From an uncultured Halomonas sp. (GTDB lineage: Bacteria > Pseudomonadota > Gammaproteobacteria > Pseudomonadales > Halomonadaceae): a stretch of 64,000 nt of DNA. The notes below the pieces were generated by a model. It searched no databases and had not been told where the DNA came from. It worked only from the letters and a program-made list of their open reading frames with translations. The stretch spans positions 62,001 through 126,000 of the forward strand of contig NZ_CAMPKE010000004.1 of the NCBI RefSeq assembly GCF_946887195.1. Reading direction: 5' to 3'. The position numbers and the translations under genes are program-made. Numbering within the stretch: the first letter of the stretch is position 1; each line of letters starts with the position of its first letter. Below, piece after piece: positions 1 to 64,000 of this stretch.

Positions 1-1059
1 GCCGGGGGCATCGGGGATAGCGATCATGCCGTTCTCGGGGCGCGGCGGGTCGACGAAGATGGTTTCGCCGACCGACACCATGCCCAGGTGCCACTCCACC
101 AGCCAGCCGTTCATCAGCCCCGCCATGGTGTGCATATTGAACAGTGGCCAGCCGCCGCCATTGGCAATCGGCAGGTTATAGATCTGCGCCAGATGGGCCG
201 CCTTGCGCGCTTCGGTATAGCCGCCGCAGTAAGTGCAATTGGGTTGCAGGATATCCACCGCCTGATGCTCGACCAGTTCCCTGAGACGCCAGCGGTGGCC
301 CTCCATCTGCCCGGCGGCCAGCGGTATGCGTGTCGAGCGGCGCAGATCGGCCAGTGCCCGGGCGTCGTTCTGGTATAGGGGCTCCTCGAACCAGGTGATG
401 TTGCACTCCTCCACCGCCCGGCACAGCAGCTTGGCTTCCACCGGGCTGAACAGGTAGTTGGCATCCATCATGATGTCGATGTCGTCCCCGACCGCCTCGC
501 GAATCGTGCGCACGCGGGCGGCATCTTCACGCCAGCCGCCCTTGTCCACGCCGACCACGGTCTTCAGCGCACGGAAACCGTTCTCGACATGCAGCCTGGC
601 TGCCTGCGCCAACAGATCGCGATCGTATTGCGGAAAGCCGAAGGTGACATAGGCCGGCGCGCTGGCCTGGTTACCGCCGAGAAGCTGAGCGACCGAGCGA
701 TTGGCCTGCTTGCCCTGGATATCCCAGAGCGCGATGTCCAGGCAGGACAGCGCCATGGATACGGTGCCGGTCATCGCGCGTGGATTGAGCTTGCTGAACA
801 CCCGCTGGTGAATGGCCTCGGTGTCGCGCGGGTCCATGTCCCTGACCACCGGCAGAAAGTGTTTTTCCAGGGCAACGACGACCGACTCGGCCAGAAAGTG
901 CCCCGTCAGGCCGCAGCCGACGATACCGTCATCGGTCTCCACCTCACAGAAGACGAAAAGCTTCTGCTCCTCGCGGCCATACCCCGCCACCTTTCCTTCC
1001 AGCAGGGGAATCTCAATGGACGTGGTATGCAGGCTTGCCCGGATATCCTTGATTTTCAT
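1..1059 (-). CDS. Enolase-superfamily protein (mandelate racemase/muconate lactonizing-like), 3' end outside window
   Basis: Reads leftward and runs off the window; 353 codons are visible without a stop. The layout is that of COG4948 enzymes, which abstract a proton next to a carboxylate using a metal: an N-terminal capping domain (about 1-130) and then a TIM barrel. Visible motifs are LKTVVG (K166), MMDAN (D199, metal ligand position) and FEEP (about E225). At the third metal-ligand position the motif reads AAGQMEG, with Gln251 where Glu is usual. The second Lys of the KxK pair appears to be Val168, and I see no clear barrel His of the mandelate racemase Asp-His dyad. It is divergent from a tricarboxylate transporter operon, so it probably acts on the same imported hydroxy acid. 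The exact reaction (dehydratase or epimerase) cannot be named. Confidence 0.85.
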   Translation of the reverse strand, partial: MKIKDIRASLHTTSIEIPLLEGKVAGYGREEQKLFVFCEVETDDGIVGCGLTGHFLAESVVVALEKHFLPVVRDMDPRDTEAIHQRVFSKLNPRAMTGTVSMALSCLDIALWDIQGKQANRSVAQLLGGNQASAPAYVTFGFPQYDRDLLAQAARLHVENGFRALKTVVGVDKGGWREDAARVRTIREAVGDDIDIMMDANYLFSPVEAKLLCRAVEECNITWFEEPLYQNDARALADLRRSTRIPLAAGQMEGHRWRLRELVEHQAVDILQPNCTYCGGYTEARKAAHLAQIYNLPIANGGGWPLFNMHTMAGLMNGWLVEWHLGMVSVGETIFVDPPRPENGMIAIPDAPG

Positions 1060-1168
1060 TGTTTTCCTCGATATCGGCTGGGTGCGGGCCGCGCTAGCGG
1101 CCTTCGTACAGTCGTTCCGTTTGGCGCCTCTACGCCATGAATCCTAGCGTCATTTCAATATTGCTAAC

Positions 1169-1176
1169 AGTTGACT
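1169..1176. promoter_or_regulatory. Candidate GntR operator A (AGTTGACT)
   Basis: The octamer has inverted AGT/ACT half-sites around TG, inside an AT-rich stretch about 110 bases upstream of the enolase-family start. It shares the GTTGAC core with the sites at 1341 and 5614. Assignment to the GntR regulator encoded at 4726-5418 is inferred from position and from the family consensus. Confidence 0.35.
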
Positions 1177-1340
1177 ATAGTATCAAATGTGGCCTGTTTA
1201 CGCCGAATAGGTCGTTTATGTCACCGGCGCGATAGCCATCAGGCTGAGATTTACTGGCCGCGAGCGCTCAGTAGCTCCGCCAGGACAAGGTTTCAATCGA
1301 CATCCGCCGTCAGATAGCCTAACGTTGGTTGATAATATTT

Positions 1341-1348
1341 TGTTGACA
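1341..1348. promoter_or_regulatory. Candidate GntR operator B (TGTTGACA) upstream of tctC
   Basis: Inverted TGT/ACA half-sites around TG, about 115 bases upstream of the tctC start. TTGACA within it could equally be a -35 box, but no good -10 hexamer follows at 16-18 bases. The same octamer occurs at 5614-5621. Confidence 0.4.
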
Positions 1349-1461
1349 GTTTGCAAATAAAAAACAGAGGCTAAACTGAAGGAGCTACCAAAGCCGGGAA
1401 GCAACAACAAGAACAACGCGCCAAGCATGACTCGTACAACAAGACAAAGAGGGAGATCTCA

Positions 1462-2481
1462 ATGAGAAATATGCTGAACTTCTTGCAAATCGAGAAGCGC
1501 CAACGTTCGTGCGGTATCGGGGCGGCAAGCCTATTGCTGGCCATGGCGCCCTTGAGCGCTGTCGCACAGGATGCGGAAAACTGCAATCCCGAGACGTGGC
1601 CCACCCAGACCATCGAGCTCGTTTCGCACTCCTCGGCCGGGGGCGGTACGGACATGACCATGCGCATGTGGATGGAGGCCGCCGCACAACAGGTCGACGA
1701 AGATGTCGTCATCATTTACAAGCAGGGTGGCGGCGCACGTGCGGCGCAGGAGTATTTCCAGCAGCAGGGTGCCGACTGCCATACCATCATGGCACTCACC
1801 CAAACCCACCTTTACACCATCGCGCGTGGCAACTCGCCGATCGGCATCGATGACATACAAGGCGTCGCTCGCGCCATGGACGACCCCTCGGTGATCGTCG
1901 TGCGTGCCGATAGTCCCTATGAGACTTATGAGGAATTGGTCGCCGCGTCGCAGGAACAGGCCCTTACCTGGGGTGTGGCACAGGTCGGCGGTACCGAGCA
2001 CATCGGGATCGAGCGTTGGGCCGATGCCGCCGATGCCGATGTACGCGTCGTGCCGTTCGGCGGCGGCGGCGACATGGTCACCGCGCTACGTTCGGGCGCC
2101 GTCGACGCTTCGCTCGCCAACGTCAGCGAATCGCTGAGTCAGATCCAGGAAGGCGATTTGCGTGCACTCGCCGTGCTCGCCGAGGAACCCGTCGAAGACC
2201 TGCCCGATGTACCCACGACCGCTGAATTCGGCCACGACGTTCAGGTTTCGACCACGCGCGGCTATTACGTACATGCGGATACGCCGCCCGAGATGGTCGA
2301 CCGGATCGAAGAGTGGATTCTCACCGCGATGGAGAGCGAGCGGTTCCAGAACTACGTGAAGAACGCTGGGCTGGATCCGGAAACCAGCATCGCCGGCAGC
2401 GATGTGTGGGACAAGCAGATCAAGGAAGAGTACCAGGTCTCGCTCGAAGCCATGCGCAAGCTAGGCCTGACCAAGAAATAG
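1462..2481 (+). CDS. TctC/Bug-type periplasmic solute-binding protein
   Basis: 339 residues; the substrate-binding subunit of a tripartite tricarboxylate transporter (TTT). It has an N-terminal signal peptide with a hydrophobic stretch at about 20-33 and a likely cut after AVAQ (about residue 36). The mature part begins like other Bug proteins, with a strand containing IELVSHSSAGGGTDM, a loop that in the family contacts the ligand carboxylate. The start has GGGAG six bases upstream. TctB and TctA follow, so this is a complete transporter. Bug proteins bind citrate, tartrate, aromatic acids and others; the ligand cannot be read from sequence. Confidence 0.93.
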   Translation: MRNMLNFLQIEKRQRSCGIGAASLLLAMAPLSAVAQDAENCNPETWPTQTIELVSHSSAGGGTDMTMRMWMEAAAQQVDEDVVIIYKQGGGARAAQEYFQQQGADCHTIMALTQTHLYTIARGNSPIGIDDIQGVARAMDDPSVIVVRADSPYETYEELVAASQEQALTWGVAQVGGTEHIGIERWADAADADVRVVPFGGGGDMVTALRSGAVDASLANVSESLSQIQEGDLRALAVLAEEPVEDLPDVPTTAEFGHDVQVSTTRGYYVHADTPPEMVDRIEEWILTAMESERFQNYVKNAGLDPETSIAGSDVWDKQIKEEYQVSLEAMRKLGLTKK

Positions 2482-2513
2482 TCATCAGCCTTTCATGAGA
2501 GGAAGTGAAGCCG

Positions 2514-3053
2514 ATGAGCCATAAGCCAGCACAGCGTGCCGGCGAGGATGCGGGGCATCGCCCCGCTACTTCGCGTTTTCATCGCGTGGACACGATCGTC
2601 GCGCTGATCGTGCTAGCCATCTGCGCGATTCTTTTCTGGAGGACATTGCTTTTCGATACCGTCCCGGCATCCCTGGCCCAGAACGTTCAGCCGGCGATGT
2701 TCCCGCAAATGCTACTGCTGCTGATTGCGGTACTGGCGCTATTCCTGCCATTCGAGCATCTGCAGAAGCGCAAGCAGGGTATCGATCTCGATGAGGATCG
2801 CCGCCAGCGGTCGAAACCGATCGTGTTTATCACGGCACTGGTAATGCTCGCTCTCATTATCATCATGCCCTGGCTCGGCACTTATATCGGGTTGATCATT
2901 GCGGCGGCCGGCCTGCCGTTACTTTGGGGCGAGCGTCGCTACAAGATTCTGGTGCCCTATGCGTTGCTGTTTCCCACGGCACTGATCTGGCTGTTTGCCG
3001 GGGCGCTTCAGGTGTCGTTCCTGCCCGGCATCACCGGTTATCTATTTCGCTAG
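2514..3053 (+). CDS. TctB-type small membrane subunit of TTT transporter
   Basis: 179 residues from ATG 2514. I prefer this to the in-frame GTG at 2505 because AGAGGA (2498-2503) sits at normal distance only from the ATG. Four hydrophobic segments lie at roughly 25-45, 60-80, 105-135 and 145-170, the layout of the small four-helix TctB subunit. A charged stretch (QKRKQGIDLDEDRRQR) forms the central loop. It sits 32 bases after tctC and about 115 bases before tctA. The subunit is needed for transport, but its precise role is not established. Confidence 0.88.
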   Translation: MSHKPAQRAGEDAGHRPATSRFHRVDTIVALIVLAICAILFWRTLLFDTVPASLAQNVQPAMFPQMLLLLIAVLALFLPFEHLQKRKQGIDLDEDRRQRSKPIVFITALVMLALIIIMPWLGTYIGLIIAAAGLPLLWGERRYKILVPYALLFPTALIWLFAGALQVSFLPGITGYLFR

Positions 3054-3169
3054 CGAGGATGGCAACGACACGCTCGGTCACTGCTTCGCCGTCCGGACCA
3101 TTAAAGAAGAAAGCCCATGGACCGATCGTTATTCCGGGGGCTTTTCCATAGCTTGATTTGGGGGTGCTT

Positions 3170-4672
3170 TTGAATACTGATGCGATCCTGTTAGGCCTCG
3201 GGATAATCCTGACACCGATGAGCATTCTGCTGATCCTGCTCTCGGTGTTGATCGGGGTAATCATCGGGGCGTTACCCGGTCTGAGTTCGACCATGGCGGT
3301 CGCCCTTCTGCTCCCGTTCACACTAGGGCTCGACCCGGTTCTGGCTATCTCCATGATGGCCGCGCTGTACTGCGCCGGCACCTTCGGCGGGTCGATCACG
3401 GCAATCCTGATCAATGCGCCCGGCGCTCCGCCCGCGGTTGCGACGGCACTCGACGGCTACCCGCTCGCGCAACGCGGCGAAGCCGGACGTGCACTCGGCG
3501 TCGCCGCGATCTCCAGCGTCGCCGGCGGCATCCTGAGCCTGTTCATCTTCATTCTCGCCGCGCCGCTACTGGCTTCGGTCGCACTGAGCTTTCGTCCGCA
3601 GGAGTATTTCGCACTGACACTGTTCGGTCTCTCGATGCTGGCCGCGATCAGCGGTAAATCATCGCTGCGCAATCTTATCGCCGGCTTCTTTGGGGTATTG
3701 GTGAGCACCGTCGGCATCCACCTCGTCACCGGTATCGAACGCTTCACCTTCGGCACCAACGTGCTTTACGGGGGTATCGATTTCGTGCCGGTGCTGATCG
3801 GTATCTTCGCGATCGCGGAGATGCTCAAGCAGGCCCAAGCCACCGATATCATCATGGAGCGGATTCGCTCGGTCGCGGTCAAGCTGCCGGGGCGCGATGA
3901 CCTGCGTAAGATTTGGGTGACCATCCTGCGTTCGACCGGTATCGGTACGATCGTCGGGATATTGCCGGCGGAAGGCACCACCGTTGCGGCCATCATGGGT
4001 TACAACGAGGCCAAGCGCTGGTCGAAGCACCCGGAAGAGTTCGGCAAGGGCTCGATCGAGGGCATTGCCGGACCGGAGGCGGCGAACAATGCCGGCACCA
4101 GTGGCGCCATGGTACCCACTCTCGCGCTCGGCATTCCCGGCAGCGGTACCACGGCGGTCATTCTCGCCGCGCTGGTCATGCACGGCTTTCGCCCAGGGCC
4201 CTTTCTGATGCGCGAAACGCCGGAGATTCTCTATGCCGTCTTCACCGCCATGTTCATCGCCAATCTCGGTTTTCTGGTGATTGGCCTGGCCGGTGCCAAG
4301 CTGTTCTCGCTGATCACGCTGATTCCCCGAACGTTCCTGTGGCCATCGGTGTTCTGTTTCTCGGTGGTCGGCGCCTATGCCTATCAGCAGCAGATGTTCG
4401 ATGTCTGGGTCATGCTGATTTCAGGGCTGATCGGTTTCTTCGCCCTGCGTCATGGCTTCGGCCCCGCGCCATTCGTGATGGGTCTCGTACTGGGTAGCCT
4501 GCTCGAGAAAAACTTCTCCCAGTCGATGATCATCTTCGACAGCGATTGGACGCGGTTCTTTGACAGCCCGATCACGCTCTTCTTCTTCTTCCTGACGGCG
4601 CTCAGCCTAGCGAGCCCGTTCATCAAGCCAGCGATCAGCCGGCTCAGAGGGAAGCGATCGTCGACAACCTAG
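3170..4672 (+). CDS. TctA-type large permease subunit of TTT transporter
   Basis: About 500 residues with 10-12 membrane segments; the ion-coupled permease of the TTT system in the inner membrane. Family hallmarks are IGALPGLSSTMAVALLLP near the N terminus, YCAGTFGGSITAILIN, and later GIPGSGTTAVILAAL, a repeat of the first motif. No ATG is near the expected start. TTG 3170 has GGGGG five bases upstream and gives an N terminus like other TctA proteins; TTG 3158 and GTG 3164 are alternatives. A hairpin at 4691-4724 closes the operon. Confidence 0.92.
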   Translation: MNTDAILLGLGIILTPMSILLILLSVLIGVIIGALPGLSSTMAVALLLPFTLGLDPVLAISMMAALYCAGTFGGSITAILINAPGAPPAVATALDGYPLAQRGEAGRALGVAAISSVAGGILSLFIFILAAPLLASVALSFRPQEYFALTLFGLSMLAAISGKSSLRNLIAGFFGVLVSTVGIHLVTGIERFTFGTNVLYGGIDFVPVLIGIFAIAEMLKQAQATDIIMERIRSVAVKLPGRDDLRKIWVTILRSTGIGTIVGILPAEGTTVAAIMGYNEAKRWSKHPEEFGKGSIEGIAGPEAANNAGTSGAMVPTLALGIPGSGTTAVILAALVMHGFRPGPFLMRETPEILYAVFTAMFIANLGFLVIGLAGAKLFSLITLIPRTFLWPSVFCFSVVGAYAYQQQMFDVWVMLISGLIGFFALRHGFGPAPFVMGLVLGSLLEKNFSQSMIIFDSDWTRFFDSPITLFFFFLTALSLASPFIKPAISRLRGKRSSTT

Positions 4673-4690
4673 GGAAGTGGAACGGAAATG

Positions 4691-4724
4691 GCCGAGACTG
4701 ACCGGGCGTTACGGCAGTCTCGGC
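4691..4724. terminator. Hairpin between convergent tctA and gntR
   Basis: GCCGAGACTG (4691-4700) and CAGTCTCGGC (4715-4724) form a perfect 10-bp stem with a 14-base loop. There is no T run on either side. Its place between two convergent stop codons suggests a shared terminator. Confidence 0.6.
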
Positions 4725-4725
4725 A

Positions 4726-5418
4726 TCATTTGGCCTCGAGCCGCTCATGGGCGCTCATGGCGCGATCCCGGCCCGCTATGACATGCGCATGCATGGTATC
4801 GAAGGCGCGCTGGGGGTCGCGGGCCGCAAGGGCATCGACAATGGCGCGGTGCTCGCTGTTGGACGCTTTCATGCCATCGCCGGATACCAGACCGCGTGTA
4901 CGGAACAGGTGAAGCTGGCGCACGAGATCGTGATACGCACGGACCAATCGCTCGTTTCTCGTCGCGCTGACCAGATAGTCATGGAACGTCAGATTGGGTG
5001 GATAGTAGCGATCGAAATCATTCGCGGTCGCGGCCGCATCCATCTGTTCGACCAACAGGTTCAGATAATCCAACTGCTCTTTGGTGATGCGCTCCGCCAG
5101 GAGCATGCCCGAATAGCCGAACAAGCCCGCCCGCAATTCATAGACCGATTTGGCGTCTTCCTCGGTAATGACCCTGATGAAAATTCCCCGATTGGGAATG
5201 AGCTGAACCAGTTCCAGCGCAGCCAAGGCTCGGCAGGCCTCTCTGATGGGACCACGACTGATGCCGAGCTTTGCAGCCAGCGCGTTTTCGTTGATTCGCT
5301 CGCCTGGGGAGAACTCGCCCGCGGTAATCATGCGCTCGATTTCGCGCTGCGCCAGGCTGGTGAGTGACTGGGCCTTTAAAAAACCACTGGGGTTCGATGC
5401 GTCGTCTTTCATCGCCAT
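4726..5418 (-). CDS. GntR-family transcriptional regulator, FCD subfamily
   Basis: About 230 residues when started at ATG 5418 (MAMKDDASN); ATG 5412 is an alternative. The open frame extends further upstream but the extra part looks non-coding. An N-terminal winged helix (about 15-80) contains LAAKLGISRGPIREACRAL. The C-terminal all-helical FCD domain carries the usual metal/ligand histidines in FHDYLVSATRNERL and in EHRAIVDALAARD...HAHV. FCD regulators usually repress sugar-acid or organic-acid operons and release DNA when they bind the substrate. It lies inside the catabolic island and probably controls it through the GTTGAC palindromes at 1169, 1341 and 5614. Confidence 0.9.
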   Translation of the reverse strand: MAMKDDASNPSGFLKAQSLTSLAQREIERMITAGEFSPGERINENALAAKLGISRGPIREACRALAALELVQLIPNRGIFIRVITEEDAKSVYELRAGLFGYSGMLLAERITKEQLDYLNLLVEQMDAAATANDFDRYYPPNLTFHDYLVSATRNERLVRAYHDLVRQLHLFRTRGLVSGDGMKASNSEHRAIVDALAARDPQRAFDTMHAHVIAGRDRAMSAHERLEAK

Positions 5419-5727
5419 TCGTCTTTGTATTGGGTTCCAACCAAGGCATGGACTAGCCGCTTCATCCCGGGCCTTTTGGGCACGGCGGCATCGAGCGGCA
5501 TAACTTCGAAATCTGTCAACATTCTGCAAATCCGCTTGGCTTGCACTATAGCTCATTTACATCCCGGTTTATAGGCTTCTCGTGGCGCCTCGCCATCACT
5601 CACTATTGATTACTGTTGACAATTTACTATATGGCAGTACTCTCTTGCTCATAGAGTGACATTGCCGCGGTTCGCCGCCGTCGATGGCATCAGACGATAT
5701 ATCTCGCGGTAGACAGGAGAAGAAAAG
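5419..5727. promoter_or_regulatory. Divergent promoter region gntR / MmgE-PrpD gene
   Basis: 309 bases between divergent starts with no supported gene. TGTTGACA (5614-5621) repeats the octamer found upstream of tctC. Within it TTGACA (5616-5621), a 16-base spacer and TACTCT (5638-5643) form a possible promoter reading right, so a bound repressor would cover the -35 box. AGGAGAAGAAAAG just before 5728 is a strong ribosome-binding site. Confidence 0.5.
5614..5621. promoter_or_regulatory. Candidate GntR operator C (TGTTGACA)
   Basis: Identical to the octamer at 1341-1348 and overlapping a possible -35 hexamer in the gntR/MmgE-PrpD divergent region. Its position suits autoregulation of the GntR gene and control of the rightward catabolic genes. 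The assignment is inferred. Confidence 0.4.
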
Positions 5728-7080
5728 ATGACCGAACGTTCCGATGTGACGCGCGCACTCGCCGAGTGGGTGGTGAGTTGCGATCTGTCCGCGATTCCTG
5801 AAGACATCCGCAAGGAAGGCGTACGCACCTTCGTCAATTGGATGGGCTGTGCCGTCGGCGGCGCACGCCATGAAACGGTCGAGCGAGCGCTGGCTGCGGT
5901 AGCGCCCTTTTCCGGCCCGCGCGAGGCAACGGTACTCGGCCGCACGGAACGACTCGATCCGCTACATGCGGCGCTGCTGAACGGCATCTCCTCGCACGTG
6001 CTCGATTACGACGATACCCACCTGAAAACCATCATTCATCCGGCCGGCCCGGTCGCCTCGGCGCTACTCGGTATCGCCGAGATGCGCCCGATGTCCGGCA
6101 ATGATTTCCTCAATGCGCTGATCGTCGGCATCGAAACCGAGTGCCGTATCGGCAATGCCGTCTACCCGGATCATTACGATCGCGGCTGGCATATTACCGG
6201 TACGGCAGGCGTCTTCGGGGCCACGGCGGCGGTCGGTCGCGTGCTCGGCCTCGATGTCCAGCGTATGGCCTGGGCATTCGGCATCGCCGCCACCCAATCG
6301 TCCGGTTTTCGGGAGATGTTCGGCACGATGTGCAAGAGCTTCCATCCCGGTCGCGCAGCGCAGAACGGCGCCATGGCCGCTTTCCTGGCCGATGCAGGTT
6401 TCGATTCATCGGAGCGCGCCATCGAGGCGCCACGCGGTTTCGCCAATGTCATGTCGACCAAGCAGGACTATTCGGAAATCCTCGATGGGTTGGGGCAAAC
6501 CTGGGAAAGCGCGCTGAATTCCTACAAGCCGTTCGCCTGCGGCATCGTCATTCACCCCACCATCGACGGCTGCATCCAACTCAGAGACGAACTGGGCGGC
6601 GACGTTGCGCGTATCGACAAGGTCGAACTGCTGGCCCATCCGCTGGTTCTCGAACTGACCGGCAAGACCGAACCACGTACCGGGCTCGAGGGTAAGTTCA
6701 GCGTGTTTCATGCGGCGGCAACCGCGCTTTTGCGTGGCGATGGCTCACCGAGCGCCTTTACCGACGAGGCCGTGACCAATCCCGAACTCGCGGCACTGCG
6801 CCGCAAGGTGCACGTCACGACGGACAAACGTTGCCATGAAGCTTCCGTGAGCATCGCCGTCACGCTTGCCGATGGACGACGCGTGGAGAAGCACATCGAG
6901 CGTGCCATCGGCTCCCTGGAGCGCCCATTGAGCGATGAGCAAATCGATGCCAAGTTCCGTGGCCAGGCCACCGCCGTGATCGGCGAGCCGGCCTGCGAGG
7001 CGCTTATCGCAGCAAGCTGGCGGCTCGAGAAAACCGCCGACGTCGCAACGATCGCGAAAGCGAGCGTGCCCGGCGCCTGA
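5728..7080 (+). CDS. MmgE/PrpD family protein
   Basis: 450 residues. The family includes 2-methylcitrate dehydratase, cis-aconitate decarboxylase and iminodisuccinate epimerase, which act on small di- and tricarboxylic acids without a metal or cofactor. Typical segments are NWMGCAVGGARHETVE, the HVLDYDDTHLKTIIHP motif (about 90-106), EFRIGNA-like ETECRIGNAVYPDHYDRGWH, and CKSFHPGRAAQNG, where Lys/His contact the substrate in relatives. The ribosome-binding site AGGAGA is strong. The dehydrogenase gene follows 39 bases later, probably in one transcript. It may dehydrate or epimerise the imported acid before oxidation; the substrate is unknown. Confidence 0.9.
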   Translation: MTERSDVTRALAEWVVSCDLSAIPEDIRKEGVRTFVNWMGCAVGGARHETVERALAAVAPFSGPREATVLGRTERLDPLHAALLNGISSHVLDYDDTHLKTIIHPAGPVASALLGIAEMRPMSGNDFLNALIVGIETECRIGNAVYPDHYDRGWHITGTAGVFGATAAVGRVLGLDVQRMAWAFGIAATQSSGFREMFGTMCKSFHPGRAAQNGAMAAFLADAGFDSSERAIEAPRGFANVMSTKQDYSEILDGLGQTWESALNSYKPFACGIVIHPTIDGCIQLRDELGGDVARIDKVELLAHPLVLELTGKTEPRTGLEGKFSVFHAAATALLRGDGSPSAFTDEAVTNPELAALRRKVHVTTDKRCHEASVSIAVTLADGRRVEKHIERAIGSLERPLSDEQIDAKFRGQATAVIGEPACEALIAASWRLEKTADVATIAKASVPGA

Positions 7081-7119
7081 TCCGTCAACACATAACGACA
7101 AACGACACGGGAGAGCAAG

Positions 7120-8211
7120 ATGACCCAGCCCCACCTCACCATTGGCGTGCTGAACGGTGACGATATCGGTCATGAGATCGTACCGGCGGCCGTCGATGTG
7201 GCTCAGGCCGCCGCCGCACGTACCGGACTCGCCATCGACTGGCGGCCCATGCCGCTGGGCCGCAAGGCGCTCGACGAACTCGGCACCACCATGCCCGAGG
7301 GCACCCTCGAGACGCTATCCACTTTCGATGGTTTCATTCTCGGGCCGATAGGTCATCGCGAGTATCCCAAGGTGGAAGGGGCGATCAATCCGCATCCGAT
7401 TCTGCGCAAGCACTTCGACCTGTTCGCCAATGTGCGCCCCACGCTCTCGTATCCCGACATCGGTTGTATCTACGATGACATCGATCTCGTCATCGTGCGT
7501 GAGAACAACGAGGGCTTCCAGCCGGATCGCAACGTGGTGGCCGGTTCGGGCGAATTCCGACCCACCCACGACACCACCGTCTCGGTGCGGGTGATCACCC
7601 GCGAAGGCAGCCGCAAGGTCGCCGAGGCGGCACTCGAACTGGCCCGCGCACGACGCAGGAAGCTGACCGTGGTGCACAAGAACACCGTCTTCAAGCTCGG
7701 CTGCGGCATGTTCGTCGAGGAGTGCTACAAGGCCGGCGAAGCGTATCCGGACGTCGAGATCGACGAGGCGATCGTCGATACCTTCGCCATGCATCTCATA
7801 CGCAATCCGCAGCAGTACGATGTCGTGGTGACCACCAATATGTTCGGTGACATTCTCACCGATGAGGCGGCCGGGCTCGTCGGTGGCCTGGGCATGGCGC
7901 CCGGGTTATGCATCGGGCGCGGCAACATCGCCATGGCTCAGGCGACGCATGGCTCCGCGCCGGATATTACCGGCAAAGGAATCGCCAACCCCTACGCGAT
8001 GATCGAATCCACGCGCATGCTGATCGAGTGGCTCGGCCGGCGCCACGACATCCCCCAGGCCCAGCCAACGGCGACGCTAATGGCCAAGGGCATCCATGCC
8101 GCACTCGCCGATCCGGCGACGCGCACGCCCGACATTCGCGGTAATGGTGACCAGACGGCAATGGTCGCGGCCATGATCGATGCCATCGGTAGCGCAGCCG
8201 AATACGCCTAA
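7120..8211 (+). CDS. Isocitrate/isopropylmalate-type dehydrogenase
   Basis: 363 residues, a full-length member of the NAD(P)-dependent beta-decarboxylating dehydrogenase family, which oxidises (2R)-hydroxy acids such as isopropylmalate, malate, tartrate or isocitrate. Visible motifs: [13 protein letters not shown] at the N terminus, [16 protein letters not shown] (substrate-loop arginines), [13 protein letters not shown], the metal-binding [19 protein letters not shown], and [15 protein letters not shown] (cofactor loop). The VRENNEG loop is unlike VRELTGG of LeuB, which argues against leucine synthesis, as does the lack of leuCD nearby. GGGAG precedes the start. It is probably the oxidative step of the organic-acid pathway in this island. 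Confidence 0.88.
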
Positions 8212-8346
8212 GCATGCCGGGGCTGGCCTATCGGCCCGCCCCATTCAAAACCGATTCGCAGGCTTTCCCGTTGTTGGCCGCTCTAGCCGCGCCTCTGTAG
8301 ACTGTTCCGAGGAGAAGCAAAGCCCGGCAAGCATAGGAGACGTATC

Positions 8347-8865
8347 ATGAGGAAAGGGATAGCCATCGCCGTTCTGGGTCTGGTTCTGGCTGGCTGCCAG
8401 GCCATCGGGCCAAGTGACTCGGGGCCACCACCGGTAGAAGATTTAGGGACCACAACGGGCCAGCAACGCGTCGACAGGAAAGTGCCCTTCCCGGCCCAAG
8501 AGTACGCCAGACTCGACAAGACCGGCAGCGCGACGGTCACCGGGAGGCTGTTTCTCGAGACGAGCAGCGGCGTGGTCCCTGGCGCCGGCGAGACCGTCTC
8601 GATCGCACCGGCAACCCAATATTCCGCCGAAGCGGCGGAAGTCGCGCTGACGGGCCGGGCCATCGAGCCAGCCGACCCTCGTGCCCGCGAATACACCCAC
8701 TACGTCACCACCGATGCGCGGGGCTATTTCCAGGCTACCGGCCTGCCCGCCGGTGTTTTCTATATCGCCGGTAGCGTCAAGCCGCCCGGGGGTGAGCGCC
8801 GCATCATCATCAACCAGATTTCGCTTGGCGAAGGGCAGACGCTCGAAGTCTCGCTTTCACGCTAG
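8347..8865 (+). CDS. Putative lipoprotein with carboxypeptidase-regulatory-like fold
   Basis: 172 residues. A lipoprotein signal with lipobox LAGC places the lipidated Cys at about residue 17, followed by a Ser/Pro-rich linker. The rest looks like beta-sandwich repeats, ending in GYFQATGLPAGVFYIAGSV, a pattern seen in carboxypeptidase-regulatory-like domains. GGAGA precedes the ATG. No partner gene is evident: it is convergent with hda, and the dehydrogenase stop lies 135 bases upstream. I do not recognise a specific family; it is a probable outer-membrane or periplasm-facing lipoprotein of unknown function. Confidence 0.75.
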   Translation: MRKGIAIAVLGLVLAGCQAIGPSDSGPPPVEDLGTTTGQQRVDRKVPFPAQEYARLDKTGSATVTGRLFLETSSGVVPGAGETVSIAPATQYSAEAAEVALTGRAIEPADPRAREYTHYVTTDARGYFQATGLPAGVFYIAGSVKPPGGERRIIINQISLGEGQTLEVSLSR

Positions 8866-8880
8866 CATCGGCCAGCGGAT

Positions 8881-9582
8881 TCACCAGCCCAGCGCCTGCT
8901 TGACGAAGGGAATGGTCAATTTGCGCTGAGCCGAAAGCGAGGCGCGATCGAGGCGCTCGAGTGATTCGAACAGCTCGGCGAGCCGGCGTGGGCCGCGATG
9001 CAGAATGTAGCGGGTAACATCGTCGGGAAGCTGCATGCCGCGCATTCGAGCGCGCAGTTGCAGGGCTTCGAAGCGGCCTTGGTCATCGAGGCGCTCGATG
9101 TGGAACGTCATGCCCCAAGTCAGCCGTGAGGCCAGATCGGCCAGTTCGATCTCGAGTTGCCTAGGGGGCGCGTCGGCCGCGATGACCAGGCGCTTGCCGG
9201 CATCGCGCAGGCGATTGAAAGCGTGAAACAGGGCTTCTTCCCAGCGCTTGCGACCGACCACGGCAGTAAGGTCGTCGATCGCTACCAGGTCCAGCCGCTC
9301 GATGTCCTCGAGCATATGGGGTGGAAAGTGCCCAAGCTCGTTCAGCGGCAGATAGAGCGCACGCGCATCGCGATCGCTGGCTTCGTGACACGCGGCCTGA
9401 AGCAGATGACTGCGCCCCGAGCTCTCGCCGCCCCATAGGTAGATGAAGGCCTCACCGTCATCGTCGAGCTGGCGTTGTAACGCCGCCACCAGCGCGGCGT
9501 TGCCACCCGGCAGAAAGTTGCCGAACGTCGTGTCGTCGCGTAACCCGACACCCAGCGGAAGCTGCGCGGGTCCAGTGCTCAT
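8881..9582 (-). CDS. hda: DnaA regulatory inactivator Hda
   Basis: 233 residues, matching the E. coli Hda length. Hda binds the replicative sliding clamp and stimulates hydrolysis of DnaA-bound ATP to prevent re-initiation. The N terminus has the clamp-binding peptide QLPLGV (about 7-12). An AAA+ core follows with a Walker A-like loop (GGESSGRSHLLQAACH), Walker B-like LVAIDDL, and C-terminal RASLSAQRKLTIPFVK, a near match to E. coli Hda. Its start overlaps the stop of the upstream permease gene by four bases, so the two are co-transcribed. In many gammaproteobacteria hda also lies beside a PerM-like gene and purMN. Confidence 0.95.
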   Translation of the reverse strand: MSTGPAQLPLGVGLRDDTTFGNFLPGGNAALVAALQRQLDDDGEAFIYLWGGESSGRSHLLQAACHEASDRDARALYLPLNELGHFPPHMLEDIERLDLVAIDDLTAVVGRKRWEEALFHAFNRLRDAGKRLVIAADAPPRQLEIELADLASRLTWGMTFHIERLDDQGRFEALQLRARMRGMQLPDDVTRYILHRGPRRLAELFESLERLDRASLSAQRKLTIPFVKQALGW

Positions 9583-10658
9583 CGGCTCTCCTCGTCACCG
9601 TCACGCAGTGCGGCGGGGTCGTACAGCGCGCTGTTCTTATAACGATCGTGAAGGTAACGCAACAGCACCATGACGATCGCCGCAATCGGCAAGGCAAGCA
9701 GGATACCGACGAAACCGAACAGCTGGCCACCGGCCAGTACCGCGAAGATCACCGCCACCGGATGCAGGCCGATCTTGTCGCCCAGCAGCAGCGGCTGCAG
9801 CACCGTCCCTTCCAGCAGTTGCCCTATCGCAAAGACCGCGCCAACCCCGACCAGGTGCAAGACATCGCCGAACTGGAAGAACGCGACGACGGCGGCAATC
9901 GCCAGCCCCACGATCACCCCAAGATAGGGCACGATGCTCGCCAGGCCGGCGACCAGCCCGATCAGTACGCCGAACTGCACGCCGAGCAGTGTCAGCCCCA
10001 CGGCGTAGACGATCCCCAGGCTGAGCATGACCAGTAGCTGGCCGCGCAGAAACGCGGATAGCACCTCATCGCACTGCGTGGCCAAATGGGTCACGGTAGG
10101 CTCATAGCGCCTCGGCAACAGATTGCGAATGCGCCGCTTCATGCGATCCCAGTCGAGCAGCAGATAGAAGGTCACCACGGGGATCAGCGCCAGATTGGCG
10201 ATCCACAGCACGAACGCCAATCCCGAACGGGAAACCTGCGCCAGCACTAGCGCGGCGTAGGTGCCGGTCTCTCTCCAGTTGGCCATCAGCGCGTCGCGCA
10301 ATTGATCGAAATCGGTGGAAAAATCGAGCCCCGTCACCGAGCGCACCCAGGGCAGCACCGTAATTTGCACCCAGTTGAAAATGCCCGGCAAGGCCTCGAT
10401 CAACTGCACCAACTGGCGCCAGAGCAGAGGGATCAATACCAGGATGGCCACCGTCAGAATCAGCGACAACACCAGGAAGACCACACTTACCGCCAGACGC
10501 CGCGACAAGCCCCGCGACTCCAGCCAATCGGTCAGCGGATCGCCGAGGTAGGCGAAGATCATGCCGACCACGAACGGCATCATGATCGGGCCCAGTTGCA
10601 TCAGCAGCCATACCAGCGCGGCCAGGCAAAGCAGGGTCCAGACTTGTACTCGCGTCAT
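9579..10658 (-). CDS. AI-2E family transporter / PerM-like permease
   Basis: 359 residues with about eight membrane segments, including MPFVVGMIFAYLGDPLTDWL near the N terminus and a C-terminal block around LPIAAIVMVLLRYLHDRYK. This is the AI-2E exporter/PerM family. The specific cargo is not known for most members, including those next to hda. AGGGAAC lies six bases before the ATG. It overlaps hda by four bases (ATGA) and is divergent from purM. Confidence 0.9.
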   Translation of the reverse strand: MTRVQVWTLLCLAALVWLLMQLGPIMMPFVVGMIFAYLGDPLTDWLESRGLSRRLAVSVVFLVLSLILTVAILVLIPLLWRQLVQLIEALPGIFNWVQITVLPWVRSVTGLDFSTDFDQLRDALMANWRETGTYAALVLAQVSRSGLAFVLWIANLALIPVVTFYLLLDWDRMKRRIRNLLPRRYEPTVTHLATQCDEVLSAFLRGQLLVMLSLGIVYAVGLTLLGVQFGVLIGLVAGLASIVPYLGVIVGLAIAAVVAFFQFGDVLHLVGVGAVFAIGQLLEGTVLQPLLLGDKIGLHPVAVIFAVLAGGQLFGFVGILLALPIAAIVMVLLRYLHDRYKNSALYDPAALRDGDEESR

Positions 10659-10762
10659 GCTCGGTTCCCTAGTACGTAGAGTTAACGCTGAGAGCTCATG
10701 ATGAGCGAATCCGGCGCATCAACGCGACCGGTGCGTCATCGGTGCATCCTCAACGGCGGCAA

Positions 10763-10771
10763 TGATACAAT
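10763..10771 (+). promoter_or_regulatory. Possible extended -10 promoter of purM
   Basis: TGATACAAT fits an extended -10 element (TGn followed by TACAAT). The matching -35 region is weak. It lies about 65 bases before the purM start in the 178-base perM-purM divergent gap. No PurR-type operator was recognised by eye. Confidence 0.4.
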
Positions 10772-10836
10772 GCGCGCCCTATTCTTTCGGCCCTTCTCGC
10801 AGGCTGTCTACGACAGCATCGACAACAGGACATGCC

Positions 10837-11940
10837 ATGACTCGCAGCGCCTCCGACACTCCCCGGGGCTCCCATTGTGCCTCGCCTTCGCTGAGCTATA
10901 AGGACGCCGGTGTCGATATCGATGCCGGCAACGCCCTGGTGGAACGCATCAAGGGTGTCGCCAAGCGTACCACCCGCCCCGAGGTCATGGGTGGCCTGGG
11001 CGGTTTCGGCGCGCTATGCGAGCTACCCAGCGGCTATCGCGAGCCGGTACTGGTCACCGGCACCGATGGCGTTGGCACCAAACTGCGCCTGGCCATGGAG
11101 CTTGGCCGCCACGACACCATCGGTATCGATCTGGTGGCGATGTGCGTCAACGATCTGGTGGTCGCCGGTGCCGAGCCGCTGCAATTTCTCGACTACTATG
11201 CCACGGGCAAGCTCGATGTGGACATCGCCGCCGATGTCGTGACCGGTATCGGCGAGGGCTGCCTGCAAGCCGGCTGCGCGCTGGTCGGTGGCGAAACCGC
11301 CGAGATGCCCGGCATGTACGAAGGCAGCGATTACGACCTGGCCGGCTTCTGTGTCGGCGTGGTCGAAAAATCGCGAATCCTCGATGGCAGCAAAGTCGCC
11401 GAAGGCGATGTGCTGCTCGGCCTGGCCTCTTCCGGCCCGCACTCCAACGGCTATTCGCTGATTCGCAAGATTCTCGACGTCAGCGGCGCCGACCTCGGCA
11501 CTGATTTCAGTATCGATCTCGACGGCCAAACGCTCGGCGACGCCCTGCTTGCGCCGACCCGCATCTATGTCAAGCCGCTGCTATCGCTGATCAAGGATAG
11601 CGGCGTCGATGTGCATGCGCTGTCGCACATCACCGGCGGCGGGCTGCTCGAAAACGTGCCGCGCGTGCTTCCGGCTCATCTGACCGCGCGCATCGATGCC
11701 AGCGCCTGGCAGCGCCCGGCGGTATTCGATTGGCTGCAACGCCAGGGCAACGTCAGCGAGCGCGAAATGCACCGCGTGCTCAACTGCGGCATCGGCATGG
11801 TCGTGGTGGTATCCGCCGCTCAGGCCGAGGACGCCAAGTGCCACCTGGAAACCGCCGGCGAGCGCGTCGTCACGCTTGGCGAGATCGTCGCGCGCCAAGG
11901 CGATGAAGAGCAGGTGCGCCTGGAGAATATCAAGGGATGA
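10837..11940 (+). CDS. purM: Phosphoribosylformylglycinamidine cyclo-ligase
   Basis: 367 residues from ATG 10837; the frame stays open upstream but conservation begins at [20 protein letters not shown], as in E. coli PurM. The enzyme makes aminoimidazole ribotide in purine synthesis using ATP. Typical motifs are [46 protein letters not shown] and [17 protein letters not shown]. Its stop overlaps the purN start (ATGA), giving translational coupling. The N terminus is about 20 residues longer than in E. coli, mostly polar residues. Confidence 0.97.
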
Positions 11941-12686
11941 GCGACGCGACTCACCGGAGCCCAGCCAGCGATACCCTCAATGATTTCGAGGCCGAGCAGG
12001 CCGATACACCTCGCGTGGTGGTGTTGATCTCGGGCAACGGCAGTAATTTACAGGCGCTGATCGACGCCCAGTCTTACGGCGAGTTGGGTGGCGAGATCGT
12101 CGCGGTGGTTTCCAACAAGGTCGATGCCTACGGCTTGAAACGCGCCCGCGATGCCGGCATCGATGCCGTGGCCCTGCCACACAACGAATACGATAGCCGT
12201 GAAGCGTTCGACGGCGCGCTGATCAAGGTCATCGAACGCCACGAGCCCGACCTGATCGTGCTAGCCGGCTTCATGCGCATTCTCACACCGCTGTTCGTGC
12301 ATCGCTTCCATGGGCGCCTGCTGAACATCCATCCCTCGCTGCTGCCGGCCTATCAGGGCTTGAATACGCATGCTCGAGTGTTGGCGGATGGTTGCGAGGA
12401 GCATGGCGTCAGCGTGCACTTCGTCACCGAGGAGCTCGATGGCGGCCCGGTGGCGATGCAGGCGGCCCTCAGGATCTGCGAAGGCGATACCGAAGAGGTC
12501 ATCGTCGAAAAGATCCACGCCCGCGAGCACCTCATCTACCCCATCGCTGTGCGCTGGTTCCTCGAAGGGCGCCTGCAACTCGGCCCCAACGGCGCGACCC
12601 TGGACGGCATGGCGCTACCGCCGCAGGGCATGCGGCTTTCTCATGAGGATGCCGCCGAGGAGTTGGATGAAGACCTAGGCGACTAG
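11937..12686 (+). CDS. purN: Phosphoribosylglycinamide formyltransferase
   Basis: 249 residues; catalyses formyl transfer from 10-formyltetrahydrofolate to GAR. The core starts at [17 protein letters not shown]. The catalytic Asn/His segment is [16 protein letters not shown] and the Asp lies in [11 protein letters not shown]. It is longer than E. coli PurN (212 aa) because of an acidic N-terminal extension of about 25 residues and a short acidic tail ending EELDEDLGD, which may be a salt-adapted feature. It overlaps purM by four bases. Confidence 0.96.
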
Positions 12687-12749
12687 CCTGCACGCTTGGA
12701 CGTACACGGCCTCGCAACAGCGGGGCCGCGTGCGCTTTACGGCAAGCGT

Positions 12750-14690
12750 TTAGAACGTAAAACCGGCGCCCACCTGAAAGTGTGGCGCCAGCTCGTCCCA
12801 GCCCTGCACGCCCGCGCCGGCATGCAGCATGGCAGCGCCGAGCTTTACACGCACGCCGGCATCGAAACGCAGGTAGTTATCGTCTTCGCGCTCGGCGGTT
12901 TCACCCGACCAGCTATTGGTCGGCAGCGATGCCAGCCTCACCTCGGCGCCGCCGCGTTCGTCTTCCAGATATTTGCCCCAGGCAAATTCGCCGAAAAGAC
13001 CGAAGCCGTCCTCGACCGAGCGATCCATCATCAGGCCCAGCTCCACGCTGCGCTGCTCGAACTCCTGATCCGATACGATCAGCGCATTGGCCGCCGAACC
13101 CTGCTCGCGGTAGCCGTCGATTTCGCCCTCGATGTGCCGATAGGCGACGAAAGGCGCGGTATACCAGGGTGAATCGCTCGCCGTCAGCCGGTAATCGACA
13201 CGCAACTCGGCGGCCCAGCCATCGGCAGTGGATTGACCCCGCAATGTGCGCTCGGCCATTCCCAGCGTTACCTGACGATCCAGGTCGAGATCGAAATCGC
13301 CCCGGCTGACGATCGCCTGCACGCCGACCCGGCCCAGGTGCTGGCGGGCAAACAGGCTGAACGCCTGGCCTTCCAGATCGAACTGCGCAGGGTCATCGTC
13401 CATATCGGCCTCGCGCTGGGTTACCGCCGCGCCCAGCCAGCCCTGCCCGAGCGGCACCACCACGCCGACACCGGCACCGCTCTGTGTCGCCTCCGGCGTG
13501 CCATCCTCGCTGAAACCGTTGGCTTGATCGCTGCGATGATCGCCATGCACGAACAGACGCAGGCCATCGCTCTGCATGCCGGGCCGCAGCTCGCTGACGA
13601 TCGATTGCTGTTGGGCGTTCAAGGCACCGCCGGTCAACTCTCCGGCCAGCGACAATACATAAGGCGCCCGGACCAAGGAGAACGCGTAGTCGGCGAGGAT
13701 CTCCTGGCCCGCCGTGGTCGGGTGTACCGTGTCGTTGAACAACAGCTTGCTGGGGTCGGGATTACCCGCGGCCAAGCCGAACGGCGTGACATCACAGGCC
13801 GGGTCACTGAAACAGACATCGGTGAGCGGCACATTGGTAGCCAGGCCGAAATCCGCCGGCGCGGCGAGCACTTCGTCGAACAGTGCGGGTATATTCAAGC
13901 GGATGATATCCACCTGGCCGTCGTAAACCGCCAGGCGCTCGCCGAGTGTCTGATTGAACACGTTCACCAGTGCCGAGGCTGCAGCACGGTTACCCTCAAT
14001 AGAGCCCTCCGGCGTGGCGCCCACATCCGGCAGATTCGAAACCACGAGGGTTTGCGCACCCGCGGCGACAAGTGCATCGACACCAGCAGCCAAATTATTC
14101 GCACTAGCAGTCACCGATACGGGACCGATCGTGCCCGCTTCGATCCCTTCAAGAAAATCGTTGCCACCGCCGTTGATGTAATACAGCGCTTCGGGGTCGG
14201 CCGCGCCCACGCTGATCAGATAACCGTCGCGGGTGCGCAGCGTTATGCCGGCCTGGCTCACTTCCGACCCATCCGGCTGGGTGATCGATGCCAGGATATC
14301 GTCGGTGGTATAGCCACCGGTGGCATAGTTGGTGCCGTCCGGCAGGCCTGCCAGCTCTCGCACGACCGAGGTGGAAGGCAACAGCGGTCCCAGGCCCAGC
14401 GCATCGGCCAGGCGCTGGGTACTGACCTCACCATAGGGCGACGGCGCCAGATAGCTCGGCCCCTCCCGGTTGGTAAACCGCAGGCTGCCGATCTCACCAA
14501 TGGCGATACTTTCCACATCGGGGAACTGACCGGAATCACTTAGACTGTCGCCGAATACGATCAGTTGCGAGTAGGCCGATGCCCCACTGGGGAGCATCAG
14601 CAGGCCTATCAGCGCAGCCAACGATTGGCGGCGCAAGCGTAGGGAAAAGCCAGTGGATTCGGCTCGTCGGGAAATACGAGATAGCAACAT
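12750..14690 (-). CDS. estA: GDSL-type esterase autotransporter (EstA-like)
   Basis: 646 residues, the same size class as Pseudomonas EstA, an outer-membrane-anchored esterase. A signal peptide (about 1-39, ending ASA) is followed at once by the GDSL block VFGDSLSDSG (Ser49 nucleophile). Block III is GGNDFLEG and block V is FNDTVHPTTAGQ, supplying the catalytic Asp/His. The C-terminal part (about 360-646) has alternating strands and ends in GAGFTF, the aromatic terminus of an autotransporter barrel. AGGAC precedes the ATG. The passenger stays on the surface in relatives and acts on short-chain esters or lipids. It is transcribed alone, convergent with purN. Confidence 0.93.
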   Translation of the reverse strand: MLLSRISRRAESTGFSLRLRRQSLAALIGLLMLPSGASAYSQLIVFGDSLSDSGQFPDVESIAIGEIGSLRFTNREGPSYLAPSPYGEVSTQRLADALGLGPLLPSTSVVRELAGLPDGTNYATGGYTTDDILASITQPDGSEVSQAGITLRTRDGYLISVGAADPEALYYINGGGNDFLEGIEAGTIGPVSVTASANNLAAGVDALVAAGAQTLVVSNLPDVGATPEGSIEGNRAAASALVNVFNQTLGERLAVYDGQVDIIRLNIPALFDEVLAAPADFGLATNVPLTDVCFSDPACDVTPFGLAAGNPDPSKLLFNDTVHPTTAGQEILADYAFSLVRAPYVLSLAGELTGGALNAQQQSIVSELRPGMQSDGLRLFVHGDHRSDQANGFSEDGTPEATQSGAGVGVVVPLGQGWLGAAVTQREADMDDDPAQFDLEGQAFSLFARQHLGRVGVQAIVSRGDFDLDLDRQVTLGMAERTLRGQSTADGWAAELRVDYRLTASDSPWYTAPFVAYRHIEGEIDGYREQGSAANALIVSDQEFEQRSVELGLMMDRSVEDGFGLFGEFAWGKYLEDERGGAEVRLASLPTNSWSGETAEREDDNYLRFDAGVRVKLGAAMLHAGAGVQGWDELAPHFQVGAGFTF

Positions 14691-14806
14691 GCGCGGCGTC
14701 CTATGGTTACGGAGTCATCCATGGCCGCCGCCCAACGCGACAGGGCGAACGTCGGCAGTCTACCGGGCCACCTTTCCAGCGTAGAAGATCAAACGTTTAT
14801 TTGAAT

Positions 14807-14837
14807 AAAAAAAAGCCTACGACATACGTCGTAGGCT
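14807..14837 (-). terminator. Terminator of dcd
   Basis: On the minus strand a perfect 10-bp stem (AGCCTACGAC/GTCGTAGGCT, loop ATAC) is followed by eight T (the A run at 14807-14814 on the plus strand). This is a textbook intrinsic terminator downstream of the dcd stop. Confidence 0.9.
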
Positions 14838-14862
14838 AGCTCAGGATGCAGAACGTGGTAAA

Positions 14863-15429
14863 TCAGGTACGTGGCAGCGTCACCCCACGCTGGCCCATGT
14901 ATTTGCCACCGCGGTCCTTGTAGGAGGTATCGCAGATCTCGTCGGATTCGAGGAACAGCATTTGCGCCACGCCCTCGTTGGCGTAGATGCGCGCCGGCAG
15001 GTTGGTGGTGTTGGAGAACTCCAGCGTTACGTGCCCTTCCCACTCCGGCTCCAGCGGCGTGACATTGACGATGATGCCGCAGCGCGCATAGGTCGATTTG
15101 CCCAGGCAAATGGTCAATACGCTACGCGGAATCCGAAAATACTCGACGGTGCGCGCCAAGGCGAACGAGTTGGGTGGAATCACGCAGGCATCGCCCTTGA
15201 TATCGACGAAGCTCTTCTCGTCGAAGTTTTTGGGATCGACGATCGCCGAGTGGATGTTGGTGAAGACCTTGAATTCATCGGCGCAGCGTACATCGTAGCC
15301 GTAACTGGATGTCCCGTAGGAGATCACCCGCTGACCGCTGACGTGACGGACCTGATCGGCCTCGAAGGGCTCGATCATGCCTTCGCTCTCAGCCATGCGG
15401 CGAATCCACTTATCGGATTTGATGCTCAT
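14863..15429 (-). CDS. dcd: dCTP deaminase
   Basis: 188 residues from ATG 15429, preceded by AAGGAC. Converts dCTP to dUTP, the main source of dUMP for thymidylate. The start [14 protein letters not shown] and the segments [25 protein letters not shown] and [13 protein letters not shown] follow the Pseudomonas-type enzyme almost residue for residue. The upstream open frame (to 15471) is not part of the gene. It lies downstream of apbC in the same direction, a pairing also seen in Pseudomonas. Confidence 0.97.
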
Positions 15430-15549
15430 CGGGCGTCCTTGGTTTATCGCCAAAAAGGTTGGCACAGACAAAAATTGGGGCCGTCATGATAACGGCCCCC
15501 GGGGCGTTTAATAAAGCTGGCGCGAGCGCAGCAAGTTTTCGCACAAAAT

Positions 15550-16353
15550 TCAGTCGCCGAAGGAAATACTCGGCCCCTCATCGCTCTGGCTCTCTACCCC
15601 CTTGGCCACCGCGCGGGCGATATCGCGGAAGATAGCGCTGATCCCGCCATCCGGCTCGGCGACCACGGTCGGCTTGCCGCCATCGGCCTGCTCGCGGATC
15701 GAGAGCTGCAACGGCAATTGGCCCAATAACTGCGTATCGTACTGATCGGCGATGCGCTCACCGCCGCCCTGGCCGAAGATCGGCTCGCTGTGACCGCAGT
15801 TGGAGCAGATGTGCAGGCTCATGTTCTCGACGATACCGAGCACCGGCACGTTGACCTTGCGGAACATCTCGATGCCCTTGCGCGCGTCGAGCAGAGCGAT
15901 GTCCTGTGGCGTGGTAACGATCACCGCGCCCGAAACCGGCACCTTCTGCGCCAGCGTCAACTGGATGTCGCCGGTGCCCGGCGGCATGTCGATGAACAGA
16001 TAATCGAGGTTGTCCCAGGCGGTCTGGTTCAAGAGCTGCTGAAAGGCCCCGGCGACCATCGGGCCACGCCAAACCATCGGCTCGTTGATATCGACCATGA
16101 AGGCCATCGACATCGCCTGGATGCCGTGCGCCTCAAGCGGCTTGAAGCTGTTCTCGCCGGCCATCTGCGGACGCACACCTTCACCGATTCCCAGCATCTG
16201 CGCCTGGCTGGGACCATAGATATCGGCATCCAACAGGCCGACGCGATATCCCTCGGCAGCCATCGCCAGTGCCAGATTGGCGGTCACGGTGGATTTGCCC
16301 ACGCCGCCCTTGCCCGACGCCACGGCAACGATATGCTTCACACCCTCGATCAC
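15550..16353 (-). CDS. apbC: Iron-sulfur cluster carrier ATPase ApbC/Mrp
   Basis: 267 residues from a GTG start with AAGGAG six bases upstream. A P-loop ATPase that carries Fe-S clusters to target proteins. Deviant Walker A ASGKGGVGKSTVTANLA (about 12-28), LLDADIYGPSQ, FIDMPPGTGD, and the cluster-binding CSNC pair in HICSNCGHSE. It lacks the N-terminal MIP18-like domain of the longer E. coli Mrp (about 370 aa), as do many short relatives. dcd follows in the same direction. In E. coli and Pseudomonas this gene is near metG, but here metG is 23 kb away. Confidence 0.95.
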   Translation of the reverse strand: MIEGVKHIVAVASGKGGVGKSTVTANLALAMAAEGYRVGLLDADIYGPSQAQMLGIGEGVRPQMAGENSFKPLEAHGIQAMSMAFMVDINEPMVWRGPMVAGAFQQLLNQTAWDNLDYLFIDMPPGTGDIQLTLAQKVPVSGAVIVTTPQDIALLDARKGIEMFRKVNVPVLGIVENMSLHICSNCGHSEPIFGQGGGERIADQYDTQLLGQLPLQLSIREQADGGKPTVVAEPDGGISAIFRDIARAVAKGVESQSDEGPSISFGD

Positions 16354-16468
16354 GGCTCACTCCTTGTCTGTATCAATGCGACCGACCGAACGTCGCCGGC
16401 GCCTTCATGCGTGCAGTATAACGCGCATGGGTCGGGCATAACCAAGCGTCGCGGTCGGCTTTTCGGTT

Positions 16469-17656
16469 TCAATCGCTGGCCCCCAGCCTCCATGGGTTGG
16501 CCGTAAGCGGCACGCCGCCGGATTCGGTGACGCGCACGGTATCGCTACAACCGATGCCCCACTCACCCGGAATGCGCAGGCACAACGGAAGGTGAAAGAC
16601 CATATCCGGCGCGAAACGACGCTTTTGACCGCGCGCAATGAACCCGCTGCCTTCGATCCAGGATGGCGGAAACTGCGCACCGACCGCGTAGCCGAACACT
16701 CCGGAGAAGAACGCCTCCACCGCCATCGGTTCCAAAGCCCGTTCGGCGGCGCGCGCCGCCTCATCGAAGCTGACGCCGGGGCGCATGGCATCGAGCAGCG
16801 CGTCAAAAATGCGCCGGCAGGTATCGAAGGTCTTTTGCATGTGCGGCGTTGGCGGGCCGGCGATTATCGTGCGCATCATCGGCGCGGTATAACGCTGCCA
16901 GGCCGAGCCGAACTCGAGGAATACCGGCTCGCCCCGCTCGATTTTCCGGCGCTGGTGGTTGAGGTGAATCACGCTGCTGCGCCGCCCGGTGGTAACGATC
17001 GGCTGCATGCTCATGAACTCGCTGCCAGCGCCATGCAGCGCGCTCGCGCCGATGGCCGCGATCTCGCTGTCCAGCATACCGGGGCGCACGGCGTTGGCGG
17101 CGGCCTCGATCCCCACGCCGGTAATCCGCGCGCTCTCGGCCAGGCAATCGAGCTCGGCCGGCGATTTGACGATGCGTACGCCATGCAGGATATCGGCGGC
17201 ATCGATGAAGCGGCGATCTGGCAAACGCGCTTGCAGACCCTGCATGACGCCATGACGCAGCGAACCATGCCAGGCATCGATGCCGATGCGCGAGCCGGCA
17301 TCCACCATCGACTCCACCAGCGGGTCGAGAATCTCATCGATGTTTTCCCAGCGATAACCACGGATGTCGTCGACGCGCGTACAGGCTACCGCCGGGCCCG
17401 TCTCGATCGACGGCACTTGCAGCATCATATGCCGCGGCGTAAACAGCAGCGCCGTATGCACCGAGACTTCGAAAGTGCTGTAGCCGGTCAGGTAGAAAAT
17501 GTCGGCGGGCGAGGTAAGCAGCAAAGCATCCAGTTCAGCCGCACGCATGGCCTCGCCCGCCGCCATACGACGGCGCTCCAGCTCGGTTTCGGGAAAAGGG
17601 CATTCACTGCCGGCCATGGGCTGCCGAAGGCGCTGTCGATACGCGTTATGATCCAC
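16469..17656 (-). CDS. M24-family (creatinase/ectoine-hydrolase-like) protein with degenerate metal site
   Basis: 395 residues from a GTG start, with GGAG nine bases upstream. Two-domain pita-bread fold: a creatinase N-terminal domain (about 25-160, with LLLTSPADIFYLTGYSTFE) and a catalytic domain. In aminopeptidases the motif is DxGxxxxxYxSDxTRT. Here it reads LEFGSAWQRYTAPMMRT, so the first Asp is Glu and the second is Pro. The later His and Glu positions (GYAVGAQFPPSW, FHLPLCLRIPGEWG) are also atypical. Creatinase and, as I recall, ectoine hydrolase DoeA belong to M24 without a functional metal pair, so this is more likely a C-N hydrolase of that type than a peptidase. No doeB or ectoine genes are adjacent. 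Confidence 0.85.
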   Translation of the reverse strand: MDHNAYRQRLRQPMAGSECPFPETELERRRMAAGEAMRAAELDALLLTSPADIFYLTGYSTFEVSVHTALLFTPRHMMLQVPSIETGPAVACTRVDDIRGYRWENIDEILDPLVESMVDAGSRIGIDAWHGSLRHGVMQGLQARLPDRRFIDAADILHGVRIVKSPAELDCLAESARITGVGIEAAANAVRPGMLDSEIAAIGASALHGAGSEFMSMQPIVTTGRRSSVIHLNHQRRKIERGEPVFLEFGSAWQRYTAPMMRTIIAGPPTPHMQKTFDTCRRIFDALLDAMRPGVSFDEAARAAERALEPMAVEAFFSGVFGYAVGAQFPPSWIEGSGFIARGQKRRFAPDMVFHLPLCLRIPGEWGIGCSDTVRVTESGGVPLTANPWRLGASD

Positions 17657-17689
17657 GCTTTCTCACTCCGATATCGCTGCGATGCTGAT

Positions 17690-18655
17690 TCAGCAGCCGG
17701 CCACACACTGGCCATCGGCGTCGAAGCTCATCGTCCGGCCACTCAACGGCAAGTGCATCGGCATTCGCACTGCCTCCTTGAAGGTCGCGGTGCGCGTACC
17801 GGGCAGTAGCTTGCCATCGCGGGTCGCCTCTTCATTGGCGTGCGAGACGATCACGGCGTTGGGTTTGACCATCTCGTTCATTACATAGGCCGCCTCGGTG
17901 GGGCCGGTCGTGAAGGTACCGCCAATGTTGATCACCGCAAGCTCGGCGCCATAGAACTGGCGCACCACCAGATCCTGCTCGGCGGTAAGGCCGGTATCGC
18001 CGGAAAGATAGACCACCAGACCGTTGGAAAAACTCAGCACATAGCCGCCCGGCGGACCGACGTAGGCGGTCAGGCCGCTGGCCTCGAGCGCATCGGCGTG
18101 GGTGCCTTCGAGAAAGGCCGGACTCAAGCCGTTGCTGTGTACCGCCGGTACGCTGGCGACGCTGACACCGCCCACGTCGGCCTGACCGCCGAAACGCACC
18201 AGTTGAACCAGCCCCGGATCGCCACCGGCGGCCTCGACCTTCTTCGTGAAGAACGCCGGCATCTCGCCGCCCAGCAATAACTTCGCCTGCTTGCCGACGG
18301 CGATATTGACGGTATTGGAGTTGGGCGTGGCCGACACCGAGAATGCCGGCAAGGCGCAGGTACCGGCATTGGCCTCGGCCTGATGCACATCGCCCAGATG
18401 ATCGCCGTGAACGTGGCTCAGCAGTACGGCGTCGATAGTCCCGAGGCGCGGATCGTCGGCACCGCGCACCGTGCGCCCGGCATCGTAGAGAATTCGCGTG
18501 CCGTCCGGGTCTTCGAGTATCAGCGCGCGGTCGTAGGCGCAGAATTCACCGTCATGGCTACCCAGCGGCGTGATCTTTACCGGCGCTTCGGCCCCTTGGG
18601 CGGCCATGCTGGCTAGCCCCAGCATGGCCGTTGCGATCAATAAGGATGTTTTCAT
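17690..18655 (-). CDS. Secreted metallo-beta-lactamase-fold hydrolase
   Basis: 321 residues with a signal peptide (MKTSLLIATAMLGLASMAAQ, likely cut near residue 21-22). The metal motif HxHxDH is intact in LLSHVHGDHLGD. Further ligands are likely in AVHSNG and YLSGDTGL, and VSHANEEA follows near the end. The fold resembles UlaG-like or other periplasmic MBL hydrolases; the substrate is unknown. Its start lies two bases after the stop of the coiled-coil protein gene, so the two are almost certainly one transcript. Confidence 0.85.
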   Translation of the reverse strand: MKTSLLIATAMLGLASMAAQGAEAPVKITPLGSHDGEFCAYDRALILEDPDGTRILYDAGRTVRGADDPRLGTIDAVLLSHVHGDHLGDVHQAEANAGTCALPAFSVSATPNSNTVNIAVGKQAKLLLGGEMPAFFTKKVEAAGGDPGLVQLVRFGGQADVGGVSVASVPAVHSNGLSPAFLEGTHADALEASGLTAYVGPPGGYVLSFSNGLVVYLSGDTGLTAEQDLVVRQFYGAELAVINIGGTFTTGPTEAAYVMNEMVKPNAVIVSHANEEATRDGKLLPGTRTATFKEAVRMPMHLPLSGRTMSFDADGQCVAGC

Positions 18656-18657
18656 CG

Positions 18658-19869
18658 CTACCTCGCTTGATCTTCGCCGGCCCCTTGTTCGCCCGATGAA
18701 TCACTACTGCCCTGCCCATCGCTCGCCTGGCCCGCGGACGCTTGATTGGCCGATGGGCCACTGCCGCCCTGCCGTTCGCTCGCTTGATCGCTCGCTTCTT
18801 GTCGATTGGTCGATTGACTGGCCGTCGGGCTGTCCGCGTTCTGTTGCCCGCCGCTCTGGCCAGCGGCCTGCTGCCGATCGCTGCCATCCTGGGCATTGGC
18901 TTGCGATGCATCGCCAGGCTGGCTCCCGCTGCTCTGTCCGCTCGAATCTTGCCCACTCGAATCCTGTTCGCCCGATGCTTGCTCGCCACCGGTGTCGATA
19001 CTCGCATCGATATCGGATAGCGTCTCACGCATTTCGGCGATCTTGGCCAGGCCCTGCTGAACGCTGGCAATCTGGCTCTTCAGGGCATTCAGCCGTTCGA
19101 CACGCGCCTGGACCTGCGATTCGATCTCGCTCAAGCGCTGCTCAGCCGACTGCACCTGCGATTGGAGCGCTTCGTGGCGTTGCTGGACCTCGCCGAGCGA
19201 TTGCTCGGTTTGCTGCAGGGTTTCCTCGGCCGTCGCGACTTGCCCCTTGAGTTCGGCGATTCGCGATTCCCGATCGGCGATCTGGCTCTCCAGCGTCTCC
19301 AATTGCTCGTTGCTGGCCTGGATCTGTTTTTCCAACTCGGCATGCCGGCCCTCTGCATCGGCAGTCTTCGCTTGAACCTCTTCGAATTGTGCCTGGGCGC
19401 CGCTCAATTTCTCCTGAGCTGCGGCGGCCTCGCTATTGAGCGATTCGAGCCTCGCCTCGCTCTGCTCGACCTGACCTTTTAGCGCCTGCAAACGCTGGTT
19501 GCTGGCCTCGACCTGGCTTTCCTGCTCGGCCAGTTGGCCTTCGGCATCGGCGATGCTCGATTGCAGTTGCCCCAGTTTTTGCTCGGCATCGGAGATGCTG
19601 CCCTGGAGCGAATCGTACTTGGCCTGTGCGTCTTCCACGCTCGCGTAGGTGTTCTCGAGCTCGGTGTTTCTCGCGCTCAGGGCGTCGTTATCGCTCTCGA
19701 GACTGGCGATACGCTCTTCCAGGCCAGTGCGCGCCTGTTCCCACTGCGCCTGCTCGGAATCGGCGTTGGCACTGATGATGATCGCAATCAGTATCGCGAT
19801 CACGGCAATGGCCGCGAGTCCACGTACCCGGTTGTCCTTGGATAATTCGTTCAGCGACATGTCCGCCAT
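18658..19869 (-). CDS. Membrane-anchored coiled-coil protein with Ser/Gln/Gly-rich tail
   Basis: About 403 residues from ATG 19869 (GGGAGA six bases upstream). One N-terminal membrane helix (about 17-35, AAIAVIAILIAIIISA), then some 240 residues of heptad-rich coiled coil (repeats such as QLGQLQSSIADAEGQLAEQE), then a low-complexity tail of about 110 residues dominated by S, Q, G, D and A. It resembles colicin/Tol-like or chromosome-segregation coiled coils only in composition, and I cannot name a family. The topology suggests the coiled coil is periplasmic. It is co-transcribed with the secreted MBL-fold protein. Confidence 0.8.
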   Translation of the reverse strand: MADMSLNELSKDNRVRGLAAIAVIAILIAIIISANADSEQAQWEQARTGLEERIASLESDNDALSARNTELENTYASVEDAQAKYDSLQGSISDAEQKLGQLQSSIADAEGQLAEQESQVEASNQRLQALKGQVEQSEARLESLNSEAAAAQEKLSGAQAQFEEVQAKTADAEGRHAELEKQIQASNEQLETLESQIADRESRIAELKGQVATAEETLQQTEQSLGEVQQRHEALQSQVQSAEQRLSEIESQVQARVERLNALKSQIASVQQGLAKIAEMRETLSDIDASIDTGGEQASGEQDSSGQDSSGQSSGSQPGDASQANAQDGSDRQQAAGQSGGQQNADSPTASQSTNRQEASDQASERQGGSGPSANQASAGQASDGQGSSDSSGEQGAGEDQAR

Positions 19870-19992
19870 CACTTGTCTCCCTGGTTTTTGTCAAGGCAGC
19901 GCTGCATGGAAAGACGTCGAATCTTCCAGCGCTTCGCTTGTCGTTATTCTTCACAGGGTAGTGGGGTGTGCGGAGGGTTCAAGCCAAGCGGC

Positions 19993-20406
19993 TCAATAGT
20001 CGATCTTGCCACGCAACGTCTTGCGCTGGCCTTTTCTTGCCTTGTTCTCCAAACGGCGCCGCTTCGCGCCTTTGGTCGGCTTTGTCGGGATGCGTTTTTT
20101 GGGTGCGTAAATCACACTTTTTATTAGGCTGCGTAATCGCTGCAATGCATCGAACCGGTTCTGCTCCTGGGTGCGATATTGCTGTGCCTTGATGACGATC
20201 ACGCCATCCTTGGTGACACGGCTATCCTTGAGCGCCAGCAACTCCTCCTTGACGCCTTCGGGTAGCGACGAGGCCCGAACCGCGAAGCGCAGGTGAATCG
20301 CCGAAGAGACCTTGTTGACGTTCTGGCCACCGGCGCCCTGGGCGCGCATGGCCTGCATCTCTATTTCATCGTCGGGAATGGCGATGTGTTGCGATATCTG
20401 AAGCAT
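19993..20406 (-). CDS. arfB: Alternative ribosome-rescue factor ArfB (YaeJ)
   Basis: 137 residues from ATG 20406, preceded by a strong AGGAGG. It hydrolyses peptidyl-tRNA on stalled ribosomes. The N-terminal release-factor-like domain has the catalytic GGQ in RAQGAGGQNVNK and then SAIHLRF. The C-terminal tail is basic (KPTKGAKRRRLENKARKGQ) and in relatives enters the empty mRNA channel. The open frame extends upstream over the preceding gene but that part is not ArfB. It starts 11 bases after the stop of the RsuA-like gene. Confidence 0.95.
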   Translation of the reverse strand: MLQISQHIAIPDDEIEMQAMRAQGAGGQNVNKVSSAIHLRFAVRASSLPEGVKEELLALKDSRVTKDGVIVIKAQQYRTQEQNRFDALQRLRSLIKSVIYAPKKRIPTKPTKGAKRRRLENKARKGQRKTLRGKIDY

Positions 20407-20417
20407 GCGAGAGCCTC

Positions 20418-21140
20418 CTAGAAACGCGCGTTCGCGGGCAGATAACGCCACTCGCCCGGGGCCAGTTTCGCCAGTGGTACGCGACCGAGGCGCAAGCGCT
20501 TCATCGCTAGCATCCGCAATCCCACGCTCCGGCACATCGCTTCGATCTGGCCGGGGCACAGGCCCTTGAGCGCGAAGCGCAGGCGCGCTTCGCTCTGCCA
20601 ACTGACCTTGGCCGGCGGCAACAGGCGCCCTTCGAAACGCACACCCCGGGCAAGGCGCTCGAGCCCGCCTTCGCTTAACGTCCCGCTCACTTCGACGACG
20701 ATCTCCTGCTCGATGCGCGAAATATCGTCTTTCAACTTGCGGATCACGCGATGATCCTGGGTGAATACCGCCAGGCCACTAGCGCCGCTTTCGAGTGGTG
20801 CGGCCATCGTCAGCCGTGAGAAATGCGCCTTCAACGGGCGAATGCCGGAGGCGTCATTCGCTGCCCGGCTCGCCGGGGTAATCAGCCGCTTGGCGAGGCT
20901 ATCGCCGTCCTCGCTGCCATGGCCGGGCGGCAGGTGTAGCAGAATCGTCGCCGGCACGATGGGATCGAGCCGCGCACCCAGTGCCAAGCTCACCGTCTGT
21001 GTATCGACCTTGAACTGCGGCTCCTCCACCACCTTGCCATCGACCAGCACCCAACCACCGGCGATATACTGCTCCGCCTCGCGACGAGAGCATGGCAACT
21101 GCGCGGCGAGATACTTGGAAAGGCGTATGGGATCGGACAT
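20418..21140 (-). CDS. RsuA/RluF-family pseudouridine synthase-like protein with altered catalytic motif
   Basis: 240 residues. An N-terminal S4 RNA-binding domain (RLSKYLAAQLPCSRREAEQYI, about 6-60) precedes a pseudouridine synthase domain. In active RsuA-family enzymes the motif is GRLDxDTxGLLLLT, with the first Asp as nucleophile. Here it is APLESGASGLAVFTQD, so Glu replaces the nucleophile and the Arg is lost. The rest of the domain is recognisable (DDISRIEQEIVVEVSG, RSVGLRMLAMKRLRLG). It probably binds structured RNA; activity is doubtful. It is followed at once by arfB, so both may act on ribosomes. Confidence 0.8.
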   Translation of the reverse strand: MSDPIRLSKYLAAQLPCSRREAEQYIAGGWVLVDGKVVEEPQFKVDTQTVSLALGARLDPIVPATILLHLPPGHGSEDGDSLAKRLITPASRAANDASGIRPLKAHFSRLTMAAPLESGASGLAVFTQDHRVIRKLKDDISRIEQEIVVEVSGTLSEGGLERLARGVRFEGRLLPPAKVSWQSEARLRFALKGLCPGQIEAMCRSVGLRMLAMKRLRLGRVPLAKLAPGEWRYLPANARF

Positions 21141-21183
21141 TCTAGTTTCGAACCTATGAAGTAACTGAGCTATGAACCGCTAT

Positions 21184-21326
21184 AGAATCGCTGAATAAAT
21201 CGCCGAACGGAATGAAGAGCAAGGCGCACGGAACACAGAAAACGAGACATAACATAAAGTTAGGAGAGTGTTCGAGTACCGCGCAACGCAGCTATTCGTT
21301 CGTGTAGGCATTTATTCAGTGATTCT
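21184..21326. repeat. 143-bp imperfect palindromic element (MITE-like)
   Basis: The ends are inverted copies: AGAATCGCTGAATAAAT at 21184-21200, and the reverse complement of AGAATCACTGAATAAAT at 21310-21326. Weaker inverted similarity continues inward (CGAACG, GCGC blocks). Its right end supplies the T of the TTA that is the stop codon of the spermidine-synthase-like gene. TA lies near both ends. Size and form suit a MITE or a REP-type intergenic repeat. A second element of the same size class is at 50149-50289. Confidence 0.65.
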
Positions 21327-22000
21327 TACTGGGCCAGCCAGATGACATGCTTGGCCCCCTTGCCTGGGCGATGAGCACGCACCGTTCGCTCTTCGACCAG
21401 GAAGCCGACCCGCCGCAAACGCTCGGTGAATGCCGGATCGCGTCCCGCCGACCAGATCGCCAATATGCCATCCGGGCGCAGCGCCTGTTGTGCCGCTTCC
21501 AGCCCCTGGGGCGAGTAGATCCAGTCGTTCTCCTTGCGGGTCAGCCCCTCGGGGCCGTTATCGACATCGAGCATGATCGCGTCGAAGGCCTGCCTTTCGG
21601 TGCGCAGCAGCTTGCCGACATCGCCCACTTTCACCGCGGTGCGTGCATCGTTCAGAGGATAGCCGGCCACCATGCCCATCGGCCCGCGATTCCAGGTCAC
21701 CACATCGGGCACCAGTTCCGCGACAACGACTTCGGCATCGGCGCCGAGCGATTTCAGTGCCGCAGCGAGGGTGAACCCCATGCCCAGCCCGCCGATCAAC
21801 ACCCGCACGCCGGGACGCGACGCCAGCGGTTGGCAGGCCAGTTCCGCCAACGCATCCTCCGAGCCATGCAGCCGGCTGTTCATCAACTCACCGGTCTTGC
21901 CGGCAATCTTGATGGAAAATTCGCTATCGCGACGCAGCAGGCGCAGCTCGCTGCCTTGGCCAGGAATGGTCGCGATGCCGATCAGTTCGAATTTCGCCAT
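21326..22000 (-). CDS. Spermidine synthase-like methyltransferase-fold protein
   Basis: 224 residues from ATG 22000 (GAGG upstream). The extension to 22186 is not supported. A Rossmann-type methyltransferase core has the loop VRVLIGGLGMGFTLAAAL and the acidic strand-2 end VVVAELVPDVVTWN. A later AIMLDVDNGPEGLT matches the region that holds the catalytic Asp in spermidine synthase, although the exact match is unclear. The small N-terminal beta domain of true SpeE is mostly missing. It may be a SpeE-like protein of unknown substrate. Its stop codon lies in the terminal repeat of the 143-bp element. Confidence 0.75.
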   Translation of the reverse strand: MAKFELIGIATIPGQGSELRLLRRDSEFSIKIAGKTGELMNSRLHGSEDALAELACQPLASRPGVRVLIGGLGMGFTLAAALKSLGADAEVVVAELVPDVVTWNRGPMGMVAGYPLNDARTAVKVGDVGKLLRTERQAFDAIMLDVDNGPEGLTRKENDWIYSPQGLEAAQQALRPDGILAIWSAGRDPAFTERLRRVGFLVEERTVRAHRPGKGAKHVIWLAQ

Positions 22001-22199
22001 GGGGCCTCGGCAAGGGGAGGAAAGCCATACAAGGGAAGGCCGGCATGTTACGCGTTGGCGGGCCAGGCGGCCAGCATCGAAGATTGCCGCTAACGTTGAA
22101 AGCGAAAGCAAAGTTGATTTTGACCTTGTCTCGAGTCGGTAACAAGCTAACGCTAATGTGCCGTTGGGATTGGCGGCGCCTACCATAAGAAGAAATGAC

Positions 22200-23939
22200 G
22201 TGCCCTACGGTTCCCGTTTCATCCGCATGCCGCTCTGGCGATGTGCTCTTTTCTGCTTTCTGGCATCGTTTACGATGTCGGCACAGGCCAGCACGGATAC
22301 GGTCGGGACCATCGAGATCACACAGCTCGAGCACCGCTTGCTCCGGGCACCGGCGGCGTTCCTGATTACCGAGACCCGCACCGAGCTGGCCGATGTCATT
22401 TCGCGCCGCTTTACGCCGCTGACCGATCGGCACATCAATCAAGGCATCAGCGCCAGGACCTACTGGCTGCGGGTACGCCTTGCCAATAACAGTGCGGTGC
22501 ACGAGCGTGCCTGGGTACTGAACCACGAGAGCAGTTACCTGGATAATCTGACGATCTATTACGCCGATGCCGGCAAGCCCATGCACAAGGTCGCGCTGTC
22601 GGATCGCCAGCCCTTCCACAGCCGCCCCATCGATTATCGCAAGCTCGCTTTCGCTCACGTGACGCCGCCCGGCGAGTGGACCGATGTCTATCTTCGCCTC
22701 GATTACGACAAGGCCGATTCGGTCAGCCTCAACGTTCATCTTTGGGAACGCGCCGCGTTCGCACGGCATGTCCGCCAAGAGAACCTGCTGCATGGCGGTT
22801 ACTTCGGCATCGTGCTCGCATTGGTGTGCATCGCCCTGCTGTTTGCCCTCGCCATGCGCGAGCTCACCTACCTCTACTATGCCGCGTTCCTCGTCACCAG
22901 CGGATCGATGTGGGCGCTGATCAACGGCCTGGCCTATCAATACCTGTGGCCCGACGCGGTGTTCTGGCACAACGAAGGCTTTCACATCGTTTATCTGCTG
23001 TTCTCGATCACCGCGCTTCAGTTTTCGCGGGCGTTTCTCCGTACCGCCAGGCATTTCCCGCGCATCGACCGGCTCATGTATGGGCTCCAACTCGTCATGG
23101 CTTGCGCCATTGCGCTGCGCTTTTGGGGAAATTATTCGCTGGTGCTGTATATGGCGTCCGCCGCACTGGCGTTGCCGCTGTTCTTGCTACCGGCACTAGG
23201 CTGGCTCGCCTATCGCAAGGGCCTGGTCTATGCACGCTGGTTTTCCATCGCCTGGCTGGTCTACTCGCTGGGGCTGGCCGTCAGTCTGGTCAGTGCCTAT
23301 ACAGCACTCTTCAATTGGGGCATGGAGCCACTGCTTTACGCGCAGATCGGCGGGTTGTTCGAATCGCTGCTGCTGCTGGTCGCCTTGGCCGAGCGGCTGA
23401 TGATTCGCGAGTCGGACCGACGCCACGCCATCCGGCTCGCCAATCGGGACCCACTCACCCAACTCGGCAACCGGCGGCTGATGACGCAACAGTACGAGGC
23501 CGCCAGGCAACGCTTCGCGCAAACGCGAATGCCGGTCTTTCTGATCATGCTCGATCTGGATCATTTCAAGACCATCAACGACACCTACGGGCATAACGCC
23601 GGCGACCATATCCTGCAACGCCTGGCCGATGTGCTGCGCAGCCATTGCCGCCACGAGGATACCTGCATTCGCCTCGGCGGTGAGGAGTTCGCCATGCTGC
23701 TGCAAGTCGCCGATGAATCGACCGCGCTCGGCATCGCCGAACGCATTCGCCAGGAGTTCTCCGGCATACCGACGCTCTATCAGGGCCAGGCAATCCATCA
23801 CACGCTGAGCATCGGTTTGAGCCCCGCCCTGACGTGCGATGAACAACTGACACTGGCCGAAGCGATGATTCGTGCCGACGAGGCGCTTTACCGAGCCAAG
23901 GCCGGCAGCCGCAACTGCACGGCGGTATATGCGATTTGA
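22200..23939 (+). CDS. Diguanylate cyclase with 7TMR-DISM sensor
   Basis: About 579 residues from GTG 22200, which has AAGAAG upstream; GTG 22158 and ATG 22227 are alternatives. A signal peptide (hydrophobic MPLWRCALFCFLASFT, ending SAQA) leads to a periplasmic 7TMR-DISMED2 sensor domain, seven membrane helices (roughly 190-380), and a cytoplasmic GGDEF domain. The active site is RLGGEEF. RHED five residues before it is the RxxD product-inhibition site. It should make c-di-GMP in response to an extracytoplasmic ligand, possibly a carbohydrate. It is divergent from the spermidine-synthase-like gene. Confidence 0.9.
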   Translation: MPYGSRFIRMPLWRCALFCFLASFTMSAQASTDTVGTIEITQLEHRLLRAPAAFLITETRTELADVISRRFTPLTDRHINQGISARTYWLRVRLANNSAVHERAWVLNHESSYLDNLTIYYADAGKPMHKVALSDRQPFHSRPIDYRKLAFAHVTPPGEWTDVYLRLDYDKADSVSLNVHLWERAAFARHVRQENLLHGGYFGIVLALVCIALLFALAMRELTYLYYAAFLVTSGSMWALINGLAYQYLWPDAVFWHNEGFHIVYLLFSITALQFSRAFLRTARHFPRIDRLMYGLQLVMACAIALRFWGNYSLVLYMASAALALPLFLLPALGWLAYRKGLVYARWFSIAWLVYSLGLAVSLVSAYTALFNWGMEPLLYAQIGGLFESLLLLVALAERLMIRESDRRHAIRLANRDPLTQLGNRRLMTQQYEAARQRFAQTRMPVFLIMLDLDHFKTINDTYGHNAGDHILQRLADVLRSHCRHEDTCIRLGGEEFAMLLQVADESTALGIAERIRQEFSGIPTLYQGQAIHHTLSIGLSPALTCDEQLTLAEAMIRADEALYRAKAGSRNCTAVYAI

Positions 23940-24036
23940 ACGGCGGCCGATTCAGGACGGCAATTGCCAGGCGACTCGAGCAACTCCCTCTTCGCGGTAA
24001 ATTGCGGGTCGTCGTCCATGGTCGCTCTCCTTGCAA

Positions 24037-26130
24037 TCAGGCACTGGCCGAGACGCGGGCGGACAGGAACGCTTCGAACTCGTCCGGCGGCAAGGCTCGG
24101 CTGCATAGGTACCCTTGGTACTGATGCCCTTTCAAATGACGGATGAAAGCCAACTGCTCCTGGGTTTCGACGCCCTCGGCCACGATATCCAGATTCAGAC
24201 TGTGCGCCAAGGCGATGACCGCCTTGACGATGGCGGCATCCTGAGCGCTGGACACCACTCCCGAGGTGAAGGAGCGATCGATCTTGAGGCGGTTGATCGG
24301 GAAGCGCTTGAGCTGGGATAGATTCGAATAGCCAGTACCGAAATCATCGATCGACAGTGTGATGCCCAGCTTGCGCAACTCCCTCAGAATCAGCAATGCG
24401 CGATCGGGATTTTGCATGATGGCGCTTTCGGTAAGCTCCAACTCGAGGAGTTCGGGAGGAAAGCGCGTTTCCTCCAGTACGTTCTTGACGACGGTAACGA
24501 AGTTGCGGTTGTTGAGCTGGATAGCCGACAGATTGACGGCCATGGGCAGTAGCGGAAGACCTTGGTTATGCCAAGACTTGGACTGACCGCAGGCATTGCG
24601 CAGCACCCATTCGCCGATCGGCAGAATCAGCCCCGTATCCTCGGCGATGGGGATGATCTCGTCCGGCGGCACATAGCCCAGCTCCATGTCGTACCAGCGC
24701 AGCAGCGCTTCGACCCCGGTGATATCGCCGGTAATTACATTCACCTTGGGCTGGTAGGCCAGTGTTAACTGATTGTTCTCGATGGCAAGACGAAGCCTGC
24801 TCTCCAGCCGGAGGCGCTTTTCGGCGATTGAGGTCATGCCAGGCTCGAAAAACTGGTAATTGTTGCGGCCAGCATCCTTGGCGTAATACATAGCCGCATC
24901 GGCATGAACCATTAGTTCATGCTTATCGCGACCATGCTCGGGGTAGAGGCTGACACCGACGCTGGAAGTGACGCGTGCGACGTTGTCGCCGATCTGGAAG
25001 GCCATGCCCAGCGAGCTCACGATGCGCTCAGCGACCCCTGCGCTCACCTCGCGGTCGGTTCCCTCGCGGGTAATAACCATGAACTCGTCACCGCCGACGC
25101 GCGCGACCGTGTCGGATTCGCGTACCGCCGCCTGCAGACGCATGGCCGCCTGCTTGATCAGTTCGTCACCGACATGGTGTCCCAGCGAATCATTGATGCT
25201 CTTGAAACGATCCAGATCGACGAAGAAGACCGAGAATTCGCTGTTGCCGCCGCGGGCGCGTTGCAGCGTGCCATCCAGGCGCTCCTCCATCAGCAACCGA
25301 TTGGGCAGCTTGGTCAACTGATCCTGGAGGACCATGGCCTTGAGTTCACGATTGGCTGTTTGAAGCGACTCCGCGAGACGCGACGTCTTCGAGGAGAGAT
25401 GGGCATCATAGACCGACATCATCAGCGCGGCGAACATGATACAGATCGAAACCAGCGCGATGATGCCTGCCAGCTGGACCGACGCGATGCCGCTGGCCTG
25501 GGTCGACATGTCATGTGCCGGCATCCGTGCCGCTTCCATGCCGGTGTAGTGCATTCCCGTGATTGCCAGGCCCATCACCAGCGCGCCAAGGCCCCGCTGC
25601 CAGAATGACACATGCATGCCTGCCTGCCGTGGGTTGAGCCGGAACACCAACCACAAGGCACCGAGAGAAGCGAAAACGGCGATGACCACGGACAGGCCAA
25701 ATAACCAAGGATCGTAAGAAATGACTCCATCCACTTGCATGGCTTCCATGCCGATATAGTGCATGAGACAAATACCGATCCCCATGGTCAGGCTACCGAA
25801 GCCCAGCTTGGCATTGCTGAGCCGGCCGGCCTGGACGATGGCCAGCGCCAGCGCCGAGGAAAGAATTGCCGATACCAGAGAAATGAGCGTCGAGGGAATG
25901 TCGTAACCGATTTCTACCGGCATATTGAGCGCCAACATACCGATGAAATGCATGGCCCAGATCCCGGTGCCCATCGAAAAGGCCCCGCCCCACAACCAGA
26001 GATGGCTGGCAAGCCCTTGGCTCGCACGCACGCGCCCCGCCAGATCCAGCGCCGTCAGTGAGGCTATCGTTGCGACAACGTATGACAGGATAACTAACGT
26101 CAAATTATAGTTAACATGGACTTCGGTCAT
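24037..26130 (-). CDS. MHYT-GGDEF-EAL sensor protein
   Basis: 697 residues from ATG 26130; the TTG at 26157 has poor spacing. The N-terminal MHYT sensor has three repeats with MHFIGM, MHYIGM and MHYTGM in about seven helices, thought to bind a metal and sense a gas. GGDEF: RVGGDEF with an I-site RESD five residues upstream. EAL: VEALLRW, LPMAVNLSAIQL, the loop DDFGTGYSNL, LKIDRSF and VAEGVET are all present, so phosphodiesterase activity is likely. Both enzymatic halves look intact, so the net output cannot be predicted. Confidence 0.93.
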   Translation of the reverse strand: MTEVHVNYNLTLVILSYVVATIASLTALDLAGRVRASQGLASHLWLWGGAFSMGTGIWAMHFIGMLALNMPVEIGYDIPSTLISLVSAILSSALALAIVQAGRLSNAKLGFGSLTMGIGICLMHYIGMEAMQVDGVISYDPWLFGLSVVIAVFASLGALWLVFRLNPRQAGMHVSFWQRGLGALVMGLAITGMHYTGMEAARMPAHDMSTQASGIASVQLAGIIALVSICIMFAALMMSVYDAHLSSKTSRLAESLQTANRELKAMVLQDQLTKLPNRLLMEERLDGTLQRARGGNSEFSVFFVDLDRFKSINDSLGHHVGDELIKQAAMRLQAAVRESDTVARVGGDEFMVITREGTDREVSAGVAERIVSSLGMAFQIGDNVARVTSSVGVSLYPEHGRDKHELMVHADAAMYYAKDAGRNNYQFFEPGMTSIAEKRLRLESRLRLAIENNQLTLAYQPKVNVITGDITGVEALLRWYDMELGYVPPDEIIPIAEDTGLILPIGEWVLRNACGQSKSWHNQGLPLLPMAVNLSAIQLNNRNFVTVVKNVLEETRFPPELLELELTESAIMQNPDRALLILRELRKLGITLSIDDFGTGYSNLSQLKRFPINRLKIDRSFTSGVVSSAQDAAIVKAVIALAHSLNLDIVAEGVETQEQLAFIRHLKGHQYQGYLCSRALPPDEFEAFLSARVSASA

Positions 26131-26474
26131 GCGAGGGTACCCGGTGAATAAAGGCAAGGCTCCGGCTCGATCGAGGGTGCGGTCGAGCCGGCCCGAGCCC
26201 GTTCACGCCGTGAGTCCTAACGAAACTTAACGGCCGATCGGTGAAAAACTTTAGCGTTCGTCACCTTGCAATCGCCGTCGGCACCTCGGTTGCCGAGTAC
26301 CTTTCTGCCCCATCAGGGTTTCGCATACGCCAAGCGCTATGCCAACCGATACGACACATGAGGCCATACGTTGAGCATCGGTATACTAAGGGTTGTTCCA
26401 GTAGTTATGCTCACGTTATCGCGCAAGGCGGCGCGAACTGCCTGCCAATTGGCGCCGCTTCAGAAGGGATTCGC
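26131..26474. other. Divergent intergenic region with a hairpin
   Basis: 344 bases between the MHYT gene and yihY. CCGGCTCGA (26162-26170) and TCGAGCCGG (26183-26191) form a perfect 9-bp stem with a 12-base loop, in the leader or promoter of the MHYT gene. The frame of yihY stays open here but lacks the family's N terminus. No other gene or clear promoter was seen. Confidence 0.5.
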
Positions 26475-27413
26475 ATGAGCAAGAACGCAAAACGCCTGGC
26501 CGCCATCGAGCTCACATCCCATCTCTTTCGGTTCTCGCTGCGAGTACTGAGCAGCTTCTTCAAGAACCGCGGCATGCTTCTCGCTGGCGGTGTCGGTTTC
26601 AACGTGCTGCTCTCGACGATTCCATTGCTCACGCTATTCTGCGTTCTACTGACGCATGTCGTCGATGAGCAGCGCCTGTTGAGTATCATGGCGTTCCAGG
26701 CCCGTCACCTGGCCCCAGGGCATGCCGATCTGCTGCTGGATGCCGTGCGCTCACTGGTGGCCTCGCGCGATGTGATCGGTGCCGTTGGCATATTGGTGCT
26801 GCTGTTCTTCAGTTCCTTCGCGTTTCGCATGCTGGAAGATTCGATCGCCATCATCTTTCATCAGCCCGATGCGCCCAAGAAGCGCCGCTTCTGGGTATCC
26901 GCCCTGCTGCCTTATGGTTTCATGCTGGTACTCGGCGCCGGGCTGCTCGCGCTGACCCTGCTCGTGGTGATCGCCAATGCCTTCAACGAGCTCATCATCT
27001 TCAGCTTCGGAATCACCCTGCCATCGGCCAGCGTTGCGAAAGTCGCCCTCAATGTACTCAGTTTCATCGGCATGTTCGGGCTGTTCAGCGCCATCTACAA
27101 GGTGCTACCGGTGGTGCGTATCGCCCCGCGCCGCGCACTGGTGGGTGGTTTTGCCGCGGCATTGATGTGGGAAGCGGCAAGGCTGGTACTGGGTTATTAC
27201 TTCACCAATATCTCTTTCGTGAACATGATCTACGGCTCGCTCGCGACGATCATCGTGCTGTTGCTGAGCCTGGAAATCGGCGCCGTCATCCTGCTGCTGG
27301 GCGCACAGGTCATCGCCGAGCTGGAGCGCAGTGCACGCGTCGGCCTGCCCTGGTATGGCGTGCCGAAGAGAGATTCCAAGGTATCTTCGGAAAAAGAGCC
27401 GCCGCCTGAATAA
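26475..27413 (+). CDS. YihY/virulence factor BrkB family membrane protein
   Basis: 312 residues from ATG 26475 with AAGGGA six bases upstream. Six membrane helices of the YihY/BrkB (formerly RNase BN) family. Typical segments: NRGMLLAGGVGFNVLLSTIPLLTLF, a middle VVRIAPRRALVGGFAAALMWE, and LVLGYYFTNISFVNMIYGSLATI. The function is not settled; the family was once called ribonuclease BN by mistake. It ends nine bases before the convergent terB-like stop, so the two transcripts must overlap or share a terminator. Confidence 0.88.
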   Translation: MSKNAKRLAAIELTSHLFRFSLRVLSSFFKNRGMLLAGGVGFNVLLSTIPLLTLFCVLLTHVVDEQRLLSIMAFQARHLAPGHADLLLDAVRSLVASRDVIGAVGILVLLFFSSFAFRMLEDSIAIIFHQPDAPKKRRFWVSALLPYGFMLVLGAGLLALTLLVVIANAFNELIIFSFGITLPSASVAKVALNVLSFIGMFGLFSAIYKVLPVVRIAPRRALVGGFAAALMWEAARLVLGYYFTNISFVNMIYGSLATIIVLLLSLEIGAVILLLGAQVIAELERSARVGLPWYGVPKRDSKVSSEKEPPPE

Positions 27414-27421
27414 GCCCCCGC

Positions 27422-27880
27422 TCAGCGCTTGAGTGCTTCCTGCACCCGCAGCTTGGTACGAATGAAATCGCTATGGCGGACGAACAGCAGATCCGCCAGC
27501 TTGCGAATACGGTGCTCTTCGTAAGGGTCCAGCGCGCTGTCGACATAAGCCAGACGCCACATCAACTCGACCAGTGCGACCTTGTCGTCGTAATCGTAGT
27601 GATCGTTGACCAGGCGTACGAACTGGAAATGATCCACCGATTGCTCGGCTTCCTGCTCGGCAAGGCGCATCAACTCATCGACCGCCGCTCGATCCAGCGA
27701 GAAACGCGTTTGCAGCATTTCACGCAGCGCCTCCAGCTCGCTCGCATCGGTCAGGTAATCGGCGCGCACGATCTCGCAGAGTAGCGCCGCGGTCGCCAAC
27801 TCCAGTGTCAGGGGGCGGTCTTTCGCAGCATTGGGCGCGGCCAGGGTGCGATCGAAGAACTGCTGAATGGCATCGAGCAT
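27422..27880 (-). CDS. TerB-like (DjlA-type) helical protein
   Basis: 152 residues from ATG 27880 with AAGG seven bases upstream. An all-helical TerB fold with the paired acidic motifs ADYLTDASELEALREM and RLAYVDSALDPYEEHRIRKLADLLFV, the two halves of the TerB metal-binding bundle. TerB domains occur in tellurite resistance and DnaJ-like proteins; stand-alone members such as this one have no defined role. No other ter genes are present. It lies downstream of the 24-residue peptide gene. Confidence 0.85.
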   Translation of the reverse strand: MLDAIQQFFDRTLAAPNAAKDRPLTLELATAALLCEIVRADYLTDASELEALREMLQTRFSLDRAAVDELMRLAEQEAEQSVDHFQFVRLVNDHYDYDDKVALVELMWRLAYVDSALDPYEEHRIRKLADLLFVRHSDFIRTKLRVQEALKR

Positions 27881-27898
27881 CGATAGGCCTTGAAAGAG

Positions 27899-27930
27899 CA
27901 TGCCGCGCCGGAATGACCGGTCGCGGCATG
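27899..27930 (-). terminator. Hairpin terminator downstream of the 24-residue peptide gene
   Basis: CATGCCGCG (27899-27907) pairs with CGCGGCATG (27922-27930), with inner CCGG/CCGG pairing and one bulge. A short T-rich stretch (CTCTTTC) follows on the minus strand. It lies ten bases beyond the peptide stop. Confidence 0.65.
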
Positions 27931-27939
27931 TGCGTTGGA

Positions 27940-28014
27940 TCAGACCAAACCCAGGAAGCTGAGAATGATCAAGACGATGACGATCAAACCGACGAGATAG
28001 ATGATGTTTCTCAT
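27940..28014 (-). CDS. 24-residue single-helix membrane peptide
   Basis: Encodes MRNIIYLVGLIVIVLIIL plus SFLGLV and a TGA stop. An excellent ribosome-binding site (AAGGAGAG, five to six bases before ATG) and a downstream hairpin make it a believable stand-alone gene. It is a single hydrophobic helix with a basic residue at the N terminus, so N-in topology is expected. Very short proteins of this style occur next to stress genes in other proteobacteria, but I do not know a function. It has its own 130-base upstream region. Confidence 0.75.
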   Translation of the reverse strand: MRNIIYLVGLIVIVLIILSFLGLV

Positions 28015-28147
28015 TAGACTCTCCTTGTGCCAGTGAGCAGGCATCACACAACGTCGTGCGTAACCTGTATCAGTTATAGACCTTTTTTGCATAAAAGGCT
28101 CATATACCGCACAGCCGCCACTAAGGCACACCCACATCGCCGATTCG

Positions 28148-28888
28148 CTAGAGCGCCTGCTTGGCGGGACGAATGATCAATTCGTTGACATCCACGTCAC
28201 TGGGTTGCTCGATGGCGAACACCACGGCACGGGCGATGGCATCGGCATCGATGGCATCCGCGTAAAGCTCATTGACGCCCTTGGCCGTTTCATCGTCGGT
28301 AATGGTCGAGGTCAGTTCAGTGGCCACCGCGCCGGGTGAAACGTTGGTCGAGCGAATCTCACCGCCGGACTCCTGGCGCAGACCCTCCGAAAGCGCCCTG
28401 ACGGCGAACTTGGTAGCGCAGTAGATCGCCGAGCCGGGAAACACCACATGGCCGGCAACGGACGATAGATTGATCACGTGGCCCGATTTCTGCTCGCGCA
28501 TCGTCGGCAGCACCGCGGCAATGCCGTAGAGCACGCCCTTGATATTGACGTCGACCATCGTTTCCCACTCGTCGACCTTGAGCTGATCCAGCGGCGATAG
28601 CGGCATCAAGCCGGCGTTGTTGACCAATACGTCGATACGCCCGTAGGTGTCGCGCGTGGCAGCGGCCAGCGCCTCCATCTGCGCTCTGTCGGTCACATCG
28701 ACCACCCGGTAGGCAGCGGTGCCGCCGTCTTTCTCGATCTCCGAGACCAGTGCCTCGAGGCGTTCCTCGCGTCGCGCGGCGAGCATCAACTTGGCGCCAC
28801 TTGCGGCGAGACGACGAGCGGTTGCTTCGCCCAGCCCGCTGCTGGCGCCGGTGATAATGACGACCTTGTCCTGAATTCCGTTAGCCAT
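28148..28888 (-). CDS. Short-chain dehydrogenase/reductase (SDR)
   Basis: 246 residues, classical SDR. Nucleotide loop TGASSGLG (13-20), ARREER after the second strand (basic, favouring NADP), VNNAGLMP, and a catalytic Ser in [12 protein letters not shown] followed by YCATK. AAAGGAG lies five bases before the ATG. Close relatives act on varied alcohols or are annotated as serine/3-hydroxy acid dehydrogenases; the substrate is unknown. The DCC and NCS1 genes lie upstream in the same direction but each has its own ribosome-binding site and a gap. Confidence 0.9.
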
Positions 28889-28974
28889 GCTGACTCCTTT
28901 CGCTGCTCCGTTTAGCGTTGCAGTGTCTTCGATGGCTATACGACGAATCGGTTCCAGAGCGTGGCGACCGCCTA

Positions 28975-29376
28975 TCAGAACCGCTCGTTGTCGGGGAGCG
29001 CCAGATTGTTGATCCGGCGTTTGCCGAGCAGTCTGAGTAACCCATTGCGGCAGGCTCGCAACAGGGGATAAAGCACGGCGGACAATCGCCTGGATCGGAA
29101 GATCGCGGCATTGAGGCGATTGAAGACGCCCGAGCGGCTACCGATCAGCGCCAGCGCATGAATGGCGTCGGCACCGTAGTAGAGTTGCTCATCCAGCTTC
29201 AGCACCATGCCTTGGTCGATATCCCATCCCAGCGCGGTGATCTCATCCAGCACCGCGCTGGGCTCGCGCGCGTCGACGATGCGCAGGGTGCCGACCGTTT
29301 CGCGGATTCGTACCATGCGCACGTAGTGTTCACAGAATGGGCATTCGCGGTCGTAGACCAGCACAATATCGGTCAT
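28975..29376 (-). CDS. DCC-family thiol-disulfide oxidoreductase-like protein (DUF393)
   Basis: 133 residues from ATG 29376 with AAGGAAAC upstream. It starts with the family signature DxxCPxC ([12 protein letters not shown], about 7-18), thioredoxin-like in character, and continues with [12 protein letters not shown]. The C-terminal third has basic and hydrophobic residues. Activity of these proteins has not been firmly defined. It is downstream of the NCS1 transporter, 48 bases apart, possibly one transcript. Confidence 0.88.
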
Positions 29377-29424
29377 GGTTTCCTTGGAATGTCGAGAGCC
29401 GCCGGTCTTCATGGATCGGCAGAT

Positions 29425-30882
29425 TCACAGCGCCGGCTTTGCGGCTTGGGTGGTGCTACGGCCCATCAGCAGGTAATAAAACAGCGCACCGAGGAAAGCA
29501 CCGAGCAGCCACGCATATCCCGACAGGGCGACCAGCGCCGGCACCCAGACCGCGGCGATCGAGAAAATGGCGGCGACACCGAAGGCGATGATCGCCTTGT
29601 GGTTCCAACCCTTGCGGTAGTAGTAAGCACCGTGCGGATCGCTGGAAAACAGCGCCTGTATGTCGATATTGCACCGCTTGACCAAGTAGTAATCGGTCAT
29701 CATCACGCCATAGACCGGCGCGAGAATCGCGCCCAGCGTATTGACGAAACCGGCGATGCCGATCTGGCTGATAACCGCCACCCACAGGCCGCCGATGAAG
29801 AACGCGACGATAGCGGTGATCAGGCCACCCAAGCGAAAATCGATCCTGCTGGGCATCAGATTGGCCAAATCGTAAGCCGGCGGCACGAAGTTGGCGACCA
29901 GGTTGATACCGACGGTGGCCGCGAAGAAGGTGATCGCTGCGACAATGGTCAGCGGCAGATAATCGACCCGATCGACGATATCGGTCGGGTTGACGAGTTG
30001 CTCGCCGAACAGCACCACCGTACCGGCGGTCACGACCAGGGCGATCAGCGAGAAAAACGCCACATTGAGCGGCAGACCGAGGAAATTGCCGATTTTCATC
30101 TCCTTCTCGCTGCGCACGAAACGCGAGAAATCGCCGTAATTGATCACCACGGCAGCGAAGTAGGCGATCATCGTCCCGGTAATCGCGATGAAGGCGGCGA
30201 CCGAGCCACCCGGATAGGAGCCCAGACCACTGAAAATGGTATCGATAGCGGGCAACAGCGCGTCGCCGGCTTGAATCCAGATGATGATGGCCAGCACGAT
30301 CATCACCGCATAGACGAATGGGCCGGCCCAGTTGAGAAAGCGCCGAATCTGCTCGATGCCATGCCAGAACAGTGCGATCTGAAAGGCCCATACGATGATG
30401 AAAGATAGCCAGCCGACGAAGGTCAGCCCCAGAAACTGGCCCCCGCCACTGATGCCGAATAGCGAATTGATCAACAGCGCCAGCGCCGTCGAGGCGAAAT
30501 AGGTCTGCACGCCGTACCAGAAGATCGCGACGATGGCGCGAATCATGGCCGGGAAATTGGCGCCGAATATGCCCATGCTGAGGCGCGCCATGACCGGAAA
30601 GGGAATGCCGTACCTGACGCTTGGCGCGCCGGAAAGATTGACCAGCACCATCACCACGAAGCCGGCCAGAATGATGGCGGCCATTACTGCCCAACCATTC
30701 AGGCCATAATTGAGAAACAGCGACGCCGCCAGGGTATAGCCAAACAGGCTCTGGATGTCGTTGGACCAGACATTGAAGATTTCGAACCATCCCCAGCTAC
30801 GCTTATCGCGTTTGATGGGCGCCAGGTCGTCGTTGTACAGACGCGGGTCGATCCGCTGGATTTCGAGATTCTGGTCCGGCAT
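29425..30882 (-). CDS. NCS1-family nucleobase:cation symporter
   Basis: 485 residues with about twelve membrane helices. N-terminal motif SWGWFEIFNVWSNDIQSLFG and later FGANFPAMIRAIVAIFWYGVQTYFAS are characteristic of NCS1 carriers (allantoin, uracil, hydantoin, cytosine). The C-terminal GVMMTDYYLVKRC is also typical. GGGGAG precedes the ATG. The substrate is probably a purine/pyrimidine base or hydantoin; no matching catabolic genes are adjacent to narrow this. Confidence 0.92.
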   Translation of the reverse strand: MPDQNLEIQRIDPRLYNDDLAPIKRDKRSWGWFEIFNVWSNDIQSLFGYTLAASLFLNYGLNGWAVMAAIILAGFVVMVLVNLSGAPSVRYGIPFPVMARLSMGIFGANFPAMIRAIVAIFWYGVQTYFASTALALLINSLFGISGGGQFLGLTFVGWLSFIIVWAFQIALFWHGIEQIRRFLNWAGPFVYAVMIVLAIIIWIQAGDALLPAIDTIFSGLGSYPGGSVAAFIAITGTMIAYFAAVVINYGDFSRFVRSEKEMKIGNFLGLPLNVAFFSLIALVVTAGTVVLFGEQLVNPTDIVDRVDYLPLTIVAAITFFAATVGINLVANFVPPAYDLANLMPSRIDFRLGGLITAIVAFFIGGLWVAVISQIGIAGFVNTLGAILAPVYGVMMTDYYLVKRCNIDIQALFSSDPHGAYYYRKGWNHKAIIAFGVAAIFSIAAVWVPALVALSGYAWLLGAFLGALFYYLLMGRSTTQAAKPAL

Positions 30883-30954
30883 GGCCTGCTCCCCCTGACT
30901 CTCTACGTCATCGTTATTCTTGTTACAGACAGTTATCGGGAGTATAGGACAAAC

Positions 30955-31353
30955 TTATTTATTCGACGCATCTCGTTTAAGCTCGAAACCCTTGACGATG
31001 ACATATGCAATCAACGCGAAGACGAACACCAGAAGATACATCCAGGCAATGCTCTGCAACGTCTCGATGACGGTTCGATAGATTTCCAGCGTCCAGCGCT
31101 CGGCATTGAGTACCAACAACTCGGTATCTTTTTGTGGCGCGCTGATATAGCGCTCCAGATCGTAGATTCGCACACCGCCTGAAATGCCGACGACGAAGCC
31201 GGCGAAGGTAATATAACGATGCCAGGCACTACTGATATCGTCCTTGATGATACGCCTGAGTATGTTACCGACCGGTTTGTCGAACAGTTTCACCACACCA
31301 GCCGACACCGCCGCTGCGATCACGAATGTCGCCAACAGTAACGTGAAGAACAT
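30955..31353 (-). CDS. Small integral membrane protein, unrecognised
   Basis: 132 residues with hydrophobic segments at about 3-20, 45-62 and 100-122 (TM with FVFALIAYVIVKGFELK). The middle loop (YDLERYISAPQKDTELLVLNAERWTLEIYRT) is amphipathic. AGGAAT lies seven bases before the ATG. I do not recognise a family. It is flanked by the NCS1 carrier downstream and ppiC upstream, all on the minus strand. Confidence 0.7.
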   Translation of the reverse strand: MFFTLLLATFVIAAAVSAGVVKLFDKPVGNILRRIIKDDISSAWHRYITFAGFVVGISGGVRIYDLERYISAPQKDTELLVLNAERWTLEIYRTVIETLQSIAWMYLLVFVFALIAYVIVKGFELKRDASNK

Positions 31354-31450
31354 AAGCGATTCCTATTAGAACTGTATCGCATCGATACCACGACGGCGTG
31401 CTTTTCGCGAGCTTTGCCTGCATGGGCGCTGCTCTTCTGCCAGAAATGCA

Positions 31451-31484
31451 AGAAGCCGCGACGGGGATTCCCATCGCGGCTTCT
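31451..31484 (-). terminator. Hairpin downstream of ppiC
   Basis: AGAAGCCGCGA (31451-31461) and TCGCGGCTTCT (31474-31484) form a perfect 11-bp stem with a 12-base loop, 24 bases after the ppiC stop. Only a short T stretch follows on the minus strand. Confidence 0.7.
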
Positions 31485-31507
31485 CCATGCGGCGGTCAGT
31501 CAATGCA

Positions 31508-31786
31508 TTACGACCGGCTGGTAATTTCCAGCAGGTGATAGCCGAATTGCGTCTTCACCGGGCCATGTACGGTATTCAAGTCGCCGCTGAACACGACCCT
31601 ATCGAACTCCGGCACCATCTGGCCGGGGCCGAACGTGCCCAAATCGCCACCGCTACGACCCGAGGGGCAGGATGAGTGCTGCTTCGCCACCTCGGCGAAA
31701 TCCTTGCCACCTTCGATCTCGGCCTTGAGTTGTTCACACTTCGCTTCGCTATCCACCAGAATATGACGTGCGCTTGCCTGGGTCAT
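31508..31786 (-). CDS. ppiC: Parvulin-type peptidyl-prolyl isomerase PpiC
   Basis: 92 residues from ATG 31786, the size of E. coli PpiC (93 aa). A single parvulin domain: ASARHILVDSEAKCEQL, DFAEVAKQHSSCPSGRSGGDLG, FGPGQMVPEFDRVVF and VKTQFGYHLLEI. It has no signal peptide, so it is cytoplasmic. AGGAAG precedes the start; the longer open frame upstream is not conserved. It catalyses cis/trans isomerisation of prolyl bonds. Confidence 0.95.
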   Translation of the reverse strand: MTQASARHILVDSEAKCEQLKAEIEGGKDFAEVAKQHSSCPSGRSGGDLGTFGPGQMVPEFDRVVFSGDLNTVHGPVKTQFGYHLLEITSRS

Positions 31787-31944
31787 CGTGTGGCTTCCTG
31801 TGTTCGTGAAAGAGACTGCGAATCCTGACGGCGCGGTGACGTTCTGGCAAGTGTTCTCTGCGCTCACACTTAGGCAATGCCGCAGTGTCGGTCCTGCTAG
31901 CAATCTGGCACGATTGATCTCCCACGTAGCGGAGACCGACCGAT

Positions 31945-32565
31945 ATGCTCGACCTGACCCAAACGCCGATTACCCTGGCGCTGCTCATCGTCAATGTCGT
32001 TGTCAGTCTCTATGTTCTGTTTCGCCGGCCCCAGCTACTCGGCCGTCTGGCCTTTCGCCCCGAGCGGATTCTGCGTCACGGTGAGATTTATCGCCTGATC
32101 ACAGCCGGGTTCGTGCATGTCGACGGCACGCATCTGTTGCTCAACATGCTCACGCTGTACTTCTTCGGTCCGCTAATGGAGTACGTGCTCGGCCCGATCG
32201 GCTACTTGATTCTGTATTTCGGCTCCGAACTCGCCGCGCATGCGCTATCGCTCGCCATCCAGCGCGGCAATGCCCGCTACTCGGCAGTTGGCGCCTCCGG
32301 CGCGATCACCGGCGTGCTGTTCGCCTTCTGTCTTTATGCACCCTTCGAAATGCTCTATCTGTTCTTCGCGATTCCCATCCCGGCGATCGTCTTCGCCATC
32401 GGCTTCGTGGCGATTTCGATGGTCGCGATGAAGAATCGCGGAGCGAATAAGGTCGGCGGACTGGCGCACGAGGCGCACCTGGGTGGAGCGATTGGCGGGG
32501 TGGTGATTACGATACTGCTCGATCCGGCGGCATTGACGAGGTTCTTGAGCCAGCTCGGGGCATGA
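31945..32565 (+). CDS. Rhomboid-family intramembrane serine protease
   Basis: 206 residues with six membrane helices. Conserved rhomboid features are HVDGTHLLLNMLTLYFFG in the first periplasmic loop/helix 2 region, the nucleophile Ser in AVGASGAITG, and the His partner in AHEAHLGGAIGG. GGAG lies a little upstream of the ATG. It cleaves membrane-embedded substrates in relatives; the target is unknown. It is divergent from ppiC and is followed by the hsp20 heat-shock promoter. Confidence 0.92.
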   Translation: MLDLTQTPITLALLIVNVVVSLYVLFRRPQLLGRLAFRPERILRHGEIYRLITAGFVHVDGTHLLLNMLTLYFFGPLMEYVLGPIGYLILYFGSELAAHALSLAIQRGNARYSAVGASGAITGVLFAFCLYAPFEMLYLFFAIPIPAIVFAIGFVAISMVAMKNRGANKVGGLAHEAHLGGAIGGVVITILLDPAALTRFLSQLGA

Positions 32566-32630
32566 CGAGACGAGTCGGACGCAGCTCGTTCAAGCCAATC
32601 GAAAAAAAACATTTTTTTACGAAACAGCCT

Positions 32631-32656
32631 ATTGAAGCCGTTGCCGTCGACCCCAT
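32631..32656 (+). promoter_or_regulatory. Sigma-32-type heat-shock promoter of hsp20
   Basis: ATTGAA (32631-32636), a 14-base spacer, then CCCCAT (32651-32656, extended CCCCATTT). This closely fits the RpoH consensus CTTGAA-N13/17-CCCCAT. It lies about 100 bases upstream of the hsp20 ATG, leaving a leader long enough for an RNA thermometer. Confidence 0.85.
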
Positions 32657-32671
32657 TTTCTGAATCGCCAC

Positions 32672-32750
32672 AAGGCAACGCCTTCGGAGCAGGATGCCGC
32701 CAAGCGGATCTCGCAGAAGAAGGCAATAACTTCGCTAACCATTAGGGAGT
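32672..32750 (+). promoter_or_regulatory. ROSE-like RNA thermometer in the hsp20 leader
   Basis: The last hairpin pairs 32729-32738 with 32742-32750: ACUUC(G)CUAA, loop CCA, UUAGGGAGU. It buries the whole Shine-Dalgarno AGGGAG, with one bulged G (32734) and a U-G pair. The anti-SD strand contains UCGCU (32732-32736), matching the UYGCU signature of ROSE elements. An upstream 5-bp hairpin (AAGGC AAC GCCUU, 32672-32684) fits the multi-stem layout. Such leaders open at heat-shock temperature and release translation of small heat-shock genes. Confidence 0.75.
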
Positions 32751-32757
32751 ACAGACA

Positions 32758-33273
32758 ATGAACACCGCATTCTCACTGGAACCGCTCTTCCGTCATTCGA
32801 TCGGCTTCGATCGCTTCAATGATCTGTTCGAGCGTGCTTTCGAAGGTAATGCCACCACCACCTTCCCGCCGTACAACGTCGAGAAGCACGGTGAAAATGA
32901 GTACCGGATCGTGCTGGCCGTGGCCGGCTTCGCCGAGCAGGATCTCAATCTTCAGCTCGAAGGCGGCGTGTTGATCGTCTCCGGTGCCAAGCCTGAGGCT
33001 AGCCAGGATGCCAAGGTACGCTATATGCACCAGGGCATTGCCCAGCGCTCATTCAAGCTGACCTATCGGCTCGAGGACCATATCGAGGTTCAGGGGGCTC
33101 GCTTGGAAAGCGGCCTGCTGATCGTAGACCTGTTGCGCGTCATTCCCGAGGCGGAAAAACCGCGTCAGATCGCAATTACCTCGTCCGCGCAGAAAGATAC
33201 GCAGGTAAGGCAGCTCGAAGCCTCGAAAGCGGCATCGATGAATGAGCCGGCGCAGACGAAAACGTCTGTCTAA
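32758..33273 (+). CDS. Small heat-shock protein Hsp20 (IbpA-like)
   Basis: 171 residues. ATP-independent holdase chaperone. Alpha-crystallin domain about 38-130: FPPYNVEKHGENEYRIVLAVAGF, DLNLQLEGGVLIVSGAK, and QRSFKLTYRLEDHIEVQGARLESGLLIVDL. The N terminus MNTAFSLEPLFRHSIGFDRF is very like IbpA/B. The IxI-like tail is less clear, and a polar extension of about 30 residues follows. It is controlled by a sigma-32-type promoter and a ROSE-like leader, and ends in a strong terminator. Monocistronic. Confidence 0.95.
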   Translation: MNTAFSLEPLFRHSIGFDRFNDLFERAFEGNATTTFPPYNVEKHGENEYRIVLAVAGFAEQDLNLQLEGGVLIVSGAKPEASQDAKVRYMHQGIAQRSFKLTYRLEDHIEVQGARLESGLLIVDLLRVIPEAEKPRQIAITSSAQKDTQVRQLEASKAASMNEPAQTKTSV

Positions 33274-33289
33274 GCTTCCAGTAGACCAT

Positions 33290-33319
33290 AGGCCCCGCTT
33301 CGGCGGGGCCTCGCTTTTT
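33290..33319 (+). terminator. Terminator of hsp20
   Basis: AGGCCCCGC, tetraloop TTCG, GCGGGGCCT, then TCGC and five T (33315-33319). A strong intrinsic terminator 17 bases after the hsp20 stop. Confidence 0.92.
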
Positions 33320-33333
33320 GCGCTCGATGTCGA

Positions 33334-35703
33334 CTAGAACAGCCCCAGTTGGCGGTCGATCAATGTCTCGAAATCGTCCCCGACGAACGGAAGGATCGCA
33401 TCGGCCACCGGCTGTAGCTGACGGGTCAGGTAGTGGTCGTAATCGATGGCCGAACGGCGCGTTTCCAGCGGCTCCGGCCCCGCCAGCGTAATCACGTAGC
33501 TTATCCAGCCGCCGTTCTGATACTGGCGTGGCCGTCCCAGTTGGGTATTGTACTCATCGGCGAGACGCGCGGCACGCACGTGAGGCGGCACATTGCGCTG
33601 GTAATCATTGAGCTTGCGGCGTAGCCGCTTGCGGTAGATCAACCGGTCATCAAACTCTCCGGCAAGCGTACGCTGCACATAATCGCGCACGAAGTCGCGG
33701 TGAGGTTCATTCAGGAAGATGCGCCGGTAGAGTTCTTGCTGAAAGACCTTGGCCAGCGGCGACCAGTCGGCACGCACCGTTTCCAAGCCCTTGAACACCA
33801 GCCGCTCGCTGCCGTCGGCATCGATCACCAGCCCGGCATAGCGCTTCTTGCTGCCCTCTTCCGCGCCACGGATGGTGGGCATCAGAAAGCGCCGGAAGTG
33901 AGTCTCGAATTGCAACTCCAGTGCGCTCTCCAGGCGGTATTCCCGCTCGAGGCGTTCATGCCACCAGGCATTGACGTGCGCCACCAGCCGCCGACCGATC
34001 GCTGCGGCCTCGCCCTCATCATGCGCCCGCCCCAACCAGACGAAGGTGGAGTCGGTATCACCGTAGATAACGGTATAACCTTCGGCCTCTATCAACTCGC
34101 GGGTGCGGCGCATGATCTCGTGGCCGCGCAGGGTGATCGAAGACGACAGGCGCGGATCGAAGAAGCGGCAACCCCGCGCACCCAGCACACCGTAGAAGGA
34201 GTTCATGATGATCTTCAACGCCTGGGAGAGCGGCGCGTTGCCCTCGCGCTTGGCAGCCTCGCGGCCCTGCCACACCCGCGCCACCATATCGGGCAACGCA
34301 TGACATGTGCGCGAAAAGCGCGCCCCACGGAAGCCGGGCACCGTATCGTCCTCGGGCTCGCCCAATCCTTGTGCCAGCCCTACCGGATCGATCAGGAAAG
34401 TGCGGATGATCGAGGGATAAAGACTCTTGAAGTCCAGCACCAGCACCGAATCGTAGAGACCAGGGCGTGAATCCATCACGAAGCCGCCGGGGCTGTTCTC
34501 GCCACGCTGCTCGCCCAGGCTGGGGGCAACGAAGCCGAGCCGGTGCATGCGGGGCAGGTAGAGATGCGAGAACGCCGCCACCGAACCGCCGCTGCGGTCG
34601 GCGGGCAGGCCGGTGACGGTGGCGCGCTCGAGCAGGAAGTCGATCAACTCGGTGTGGGCGAAGATCCGCGTGACCAGCTCGCAGTCCTTGAGGTTGTAGC
34701 GAGCCAGGGCCGGCTTGTCCTCGGCGAACATGCGGTTGATGTCGTCCATGCGCTGGTAGGGATTATCGATCGCCTTGCCCTCGCCCAGCAGCGTCTGGGC
34801 GACGTTCTCCAGGCTGAACGAGGGGAAACTCCAGGTCGCCGAGCGCAGCGACTCGATACCGTCGATGATCAACCGCCCGGGTGCGGAGGCGAAGAAGTGG
34901 TTGGGATTGCTGCCGTGGGCGCGCCAGTCCATCGGCTCGCCACCGCGCCCCAGCCGTAGCGGCACGCCCAATCGCTCGGCGTGGCGCTGCAACACGCGCA
35001 GATCGAACTGCACCAGGTTCCAGCCGATGATGGCGTCCGGATCGTGCCGCGCGATCCACTCGTTGAGGGATGCCAGCAGCGCCTCGCGACTATCGCGATA
35101 CTCAAGGGAAAAATCGAGGGGAGGATCGGCCTCGCCATCCTCATCACTGGCCGGCCCCAGCATATAGACCTGGCGCCCGCCGCAGCCTTCCAAGGCGATG
35201 GAGTATAAATCGCCGCGCTCGCTGGTCTCGATATCCAGCGAGACCAGCCTGAGCCGTGGGCGATAGTCCGGCGCGGGTCTTAGCTGCGCATCGACCCGCG
35301 TGCCATCCGCCGTCTCCCGCCCGGTGAAGGCCACCGGCGCGGTGATGAAACGCTCCATCAGGTAGCGCTCCGCCGGACGCACATCGGCTTCATAAACATC
35401 GACGCCCGCATCGATCAGGCGCCGTGTCAGGTTGACCAACTGGCGATACTGCCGGCAATAGAGCCCCGTTACCGGGCGATGGTGGAAATCGCAGAGATCA
35501 AGCTCACGCAGTTCGATATCGCGCTCGTCTTTCAGCACCGCTTCGGCGGATTCGCGTTGCACTGCGGGGATGAACGCCACCGATGGCTGCACCGGCAGGC
35601 GCACGTAGCGTGGGCCGGCGTCGGTCGCCAGCCAGAACGACACATCAATGCCTGCGGGCGTATCGCGCCAGTGGCGGGTCAGGACGAAGCCTTGCTGATA
35701 CAC
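33334..35703 (-). CDS. polB: DNA polymerase II
   Basis: 789 residues from GTG 35703 (E. coli PolB is 783 aa and begins at the same [11 protein letters not shown] position). Family B polymerase with proofreading, used in restart and translesion synthesis. Exonuclease motif [11 protein letters not shown]; polymerase motif [18 protein letters not shown]; motif [12 protein letters not shown]. In E. coli polB is under LexA control; I see no clear LexA box here, but a small palindrome ATACCgGGTAT lies 36-46 bases upstream of the start (35739-35749). The open frame to 35793 adds a non-homologous N terminus. Confidence 0.95.
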
Positions 35704-36019
35704 GGTAGTCTTCGATTGGAGGAACTGGCAAAACAATGATACCGGGTATGAAAGAGCTTGTCGTAAAAAGGAACCCAGGCAACGGAATTTCACGGCCGCT
35801 CACGGCTGGCGGCGTCACATCATGGCCATGCGACGACACGTCTTTGCATCGATAGCGAAAAAGACTTGAGCCTTGTTCCCGTCTTGGCCATTATCGCGCC
35901 CTCTTGCCGGGTTCCTGGGCCGGGCGAGACCAGAATCAGTGGCATCGGGCTTGGGATGATTCCGTTGCTCACTACCGATAGACTCGACCATTGAGAATTA
36001 CCGATCTGGAGGCGAACGC
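35704..36019. other. Divergent intergenic region polB / carboxynorspermidine dehydrogenase
   Basis: 316 bases with no supported gene. It holds the palindrome ATACCgGGTAT (35739-35749) near the polB start, and the ribosome-binding site GGAGG seven bases before 36020. No consensus promoter or LexA site was recognised by eye. Confidence 0.5.
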
Positions 36020-37219
36020 ATGAGCAAGGCCTTGATTATTGGTGCCGGCGGCGTCGGCGGTGTCGTGACTCACAAGTGTGCGCAGCACCCCGAGGTGTTC
36101 CACGAAATCTGCCTGGCCAGTCGCAACGAAGCGAAGTGCAAGGCGATCGCCGATCAACTGGATCGCCCCATCCAGACCGCGCAGGTCGACGCCGACGACG
36201 TCGAGGCGCTGGTGGCGCTGATCGAGTCGTTCAAGCCGGATGTGCTGATCCACGTGGCCCTACCCTATCAGGACCTGACCATCATGGAAGCCTGTCTGCG
36301 TACCGGCGTGCCCTACCTGGACACCGCCAACTACGAGCATCCGGACGAGGCCAAGTTCGAGTACAAGGAGCAGTGGGCGTTCCAGGAGCGCTTCGCCAAG
36401 GCGGGCAACATGGCCACGCTGGGCTGCGGCTTCGATCCCGGCATGACCAACATCTACTGCGCCTATGGCCAGAAGAACCTGTTCGACGAGATCCATCGCA
36501 TCGACATCCTGGATGCCAACGGCGGCGATCACGGCTATCCGTTCGCCACCAACTTCAACCCGGAGATCAACATTCGCGAGATCACCGCGAACGGCCGCTA
36601 CTGGGAAAAAGGCGAGTGGAAGGAGACCGCGCCGCTGGCCGAGAAGCGCAAATTCGACTTCGACGGCATCGGCGAGAAGGACATCTACCTGCTCTACCAC
36701 GAGGAGCTCGAATCGCTGACCCGGAACATCAAGGGACTTGAGCGCATCCGCTTCTGGATGACCTTCTCCGAGAAGTACATCACCCACCTGAAGGTGTTGG
36801 AAAACGTCGGCATGACCCGCATCGAGCCGATCGAGGTCGAGGGCTGCAAGATTTCTCCGCTGCAGTTCCTCAAGTCGGTACTGCCCGACCCGGCCTCGCT
36901 CGGCCCACGCACCAAAGGCAAGACCAACATCGGCGCGATTCTCGATGGCATCAAGGACGGCAAGCGGCGCAAGGTGCACATCTACAACATCTGCGATCAC
37001 GAGGCGAGCTATCGGGAGGTCCAGTCCCAGGCGATCTCCTACACTACCGGCGTGCCCGCCGTGACCGGCGCCATGCTGATGCTCCAGGGTATCTGGAAGG
37101 GTGACGGCGTGTTCAATGTCGAGCAGCTCGACCCCAATCCGTTCATGGAGCGCATCGGCGACATGGGCCTGCCGTGGCAGGTGGTCGAGCTCGACCCCGA
37201 CGACGACCCGCTGGCGTGA
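36020..37219 (+). CDS. Carboxynorspermidine synthase (saccharopine dehydrogenase-like)
   Basis: 399 residues. It joins diaminopropane or putrescine to aspartate semialdehyde by NADPH-dependent reductive condensation, giving carboxynorspermidine or carboxyspermidine. Rossmann loop GAGGVGGVVTHKCAQ at the N terminus, then YLDTANYEHPDEAKFEY and LGCGFDPGMTNIYCAYGQK, and the second domain with VPAVTGAMLMLQGIW. GGAGG precedes the ATG. nspC follows after six bases, the same pair as in Vibrio, which fixes the assignment. This is the SAM-independent route to spermidine or norspermidine. Confidence 0.93.
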   Translation: MSKALIIGAGGVGGVVTHKCAQHPEVFHEICLASRNEAKCKAIADQLDRPIQTAQVDADDVEALVALIESFKPDVLIHVALPYQDLTIMEACLRTGVPYLDTANYEHPDEAKFEYKEQWAFQERFAKAGNMATLGCGFDPGMTNIYCAYGQKNLFDEIHRIDILDANGGDHGYPFATNFNPEINIREITANGRYWEKGEWKETAPLAEKRKFDFDGIGEKDIYLLYHEELESLTRNIKGLERIRFWMTFSEKYITHLKVLENVGMTRIEPIEVEGCKISPLQFLKSVLPDPASLGPRTKGKTNIGAILDGIKDGKRRKVHIYNICDHEASYREVQSQAISYTTGVPAVTGAMLMLQGIWKGDGVFNVEQLDPNPFMERIGDMGLPWQVVELDPDDDPLA

Positions 37220-37225
37220 TCCACG

Positions 37226-38383
37226 ATGGCTGATACGACCTATCCATTCGACATCCACGCCTGCCCATCGCCGGCGTTTGTGGTCGACGACGCCCTGATG
37301 CGCCGCAACCTGGAGCGGCTGGGTCAGGTCCAGGCGGAGAGCGGCGCCAGGATCCTGCTGGCGCTGAAGGGCTTCGCCATGTGGGACACCTTCCCGCTGG
37401 TGCGCGAGTACCTGGTGGGTACGACCGCCAGCGGGCAGGACGAGGCCCGTCTCGGCTTCGATGCCTTCGGCGGCGAGGTCCACGTCTATTCACCGGCCTT
37501 CACCGCGCCGGAGATGGACGTGGTGCTGCGCTACGCGGATCACCTGAGTTTCAACTCGCCGGGCCAGTGGCGGCGCTTTCGCGACACGGTCGCGGCGGCG
37601 CCGCGCCGAGTCTCCTGCGGGCTGCGGGTCAACCCCGAACACTCGACGGGCGAGGTCGCGCTCTACGACCCCTGCGCGCCGGGTTCCCGGCTCGGCACGC
37701 GGGCGGCGAACCTGAAGCCCGGGGACCTCGACGGGCTGGAGGGGCTGCATTTTCATACGCTGTGCGAGCAGAACAGCGACGCGCTCGAGGAAACGCTGGC
37801 CGCCTTCGAGGACAAGTTCGGCCAGTATCTTGCGGACATGCGCTGGGTGAACTTCGGCGGCGGCCATCACATCACCCGGGCCGATTACGACGTGGCGCGG
37901 CTGGTGCGGGTGATCCGCGACTTCAAGGCGCGTTATCCGCATCTGGACGTCTATCTGGAACCGGGTGAGGCAATCGCTTTGAATACCGGCTTTCTGGTGT
38001 GCAGCGTGCTGGACATCATCGACGATGACGTGCCCAACGTCATACTCGACACCTCCGCCACCGCGCACATGCCGGACGTACTGGAAATGCCCTACCGGCC
38101 CGAGATCATCGGCACCGGCAAGCCGAATGATAAGGCCCACACCTATCGCCTCGGCGGCGGCACCTGCCTGGCCGGCGACGTGATCGGCGACTATTCGTTC
38201 GATGACCCGCTCGCCATCGGCGACCGGCTGGTATTTACCGACATGGCCCACTACACCATGGTCAAGACCACCACTTTCAATGGCATTCGCCTGCCGGCGA
38301 TCTGCCGGGTCGACGAAACGACCCGCGAGGTGCGCACGGTCAAGACTTTTGGTTACGAGGACTATATGCAGCGCTTGAGTTGA
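37226..38383 (+). CDS. nspC: Carboxynorspermidine decarboxylase
   Basis: 385 residues. PLP-dependent, alanine-racemase-fold decarboxylase making norspermidine or spermidine. The PLP lysine is K48 in LLALKGFAMWDTF. Further family motifs: LHFHTLCEQNSDALEE, NFGGGHHITRADYD (glycine loop), EPGEAIALNTG, and GGTCLAGDVIGDYSFD with the second-subunit Cys/Asp. It is co-transcribed with the synthase. The local sequence looks slightly more GC-rich than its neighbours. Confidence 0.95.
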   Translation: MADTTYPFDIHACPSPAFVVDDALMRRNLERLGQVQAESGARILLALKGFAMWDTFPLVREYLVGTTASGQDEARLGFDAFGGEVHVYSPAFTAPEMDVVLRYADHLSFNSPGQWRRFRDTVAAAPRRVSCGLRVNPEHSTGEVALYDPCAPGSRLGTRAANLKPGDLDGLEGLHFHTLCEQNSDALEETLAAFEDKFGQYLADMRWVNFGGGHHITRADYDVARLVRVIRDFKARYPHLDVYLEPGEAIALNTGFLVCSVLDIIDDDVPNVILDTSATAHMPDVLEMPYRPEIIGTGKPNDKAHTYRLGGGTCLAGDVIGDYSFDDPLAIGDRLVFTDMAHYTMVKTTTFNGIRLPAICRVDETTREVRTVKTFGYEDYMQRLS

Positions 38384-38442
38384 GTCGGGAGCAGAGGATC
38401 CGCTGTGCTAAAGCAGAGATTTTGGCATCCGGTCAGGCTTGA

Positions 38443-38757
38443 TTATGCAGCGTGCAACGGCTTGATTCGGGCAACCTCGTCTTTAACCGACTGGGCTGCC
38501 GTCCAAAGATCGACTGCACGCTGCGCGTTTAGCCAGAACTCTGGAGAATTACCAAATAGACGGCCAAGCCGAAGTGCCATTTCCGGGCTGACTGCACGTC
38601 GCTCACGCAGCAGTTCATTCACGGATTGACGAGAAACGCCTATCGCCTCAGCTAGCCCCGCCACGGTCAATCCATAGTCAGAGATAAAATCTTCTCGCAG
38701 CATTTCACCGGGATGCGTCGGCTTGCGTTGCATGCCGGCAGTGTTGGGAATAGCCAT
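38443..38757 (-). CDS. higA: HigA-family antitoxin (HTH Xre)
   Basis: 104 residues from ATG 38757. HTH motif GLTVAGLAEAIGVSRQSVNELL, preceded by the HigA signature PTHPGEMLREDF and followed by RRAVSPEMALRLGRLFGNSPEFWLN. It should bind and neutralise the toxin encoded 13 bases upstream and repress the operon at the palindrome near 39075. Gene order toxin-antitoxin is the higBA order. Confidence 0.93.
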   Translation of the reverse strand: MAIPNTAGMQRKPTHPGEMLREDFISDYGLTVAGLAEAIGVSRQSVNELLRERRAVSPEMALRLGRLFGNSPEFWLNAQRAVDLWTAAQSVKDEVARIKPLHAA

Positions 38758-38770
38758 GCTCGTTACCTCA

Positions 38771-39052
38771 TTAGTGGTAGTCGCACACTTCGACGTCGTA
38801 TGCGTCGCCGTCTTCAAAACGAAAGCAGATACGCCATTGGGTATTGACTGAAATGGCATGCTGCCCCTTCCGATCGCCGGAAAGCGCGTGGAGCCGATTA
38901 CCCGGTGGAACTTTCAAATCGTCCAGTTGCTCAGCCAAATGAACATACTCAAGTTTACGGGCAGCCCTTGGAGCAATATCAGAAGAAAACTTCTTTGACC
39001 TCCCCTTGGAATAGAGCTCTTGGGTACGCTTGTCCGCGAAGGTTTTGATCAT
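38771..39052 (-). CDS. higB: HigB/GraT-type toxin (RelE superfamily)
   Basis: 93 residues. A ribosome-dependent mRNA endonuclease family. Signature segments: MIKTFADKRTQELYSKG, LHALSGDRKGQHAISVN and WRICFRFEDGDAYDVEVCDYH at the C terminus. It precedes the antitoxin gene by 13 bases. The ribosome-binding site is weak. The promoter must lie in the roughly 140-base gap to metG, which contains the perfect operator-like palindrome. Confidence 0.93.
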   Translation of the reverse strand: MIKTFADKRTQELYSKGRSKKFSSDIAPRAARKLEYVHLAEQLDDLKVPPGNRLHALSGDRKGQHAISVNTQWRICFRFEDGDAYDVEVCDYH

Positions 39053-39068
39053 GCCATAAAATGTAGCC

Positions 39069-39080
39069 TGTCACGTGACA
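39069..39080. promoter_or_regulatory. Perfect palindrome upstream of higBA
   Basis: TGTCACGTGACA, a perfect 12-bp inverted repeat 17-28 bases upstream of the higB start. Toxin-antitoxin operons are normally autorepressed at such palindromes by the antitoxin's HTH domain, so this is the likely HigA operator. Confidence 0.7.
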
Positions 39081-39194
39081 AACGTCAACCCAAACCACCC
39101 CCATCACGCCTCATGCCCCACCTTCACGGGTGCAGTCGGACCTCATCAGGGCTACAATCGGGGGTCTGATTTTCTTGGGAATTCCAGAGCCACC

Positions 39195-41237
39195 ATGTCG
39201 AATAGCGAAAGCGCCAAGCGCAAGATCCTGGTCACCAGTGCCCTGCCCTACGCCAATGGCTCGATCCACCTGGGTCACCTTCTGGAGTACATCCAGACCG
39301 ATATCTGGGTGCGCTTTCAGAAGAGCCGTGGCAACGAGTGCCATTACGTGTGTGCCGACGATGCCCACGGCACCGCGATCATGCTGCGCGCCGAGATGGA
39401 GGGCGTCACCTCCGAGCAGCTGATCGAGCGCGTCTCCAAGGAGCACCAGGCGGATTTTGCACGCTTCGGCGTGGCGTTCGACAACTACCACTCCACGCAT
39501 TCGGAAGAGAACCGCATCCACAGCGAGCGCATCTACACCGCGCTGCGCGATGCCGGGCACATCGCGACTCGCGATATCGAGCAGATGTACGACCCGGTAA
39601 AGGGGCTGTTTCTCGCCGATCGCTTCATCAAGGGCACTTGCCCCAAGTGCAAGACGCCGGATCAGTACGGTGACAACTGCGAGGCGTGTGGCGCGACCTA
39701 TACCCCCGCGGAGCTGATCGATCCGGTTTCGGCGATTTCCGGCGCCACGCCGGAAGTGCGCAGTTCCACCCACTATTTCTTCAAGCTGCCCGATTTTGCC
39801 GAGTTCCTGAAAGGCTGGATTCATCCCGGCCACGTCCAGCCGCAAATCGCCAACAAGCTGCAGGAGTGGTTCGAGTCGGGACTGAACGAGTGGGACATCT
39901 CCCGTGACGCGCCCTACTTCGGCTTCGAGATCCCCGATGCGCCGGGCAAGTATTTCTACGTGTGGCTGGATGCGCCGATCGGCTACCTGGCCAGCTTCCA
40001 GAACCTGTGCGACCGCGAAGGCATCGATTTCGACAGCTACTGGAAGAGGGATTCCGAGGCCGAGGTCTATCACTTTATCGGCAAGGATATCGTCTATTTC
40101 CACGCGCTGTTCTGGCCGGCGATGCTCGAAGGCGCGGGCCTGCGCACGCCAACCGGGGTCAATTGTCACGGCTTCGTCACCGTCAATGGCGCGAAGATGT
40201 CCAAGTCGCGCGGCACCTTCATCAAGGCCGAGACCTACGCCGAATACCTGAACCCGGAGTACCTGCGCTACTACTTTGCCGCCAAGCTGACTTCCGGTGT
40301 CGACGATCTCGATCTCAACCTCGAAGACTTCGCCTACCGCGTGAACTCCGACCTGGTCGGCAAGGTGGTCAACATCGCCAGCCGCTGCGCCGGATTCGTC
40401 AAGAAACTCGGCGATGGCACGCTCGCCGAGTCATGCGCCGAGCCTGAGCTGATGACCCGCTTCATTGCCGCTGGCGACGAAATCGCCGAGCACTTCGAGT
40501 CGCGCGAATTCGGCCGCGCGATGCGCAGGATCATGGAGCTCGCCGACGAGGCCAACACCTACATCGCCGACAAGGAGCCGTGGGTGTTGGCCAAGCAGGA
40601 AGGTCGCGAGCAGGAGGTGCTGGACATCTGCTCGGTGGGCATCAACCTGTTCCGCCAATTGATGGTCTACCTCGCCCCGGTGGTACCGAAGATGGCTCAC
40701 GACGCTCAGGCTTTCCTCAATCTCGATAGCCTCGATTGGCAGTCCCGATGTGAGGTACTGGAAGGCCACGTCATCGGCAAGTTCAAGCCGCTGATGACCC
40801 GCATCGAGCGTGACAAGATCGATGCGATGATCGACGCTTCCAAGGAGGTCCTGGCGGAGGAGAAGAAACTGAAAGAAACCGCAAAAGGCCCGCTGGCGGA
40901 CAATCCCATCGCCGATGAAATCGGCTTCGATGACTTCGCCAAGATCGATTTGCGCATCGTGCGCATCGCCAAGGCGGAGTACGTCGAGGGCGCCGACAAG
41001 TTGCTCAAACTGACGCTCGATCTCGGCGGCGAAACGCGCACGGTGTTCTCCGGCATCCGCTCGGCCTACGCCCCCGAAGCGCTGGAAGGTCACCTGACGG
41101 TGATGGTCGCCAACCTGGCGCCACGCAAGATGCGCTTCGGCGTCTCGGAGGGCATGGTGCTGGCCGCCGGCGACGGCGATGGCATCTACCTGCTCGAGCC
41201 GCATAGCGGTGCCGAGCCGGGCCAGCGCGTGACTTGA
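39195..41237 (+). CDS. metG: Methionyl-tRNA synthetase
   Basis: 680 residues from ATG 39195 (E. coli 677). HIGH signature HLGH in [12 protein letters not shown], Zn-binding four-cysteine knuckle [23 protein letters not shown] in [12 protein letters not shown], and a C-terminal EMAP/Trbp111 tRNA-binding domain ([22 protein letters not shown]) that dimerises the enzyme. The frame is open to 39075, but that region is the higBA control region, not MetG. TACAAT at 39153-39158 is a possible -10. Confidence 0.97.
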
Positions 41238-41253
41238 TACCCCGATGAGTCGT

Positions 41254-41283
41254 CATGAGCACGGGGCTTGCCCCGCGCTCATG
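41254..41283 (+). terminator. Possible terminator of metG
   Basis: CATGAGC-A-CGGGGC, loop TT, GCCCCG-C-GCTCATG forms a 13-bp stem with one mismatch, 17 bases after the metG stop. No T run follows, so termination is not certain. Confidence 0.5.
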
Positions 41284-41434
41284 GCCATACCCCACCGCCG
41301 GCTTCCTCCGCCGCCGTTTTCGCACCCACCTTGTGAAAATTCGATTCAACTTTAGCGCACCGCCGCCGATAAACAGGTATCGATGTGCTGAGTTGCCCAC
41401 TCCTGCACGTCATTCACCGTGACAGCGATTTCCA

Positions 41435-43030
41435 ATGACTCGAATTCTGACCTCACTGCGTTACCGCTTCTTCCTGGCACTGGGCGTGGTATTGCTGCTG
41501 GCCCTCGCGGCGCTGGGAGTCATCGCGCAGCAGTTGGTCATTCCCGTGTTGCTCGCCAAGGAGAACGACTTCGCCAGCGCCGAACTCGATCGGGCACGCC
41601 GCGCCATCGACAACGAAATGCATCATTTGAGCCTACTCAACAAGGACTGGGCGACCTGGGACGACAGCTACGCCTTCCTGCAGGGCCAGGGGGAGGATTA
41701 CCTGGAAGCCAACCTGGTCGACGGGTTGGTCTTCGAAGATGCCAATCTCGGCATGATGATATTTCTCGAGGCCGACGGCACGCCATACCGGGTCGCGGGG
41801 CTCGCGCCCGAGACCGATGCCTATACTTCCTGCCCCGGGCTGGATGGCGATTGCTTCTGGGCGGAGCCGATCGTGGCGTCACTGCAAAAGCATATCGCCG
41901 AAGGGATCGACCAGGACACCCAAGCCTGGTTGAATGCCGAACCGCAGCGCTCGATGGTCAGTGTCTGGCCTGTCGTCAAGAGTGACGGCAGCGGGCCGGC
42001 AATCGGTTGGCTTGCCATGGTGCGCGCCATCGATGGCGACTGGCTCACACGACTCAAGGAAAGCACCGGGATCGAACTCGCGCTGAATGTCGTCAAGACT
42101 ACCGGCTCGCGATTGCCAACGACATCCATTGAGCGCGTCGACTCCGAGACCATGATCGCGACCCGCGCCATCGAAGCCGCCCCGCGAGGGTACCATCTGG
42201 AAATGCGCGCCACGCTGCCCCGGCAAAGTTTCAAGGCCAGTATCGAGACGTTTCGTTTTGCGCTGTATTGGACCGTTGGCCTGCTCGTCGTGGTGGTCGT
42301 CGTGGTGCTGATTCTATTGGAGCGCATGGTTCTTGCGCCGCTGCGCCAGTTCGCCGCCTTCACCCAGCATCTGCAATGTCATGGTGGCAGTGCGAATGGC
42401 ACGCCACCCGCCTTGCTGGCACGCCGCGATGAAATCGGCATGCTGGCCAGGGAGTTCCAGCACCTCATCGATTACCAGCAGCGCAGGACATCGACCCTCG
42501 TCGAGCTATCGCAGCGCGACCCGCTCACCGGCCTGGCGAACCGGCGCCTGTTCGATGAATATCTGGGCAATATGCTCGATGCCACCAATAGTGGAAGCCA
42601 ACCGGTGGCGCTGCTGATGGTCGATATCGATAATTTCAAGGCCTACAACGACCATTACGGTCACCCGGCCGGTGATGCCTGCCTGCGCACCATCGCCGAG
42701 GCGATGCGTCAGCAGTTCCACCAGCATCAGCAATTGGTGGCGCGCACCGGCGGTGAGGAATTCAGCATCATCTTGCCGATAGACACCATCGAATCGAGTA
42801 TCGATCAGGCCGAGAATTTGCGTAGCGCCATAGAGCGGTTGGCGCTGCCTCACGCCGCCTCGCCATCGGGCTCGGTGGTCACGATCAGTATCGGGCTGGC
42901 ATTCACTACAGCCGATCACCCGCTCGGCGCGGAACGTCTGATTCGCGCCGCCGACAACGCCTTGTACCGCGCCAAGCAGACCGGGCGCAATCGCGTCAGC
43001 CAGGACTCTCTCGATACCCTGCCCGAGTGA
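41435..43030 (+). CDS. CHASE4-HAMP diguanylate cyclase
   Basis: 531 residues. A membrane helix (about 12-34) leads to a periplasmic CHASE4 sensor (LNKDWATWDDSYAFLQG is typical), a second helix (about 275-298, LLVVVVVVVLILLE), a HAMP linker and a GGDEF domain. Active site RTGGEEF. The I-site position reads HQHQQ, so the RxxD inhibition site is missing and product feedback at that site is unlikely. It should make c-di-GMP upon an extracytoplasmic signal. It lies between metG and the rsx operon but ends before the rsx promoter. Confidence 0.92.
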   Translation: MTRILTSLRYRFFLALGVVLLLALAALGVIAQQLVIPVLLAKENDFASAELDRARRAIDNEMHHLSLLNKDWATWDDSYAFLQGQGEDYLEANLVDGLVFEDANLGMMIFLEADGTPYRVAGLAPETDAYTSCPGLDGDCFWAEPIVASLQKHIAEGIDQDTQAWLNAEPQRSMVSVWPVVKSDGSGPAIGWLAMVRAIDGDWLTRLKESTGIELALNVVKTTGSRLPTTSIERVDSETMIATRAIEAAPRGYHLEMRATLPRQSFKASIETFRFALYWTVGLLVVVVVVVLILLERMVLAPLRQFAAFTQHLQCHGGSANGTPPALLARRDEIGMLAREFQHLIDYQQRRTSTLVELSQRDPLTGLANRRLFDEYLGNMLDATNSGSQPVALLMVDIDNFKAYNDHYGHPAGDACLRTIAEAMRQQFHQHQQLVARTGGEEFSIILPIDTIESSIDQAENLRSAIERLALPHAASPSGSVVTISIGLAFTTADHPLGAERLIRAADNALYRAKQTGRNRVSQDSLDTLPE

Positions 43031-43051
43031 CCCCACCGGGCGGGCAGCGGT

Positions 43052-43079
43052 ATGACAGTCTGAGTCGACGGCGTATAAT
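43052..43079 (+). promoter_or_regulatory. Promoter of the rsx operon
   Basis: ATGACA (43052-43057), 16-base spacer, perfect TATAAT (43074-43079). This near-consensus sigma-70 promoter lies 72 bases upstream of rsxA, and no other promoter is apparent. Confidence 0.75.
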
Positions 43080-43150
43080 GCCGGCCTGATCTCCGCTCTT
43101 GTCGCGGCTCTGGCAAGCGCAGCGCCGGCGCCGACTCTGATTGGCTGACA

Positions 43151-43732
43151 ATGACCCACTATCTCCTGATCCTGGTTAGCACCGTTCTGGTCAACAATTT
43201 CGTGCTGGTGCAGTTTCTCGGGCTGTGCCCGTTCATGGGCGTGTCCAACAAGCTCGAGTCGGCGATGGGCATGTCGCTGGCCACCACCTTCGTGCTGACG
43301 CTGTCGTCGATCGCCAGCTACCTGACGTTTCATTACCTGCTCGCCCCGCTGGGTCTCGAGTACCTGCGCACCATCGCCTTTATCATGGTCATCGCGGTCG
43401 TGGTGCAGTTCACCGAGATGATGGTCAGAAAGACCAGCCCGCTGCTTTATCAGGTGCTGGGTATCTTTCTGCCGCTGATCACCACCAACTGCGCGGTGCT
43501 GGGCGTGGCGCTGCTATCGCTGAACCGCCAGTCGAGCTTCATGGAAGCCACGCTGTTCGGCTTCGGCGCCGCGCTGGGTTTCTCGCTGGTGCTGATACTG
43601 TTCGCGGCGATGCGCGAGCGGCTGGCCGTCGCCGACGTGCCCCGGCCCTTTCGTGGCGCGGCGATCGCCATGATCACCGCCAGCCTGATGTCGCTGGCTT
43701 TCATGGGCTTCACCGGCCTGGTGCAGGTGTAG
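43151..43732 (+). CDS. rsxA: Electron transport complex subunit RsxA/RnfA
   Basis: 193 residues, six membrane helices, the size of E. coli RsxA. Begins [19 protein letters not shown] and has the family segments [18 protein letters not shown] and [16 protein letters not shown], with the paired helix cysteines that hold an Fe-S cluster between RsxA and RsxE. First gene of a tight six-gene operon for an inner-membrane ferredoxin:NAD(P)H oxidoreductase coupled to ion flow. Confidence 0.97.
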
Positions 43733-43734
43733 GC

Positions 43735-44268
43735 ATGCTCGAGTTGCTCAGCGATAACGGCATCGTCGTCGCCATCGCCGCCCTGTTGGGCCTGGCGGTG
43801 GCATTCGGTGCGCTACTCGGTTTCGCCGGCCAGTATTTCAAGGTCGAGGGCGACCCGGTGGCCGAGCGAGTCGATGCCCTGCTGCCGCAGACCCAGTGCG
43901 GCCAGTGCGGCTACCCTGGCTGCAAGCCCTATGCCGAGGCTATCGTCCAGGGCGACGAGATCAACAAGTGCCCACCGGGTGGCGAAGCCACCATCATCGC
44001 GCTGGCCGACCTGTTGGGTCGTGAAATCAAACCGCTGGATGGCGACGCGCAGGCCGAGCCTCTGGTCGCTTATATCCGTGAGGATGAGTGTATCGGCTGC
44101 ACCAAGTGCATTCAGGCCTGCCCGGTGGATGCCATTCTCGGCGCCGCCAGGTTCATGCATACCGTGATCGTCGATGAATGCACCGGCTGCGATCTTTGTG
44201 TCGAGCCCTGCCCGATCGATTGCATTGATATGCTGCCGCGCCCCAGCGAGGTACACATGCATGGCTGA
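43735..44268 (+). CDS. rsxB: Electron transport complex subunit RsxB/RnfB
   Basis: 177 residues from ATG 43735, two bases after rsxA. An N-terminal membrane helix (about 8-30) is followed by the four-Cys motif [15 protein letters not shown] and two ferredoxin-type clusters ([14 protein letters not shown] and [14 protein letters not shown]). It transfers electrons into the complex. A longer in-frame stretch upstream overlaps rsxA and is not part of the gene. Confidence 0.97.
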
Positions 44269-46024
44269 GGCGAGCTTCCCCGGTGGCATTCATCCGCCCG
44301 AGCGCAAGGCGCGCTCCACCCGCACGCCGCTGGCTACGGCGCCGCTGCCGCGCCGCGTGACGATACCCTTGGTGCAGCATATCGGCATGCCTGCCGAGCC
44401 GCTCGTCAGCATCGGCCAGCGAGTACGCACCGGCGAGGTGATCGCCCGCGCCCAAGGCATGGTCTCCGCCCATGTGCATGCCAGCATCACCGGGATCGTC
44501 AGCGCCATCGAGGAGTACCCCGTGCCGCATCCCTCGGCGGCGGTGGGCGAATCCCGCGCGCTGTGTATCGTCATCGACGGTGAATCCGGTAACGCCGACG
44601 AGGGCTTCGGCGAGTTAAAGCAGAAGGAGGATTGGCTGCGCATGCCGCCGCTGAACTGGCGCGAAAATGATGACGACACCCTAATCGCGCGATTGCGCGA
44701 ATCCGGTGTGGTCGGCCTGGGTGGCGCGGGTTTCCCCACCGCCGTGAAAGCGCAGGTGCGCCAGCGTCACGCGATCGATACGCTGATCGTCAATGCCGCC
44801 GAGTGCGAGCCCTATATCACCGCCGACGACATGGCGCTGCGCACGTATACTGCGGACATTCTCGAAGGTGCACGATTACTGGCAAGGCTCTGTGGTGCCG
44901 AGCGCATCCTGATCGGCATCGAAGACAACAAGTCCGATGCCATCGATGCGTTGCGCCAAGCACTCGGCAACCCATCCGACGACGACACGGCATCCATCGC
45001 TGTGAAGGTAATCGCGACCCACTATCCCAGCGGCGGCGAAAAGCAGTTGGTGCAGTTGCTGACCGGTCGCGAAGTGCCTTCACGTGGGCTGCCGGCGGAT
45101 GTCGGCGTGTTGTGCCATAACCCCGGCACCCTGCTCGCCGCGCTACGTGCCGTGCGCGATGGCGAGCCGCTGATCTCGCGGATCATCACCCTGACCGGCG
45201 AAGCGCTGGAACGCCCCGGTAACGTCGTGGCGCGAATCGGCACGCCGATACACGAATTGCTGGCCTTCGCCGGCCTGCAATCCGAGCGCCTTTCCCGGCT
45301 GATCATGGGCGGGCCGATGATGGGCGTGGCACTGGACAGCGACGCCCTGCCTCTGGTCAAGACCGGCAACTGCCTGATCGCCGCCACGACCGAAGAGCTC
45401 CCCCCGGCGCCGCCCGAGCAACCCTGCATTCGCTGCGGTGCCTGCGAGACGGCCTGCCCGGCCTCGCTGCTGCCTCAACAACTCTACTGGTTCAGCAAGG
45501 GCCGCGAGTACGACAAGGCCGAACTCTTCAACCTGTTCGACTGCATCGAATGCGGCGCTTGCGCCTATGTTTGCCCCAGCCATATTCCGCTGGTGAACTA
45601 CTACCGTGCCAGCAAGCGTGAGATTCGCGCCCGTGAGCAGGATGCCCGCAGGGCCGAGCACGCGCGCCATCGCTTCGAATTTCGCCAGGCCCGCCTCGCC
45701 CGCGAGGAGGCCGAGAGAGAAGCCAGGCGGCAGGCGCGCGCTCGCCAGCTAAAGCAAGTGGCCTCTGCTGAGCCGCCGGCATCGAGCGCTGGGGATCATC
45801 AGGCCCGGATCAAGAAGCTGAGAATCGCCCAGGCCGCCGCCAGGGCCGCGGTCAAGAAAGCCGAGAAGAGCCTGGCCCGCGCCAGCGAGGCCAACCAGAG
45901 CGGGGCAGTCGAGCTGGAGGACCTGGAAACCCAGCTCGCCACCGCCAGGGAAAATCTGCATGCCACCGAGACGCGGCTGACGGCGCTGCAAGTTCAGGCC
46001 AGTGACGAGGTATCGCCGCAATGA
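44261..46024 (+). CDS. rsxC: Electron transport complex subunit RsxC/RnfC
   Basis: 587 residues from ATG 44261, overlapping rsxB by eight bases. NADH-binding and FMN-type subunit: [15 protein letters not shown] (nucleotide loop), [13 protein letters not shown], and two 4Fe-4S motifs [12 protein letters not shown] and [12 protein letters not shown] (about 395-440). The C-terminal 130 residues are an Ala/Arg/Lys/Glu-rich helix ([16 protein letters not shown]). E. coli RsxC has a longer Ala-rich tail, so the tail is shortened here. Confidence 0.97.
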
Positions 46025-47091
46025 GCTTGATGCACGCCAGCTCACCGCATTCTCACGCGGCGACCTCTACCGGCCAGATCATGCGTTGGGTGCTGATCGC
46101 CACCCTGCCAGGCATTGCGGCACAGGCCCGGTTCTTCGGCTGGGGCATTGTCCTCAATGTGCTGTTCGCCGCCGGGCTCGGCGTTCTTCTGGAAGCGCTG
46201 ATACTGCGTCTGCGCTCGCGCCCATCGAGCCTGACGCTGCGCGACAATAGCGCGCTGGTGACTGGCGTATTGCTGGGAGTATCGCTGCCGCCCTTCGTGC
46301 CGTGGTGGCTGATTGCGGTCGGCATGGTCGCAGCCATCGTCGTCGCCAAGCAGCTCTTCGGCGGGCTGGGTCAGAACCCGTTCAATCCGGCGATGGTCGG
46401 CTACGCGCTGCTGCTGATCGCCTTTCCGCTACCGATGACGCAGTGGGCCGCCCCGCACGGGCTGCTCGGCCCCGAAGCTATTTCGATGGGTGAATCGCTG
46501 GGCTATTTCCTTGGCCTGGCAAGCCCCGCCGATGCGATGACCGGCGCCACACCGCTCGATGCCTTCAAGCACAAACCCGAGGCGATTCTCGCCAGCGAGT
46601 TCTGGGCCGGAAAGCCACTGCCGCCCGGCACACTGAATGCCTGGCACAGTGTCGCCTTGGCCTGGCTGGCCGGCGGTGCGCTGCTGTTATTCAAACGCAT
46701 CGTCAGCTGGCACATTCCGCTGAGCATGCTCGGCGCCATCGCGCTGATTGCTACGCTCATGTTTGCCGGCGACCCCAGCCATCACGGCAGCCCGCTGTTT
46801 CATCTGCTTGGCGGCGCGGCGATCTTCGGCGCCTTTTTCATCGCCACCGATCCGGTCAGCGCCGCCACCAGCCGCAAGGGCAAGCTCTACTACGGTGCCG
46901 GAATCGGCATCCTGGTCATGGTGATTCGCACCTTCGGTGCCTACCCGGATGCCGTGGCCTTCGCCGTGCTATTGATGAATTTCGCCGTGCCGTTCATCGA
47001 TTACTACACCCAACCGCGCACCTACGGCCATAACCGGCCCAATCGTGGCATCAAGGTCAGGCAGATCGACGATGACGAGAGCGCGCAATGA
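46021..47091 (+). CDS. rsxD: Electron transport complex subunit RsxD/RnfD
   Basis: 356 residues, about nine membrane helices. Carries the covalently bound FMN threonine in the motif GATPLDAFK (TGATPLDAF). It also has GLGQNPFNPAMVGYALLLI and GAFFIATDPVSAATSRKG, typical of RnfD/NqrB. Overlaps rsxC by four bases (ATGA) and rsxG by four bases. Confidence 0.97.
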   Translation: MSLMHASSPHSHAATSTGQIMRWVLIATLPGIAAQARFFGWGIVLNVLFAAGLGVLLEALILRLRSRPSSLTLRDNSALVTGVLLGVSLPPFVPWWLIAVGMVAAIVVAKQLFGGLGQNPFNPAMVGYALLLIAFPLPMTQWAAPHGLLGPEAISMGESLGYFLGLASPADAMTGATPLDAFKHKPEAILASEFWAGKPLPPGTLNAWHSVALAWLAGGALLLFKRIVSWHIPLSMLGAIALIATLMFAGDPSHHGSPLFHLLGGAAIFGAFFIATDPVSAATSRKGKLYYGAGIGILVMVIRTFGAYPDAVAFAVLLMNFAVPFIDYYTQPRTYGHNRPNRGIKVRQIDDDESAQ

Positions 47092-47723
47092 GTGAGCTCT
47101 CACACAGCATCCTACGAGGCGCCACCGGGCTTGGGCTGTTTGCCGCCATCACTGTCGGGGTGGTGGCGGTAACGCACTCACTCACTGCCGAACGCATCGA
47201 AGAGAACCGCCTGGCTAGTCAGCATCGGGCGCTCGGCCAAGTTGTACCCGAAGCCCTGCAAGATGGCGATCCGCTCGATGCCATTACGTTGCCTGCCTCT
47301 GGAGCACTGGGCCAATCCAGCGAATTCATCGCCTGGCGGGTAGAGGCTAACGGCCAGGCCCGGGCGGTTATCCTTCCGGCGATCGCGCACGATGGCTACA
47401 GTGGCGACATCTCGCTGCTGGTGGGAATCGCCGCCAATGGCGAGCTGACCGGCGTGCGTGTATTGTCGCATCGGGAAACGCCAGGGCTGGGCGACAAGAT
47501 CGACGTGCGCAAGAGCGACTGGATCACCCAATTTAGCGGATTGTCACTGGGCAACCCACCCCTCGATCAATGGGCCGTGAAAAAAGATGGCGGCGTATTC
47601 GATGCCTTCACCGGCGCGACCATCACGCCGCGCGCGGTCGTCGGCGCGATCAGGCGCAGCCTGGAATACTTCGCCGCCAATCGGGCCACATTGCTGGGCA
47701 AGCCGCAGGGAGACGAGCCGTGA
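47088..47723 (+). CDS. rsxG: Electron transport complex subunit RsxG/RnfG
   Basis: 211 residues. One N-terminal membrane helix (about 10-32) and a periplasmic FMN-binding domain with the attachment motif [12 protein letters not shown], where Thr is the FMN site. [14 protein letters not shown] matches the family. Overlaps rsxD by ATGA, and its stop codon overlaps the GTG start of rsxE. Confidence 0.96.
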
Positions 47724-48424
47724 GTCAATTCAACGAACTCACTAGAAACGGGTTGTGGGCCAATAACCCGGCATTGGTGCAATTGTTGGGTTTGTGCCCA
47801 TTGCTGGCCGTCACCAGCACGGTGGTCAATGCACTCGGTTTGGGCCTGGCCACGCTATTGGTGATGGTCGGCGCCAACGTCTCGGTCTCGCTGATTCGCC
47901 ATCACGTACCCGCCAGCGTGCGCCTGCCGGCTTTCGTAATGATCATTGCCGCCTTCGTGACCTGCGCCGAGCTATTGATGCGGGCGTATACCTTCCAGCT
48001 TTATCAAATTCTCGGCATCTTCATTCCGCTGATCGTCACCAACTGTGCGATTCTCGGCCGTGTCGATGCCTTCGCCGCCAGGAACCCGGTACTGCCCGCC
48101 GCCACCGATGGGCTGATGATGGGGATGGGCTTCGCGGTCGTACTGGTGGTGCTGGGGGCGATTCGCGAGCTGTTCGGCCAGGGCACGCTGTTCGCCGACA
48201 TGAACTTGCTACTCGGCCCCATCGCCGCCGACTGGCAGATTACGGTATTCGACGATTACAGCTTTCTGTTTCTGGTGCTGCCGCCCGGCGCCTTCTTCGC
48301 CACCGGGCTGCTGATCGCCGCCAAGAACGTCATCGACGAGCGCATGGAGCGCCGCCGCCAGGCAGATCCGGTCGATCAACCGAAGGGAAGCCGGCGAGTC
48401 AGAATCACAGGCACCATTCGCTGA
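47720..48424 (+). CDS. rsxE: Electron transport complex subunit RsxE/RnfE
   Basis: 234 residues from GTG 47720, inside the end of rsxG. Six membrane helices; begins [20 protein letters not shown]. The motif [17 protein letters not shown] mirrors that of RsxA, as expected for paired subunits, and [11 protein letters not shown] supplies the cysteine equivalent. Last subunit of the complex. nth follows after 22 bases. Confidence 0.97.
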
Positions 48425-48446
48425 CAGGATAAACAAGGCAAGGGCA

Positions 48447-49085
48447 ATGAACGCCAAAAAACGTTTCGAAATTTTCGCGCGGCTGCGAGAACACAATCCC
48501 GAGCCGACCACCGAGCTCAACTGGACCAGCCCGTTCGAGTTGCTCACCGCGGTGCTGCTCTCGGCCCAGGCCACCGATGTCGGGGTCAACAAGGCCATGG
48601 CTCGGCTGTTTCCGGTCGCCAATACCCCCGAAGCGATCATCGAGCTGGGCATCGATGGTCTCAAGGAGCACATCAAGACCATCGGCCTTTACAACACCAA
48701 GGCGGAAAACCTGATGAAGACCTGCCACCTGCTGCTCGAGCGGCACGGCGGCGAGGTGCCACAAACCCGCGCCGAACTGGAAGCGCTACCCGGCGTGGGC
48801 CGCAAGACCGCCAACGTGATTCTCAATACCGCCTTCGGGCAGGCCACCATGGCGGTGGATACGCATATCTTCCGCGTCTCCAACCGCACCCGCATCGCGC
48901 CGGGCAAGAATGTCGTCGAGGTCGAGAACAAGCTGATGCGTCACGTGCCCAAGGAGTTCCTCAAGGACGCACACCACTGGCTGATCCTGCATGGCCGTTA
49001 TACCTGCGTGGCTCGCAAGCCACGTTGCGGTAGCTGTGTGATCGAGGATTTGTGCGAGTATCCTGACAAGACCGAGCCGTCTTGA
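48447..49085 (+). CDS. nth: Endonuclease III
   Basis: 212 residues (E. coli 211). DNA glycosylase/AP lyase for oxidised pyrimidines. Helix-hairpin-helix LPGVGRKTANVILNTAFG with the catalytic Lys, the catalytic Asp in AVDTHIFRVSNR, and the C-terminal 4Fe-4S motif C-x6-C-x2-C-x5-C in CVARKPRCGSCVIEDLC. The rsx-nth order is conserved in E. coli and Pseudomonas. Confidence 0.97.
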   Translation: MNAKKRFEIFARLREHNPEPTTELNWTSPFELLTAVLLSAQATDVGVNKAMARLFPVANTPEAIIELGIDGLKEHIKTIGLYNTKAENLMKTCHLLLERHGGEVPQTRAELEALPGVGRKTANVILNTAFGQATMAVDTHIFRVSNRTRIAPGKNVVEVENKLMRHVPKEFLKDAHHWLILHGRYTCVARKPRCGSCVIEDLCEYPDKTEPS

Positions 49086-49095
49086 CGGTTCGTGC

Positions 49096-50103
49096 CTAGA
49101 ACCCCAGCACTTCCAGATGGCTTGCCAGTTCATCGAGAATCTCGATGCCCTGCACATCGCTGGGCAATAGCGGCAGGCGTGGGCGCGGCAGGTGCGTCAG
49201 TTCGGAGTCGATACGCGCCAGATACACCGCCTCCTGCTCGCGGCGACGGCGCAGGAAATCGCCATCGGCATCGGCCGGTATCACCCGATTGACCAGGGCA
49301 CCGGCCACCGGAACATCCGCCGCCTCCAGCGCCGCCACGGCGCGTGCCGTCTCGAGTATCGGCAGGCGCTCGGGCGTCATCACGAACAGGAACACGCTCT
49401 CGTCGCGGTTCTCGATCCGCCGCCGCGCACGATGAAAAAGCCGCCGGCGATCGAGCAGCGTCTGAGCGACATCGCGCGTGCGCGAATCCAGCTCATCGAG
49501 GCCATCGCGCTCGGGATCGTCGAACGGCGTGTCGACACCGCGGCCACGCTTGGGCGTCAAATGCTTCAATACCTTGCCGAGTTCCTCGGATTTACGATTG
49601 TGCGCCAACAATCCATCGGTCCAGGCGGCCATGGCTTCGGGCAGCGTCAACAACCGTAGCGTGTGCCCGGTAGGCGCGGTGTCGAAGACGATCAGATCGT
49701 AGCGATCGTCGTCTTCGGTCATCAGCCGGGCCAGGCGCTCGAGCAGCGCCGCCTCCTGGGTGCCCGGCGCTTGGCGCGTCAGGCGCATCTGCCGCTCTAG
49801 CTCGGTCATCATCTCCGGCGCGGCATAACGGCGCATTTGCTGAGTGACACGCTTCAAATGGGCATCGACCTCGGCATCGGGATCGATCTCCATGGCATCC
49901 AGCCCCGGCAGCAACCGACGCGGCGCATCGCCCAGCTCGCGCTCGAAGACATCGCCCAGGCTGTGCGCCGGGTCGGTGGAAACCACCAGCACTCGCCGCC
50001 CACGGCGCGCCGCCAGCACGGCCAATGCAGCCGCCACCGTAGTCTTGCCCACGCCACCTTTACCGCCAACCCAGAGCAGTCGATGTTGCAATAGCTCTTT
50101 CAT
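49096..50103 (-). CDS. ArsA/Get3-family ATPase without cysteines
   Basis: 335 residues from ATG 50103. A single ArsA-type domain: P-loop GGKGGVGKTTVAAAL (about 12-26), STDPAHSLGDVF (signature after strand 2), and DTAPTGHTLRLLTLP (switch II), all typical of ArsA/Get3. The protein has no cysteine at all, so it has neither the arsenite-binding cysteines of ArsA nor the CXXC zinc motif of Get3. No arsenic genes are nearby. It lies downstream of a CstA-like carrier and a small CC-ending protein. A membrane-protein targeting or assembly role is plausible but unproven. Confidence 0.9.
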   Translation of the reverse strand: MKELLQHRLLWVGGKGGVGKTTVAAALAVLAARRGRRVLVVSTDPAHSLGDVFERELGDAPRRLLPGLDAMEIDPDAEVDAHLKRVTQQMRRYAAPEMMTELERQMRLTRQAPGTQEAALLERLARLMTEDDDRYDLIVFDTAPTGHTLRLLTLPEAMAAWTDGLLAHNRKSEELGKVLKHLTPKRGRGVDTPFDDPERDGLDELDSRTRDVAQTLLDRRRLFHRARRRIENRDESVFLFVMTPERLPILETARAVAALEAADVPVAGALVNRVIPADADGDFLRRRREQEAVYLARIDSELTHLPRPRLPLLPSDVQGIEILDELASHLEVLGF

Positions 50104-50148
50104 GCCCGACTCTTTTCCAAGCAATATTGTGCCGTCACTAGGTTCCCC

Positions 50149-50289
50149 AGAGCCTTTTCATGATCGTCATGAACGAAGGTGAGGCAAGGCGAAAACCGAC
50201 GAAGAAGCGGAGTTTACTATTGTAAATGAGCATTCTAAGGAGGGTTTCAACACAGCATCACCGAGTGCAGTAGATCATGGACAGGTTCT
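50149..50289. repeat. 141-bp imperfect palindromic element (MITE-like)
   Basis: Ends AGAGCCTTTTCATGATC (50149-50165) and the inverse of AGAACCTGTCCATGATC (50273-50289) match at 14 of 17 positions. The centre has a short palindrome (TTTAC..GTAAA). The right end runs into the TAA stop of the CC-star gene, as the 143-bp element does at 21326. I recall similar sequences in Halomonas intergenic DNA, but copy number cannot be seen here. It separates the CC-star gene from the ArsA-like gene. Confidence 0.6.
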
Positions 50290-50585
50290 TAACAGCAGCC
50301 GAAATGATCCAAAGGCGACCGCTCCATGCCCATCCGCAAGTGCCAGTCGTGAAATCGCTCCAGCATCAACGGCTGCAATTCCAGCGTGTAATAGGCCGCC
50401 GGATTGGGCATGCCCATCATTTCGGAAAACACCAGCAGCATGAACAAATCGTCCTCGTCGCGCCGCGCGCGGGCGATGGCGCTGCGATAACGTACCGAAT
50501 AGGCCTCCTCGGCGAAATAGCGGGCCTGGCCAAGCCAGGCTCGTATTCTTTCTCGCCGTGAATCGTGGCGGTCGTCATGCGCCAT
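50289..50585 (-). CDS. Small CC-terminal protein (cory-CC-star family, from memory)
   Basis: 98 residues from ATG 50585 (GAGG seven bases upstream). Acidic/basic helical protein: RAWLGQARYFAEEAYSVRYR, DEDDLFMLLVFSEMMGMPNP, AAYYTLELQPLMLERFHDWH, ending DHFGCC then stop. Two terminal cysteines immediately before the stop define a small family I recall from NCBI family names as cory-CC-star, found near ArsA-like ATPases. No signal or membrane helix is evident. It starts 14 bases after the CstA-like stop, so they are co-transcribed. The CC end could bind a metal or be modified. Confidence 0.8.
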   Translation of the reverse strand: MAHDDRHDSRRERIRAWLGQARYFAEEAYSVRYRSAIARARRDEDDLFMLLVFSEMMGMPNPAAYYTLELQPLMLERFHDWHLRMGMERSPLDHFGCC

Positions 50586-50598
50586 CGTCATGCCTCGC

Positions 50599-52272
50599 TC
50601 ATGATGGGTTGGTGACTTCGCCGCGCAAGCGCTTGAGCGTCGAGGCACATTCGAGCGCGACCAGAATCGAAGCGACCAGCACCACGATATCGAGTACCAG
50701 CAGGAAGATATTGCCCTGCTCGTAGAAGCTGCGCAGTTGCGCCAACAGGGCCCATAGCGTCATCACCACGACGAAAATCAGCGGCACCAGCGTGTACAGA
50801 ATGGGGCGTTTGCGGCGGACCAGCATCACGGTGATTACCAGCAGGGTCAGACCGGCCAGCAATTGATTGGTGGTCCCGAACAGCGGCCAGATGATCATCC
50901 CGCCAGAGCCATCGGCCCCGCCGGCACCAAACGCAAGAACCAGACAGGAGCCTACCGCCAGCAGGGTCGCGATGGCCGGGTTCTTCAGCCATTCCTGGTG
51001 ATAGATCTCGCCCCACTCCTGGAAGATATAGCGCTGCAGGCGCAAGCCGGTATCCATGGTGGTGCCGGCGAACAGCGCCGCCATCACCGTCAGTAGCGTC
51101 GCCGCGGTGGTCTCGGGCAAGCCGATACCGTTATTGATGATATAGGCGCCGCCTTCGACGAAGGCGTTGACACCGCCCTGCCCAAAGGCGCTATACATGG
51201 CTTGCCAATCGGCGAAACTGGCGAAACCCGCCGTTGCGGTGAGAATCGCCGCCAACGCCAGCATGCCTTCACCCACGGCGCCGAAGTAACCGACGAAACG
51301 CACGTCGGTTTCCTTGTTCAATTGCTTGGATGACGTGCCCGACGACACCAGGCCATGGAATCCGGAAATCGCGCCACAGGCAATGGTCACGAACAGTAGA
51401 GGGACCATCGATGGCGTACCCGCCGGCACATTGGTATTGAACATGGGAGCCAGTATCGTCGGATTGGAAAACAGCACCGCAACGTACAAAATGATCAAGC
51501 CGATGAACAACTGCAGGCCGTTGATGTAATCGCGCGGCTGCAGCAGCATCCATACCGGCAGCAGCGAAGCGGCCGCCGCATAACCGAATAGAATCAGAAT
51601 CCACAGTGCGTTGCCGGACACCCCCATGACCTCATCGGGCATTTGCAAGGGAATCGACGGCCCGATACCAATCAGCGCATACAGCGCAATCACGCCCACC
51701 ACCGACACCAGCATCAGGCTGGCCTTGCGCCGGTAGATCAACTGACCGATGACCAGGGCGACGGCAATCGCTCCCCACACGGGCACCACGGAACTCGGGA
51801 AATCCATCATCAGACCGGCGATGACCACGGCGAAGACAGCGTTGACCATCAACAGCAGCAGGAAAATGACGATCATGAAGATGCTACGGGCACGCTTGCC
51901 GACCACATCCCCGGTCAGCGCACCAACCGAGCGCGCCTTGTTGCGCACACTGGCCCAGATTGCCCCGGCATCGTGAATGCCAGCGAAGAATACCGTGCCC
52001 AGAATCACCCAAAGAAATGCCGGCAGCCAACCCCAGATGACTGCGATCGCCGGGCCGACGATCGGCGCCGCACCGGCGACCGAGGTGAAGTGGTGACCCC
52101 ATAGCACATAACGATTGGTCGGCACGAAATCGGTGCCATCCTCGAATTCATGGGCGGGGGTACGAAAATCGGGATCGAGGCGAAAGATCTTTTCAGCGAT
52201 GAATTTGGAATAGAACGCATAGCCCAACGCCAGCCCAGCCAAACCCAGCAGCATTACGACGATGGCATTCAT
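50599..52272 (-). CDS. CstA-family carrier (peptide/pyruvate transporter-like)
   Basis: 557 residues from ATG 52272 with AGGAGAGG five bases upstream. About 14-16 membrane helices. CstA-family segments: FVPTNRYVLWGHHFTSVAGAAPIVGPAIA, IFFAGIHDAG-like GTVFFAGIHDAGAIW, and LLFVTIACGAISGFHGLVSSGTSSKQ. Known relatives (CstA, BtsT) import peptides or pyruvate under carbon limitation. It is shorter than E. coli CstA (701 aa). It is followed by the CC-star gene and then the ArsA-like gene. Confidence 0.92.
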   Translation of the reverse strand: MNAIVVMLLGLAGLALGYAFYSKFIAEKIFRLDPDFRTPAHEFEDGTDFVPTNRYVLWGHHFTSVAGAAPIVGPAIAVIWGWLPAFLWVILGTVFFAGIHDAGAIWASVRNKARSVGALTGDVVGKRARSIFMIVIFLLLLMVNAVFAVVIAGLMMDFPSSVVPVWGAIAVALVIGQLIYRRKASLMLVSVVGVIALYALIGIGPSIPLQMPDEVMGVSGNALWILILFGYAAAASLLPVWMLLQPRDYINGLQLFIGLIILYVAVLFSNPTILAPMFNTNVPAGTPSMVPLLFVTIACGAISGFHGLVSSGTSSKQLNKETDVRFVGYFGAVGEGMLALAAILTATAGFASFADWQAMYSAFGQGGVNAFVEGGAYIINNGIGLPETTAATLLTVMAALFAGTTMDTGLRLQRYIFQEWGEIYHQEWLKNPAIATLLAVGSCLVLAFGAGGADGSGGMIIWPLFGTTNQLLAGLTLLVITVMLVRRKRPILYTLVPLIFVVVMTLWALLAQLRSFYEQGNIFLLVLDIVVLVASILVALECASTLKRLRGEVTNPS

Positions 52273-52468
52273 GAAGGCCTCTCCTTGCAGTCGCTTCTTA
52301 TCGTTACTCTGTGTCATTCTCCCCTGTATGTTATTGTTCTTTTTGAAGGTTCTAATCGACCCCGTTTCAAGATAGCCAAAGGTGAAGAATCGCGACAGGT
52401 TCGTCGGCTAATCAATTGTGTTGAGAGGCCATTATCGATACGAGCGCGTATCAGGTTGGAAACGACGA

Positions 52469-53251
52469 ATGACCGTTCACCTGCTGAAATATCTGGCATT
52501 GCCGCCACTGATCAACGTGCTGCTGATCGTGGCCGGCCTGCTGCTGCTCAAGCGCTGGCGCTGGTTGGGTAGCAGCCTGGTGGCCCTGGGGCTGATTGCA
52601 TTACTGGCATTATCCACGCCGCTGGCCAGCTATTGGCTACGTGTCGGCCTCGAGACCTATTCACCGCCTACGGCGGCGGAGCTGTCGCGTGCCGAGGCGA
52701 TCGTGATCCTGGGAGGCGGGCGGGATTATGTTGCGCCGGAATTCGGCTGGGGCGATGCGCCCAATAACGCGACCTGGCGCCGGCTGGCTTACGGTGCCTG
52801 GCTCGCTGATCGCAGCGATTTGCCGATTCTGGTGACCGGCGGCCGAATGCATGGCGAGATGCTTGCCGAAGCGACCTTGATGGCGAAGGCGCTGCGCCAG
52901 GTATTCGGACTCGAGGCGCACTGGATCGAAACCCGCAGCCGCACCACCGCCGAGAACGCACGCTACAGCGCGCCGCTACTGAAGGCCGATGGCATACGAA
53001 GCGTACTGCTGGTATCCCAAGCCTGGCATTTGCCCCGCGCGGTACCCGAATTCACGCGTATGGGTCTCGAGGTCATCCCCGCGCCGACCGACTTCGCCAG
53101 CCCACCACCGGCGAGCCTGCTTGCCTGGATACCGCAGGCTTATCACCTTCGCCACAGCGCACAAGCGTTACATGAATGGCTGGGGCGTGCGTTCTATGCA
53201 CTGCGCGCCTGGCTTGTCACGGATGAAACCGTCAACCCCGCCGATAGATGA
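52469..53251 (+). CDS. YdcF/SanA/ElyC-like DUF218 membrane protein
   Basis: 260 residues from ATG 52469. Two N-terminal membrane helices (about 10-30, 38-58) and a DUF218 domain: AIVILGGGRDYVAPEFG, ILVTGGRMHGE, and the signature ETRSRTTAENARYSAPLL. ElyC relatives influence lipid-II or envelope polysaccharide metabolism. Its 3' end overlaps the convergent repeat-protein gene by 20 bases. GGAAACGA is a modest ribosome-binding site. Confidence 0.88.
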   Translation: MTVHLLKYLALPPLINVLLIVAGLLLLKRWRWLGSSLVALGLIALLALSTPLASYWLRVGLETYSPPTAAELSRAEAIVILGGGRDYVAPEFGWGDAPNNATWRRLAYGAWLADRSDLPILVTGGRMHGEMLAEATLMAKALRQVFGLEAHWIETRSRTTAENARYSAPLLKADGIRSVLLVSQAWHLPRAVPEFTRMGLEVIPAPTDFASPPPASLLAWIPQAYHLRHSAQALHEWLGRAFYALRAWLVTDETVNPADR

Positions 53252-53729
53252 TCTTGTAACGCCCGGCAGCGCAACTGCCGACGATTTCGCCAGCATTATG
53301 GCGCTCTCCGTCCAGGGCGACACGGCTTTCGGCCTCCACGGTGGGGAGTACATCCACGCTGAAACGAGGCACGCCATTGGCGCGAATCTTGCGCTCGATC
53401 TCGTCCCGTAGCTTGGTGCAGGACGAAGGTATCGGCCCCGAATCAGGCTGAGTCTTGCTCGTCTCATCCGGCTGCTGTGCTTGTATCGGCTCCGAATCAG
53501 GCTGAGTCTTGCTCGTCTCATCCGGCTGCTGCGCTTGGATTCGCTCGGCTTGCTGTGGATCGCTTTCGGTTGATGGCTCGGATGCCGGCGACGCCATGGG
53601 CTCCACCGTTGTCGCAGCCTTCAATATCCTCAGCACTCGCTCGTCAATATTCGAAGCCGATTGTGTGTTCTCCGCCATGGCAGGCGATGCCATCACGGCC
53701 AGCGACAATATCCCCATGATTCGTTTCAT
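53232..53729 (-). CDS. Secreted protein with an 18-residue tandem repeat
   Basis: 165 residues from ATG 53729 with AGGAG eight bases upstream. Signal peptide MKRIMGILSLAVMASPAMA. A polar Pro/Gln/Ser-rich middle holds two copies of an 18-residue unit (IQAQQPDETSKTQPDSEP), from a 54-bp DNA repeat. A C-terminal domain of about 60 residues has two Cys (SSCTKL, GSCAAGRYKIIY) that could form a disulfide. No family was recognised. It overlaps ydcF tail-to-tail by 20 bases. Confidence 0.75.
   Translation of the reverse strand: MKRIMGILSLAVMASPAMAENTQSASNIDERVLRILKAATTVEPMASPASEPSTESDPQQAERIQAQQPDETSKTQPDSEPIQAQQPDETSKTQPDSGPIPSSCTKLRDEIERKIRANGVPRFSVDVLPTVEAESRVALDGERHNAGEIVGSCAAGRYKIIYRRG
53430..53537. 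repeat. 54-bp tandem repeat, two copies
   Basis: Units 53430-53483 and 53484-53537 differ at two positions and keep the reading frame (18 codons). Near identity implies a recent duplication, and the copy number may vary between strains. Confidence 0.9.
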
Positions 53730-53792
53730 GATACGCACTCCTATTGCAGCATGGCTCGAACGCTACGGGCAGATCAGCAGACTTCAACGCGC

Positions 53793-54464
53793 TCATCCCG
53801 GCAGCTTGAATTCGCCGCCCTTTTCCATCGCACGCTGATATGCCGGCCGCTCACGCATGCGCGCCAGGCAAGCCTTGACGTGAGGTCGATCGCCAAAACC
53901 GCCACGCGCTTCCAGCGCCAGTAGCGGGAAACTCATTTGAATATCGGCGGCGGTGAACCGCTCACCGGCGAACCAGGCAGACGCGGCAAGCTCGCTCTCC
54001 CAGAAGTCGAGATGCTGGCGAATCTGCGGATCGAGGAATTTCGTTCTCACCCCCTCGCCGAGCATGCGGCCGATCGGACGAATCAGCGCCGGCACCGGCG
54101 GTTTGCCGAGCCGCGAGAATATCAATTTCATGACCAGCGGCGGCATCGCCGAGCCTTCGGCATAGTGCAACCAGTAGCGATAACGGCGGTATTCGGTGCT
54201 ACCGTGCGGTGGAATCAGCCGCTGCTGCGTATCGTAGGCATCGATCAGATAATCGATGATCGCGCCGGATTCCGCCACGGTGATTTCGCCATCGGTGATT
54301 ACCGGCGACTTGCCCAGTGGATGTATCTTCTTGAGTTCAGCCGGCGCCAACATGGTCTTTGGATCGCGACGATATTCGATAACTTCGTAGTCGATGCCGA
54401 GCTCTTCGAGCAGCCATAACACACGCTGCGAGCGAGAGTTCTCCAGATGATGCACCTTGATCAT
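53793..54464 (-). CDS. Glutathione S-transferase family protein
   Basis: 223 residues from ATG 54464 with GGGAGAG five bases upstream. Thioredoxin-like N-terminal domain: IKVHHLENSRSQRVLWLLEEL, HPLGKSPVITDGEITVAESGAII (glutathione-binding ES motif). Helical C-terminal domain with the N-capping box in AGERFTAADIQMSFPL. It resembles the Gst subgroup with an active Ser. The substrate is unknown. The frame open up to 54584 is not part of the gene. Confidence 0.93.
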   Translation of the reverse strand: MIKVHHLENSRSQRVLWLLEELGIDYEVIEYRRDPKTMLAPAELKKIHPLGKSPVITDGEITVAESGAIIDYLIDAYDTQQRLIPPHGSTEYRRYRYWLHYAEGSAMPPLVMKLIFSRLGKPPVPALIRPIGRMLGEGVRTKFLDPQIRQHLDFWESELAASAWFAGERFTAADIQMSFPLLALEARGGFGDRPHVKACLARMRERPAYQRAMEKGGEFKLPG

Positions 54465-54573
54465 GAAGCTCTCCCTTTTACGGATACACGCTGCAAATAC
54501 TTGATCGTTCTCATGAATCTGGCCAAACGAGCGTAGCAGGTTTCCCATCGATCGTCCGCCTGCCGCCAGGATG

Positions 54574-54599
54574 AAAAACGGCACCCCGAAGGGTGCCGT
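54574..54599 (-). terminator. Terminator of hlyU/argG
   Basis: ACGGCACCC, loop CGAA, GGGTGCCGT, followed on the minus strand by five T (the A run at 54574-54578). It lies 30 bases past the stop of the HlyU-like gene. Confidence 0.9.
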
Positions 54600-54628
54600 G
54601 TGAAGCCATGCCGTTTCGATACGAGGGC

Positions 54629-54916
54629 TCAGCGCGCGAACATCTCGTCGCCGATATCGTCGATGAACTGCTGGGCTTTCTTTATCGTCAACTCGACGCA
54701 GTCCTCGCGATTGCTGATCACGTCCGAGCGCTCGAAGCGATGTTCGAGCGTTTCGCCGCCCTCGATCGGCTTACGAATCCAGCCGCTGACCCGGTACTGG
54801 CCGCCCGCATCCTGCGGGTCCGGCGTGATCAGAAATCCCCGGTAATCCGTCGCGGGCATCTCTTCGTCGTTGACGTTGCCGGCCCGGAACAGGCCATCGA
54901 TCAGTTTCTTGAGCAT
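54629..54916 (-). CDS. HlyU-family protein
   Basis: 95 residues. TDYRGFLITPDPQDAGGQYRVSGWIRKP matches the small HlyU-type fold (PF10115), and the RSDVISNREDCVELTIKKAQQFID helix follows. In Vibrio, HlyU (a different ArsR-type protein shares the name) regulates haemolysin; this short family has no proven role. It starts ten bases after argG in the same direction, so it is probably co-transcribed with argG. Confidence 0.78.
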   Translation of the reverse strand: MLKKLIDGLFRAGNVNDEEMPATDYRGFLITPDPQDAGGQYRVSGWIRKPIEGGETLEHRFERSDVISNREDCVELTIKKAQQFIDDIGDEMFAR

Positions 54917-54926
54917 GAGACCTCCT

Positions 54927-56147
54927 TTAGCTCGCGCTACGACCCTTGCCCGCGGCTATCCGCAACCGCAACGCATTGAGCTTGATGAAACCTTCGGCAT
55001 CCTTCTGATTGTAGGCGCCGGCATCGTCCTCGAACGTCGCGATGGATTCATCGAACAGCGATTGTTCGGATTTACGCCCGACCACGCTGGCACTGCCTTT
55101 ATAGAGCTTCATGCGCACCACGCCATTGACGAACGTCTGCGTCTCGTCGATGGCGGCCTGCAACATCTTGCGCTCGGGACTCCACCAGTAGCCGTTGTAG
55201 ATCACTTCGGCATACTTGGGCATCAACTCATCTTTCAAATGCGCCGCTTCGCGGTCGAGGGTGATCGACTCGATGGCACGATGAGCGCGCAGCATGATGG
55301 TGCCGCCCGGCGTTTCGTAGCAACCCCGCGATTTCATGCCCACGTAGCGGTTCTCGACGATATCGAGACGACCGATGCCGTTATCGCCACCCAGCTTATT
55401 GAGCTTGCTCAGCACCTCGTGCGGCTTGAGCGGCTCATCATCGATGGCGACGATATCGCCCTTCTCGAAGGTCAGTTCGATATAGGTGGGTTGATCCGGG
55501 GCGGCTTCGGGCGAAACGCTCCAGCGCCACATGTCCTCTTCGGCCTCGGCCCACGGATCCTCGAGAATGCCGCCCTCGTAGGAGATATGCAGCAGGTTGG
55601 CGTCCATCGAGTATGGCGATTTCTTCTTGCTCTTGGAGAAATCGACCGGAATCTCGTGCTGCTCGCAGTAATTCATCAGCTTTTCGCGCGAGGTCAGATC
55701 CCACTCGCGCCACGGCGCGATGACCTTGACGCCGGGCTTGAGCGCATAGGCGCCAAGCTCGAAGCGCACCTGATCGTTGCCCTTGCCGGTGGCGCCATGA
55801 GAAATCGCATCGGCGCCGGTCCGGTTGGCGATCTCGATCAGGCGCTTGGCGATCAGCGGGCGCGCAATGGAGGTGCCCAGCAGGTACTCGCCTTCGTAAA
55901 TGGTGTTGGCGCGGAACATCGGGTACACGTAATCGCGCACGAACTCCTCGCGCAGATCCTCGATGTAGATCTCCTTGACCCCCAACGCCTCGGCCTTGGC
56001 CCGGGCCGGCTCGACCTCTTCGCCCTGCCCGATGTCAGCCGTGAAGGTCACGACCTCGCAGTGGTAGGTCTGTTGCAACCACTTGACGATCACGGAGGTG
56101 TCCAGGCCACCTGAATAGGCGAGGACGACCTTTTTCACATCGGACAT
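54927..56147 (-). CDS. argG: Argininosuccinate synthase
   Basis: 406 residues from ATG 56147 with AAGGAGC six to seven bases upstream; the in-frame TTG at 56162 is less likely. ATP-dependent joining of citrulline and aspartate. P-loop [16 protein letters not shown], then [15 protein letters not shown] and [11 protein letters not shown]. It works with ArgF (57.7 kb) in arginine synthesis. No clear ARG box was seen. Confidence 0.97.
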
Positions 56148-56331
56148 GCAAAGCTCCTTCAATGGGTAGAATCAGCACCGACAATGTTCAATCCGCCGAT
56201 TATAGCGCCCGCTGCTGGTGGCGAACACCGCTAGCCAGGACGGCCTTACGGCAAGCTGCTAAACTCTCGGCCTGTGACGCGGGGCGACCGCAGCGAATCC
56301 ACAGCTATTACGACATGGGATGGAGAGGTGC

Positions 56332-56997
56332 ATGACCGAGGCGAACGCCCACGAATTGATGGCCCAGCGTTTTCGTAGCTTCCTGCCGGTGGTGGTAGAC
56401 CTGGAAACCGGCGGTTTCAATGCCGAACGCGACGCCATTCTGGAAATCGCCGCGGTCACGCTGACCATGGATCCACAGGGCAACCTGATGCCCGATGCCA
56501 CCTTCGCCTTTCATGTCGAGCCTTTCGAAGGGGCCAATATCGACCAGGCGGCGCTCGACTTCACCGGCATCGATCTCGATAACCCACTACGCAAGCGGGT
56601 GTCGCTGTCAGAGGCCGATGCACTCGGCGAAATCTTCCGCCCGGTGCGCAAGGCCACCAAGTCCAGCAATTGCACACGGGCGATTCTGGTCGGTCATAAC
56701 TCGGCGTTCGATCATGGCTTCTTGAACGCCGCGGTCAATCGCTGCGGTATCAAGCGCAACCCGTTTCACCCCTTCTCGAGCTTCGATACCGCGACGCTTT
56801 CCGGGCTGGTCTATGGCCAGACGGTACTCGCCAGGGCGTGTCGCGCCGCGGGAATCGAATTCGACAATTCCGCCGCGCACTCGGCGCGTTACGACACCGA
56901 GCGAACCGCCGAACTGTTCTGCGCCATCGTCAATCGCTTCAAGGATCTGGGCGGCTGGAACCTGGCTCAACGCGAGCAGGGCATGGAGGAGGGCTAG
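56332..56997 (+). CDS. rnt: Ribonuclease T
   Basis: 221 residues from ATG 56332 (GAGAGG just upstream; the ATG at 56320 overlaps that site). DEDDh exonuclease that trims the CCA end of tRNA and the 3' ends of stable RNAs. Exo[22 protein letters not shown], Exo[16 protein letters not shown], and Exo[17 protein letters not shown]. Neighbour grxD on the other strand is also next to rnt in other gammaproteobacteria. Confidence 0.95.
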
Positions 56998-57089
56998 CTT
57001 CGAGCTTCGGTCACAGCAAGTCCAGCGACCACCAAACCCTGCCAGTCGTCTCGGCAGGGATTCGCTTTTCGTGGCTCGAAGCTCGAAGC
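56997..57089. repeat. Nested inverted repeats between rnt and grxD
   Basis: GCTTCGAGCTTCG (56997-57009) pairs with CGAAGCTCGAAGC (57077-57089), and inside it CCCTGCC/GGCAGGG (57037-57059) forms a second stem. The outer arm begins at the last base of the rnt stop codon. It may be an REP-like repeat, a bidirectional terminator, or both. Confidence 0.6.
57037..57069. terminator. Bidirectional terminator of rnt and grxD
   Basis: Perfect CCCTGCC/GGCAGGG stem with a nine-base loop. T-rich stretches follow on both strands: TTTT (57066-57069) on the plus strand, and TTTGG after the stem on the minus strand. Confidence 0.7.
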
Positions 57090-57100
57090 CCGGGCTGATC

Positions 57101-57445
57101 TCAGCTATCGCTTTGCTCGGTGTTGGCCCTGGCGGCCGCGTCCTTGATCAGCTTTTCCAGTTCGCCATTCTGGTACATCTCGACGACGATATCGCAACCG
57201 CCGACCAGCTCGCCGTCGACCCATAGCTGCGGGAACGTCGGCCAGTTGGCGTATTTGGGCAATTCGGCACGAATATCGGGATTGTCCAGCACATTGACGA
57301 AGGCGAAACGTTCGCCACAGGCCATCAACGCCTGCACGGTCTGAGCGGAGAACCCACACTGAGGCAGCTGCGGTGTGCCTTTCATATAGATGAGGATGGG
57401 GTTTTCACTGACTTGCTGCTTGATGTTCTCGAGAGTGGTGCTCAT
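57101..57445 (-). CDS. grxD: Monothiol glutaredoxin GrxD
   Basis: 114 residues (E. coli Grx4 115 aa). CGFS active-site motif in TPQLPQCGFSAQTVQAL, YMKGTPQ upstream, and WPTFPQLWVDGELVGGCDIVVEMYQNGEL for glutathione and cluster binding. Acts as an Fe-S carrier for cluster delivery. It is convergent with rnt across the terminator at 57037. Confidence 0.97.
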   Translation of the reverse strand: MSTTLENIKQQVSENPILIYMKGTPQLPQCGFSAQTVQALMACGERFAFVNVLDNPDIRAELPKYANWPTFPQLWVDGELVGGCDIVVEMYQNGELEKLIKDAAARANTEQSDS

Positions 57446-57727
57446 GGGTAATTCCTTGCGGGGCGCCAGGGCAAATAAACCTGCTGCCGCGCTAACCGGT
57501 GTGTGATGTCGTGATCACCATTCTACTGGTGCATGGCGCCGAAAACAGCCCCATCGACGACGGATGACGCCAGTGCGTTGCGCTGCAACCGCGGGATGGC
57601 TAGGATGGAAGCTTTCCGCACGACCGGGCGCAGCAATGGCGTCGTGGTCGGGGCGCCGATGGCGCGGTCGATACCCGCACCATCGGCGCCCTTTTCGTTC
57701 GCGGCTGCCAATGACATGGAGCTTGCC

Positions 57728-58645
57728 ATGGCGACACGCCATTTTCTGACGCTGCTGGATCTGACATCCGATGAACTCGCCTATCTGATTCGGCGGGCGA
57801 TCACCATCAAGAACGCGCTCAAGACCGAGGGGCCGACTTACACGCCTTTCGCCAACCGCACCCTGGCGATGGTTTTCGAGAAATCCTCGACGCGTACCCG
57901 GGTATCGTTCGAGACGGCGATGGCCCAGTTTGGCGGCCATGCCCTGTTTCTGTCGCCGCGCGATACCCAGCTTGGTCGCGGCGAGCCGATCGGCGATACC
58001 GCCCGGGTGCTCTCGCAGATGGTCGATGCGGTGATGATCCGCACCTTCTCGCATGCCGGCATCGAGGAATTCGCCGCCGCCAGCTCAGTACCCGTGATCA
58101 ATGCGCTGAGCGACGACTATCATCCCTGCCAGTTGCTGGCCGATATCATGACCTGGGTCGAATGTCGCGGTTCGATCGAGGGCAAGACGGCGGTCTGGGT
58201 CGGCGACGGCAATAACATGTGTCACTCCTGGATCAATGCCGCGCGGCAGTTCGATTTCAAGCTGCGCGTCTGCTGCCCGCAGGGCTACGATCCGGATGCG
58301 TCGATTCTTGATGCCGCCGGCGATCGGGTCACGCTGGTTCGCGACCCACGCGAGGCGATCATCGGCGCCGACCTGATCACTACCGATGTGTGGGCCTCGA
58401 TGGGCCAGGAGAAAGAGCAGGCCGAGCGCGAGCGCGCCTTCGCCGGCTTTCAGGTCAACGAGACGATGCTCGACTCGGCGGCCGACGATGTGCTGTTCCT
58501 GCATTGTCTGCCGGCGCACCGCGGCGAGGAGATCAGCGAAACCCTGCTCGATGACCCACGCGCCGTGGTCTGGCAGGAAGCCGGCAATCGGCTGCATGCC
58601 CAGAAAGCGCTACTGGAATTTCTCATGCTGGGCCGCGTGGGTTGA
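57728..58645 (+). CDS. argF: Ornithine carbamoyltransferase
   Basis: 305 residues from ATG 57728 (GGAGC five bases upstream); the in-frame extension up to 57533 is not homologous. Anabolic OTCase. Carbamoyl-phosphate loop [11 protein letters not shown], ornithine loop [11 protein letters not shown], catalytic [11 protein letters not shown]. The upstream 282 bases hold no other gene I can support. Works in arginine synthesis with argG. Confidence 0.96.
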
Positions 58646-58754
58646 GCGCCGTCAGCCCGCATCGCAGCAGCAAATCCATGCCCGCACATTAGCCAATATC
58701 CGACAATGCAACGGCACGTCCGGCTTACCCTTGAAGAGACGAGGGAGGCTTTCT

Positions 58755-58976
58755 ATGCACCGGATTGGCTGGCTGGTCGATGTCAGGGAAAACCATATCG
58801 TGACGTGCTCCTGCGGCAACGCCGAAATCACCGCCGATGCGCCACGCCACTGGTCGGTTTTCCTCGCCCGTGAGCTCGATAGCCGAAGCCAGGCGCACTT
58901 CATCACCTGCACGCGCTGCGGTAATGGGCAACGAAGCGTGCCCAGCCGTCAGCGGCTGCTACGCAGCGTGAGTTAG
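58755..58976 (+). CDS. Small Cys-rich protein (possible zinc ribbon)
   Basis: 73 residues from ATG 58755 with GGGAGG seven bases upstream. The two cysteine pairs CSCGN and CTRCGNGQ, about 30 residues apart, look like a zinc ribbon, and the C terminus is Arg-rich (PSRQRLLRS). It begins 109 bases after argF. I do not recognise the family. Confidence 0.6.
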   Translation: MHRIGWLVDVRENHIVTCSCGNAEITADAPRHWSVFLARELDSRSQAHFITCTRCGNGQRSVPSRQRLLRSVS

Positions 58977-59060
58977 CCGCCCAGTTGCCTTATCGGCGTC
59001 ACCGCCCTTCTTTCTCCATACCGTTCGATCGTTCCGCGTTCTGCCGCATCCATAGAATAG

Positions 59061-59094
59061 AAAAGCCGCCTGAGCATGCGCTCAGGCGGCTTTT
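59061..59094. terminator. Bidirectional terminator downstream of tRNA-Ala
   Basis: AAAA, then GCCGCCTGAGC, loop ATGC, GCTCAGGCGGC, then TTTT. The 11-bp perfect stem with A/T tracts on both sides serves either strand; it lies 20 bases after the tRNA end. Confidence 0.9.
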
Positions 59095-59113
59095 CCGAAT
59101 TTCGAATCGATGA

Positions 59114-59189
59114 TGGTGGAGCCTATCGGGATCGAACTGATGACCTCGACGCTGCCAGCGTCGCGCTCTCCCAGCTGAGCTAAGGCCCC
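59114..59189 (-). tRNA. tRNA-Ala (GGC anticodon)
   Basis: 76 bases with encoded CCA. The acceptor stem contains the G3-U70 pair, the identity element of alanine tRNAs. D-loop AGCTCAGCTGGGAGAGC, anticodon loop CTGGCAG, T-loop GTTCGATCC. It stands alone, with a terminator just downstream. Confidence 0.95.
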
Positions 59190-59479
59190 ACTTGATATCC
59201 CATTCCCGCACTCAACGAGCACGGTTGAATATCGTCAAGATGCGAGGATGGACCTCAACGGCGAAACCTAATACTTTCGTAGTTCGCCCGCTGCAATCCG
59301 ACACCGTCATCGAGGCGTTGAAATGCTACGGATAGCCGGCCCAGGCGTCAAGAGGTTAGAGCCGATTACCGCGCCCTAGCCTCGAGGAATTACTTAATAT
59401 TAAACTGATGTAATGCTTCAGCTAATGCTGGCGCAATTTCCTGATACTGTTCTTCACCGAGATCCTACGAGGAGCGAAT

Positions 59480-60127
59480 TTGATCAGGGTTCTTGTCGCA
59501 GACGATCATCATCTCGTGCGCACCAGCATTGCCCGCATGCTGGACGCCGAAAAAGGCTTGCGTGTCATCGGCGAAGCCGCCGATGGCGAAGATGCCATTA
59601 GTCAGGCACGACGCAAGCGGCCCGATATCGTATTGATGGATATCCGCATGCCGGGCATCGGCGGCCATGAGGCCACCCGTAAAATCGTGCGTGGCATGTC
59701 GGATATCAAAGTAGTCGTACTGACGGCCTATCTCGAGGAAAAATTCGCTCAGCGGCTACTCGATGCCGGTGCCAGCGGCTTCATTACCAAGGGCAGCGAA
59801 TTGGAGGAAATGGTCAGAGCGATTCGTGCCGTGCATGCCGGGCAGCGCTATATCAGTCCGGAAATCGCCCAACGCCTGGTGCTTGCCAAGCTCGATGCCG
59901 AGGAGAATCCCTTCGACGATCTATCGAGCCGCGAGTTGCAGATCGCGCTGATGCTCATCAACTGTCAGCGCGTCAGCGATATTGCCGACCACCTCTATCT
60001 GAGTCCCAAGACCGTCAATACCTACCGCTATCGCATCTTCGAGAAACTCGGGGTGCTTTCCGATGTCGAAATGACTCACCTCGGGCTACGCCATGGCCTG
60101 GTCGATGGCTATCGCAACGAGGAGTGA
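59480..60127 (+). CDS. gacA: Response regulator GacA/UvrY
   Basis: 215 residues from TTG 59480 with AGGAG six to seven bases upstream; no ATG fits the conserved start IRVLVADDHHLVRT. Receiver domain with phospho-acceptor Asp in DIVLMDIRMPG and Lys near the end of the receiver, then a LuxR-type HTH (RVSDIADHLYLSPKTVNTYR). With a GacS/BarA kinase elsewhere it should control Rsm/Csr small RNAs. The gacA-uvrC-pgsA order is as in E. coli (uvrY-uvrC-pgsA). Confidence 0.95.
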   Translation: MIRVLVADDHHLVRTSIARMLDAEKGLRVIGEAADGEDAISQARRKRPDIVLMDIRMPGIGGHEATRKIVRGMSDIKVVVLTAYLEEKFAQRLLDAGASGFITKGSELEEMVRAIRAVHAGQRYISPEIAQRLVLAKLDAEENPFDDLSSRELQIALMLINCQRVSDIADHLYLSPKTVNTYRYRIFEKLGVLSDVEMTHLGLRHGLVDGYRNEE

Positions 60128-60193
60128 GGCCGGCAACGTCACATCGCCGGCGATCTGATATTCTGTCGTTTTCCATCCTGTAGATCGATCGGC

Positions 60194-62008
60194 ATGAGTT
60201 TCGACGCCAAACATTTTCTCAAGACCGTCAGTGAGTCGCCGGGCGTCTATCGCATGCTCGACGATCAGGGCAATGTGCTTTATGTCGGTAAGGCAAAGCG
60301 TCTCAAGGCGCGCCTGGCAAGCTATTTTCGTGGCGCGCTGAATGCCAAGACGCAAGCCCTGGTGGGACGCATCGCCGACGTGCAAGTAGCGATTACCCGC
60401 AGCGAGACCGAAGCACTGCTGCTCGAGCAGACGCTGATCAAGGAGTTGCGACCGCCGTACAATATCCTGCTGCGCGACGATAAGTCCTACCCCTATGTCT
60501 TCGCCAGCGATCGTCACCCCTACCCGGCGCTGGAGTTCAAGCGCACTCGCCATAAGCGCAACGATGGCCGCTATCTGGGCCCGTATCCCAGTTCGCATGC
60601 CGTTCGCGAGAGCCTGGCGCTGGTGCAGAAGATATTCCGCATCCGCAATTGCGAGGACAGCGTATTCGCCCATCGCACGCGGCCCTGCCTGCAATACCAG
60701 ATTCAGCGTTGCAGCGCCCCCTGCGTGGATTATATCAGCGAAGCCGATTACCGCCTCGATCTCGAGCATGCGCTCATGTGCCTCGAAGGCAAGAGCGAAC
60801 AAGTCACCGAGCAGTTGAGCGCGGCGATGGAGACTGCCAGCGCAGCACTGGATTTCGAGGAAGCGGCGCGGCTGCGGGATCAGATTCAGCAGTTGCGCCG
60901 ATTGCAGGAGCGCCAGATCGTCGACACCGAAGCCGGCGATGCCGATATCTTTGCCTTCGCCGAGCGACCGGGGGGGCTGTGCATCAGTGTCTTGACGATC
61001 CGCCAGGGCCGCATGCTCGGTGCGCGGCACCATTCACCCGACAATGGCCTGGATTTGCCCGCCGACGAACTGCTCGGCGAGTTCATCAGCCAGTTCTATC
61101 TCGGCCAGGGCCGCGAACTCCCACAAGAAGTGATTACCAGCCACGCGCTGCCAGATAGCGATCTACTGCAAGCGGCGCTGGCCGAGCAAGCCGGCAAGCG
61201 CGTTCGGCTGGCGCATCAGGTACGTGGCCACCGTGCCCAATGGCTGCAACTGGCACGCACCAATGCCGAACAGCATCTGGCCACGCAGATGGCCAACCGC
61301 ACGCAGTTATCCAAACGCTTCGAGACGCTTCGAGACGCGCTCGACATGCAGAGCGTCCCGACACGCCTGGAATGTTTCGATATCAGCCATAGCCATGGCG
61401 AGGCCACGGTGGCATCGTGTGTGGTGTTCGACCAGGACGGCCCGGTGAAGTCCGACTATCGGCGATTCAATATCGAAGGGGTGGCGGCCGGCGATGATTA
61501 CGCCGCCATGCGCCAGGCGCTGATTCGGCGCTTCAAGCGCCTGCAGCAAGGCGAAGGCAAATGCCCGGACATTCTACTGGTCGATGGCGGCAAGGGGCAG
61601 CTCAACATGGCCCGCGAGGTCTTCGAGGAGCTCGAAGTGGTCGGCGTCCGCTTGGTCGGCGTGGCCAAGGGCACCACCCGCAAGCCGGGGCTCGAAACGC
61701 TGTTCATCGAGACCGTCGATAACACGCTCAGCCTGGATGGAGGCTCACCGGCCTTGCACCTGATTCAACACATTCGCGACGAAGCGCACCGTTTCGCGAT
61801 CACCGGGCATCGTCAGCGCCGCGACAAGGCACGCCGCACCTCGACCCTGCAGGAGATACCCGGCATCGGCCCCAAGCGCCGCCGCGAACTGCTGCGCTTC
61901 TTCGGTGGCTTGCAAGGCGTCAACCACGCTACCCGCGACGAGCTCGCCCGGGTGCCCGGCATCAGCGCCAGCCTCGCCGCCTCCATTCATCAGGCGCTGC
62001 ATGGATGA
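60194..62008 (+). CDS. uvrC: Excinuclease ABC subunit C
   Basis: 604 residues. N-terminal GIY-YIG nuclease (SPGVYRMLDDQGNVLYVGKA), UVR domain (FEEAARLRDQIQQLRRLQ), RNase H-like second nuclease domain (LECFDISHSHGEATVASC) and a C-terminal helix-hairpin-helix pair (IPGIGPKRRRELLRFFGG). It makes both cuts in nucleotide excision repair. Confidence 0.97.
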   Translation: MSFDAKHFLKTVSESPGVYRMLDDQGNVLYVGKAKRLKARLASYFRGALNAKTQALVGRIADVQVAITRSETEALLLEQTLIKELRPPYNILLRDDKSYPYVFASDRHPYPALEFKRTRHKRNDGRYLGPYPSSHAVRESLALVQKIFRIRNCEDSVFAHRTRPCLQYQIQRCSAPCVDYISEADYRLDLEHALMCLEGKSEQVTEQLSAAMETASAALDFEEAARLRDQIQQLRRLQERQIVDTEAGDADIFAFAERPGGLCISVLTIRQGRMLGARHHSPDNGLDLPADELLGEFISQFYLGQGRELPQEVITSHALPDSDLLQAALAEQAGKRVRLAHQVRGHRAQWLQLARTNAEQHLATQMANRTQLSKRFETLRDALDMQSVPTRLECFDISHSHGEATVASCVVFDQDGPVKSDYRRFNIEGVAAGDDYAAMRQALIRRFKRLQQGEGKCPDILLVDGGKGQLNMAREVFEELEVVGVRLVGVAKGTTRKPGLETLFIETVDNTLSLDGGSPALHLIQHIRDEAHRFAITGHRQRRDKARRTSTLQEIPGIGPKRRRELLRFFGGLQGVNHATRDELARVPGISASLAASIHQALHG

Positions 62009-62069
62009 AGTGCCCGGCTACCGGTAGAATGAACGCTCTCCGATCACCGGCAAGGACCGACATGTTCCG

Positions 62070-62618
62070 ATGAACATCCCCAATATTCTGACACTCGCTC
62101 GTATCGTGTTCATCCCGCTGCTGGTGATCCTATTCTATCTGCCGTACGCATGGAGCATGCCGCTCACCGCGGCGCTGTTCGGCCTGGCCGCCCTGACCGA
62201 TTGGCTGGATGGCTACCTGGCCCGCCTGTGGGATCAGAGCACGCCCTTCGGCGCCTTTCTCGATCCCGTGGCCGACAAGGTCATGGTCGCGGTCGCCCTG
62301 GCACTGCTCATCGAGCGTTTCGATAGCGCCTGGCTGACCCTGCCGGCGCTGGTCATCATCGGTCGTGAAATCGTCATCTCGGCGCTGCGTGAGTGGATGG
62401 CCGAGATGGGCAAGCGCGGTAATGTCGCGGTGTCGTGGGTCGGCAAGGTCAAGACCACACTGCAGATGATCGCGCTGCTGTTACTGCTCGGTTCCATGCC
62501 GGGTAGCTGGATCGCTCAGATCGGTGTGGTGACGCTTTATGCCGCCGTGGTTCTGACCCTGTGGTCGATGATTCAGTACCTGCGCATGGCCTGGCCGGAG
62601 TTGTCCAAATCGATGTGA
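62070..62618 (+). CDS. pgsA: CDP-diacylglycerol-glycerol-3-phosphate phosphatidyltransferase
   Basis: 182 residues; makes phosphatidylglycerol phosphate at the inner membrane. The CDP-alcohol motif DGx2ARx8Gx3Dx3D is intact in DGYLARLWDQSTPFGAFLD, continuing with PVADK. Several membrane helices. MNIPNILTLARIVFIPLL is the usual start. It follows uvrC after 61 bases and precedes the tRNA cluster. Confidence 0.96.
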   Translation: MNIPNILTLARIVFIPLLVILFYLPYAWSMPLTAALFGLAALTDWLDGYLARLWDQSTPFGAFLDPVADKVMVAVALALLIERFDSAWLTLPALVIIGREIVISALREWMAEMGKRGNVAVSWVGKVKTTLQMIALLLLLGSMPGSWIAQIGVVTLYAAVVLTLWSMIQYLRMAWPELSKSM

Positions 62619-62635
62619 CCGAGTGCGATAAGCAA

Positions 62636-62663
62636 TTGACAGTCGCGCACTTCTCTGTAGAAT
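62636..62663 (+). promoter_or_regulatory. Promoter of the tRNA-Gly-Cys-Leu cluster
   Basis: Consensus TTGACA (62636-62641), 16-base spacer, TAGAAT (62658-62663). The following bases GCGTCCCCG are GC-rich, the discriminator typical of stringently controlled stable-RNA promoters. It lies in the 60-base pgsA-tRNA gap. Confidence 0.85.
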
Positions 62664-62678
62664 GCGTCCCCGAGTCGA

Positions 62679-62753
62679 GCGGGAATAGCTCAGTGGTAGA
62701 GCACAACCTTGCCAAGGTTGGGGTCGCGAGTTCGAATCTCGTTTCCCGCTCCA
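62679..62753 (+). tRNA. tRNA-Gly (GCC anticodon)
   Basis: 75 bases with CCA. Acceptor stem GCGGGAA/TTCCCGC, D arm AGCTCAGTGGTAGAGC, anticodon loop CTTGCCAAG, T-loop GTTCGAATC. First of three tRNAs in the order Gly-Cys-Leu, the same order as E. coli glyW-cysT-leuZ. Confidence 0.97.
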
Positions 62754-62776
62754 ATGTTTCGTATCACGACTCTTGA

Positions 62777-62850
62777 GGCTGGATGGCAGAGTGGTTATGC
62801 AGCGGACTGCAACTCCGTGTACGCCGGTTCGATTCCGACTCCAGCCTCCA
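62777..62850 (+). tRNA. tRNA-Cys (GCA anticodon)
   Basis: 74 bases with CCA. Acceptor stem GGCTGGA/TCCAGCC, discriminator T as in cysteine tRNAs, anticodon loop around ACTGCAACT. Transcribed with tRNA-Gly and tRNA-Leu. Confidence 0.97.
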
Positions 62851-62886
62851 TATTCCTCTCTGGCCTGACCGGCTGACCGAATTCCC

Positions 62887-62973
62887 GCCCGGATGGCGAA
62901 ATTGGTAGACGCAAGGGACTTAAAATCCCTCGGTGGCAACACCGTGCCGGTTCGATTCCGGCTCCGGGCACCA
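62887..62973 (+). tRNA. tRNA-Leu (TAA anticodon)
   Basis: 87 bases with CCA. A class II tRNA with a long variable arm (CGGTGGCAACACCG region). Acceptor stem GCCCGGA/TCCGGGC, anticodon loop CTTAAAA, anticodon TAA. Confidence 0.97.
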
Positions 62974-63016
62974 TCGTCGCCAGGCGGCGTATATTACAGA
63001 TCAAGGCCCATCGCCG

Positions 63017-64000
63017 ATGTCACTGTTGCGTCTGCGCGATCCTTACTTCAATTATCACCATCGCCACCGCCTCCATGTGCTGCGCACCAGTCTCGCGCTG
63101 GCCGTCACGTTCGCCATCATTCAGCTATTTCAGATCCCTCACAGTAGCTGGGCGCTGGTCAGCACGCTGATCGTCATGGGCAATCTGCCGCACATCGGCG
63201 GCGTGCTGGACAAGGGCAGTCAGCGCCTGCTGGGTACGGTGCTTGGCGCGACCTGGGGAATCATACTGATGCTGATTCCCGACCCGCCGGCCGGCATCAT
63301 CCCCGCCTGGGTGCTGATCAGCATCGCCATCGCCACCTACGCGACCTTCGCCACCCGGCATGGCTACAGCGCGTTGATGTTCGGCATTTCGCTGCTACTC
63401 GTCGTCGGCAGCGGCGATCACGATCTGACCATCGCCCTATGGCGCGCCTTCAACGTATTGCTCGGCACGCTGGTGGGCATGCTGGTGACGATTGCGGTAT
63501 TGCCCCAGAAAGCCACCGATCTGTTGCGTTTTCTGCTTGCCGACAATCTCGACAAGCTCGCCCGCCTCTATCACGCCCATACCCGAGCCAGCGCCGCTAG
63601 CGACATCGACACCCGGGAACTGCTCAAGACCACCACGCAGCAACTCGTCAAGCAGCGCGGGCTGGTCGATGCCATTCACAGCGAGCGGCGGCTGCGCCGC
63701 AACGAACTCGACGACTTGATCTCGCTACAGCGACGCATGCTCTCCACCGTCGAATTGCTGCTTGAGACACACTGGGCGACCCGCGCCGGCCATGATCGTA
63801 TCGAAGCCATGCAGGGACTGCGCGATGAGCAGCATCATCTGGCGCGCGTGCTGGGAACACTGGCCTTCCAGGTACGCACCGGGCAGCCTATCGATGTGAA
63901 GGTGGGTCGTTTCGATCTACAGAGCTATGCCGACCAGGCCACCACTGCACGCGCCGAAGACGGGCGTGCGCTATTCAGCCCCAGCGGTTATTTGTGGCTC
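63017..64000 (+). CDS. FUSC-family inner-membrane protein, 3' end outside window
   Basis: 328 codons visible without a stop, beginning MSLLRLRDPYFNYHHRHRLH. About six membrane helices in the first 180 residues with the FUSC-type segment GGVLDKGSQRLLGTVLGATWG, then a cytoplasmic helical region. Relatives (YccS, AaeB-like) are membrane proteins, some of which export aromatic acids. The ATG has only a weak ribosome-binding site. It follows the tRNA cluster after 43 bases. Confidence 0.8.
   Translation, partial: MSLLRLRDPYFNYHHRHRLHVLRTSLALAVTFAIIQLFQIPHSSWALVSTLIVMGNLPHIGGVLDKGSQRLLGTVLGATWGIILMLIPDPPAGIIPAWVLISIAIATYATFATRHGYSALMFGISLLLVVGSGDHDLTIALWRAFNVLLGTLVGMLVTIAVLPQKATDLLRFLLADNLDKLARLYHAHTRASAASDIDTRELLKTTTQQLVKQRGLVDAIHSERRLRRNELDDLISLQRRMLSTVELLLETHWATRAGHDRIEAMQGLRDEQHHLARVLGTLAFQVRTGQPIDVKVGRFDLQSYADQATTARAEDGRALFSPSGYLWL

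What the first reader, a model, noticed from the sequence alone, without database searches (positions are those of the whole stretch)
49096..52272. CstA-like carrier, CC-ending small protein and a cysteine-free ArsA-like ATPase in one locus
The ArsA-like ATPase keeps P-loop and switch motifs but has no cysteine, so it cannot handle arsenite by the known mechanism or use the Get3 zinc clamp. Its neighbour is a 98-residue protein that ends exactly in CC. With a multi-span carrier beside them, a membrane-insertion or transport-control system is a reasonable guess. I know of no experimental description.
Basis: partly seen in the sequence, partly recalled or inferred. Interest (0 to 1): 0.7.

Follow-up and report, generated by a model that had tools for sequence, protein, structure and literature searches.

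The report
Carrier, CC-tailed helper, ArsA-like ATPase
A bacterial nutrient carrier of the CstA family sits with a tiny protein that ends in two cysteines and with an ATPase related to the arsenic pump, a gene trio noticed by computer in 2010 for which I found no bench test; the comparison here suggests that the two-cysteine tail serves the carrier rather than the ATPase.

Summary
On the minus strand, window 49096-52317 encodes a CstA carrier (572 aa; 557 from the inner ATG), a 98-aa protein ending CC, and a 335-aa single-domain ArsA/Get3-type ATPase without Cys. The small protein is NCBIfam NF041419, 'cory-CC-star'. The trio is no chance cluster: 79 of 80 named loci carry it in this order, as do 12 of 13 genomes with a hit over the cut-off in class and phylum draws (one of the 13 was the chosen centre). 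Castillo and Saier (2010, PMC2963123) already described CstA-CstX-ArsA operons and proposed ATP energization; I found no experiment. Added here: (1) the small protein has a near-fixed HxWH-x14-CC end; (2) other CstAs pair with YbdD/YjiX, which also end in CC (43 of 44) though no sequence homology shows, and E. coli needs YbdD for CstA pyruvate uptake (PMC5847655); so the CC tail seems to follow the carrier, not the ATPase; (3) the linked ATPases lack CxxC (0 of 92), and Get3-like membrane insertion is not supported. Best reading: a CC-tailed accessory subunit of a CstA importer, acted on by the ATPase.

The parts
50599..52272 (-). CstA-family carrier, short form, 557 aa from the inner ATG (572 aa if started at 52317)
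   Evidence: PF02554 473.7 bits; about 13 hydrophobic spans; upstream of the small gene in 79 of 80 loci
50289..50585 (-). 98-aa CC-ended small protein (cory-CC-star, NF041419; by order, size and organisms probably the CstX of Castillo and Saier)
   Evidence: NF041419 131.9 bits, cut-off 80; starts 13 nt after the carrier's stop
50340..50351 (-). HxWH motif of the small protein (H79 to H82)
   Evidence: coordinates checked; present in 240 of 240 listed relatives and 89 of 89 sequences of the loci set (window included; the two sets overlap); 16 residues to the C-terminus in 325 of 329
50292..50297 (-). the two terminal cysteine codons (C97, C98)
   Evidence: CC end in 236 of 240 relatives and in 88 of 88 locus proteins
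49096..50103 (-). single-domain ArsA/Get3-family ATPase, 335 aa, no Cys (possible TTG start at 50124)
50041..50067 (-). P-loop of the ATPase, residues 13-21 GGKGGVGKT
   Evidence: each position conserved at 97% or more in 93 sequences
50156..50273 (.). dispersed repeat of about 100-118 bp inside the 185-nt spacer between the small gene and the ATPase gene; not part of the system
   Evidence: 30 or 31 matches in each of 3 of 4 relatives searched; both strands fold better than all 200 shuffles

Best explanation
This is a three-part uptake system: a short-form CstA carrier, a cytosolic CC-ended accessory subunit that the carrier needs in order to work, and a single-domain ArsA/Get3-type ATPase that acts on the carrier-subunit pair. 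Shown here: gene order, co-occurrence, a near-invariant HxWH-x14-CC end, absence of conserved Cys in the ATPase, and association of CC-ended small proteins with CstA carriers even where no such ATPase is found. Inferred: that the small protein binds the carrier and is required for transport, by analogy with E. coli CstA plus YbdD. Inferred with less certainty: that ATP hydrolysis is used to assemble or recharge the subunit-carrier complex or to energize transport; the data do not separate these two.
For: Trio order in 79 of 80 named loci, and the 80th genome has CstA elsewhere. In the draws (274 and 350 genomes of the class of G001, 398 of its phylum, overlapping) 13 distinct genomes have the small protein over the cut-off; one, G001, was the centre and was chosen for having it. 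All 13 have a CstA beside it and 12 have the ATPase beside it (without G001: 12 and 11 of 12). Also on plasmids of Pseudochrobactrum and Paracoccus, and of Cytobacillus with one extra gene between (3 of 6 plasmid records viewed). The stop of the small gene overlaps the ATPase start by 10 nt in 12 of 92 loci, which suggests coupled translation. YbdD-type proteins: 22 of 274 genomes, the same 22 that have a full or nearly full match to the long CstA, adjacent in 20 of 22; adjacent in 22 of 22 in one order draw, its centre included; 43 of 44 end in CC. YbdD is required for full CstA-dependent pyruvate uptake in E. coli (PMC5847655, passages). CstA, CstX and ArsA trees largely match in PMC2963123.
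Against: No interaction or transport has been measured for the trio. One of 13 genomes (G176) has carrier and small protein but no such ATPase in its assembly (completeness not told), so the ATPase may be dispensable. Profile comparison gives no homology between the small protein and YbdD (probability 0.6%), so the functional transfer is by analogy. Nine of 42 CstA genomes in the class draw have a CstA with no CC-ended ORF of 45 aa or more beside it, two of them with carriers 42-44% identical to the window's, so not every CstA uses one. The AlphaFold2 model of the small protein is weak (pLDDT 71.9, pTM 0.38).
Confidence: 0.62

Rival explanations
1. ATP-energized pump: the ATPase dimer docks on CstA as ArsA does on ArsB and turns a secondary carrier into an ATP-driven one, with the small protein as the coupling link (the proposal of Castillo and Saier 2010).
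For: Tree agreement and operons in PMC2963123; intact nucleotide motifs; constant gene trio.
Against: E. coli CstA/YbdD takes up pyruvate without an ArsA-like gene beside it (PMC5847655); G176 has carrier and small protein without the ATPase; small CstA neighbours are CC-ended also where there is no ATPase to link.
Confidence: 0.3
2. Loading or assembly factor: two His and two Cys of the small protein form a metal or redox site (H79, H82, C97, C98), and the ATPase, like other chaperone NTPases of its class (SIMIBI, class name recalled), loads or inserts the finished subunit into CstA.
For: HxWH in 329 of 329 (overlapping sets) and 16-residue spacing in 325 of 329; YbdD/YjiX show two near-invariant His (43 of 44 each) and CC; E. 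coli btsT-yjiX is followed by yjiA, a P-loop GTPase gene.
Against: No metal tested; the tail is low-confidence in the model; yjiA lies beside 0 of 42 other YbdD-type genes checked, four of them with short flanks; invariant residues can also mean a docking tail.
Confidence: 0.25
3. Get3-like membrane insertion: the ATPase targets CstA or the small protein to the membrane.
Against: Segment between W161 and L216 polar in 92 of 92 (highest 13-residue mean 0.43; one archaeal TRC40 as comparator 0.62, a modest difference); small protein has no predicted membrane span; CstA has about 13 spans; no gene annotated as Get1/Get2 beside the trio in three plasmid loci.
Confidence: 0.1
4. Arsenic or metalloid resistance module.
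For: Family name only; a metal-sensitive regulator gene lies about 1.6 kb downstream of the ATPase gene in one locus (L115).
Against: No conserved Cys in the ATPase; no arsR, arsB or acr3 annotated beside it in three plasmid loci; PMC2963123 states that ars and cst operons do not mix.
Confidence: 0.02

Closest known systems
CstA-CstX-ArsA operons (Castillo and Saier 2010, PMC2963123)
   Same: Same three kinds of gene; single-domain ArsA of about 300-340 aa; includes Chromohalobacter, Alkalilimnicola, Idiomarina and Pseudomonas stutzeri.
   Different: For archaeal cluster 14 they call CstX a single-span protein; here no span is predicted. The text holds no YbdD, YjiX, 'vicinal' or 'C-terminal cysteine'. 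That CstX is NF041419 is inferred from order, size and organisms, not tested on their sequences.
E. coli CstA-YbdD and BtsT-YjiX (PF02554 with PF04328)
   Same: CstA-family carrier followed by a small protein ending in CC with two conserved His.
   Different: Long carrier (701 and 716 aa), 65-67-aa partner without detectable homology, no ArsA-like gene beside it.
ArsA-ArsB-ArsD arsenite pump
   Same: Carrier plus ArsA ATPase plus a small metallochaperone (ArsD, PMC2963123 section 17); that ArsD has cysteine pairs is recalled.
   Different: Two-domain ArsA with conserved Cys; ArsB is not a CstA; none of the arsenite features is met here.
Get3/TRC40 (archaeal 3zq6)
   Same: Single-domain fold and nucleotide motifs, 32-34% identity.
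   Different: No CxxC, polar client segment.
NCBIfam NF041419 cory-CC-star (also Pfam PF25952 in precomputed annotation)
   Same: Member, over the cut-off.
   Different: A name for which I found no described function; no paper in the library holds it.

Membership tests
CstA-CstX-ArsA system (PMC2963123) | cstA, a ~90-aa gene and a single-domain arsA together, no ars genes | tested here: met
CstA-CstX-ArsA system (PMC2963123) | CstX has one transmembrane segment (stated there for archaeal cluster 14) | tested here: inconclusive
   this protein: highest 19-residue Kyte-Doolittle mean 1.04; 0 of 240 relatives reach 1.6; archaeal CstX sequences were not examined
CstA-CstX-ArsA system (PMC2963123) | ATP-dependent transport function | not testable with these tools
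   no experiment found
NF041419 cory-CC-star | score over curated cut-off and CC end | tested here: met
   131.9 bits against 80; CC end
PF02554 CstA | score over gathering cut-off | tested here: met
   473.7 bits against 27
Arsenite-pump ArsA (TIGR04291) | score over 650 bits along a 565-position two-domain model | tested here: not met
   335 aa, 153.3 bits
Arsenite-pump ArsA (TIGR04291) | arsenite-binding cysteines | tested here: not met
   0 Cys
Get3/TRC40 tail-anchor targeting | family fold and nucleotide motifs (TIGR00345) | tested here: met
Get3/TRC40 tail-anchor targeting | CxxC zinc clamp | tested here: not met
   no Cys in the window protein; CxxC in 0 of 92 linked ATPases
Get3/TRC40 tail-anchor targeting | hydrophobic client-binding region | tested here: inconclusive
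   polar segment in 92 of 92, but part of that region is under pLDDT 50 in the model
YbdD/YjiX (PF04328) | sequence membership | tested here: not met
   no PF04328 match for 19 members at E 10; hhalign probability 0.6%
YbdD/YjiX (PF04328) | CC end, two conserved His, next to CstA (works-like features) | tested here: met

The most novel reading that the evidence does not exclude
Two families of tiny proteins that I cannot relate by sequence (cory-CC-star and YbdD/YjiX) have converged on the same design, two fixed histidines plus a C-terminal Cys-Cys, because CstA-type carriers need a detachable metal- or thiol-bearing subunit; in some systems a SIMIBI-class NTPase (the ArsA-like protein here, perhaps YjiA beside btsT-yjiX in E. 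coli) loads or recycles that subunit. This would be a new kind of transporter regulation.
Probability: 0.18. Interest if true: 0.75.

Novelty: new member of a known kind. Interest (0 to 1): 0.42.

Why it matters
It would tell what an orphan branch of the ArsA/Get3 ATPases does and why CstA carriers, reported to handle pyruvate and peptides, so often sit beside very small proteins ending in two cysteines. The comparison turns a vague association into a direct test: change the last two residues of E. coli YbdD or of the Halomonas small protein and measure uptake.

Tried and rejected
Homology of the small protein with YbdD/YjiX: tested by profile comparison, not shown (the small-protein alignment is shallow, Neff about 2, so a distant link is not excluded); Pfam scan at E 10 gave no PF04328 match.

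A general NTPase neighbour for YbdD-type genes, prompted by yjiA beside yjiX in E. coli: 0 of 42 other loci show it (22 class-draw loci; 20 further order-draw loci; four with about 1 kb or less downstream), so this parallel is not general.

The idea that every CstA has a CC-ended neighbour: false. In the class draw 42 of 274 genomes have PF02554: 22 with PF04328 matches, 3 more with a CC-ended ORF beside CstA pieces (G018, G075, G256), 6 with cory, 9 with no CC-ended ORF of 45 aa or more in the stretch fetched (two stretches end at a contig end), 2 contig-end fragments that cannot be judged (G205, G179).

Solved structures: for CstA and for the small-protein profile no match at E 1; YjiX gave three matches, at most 25 residues long, to proteins that are not CstA partners (PRDM9, TOX). 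Fold search with the small protein's model: nothing at E 0.001, and the model is too weak to trust. Haloarchaeal plasmid CstAs: no ArsA or CC gene annotated beside two of them; a third record has no annotation; a Butyrivibrio plasmid CstA has none annotated either. A weak NF041419 match in G776 (27.7 bits, under the cut-off, short contig, no CstA or CC-ended ORF found) was left out of the counts. L037 was left out of the client-segment count (0 residues in the segment). The four relatives without a CC end were not in the 80-sequence alignment. The ATPase search scored at most 7 candidates a genome, so it may miss copies. Rfam: nothing in 49000-53000.

Papers: PMC2963123 outline with abstract, sections 12, 17, 22, 27 and passages; PMC5847655, PMC10248533 and PMC6104027 passages only; PMC7730263 term search only (no ybdD, yjiX, ArsA or CstX found). 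All others: search listings.
Full report
What is there. On the minus strand the window encodes, in transcription order, a CstA-family carrier (stop at 50599; start 52272 or 52317), 13 nt later a 98-aa protein ending in CC (50289-50585), and after a 185-nt spacer a 335-aa ArsA/Get3-family ATPase (49096-50103). Neighbours are nth on one side and an ElyC-like DUF218 gene on the other. The closest named relative among the loci fetched is Modicisalibacter muralis (L007), with 94, 91 and 91% identity for carrier, small protein and ATPase. No whole genome is held for the window.

Families. Carrier: PF02554, 474 bits. ATPase: PF02374 and TIGR00345, but far under the arsenite-pump model TIGR04291 (153 bits, cut-off 650). 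Small protein: NF041419 'cory-CC-star', 131.9 bits. No paper in the library holds that name.

Co-occurrence. The exception, an Aquisalimonas MAG (L072), has the last two together and a CstA on another contig. Because those 80 are close relatives, I also used even draws around G001, the genome of L007, which was chosen because it has the trio. Its class (Gammaproteobacteria by recalled taxonomy; the tool names no group), 274 genomes: small protein 6, CstA 42, PF04328 22, ATPase query 13. A larger draw of the same class (350 genomes, overlapping, centred on G637) gave 9 matches, 8 over the cut-off. Phylum draw, 398 genomes: 7. Distinct genomes over the cut-off: 13, G001 included; all 13 have a CstA beside the small gene, 12 have the ATPase beside it. 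The exception, G176, has no full-length match of the ATPase family in its assembly. Of the 13 genomes with ATPase matches in the 274, 5 have a single-domain one beside the small gene, 1 (G018) has a distant single-domain protein elsewhere, and 7 have only longer proteins (500-1063 aa open frames); G254 has both kinds. The trio also lies on plasmids of two alphaproteobacterial genera, and of Cytobacillus with one extra small gene in between.

The small protein. 236 of 240 listed relatives from two searches end in CC; the four others look like single changes in the last two residues. All 88 proteins taken from loci end in CC. In 80 aligned sequences (chosen from the listed relatives; the four exceptions not among them) D46, F48, G58, P62, Y66, T67, E69, L70, P72, F78, H79, W81, H82, R84, G86, S90, P91, C97 and C98 never vary; more distant ones such as L090 keep HxWH and CC but not S90. 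HxWH is present in 329 of 329 sequences of two overlapping sets, with 16 residues to the end in 325. No membrane span is predicted. The AlphaFold2 model is a long helix, two shorter ones and a loose tail, pLDDT 71.9, pTM 0.38: too weak for a fold claim.

The parallel with YbdD/YjiX. The 22 PF04328 genomes in the class draw are the same 22 that have a full or nearly full match to the long CstA; 20 of 22 are adjacent, and 22 of 22 in an order draw of 81 genomes centred on one of them. 43 of 44 YbdD-type proteins, the two of E. coli included, end in CC (one ends PC), and two His are each kept in 43 of 44. In E. coli, deletion of ybdD lowered pyruvate uptake to 20% of wild type and of cstA to 13%, without additivity (PMC5847655, passages). 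Profile comparison shows no homology of the two small families. So two families that I cannot relate by sequence, with different ATPase company, share a carrier family and a CC end; the simplest reading is that the CC end serves the carrier. This is inference.

What is in print. Castillo and Saier (PMC2963123) listed 26 CstA-ArsA associations, 24 with CstX, found largely matching trees with a few exceptions, and proposed that ArsA energizes CstA through CstX; they noted that the three ArsA cysteines are not conserved in single-domain proteins. Their clusters 17 and 18 include Chromohalobacter and other likely relatives of this host. The text does not mention YbdD or YjiX. Searches for later work found none on the trio (20 of 44 papers listed, 19 of 19, none, 17 of 17); the library holds open-licence papers only.

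Verdict. A real, conserved gene trio, already described by comparison and, as far as I found, untested. The added value is the near-fixed HxWH-x14-CC module and the argument that it belongs to the carrier. What the ATPase does with it remains open between energization and assembly or loading.

Noticed in passing
window 50156-50273: A dispersed intergenic repeat of about 100-118 bp sits between the small gene and the ATPase gene; 31, 30 and 30 matches were found in the genomes of Modicisalibacter ilicicola, Halomonas sp. M20 and M. muralis (at most 40 candidates scored each), none in H. icarae. It folds into long imperfect hairpins on both strands and has no Rfam match.
   Followed up: partly
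12 of 92 loci, e.g. L087, L088, L113: The small gene's stop overlaps the ATPase start by exactly 10 nt; where the ATPase starts M-L-L (seen e.g. in L087, L088 and L113), the same letters can encode Cys-Cys-stop and Met-Leu-Leu.
   Followed up: partly
protein database hits: Many cory-CC-star proteins are named 'DNA helicase' in public records, which their size (mostly 85-110 aa) and family do not support.
   Followed up: no
L187 (E. coli K-12): btsT-yjiX-yjiA places a CstA-family carrier, a CC-ended protein and a P-loop GTPase side by side, a possible analogue of the trio; not seen beside 42 other YbdD-type genes.
   Followed up: yes
hit lists: Many of the hosts named are halophiles, alkaliphiles or marine bacteria (Halomonas, Oceanobacillus, Halobacillus, Idiomarina; lifestyles recalled), which may point to a sodium or salt link; the lists are ranked by similarity, so this is not a test.
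   Followed up: no
L115 3630-3917: In Cytobacillus spongiae an unnamed 95-aa gene lies between cstA and the CC-ended gene.
   Followed up: no
L146-L154: Nine short or divergent CstA genes in the class draw have no CC-ended partner ORF of 45 aa or more in the stretch fetched; they may work alone or with something else.
   Followed up: partly
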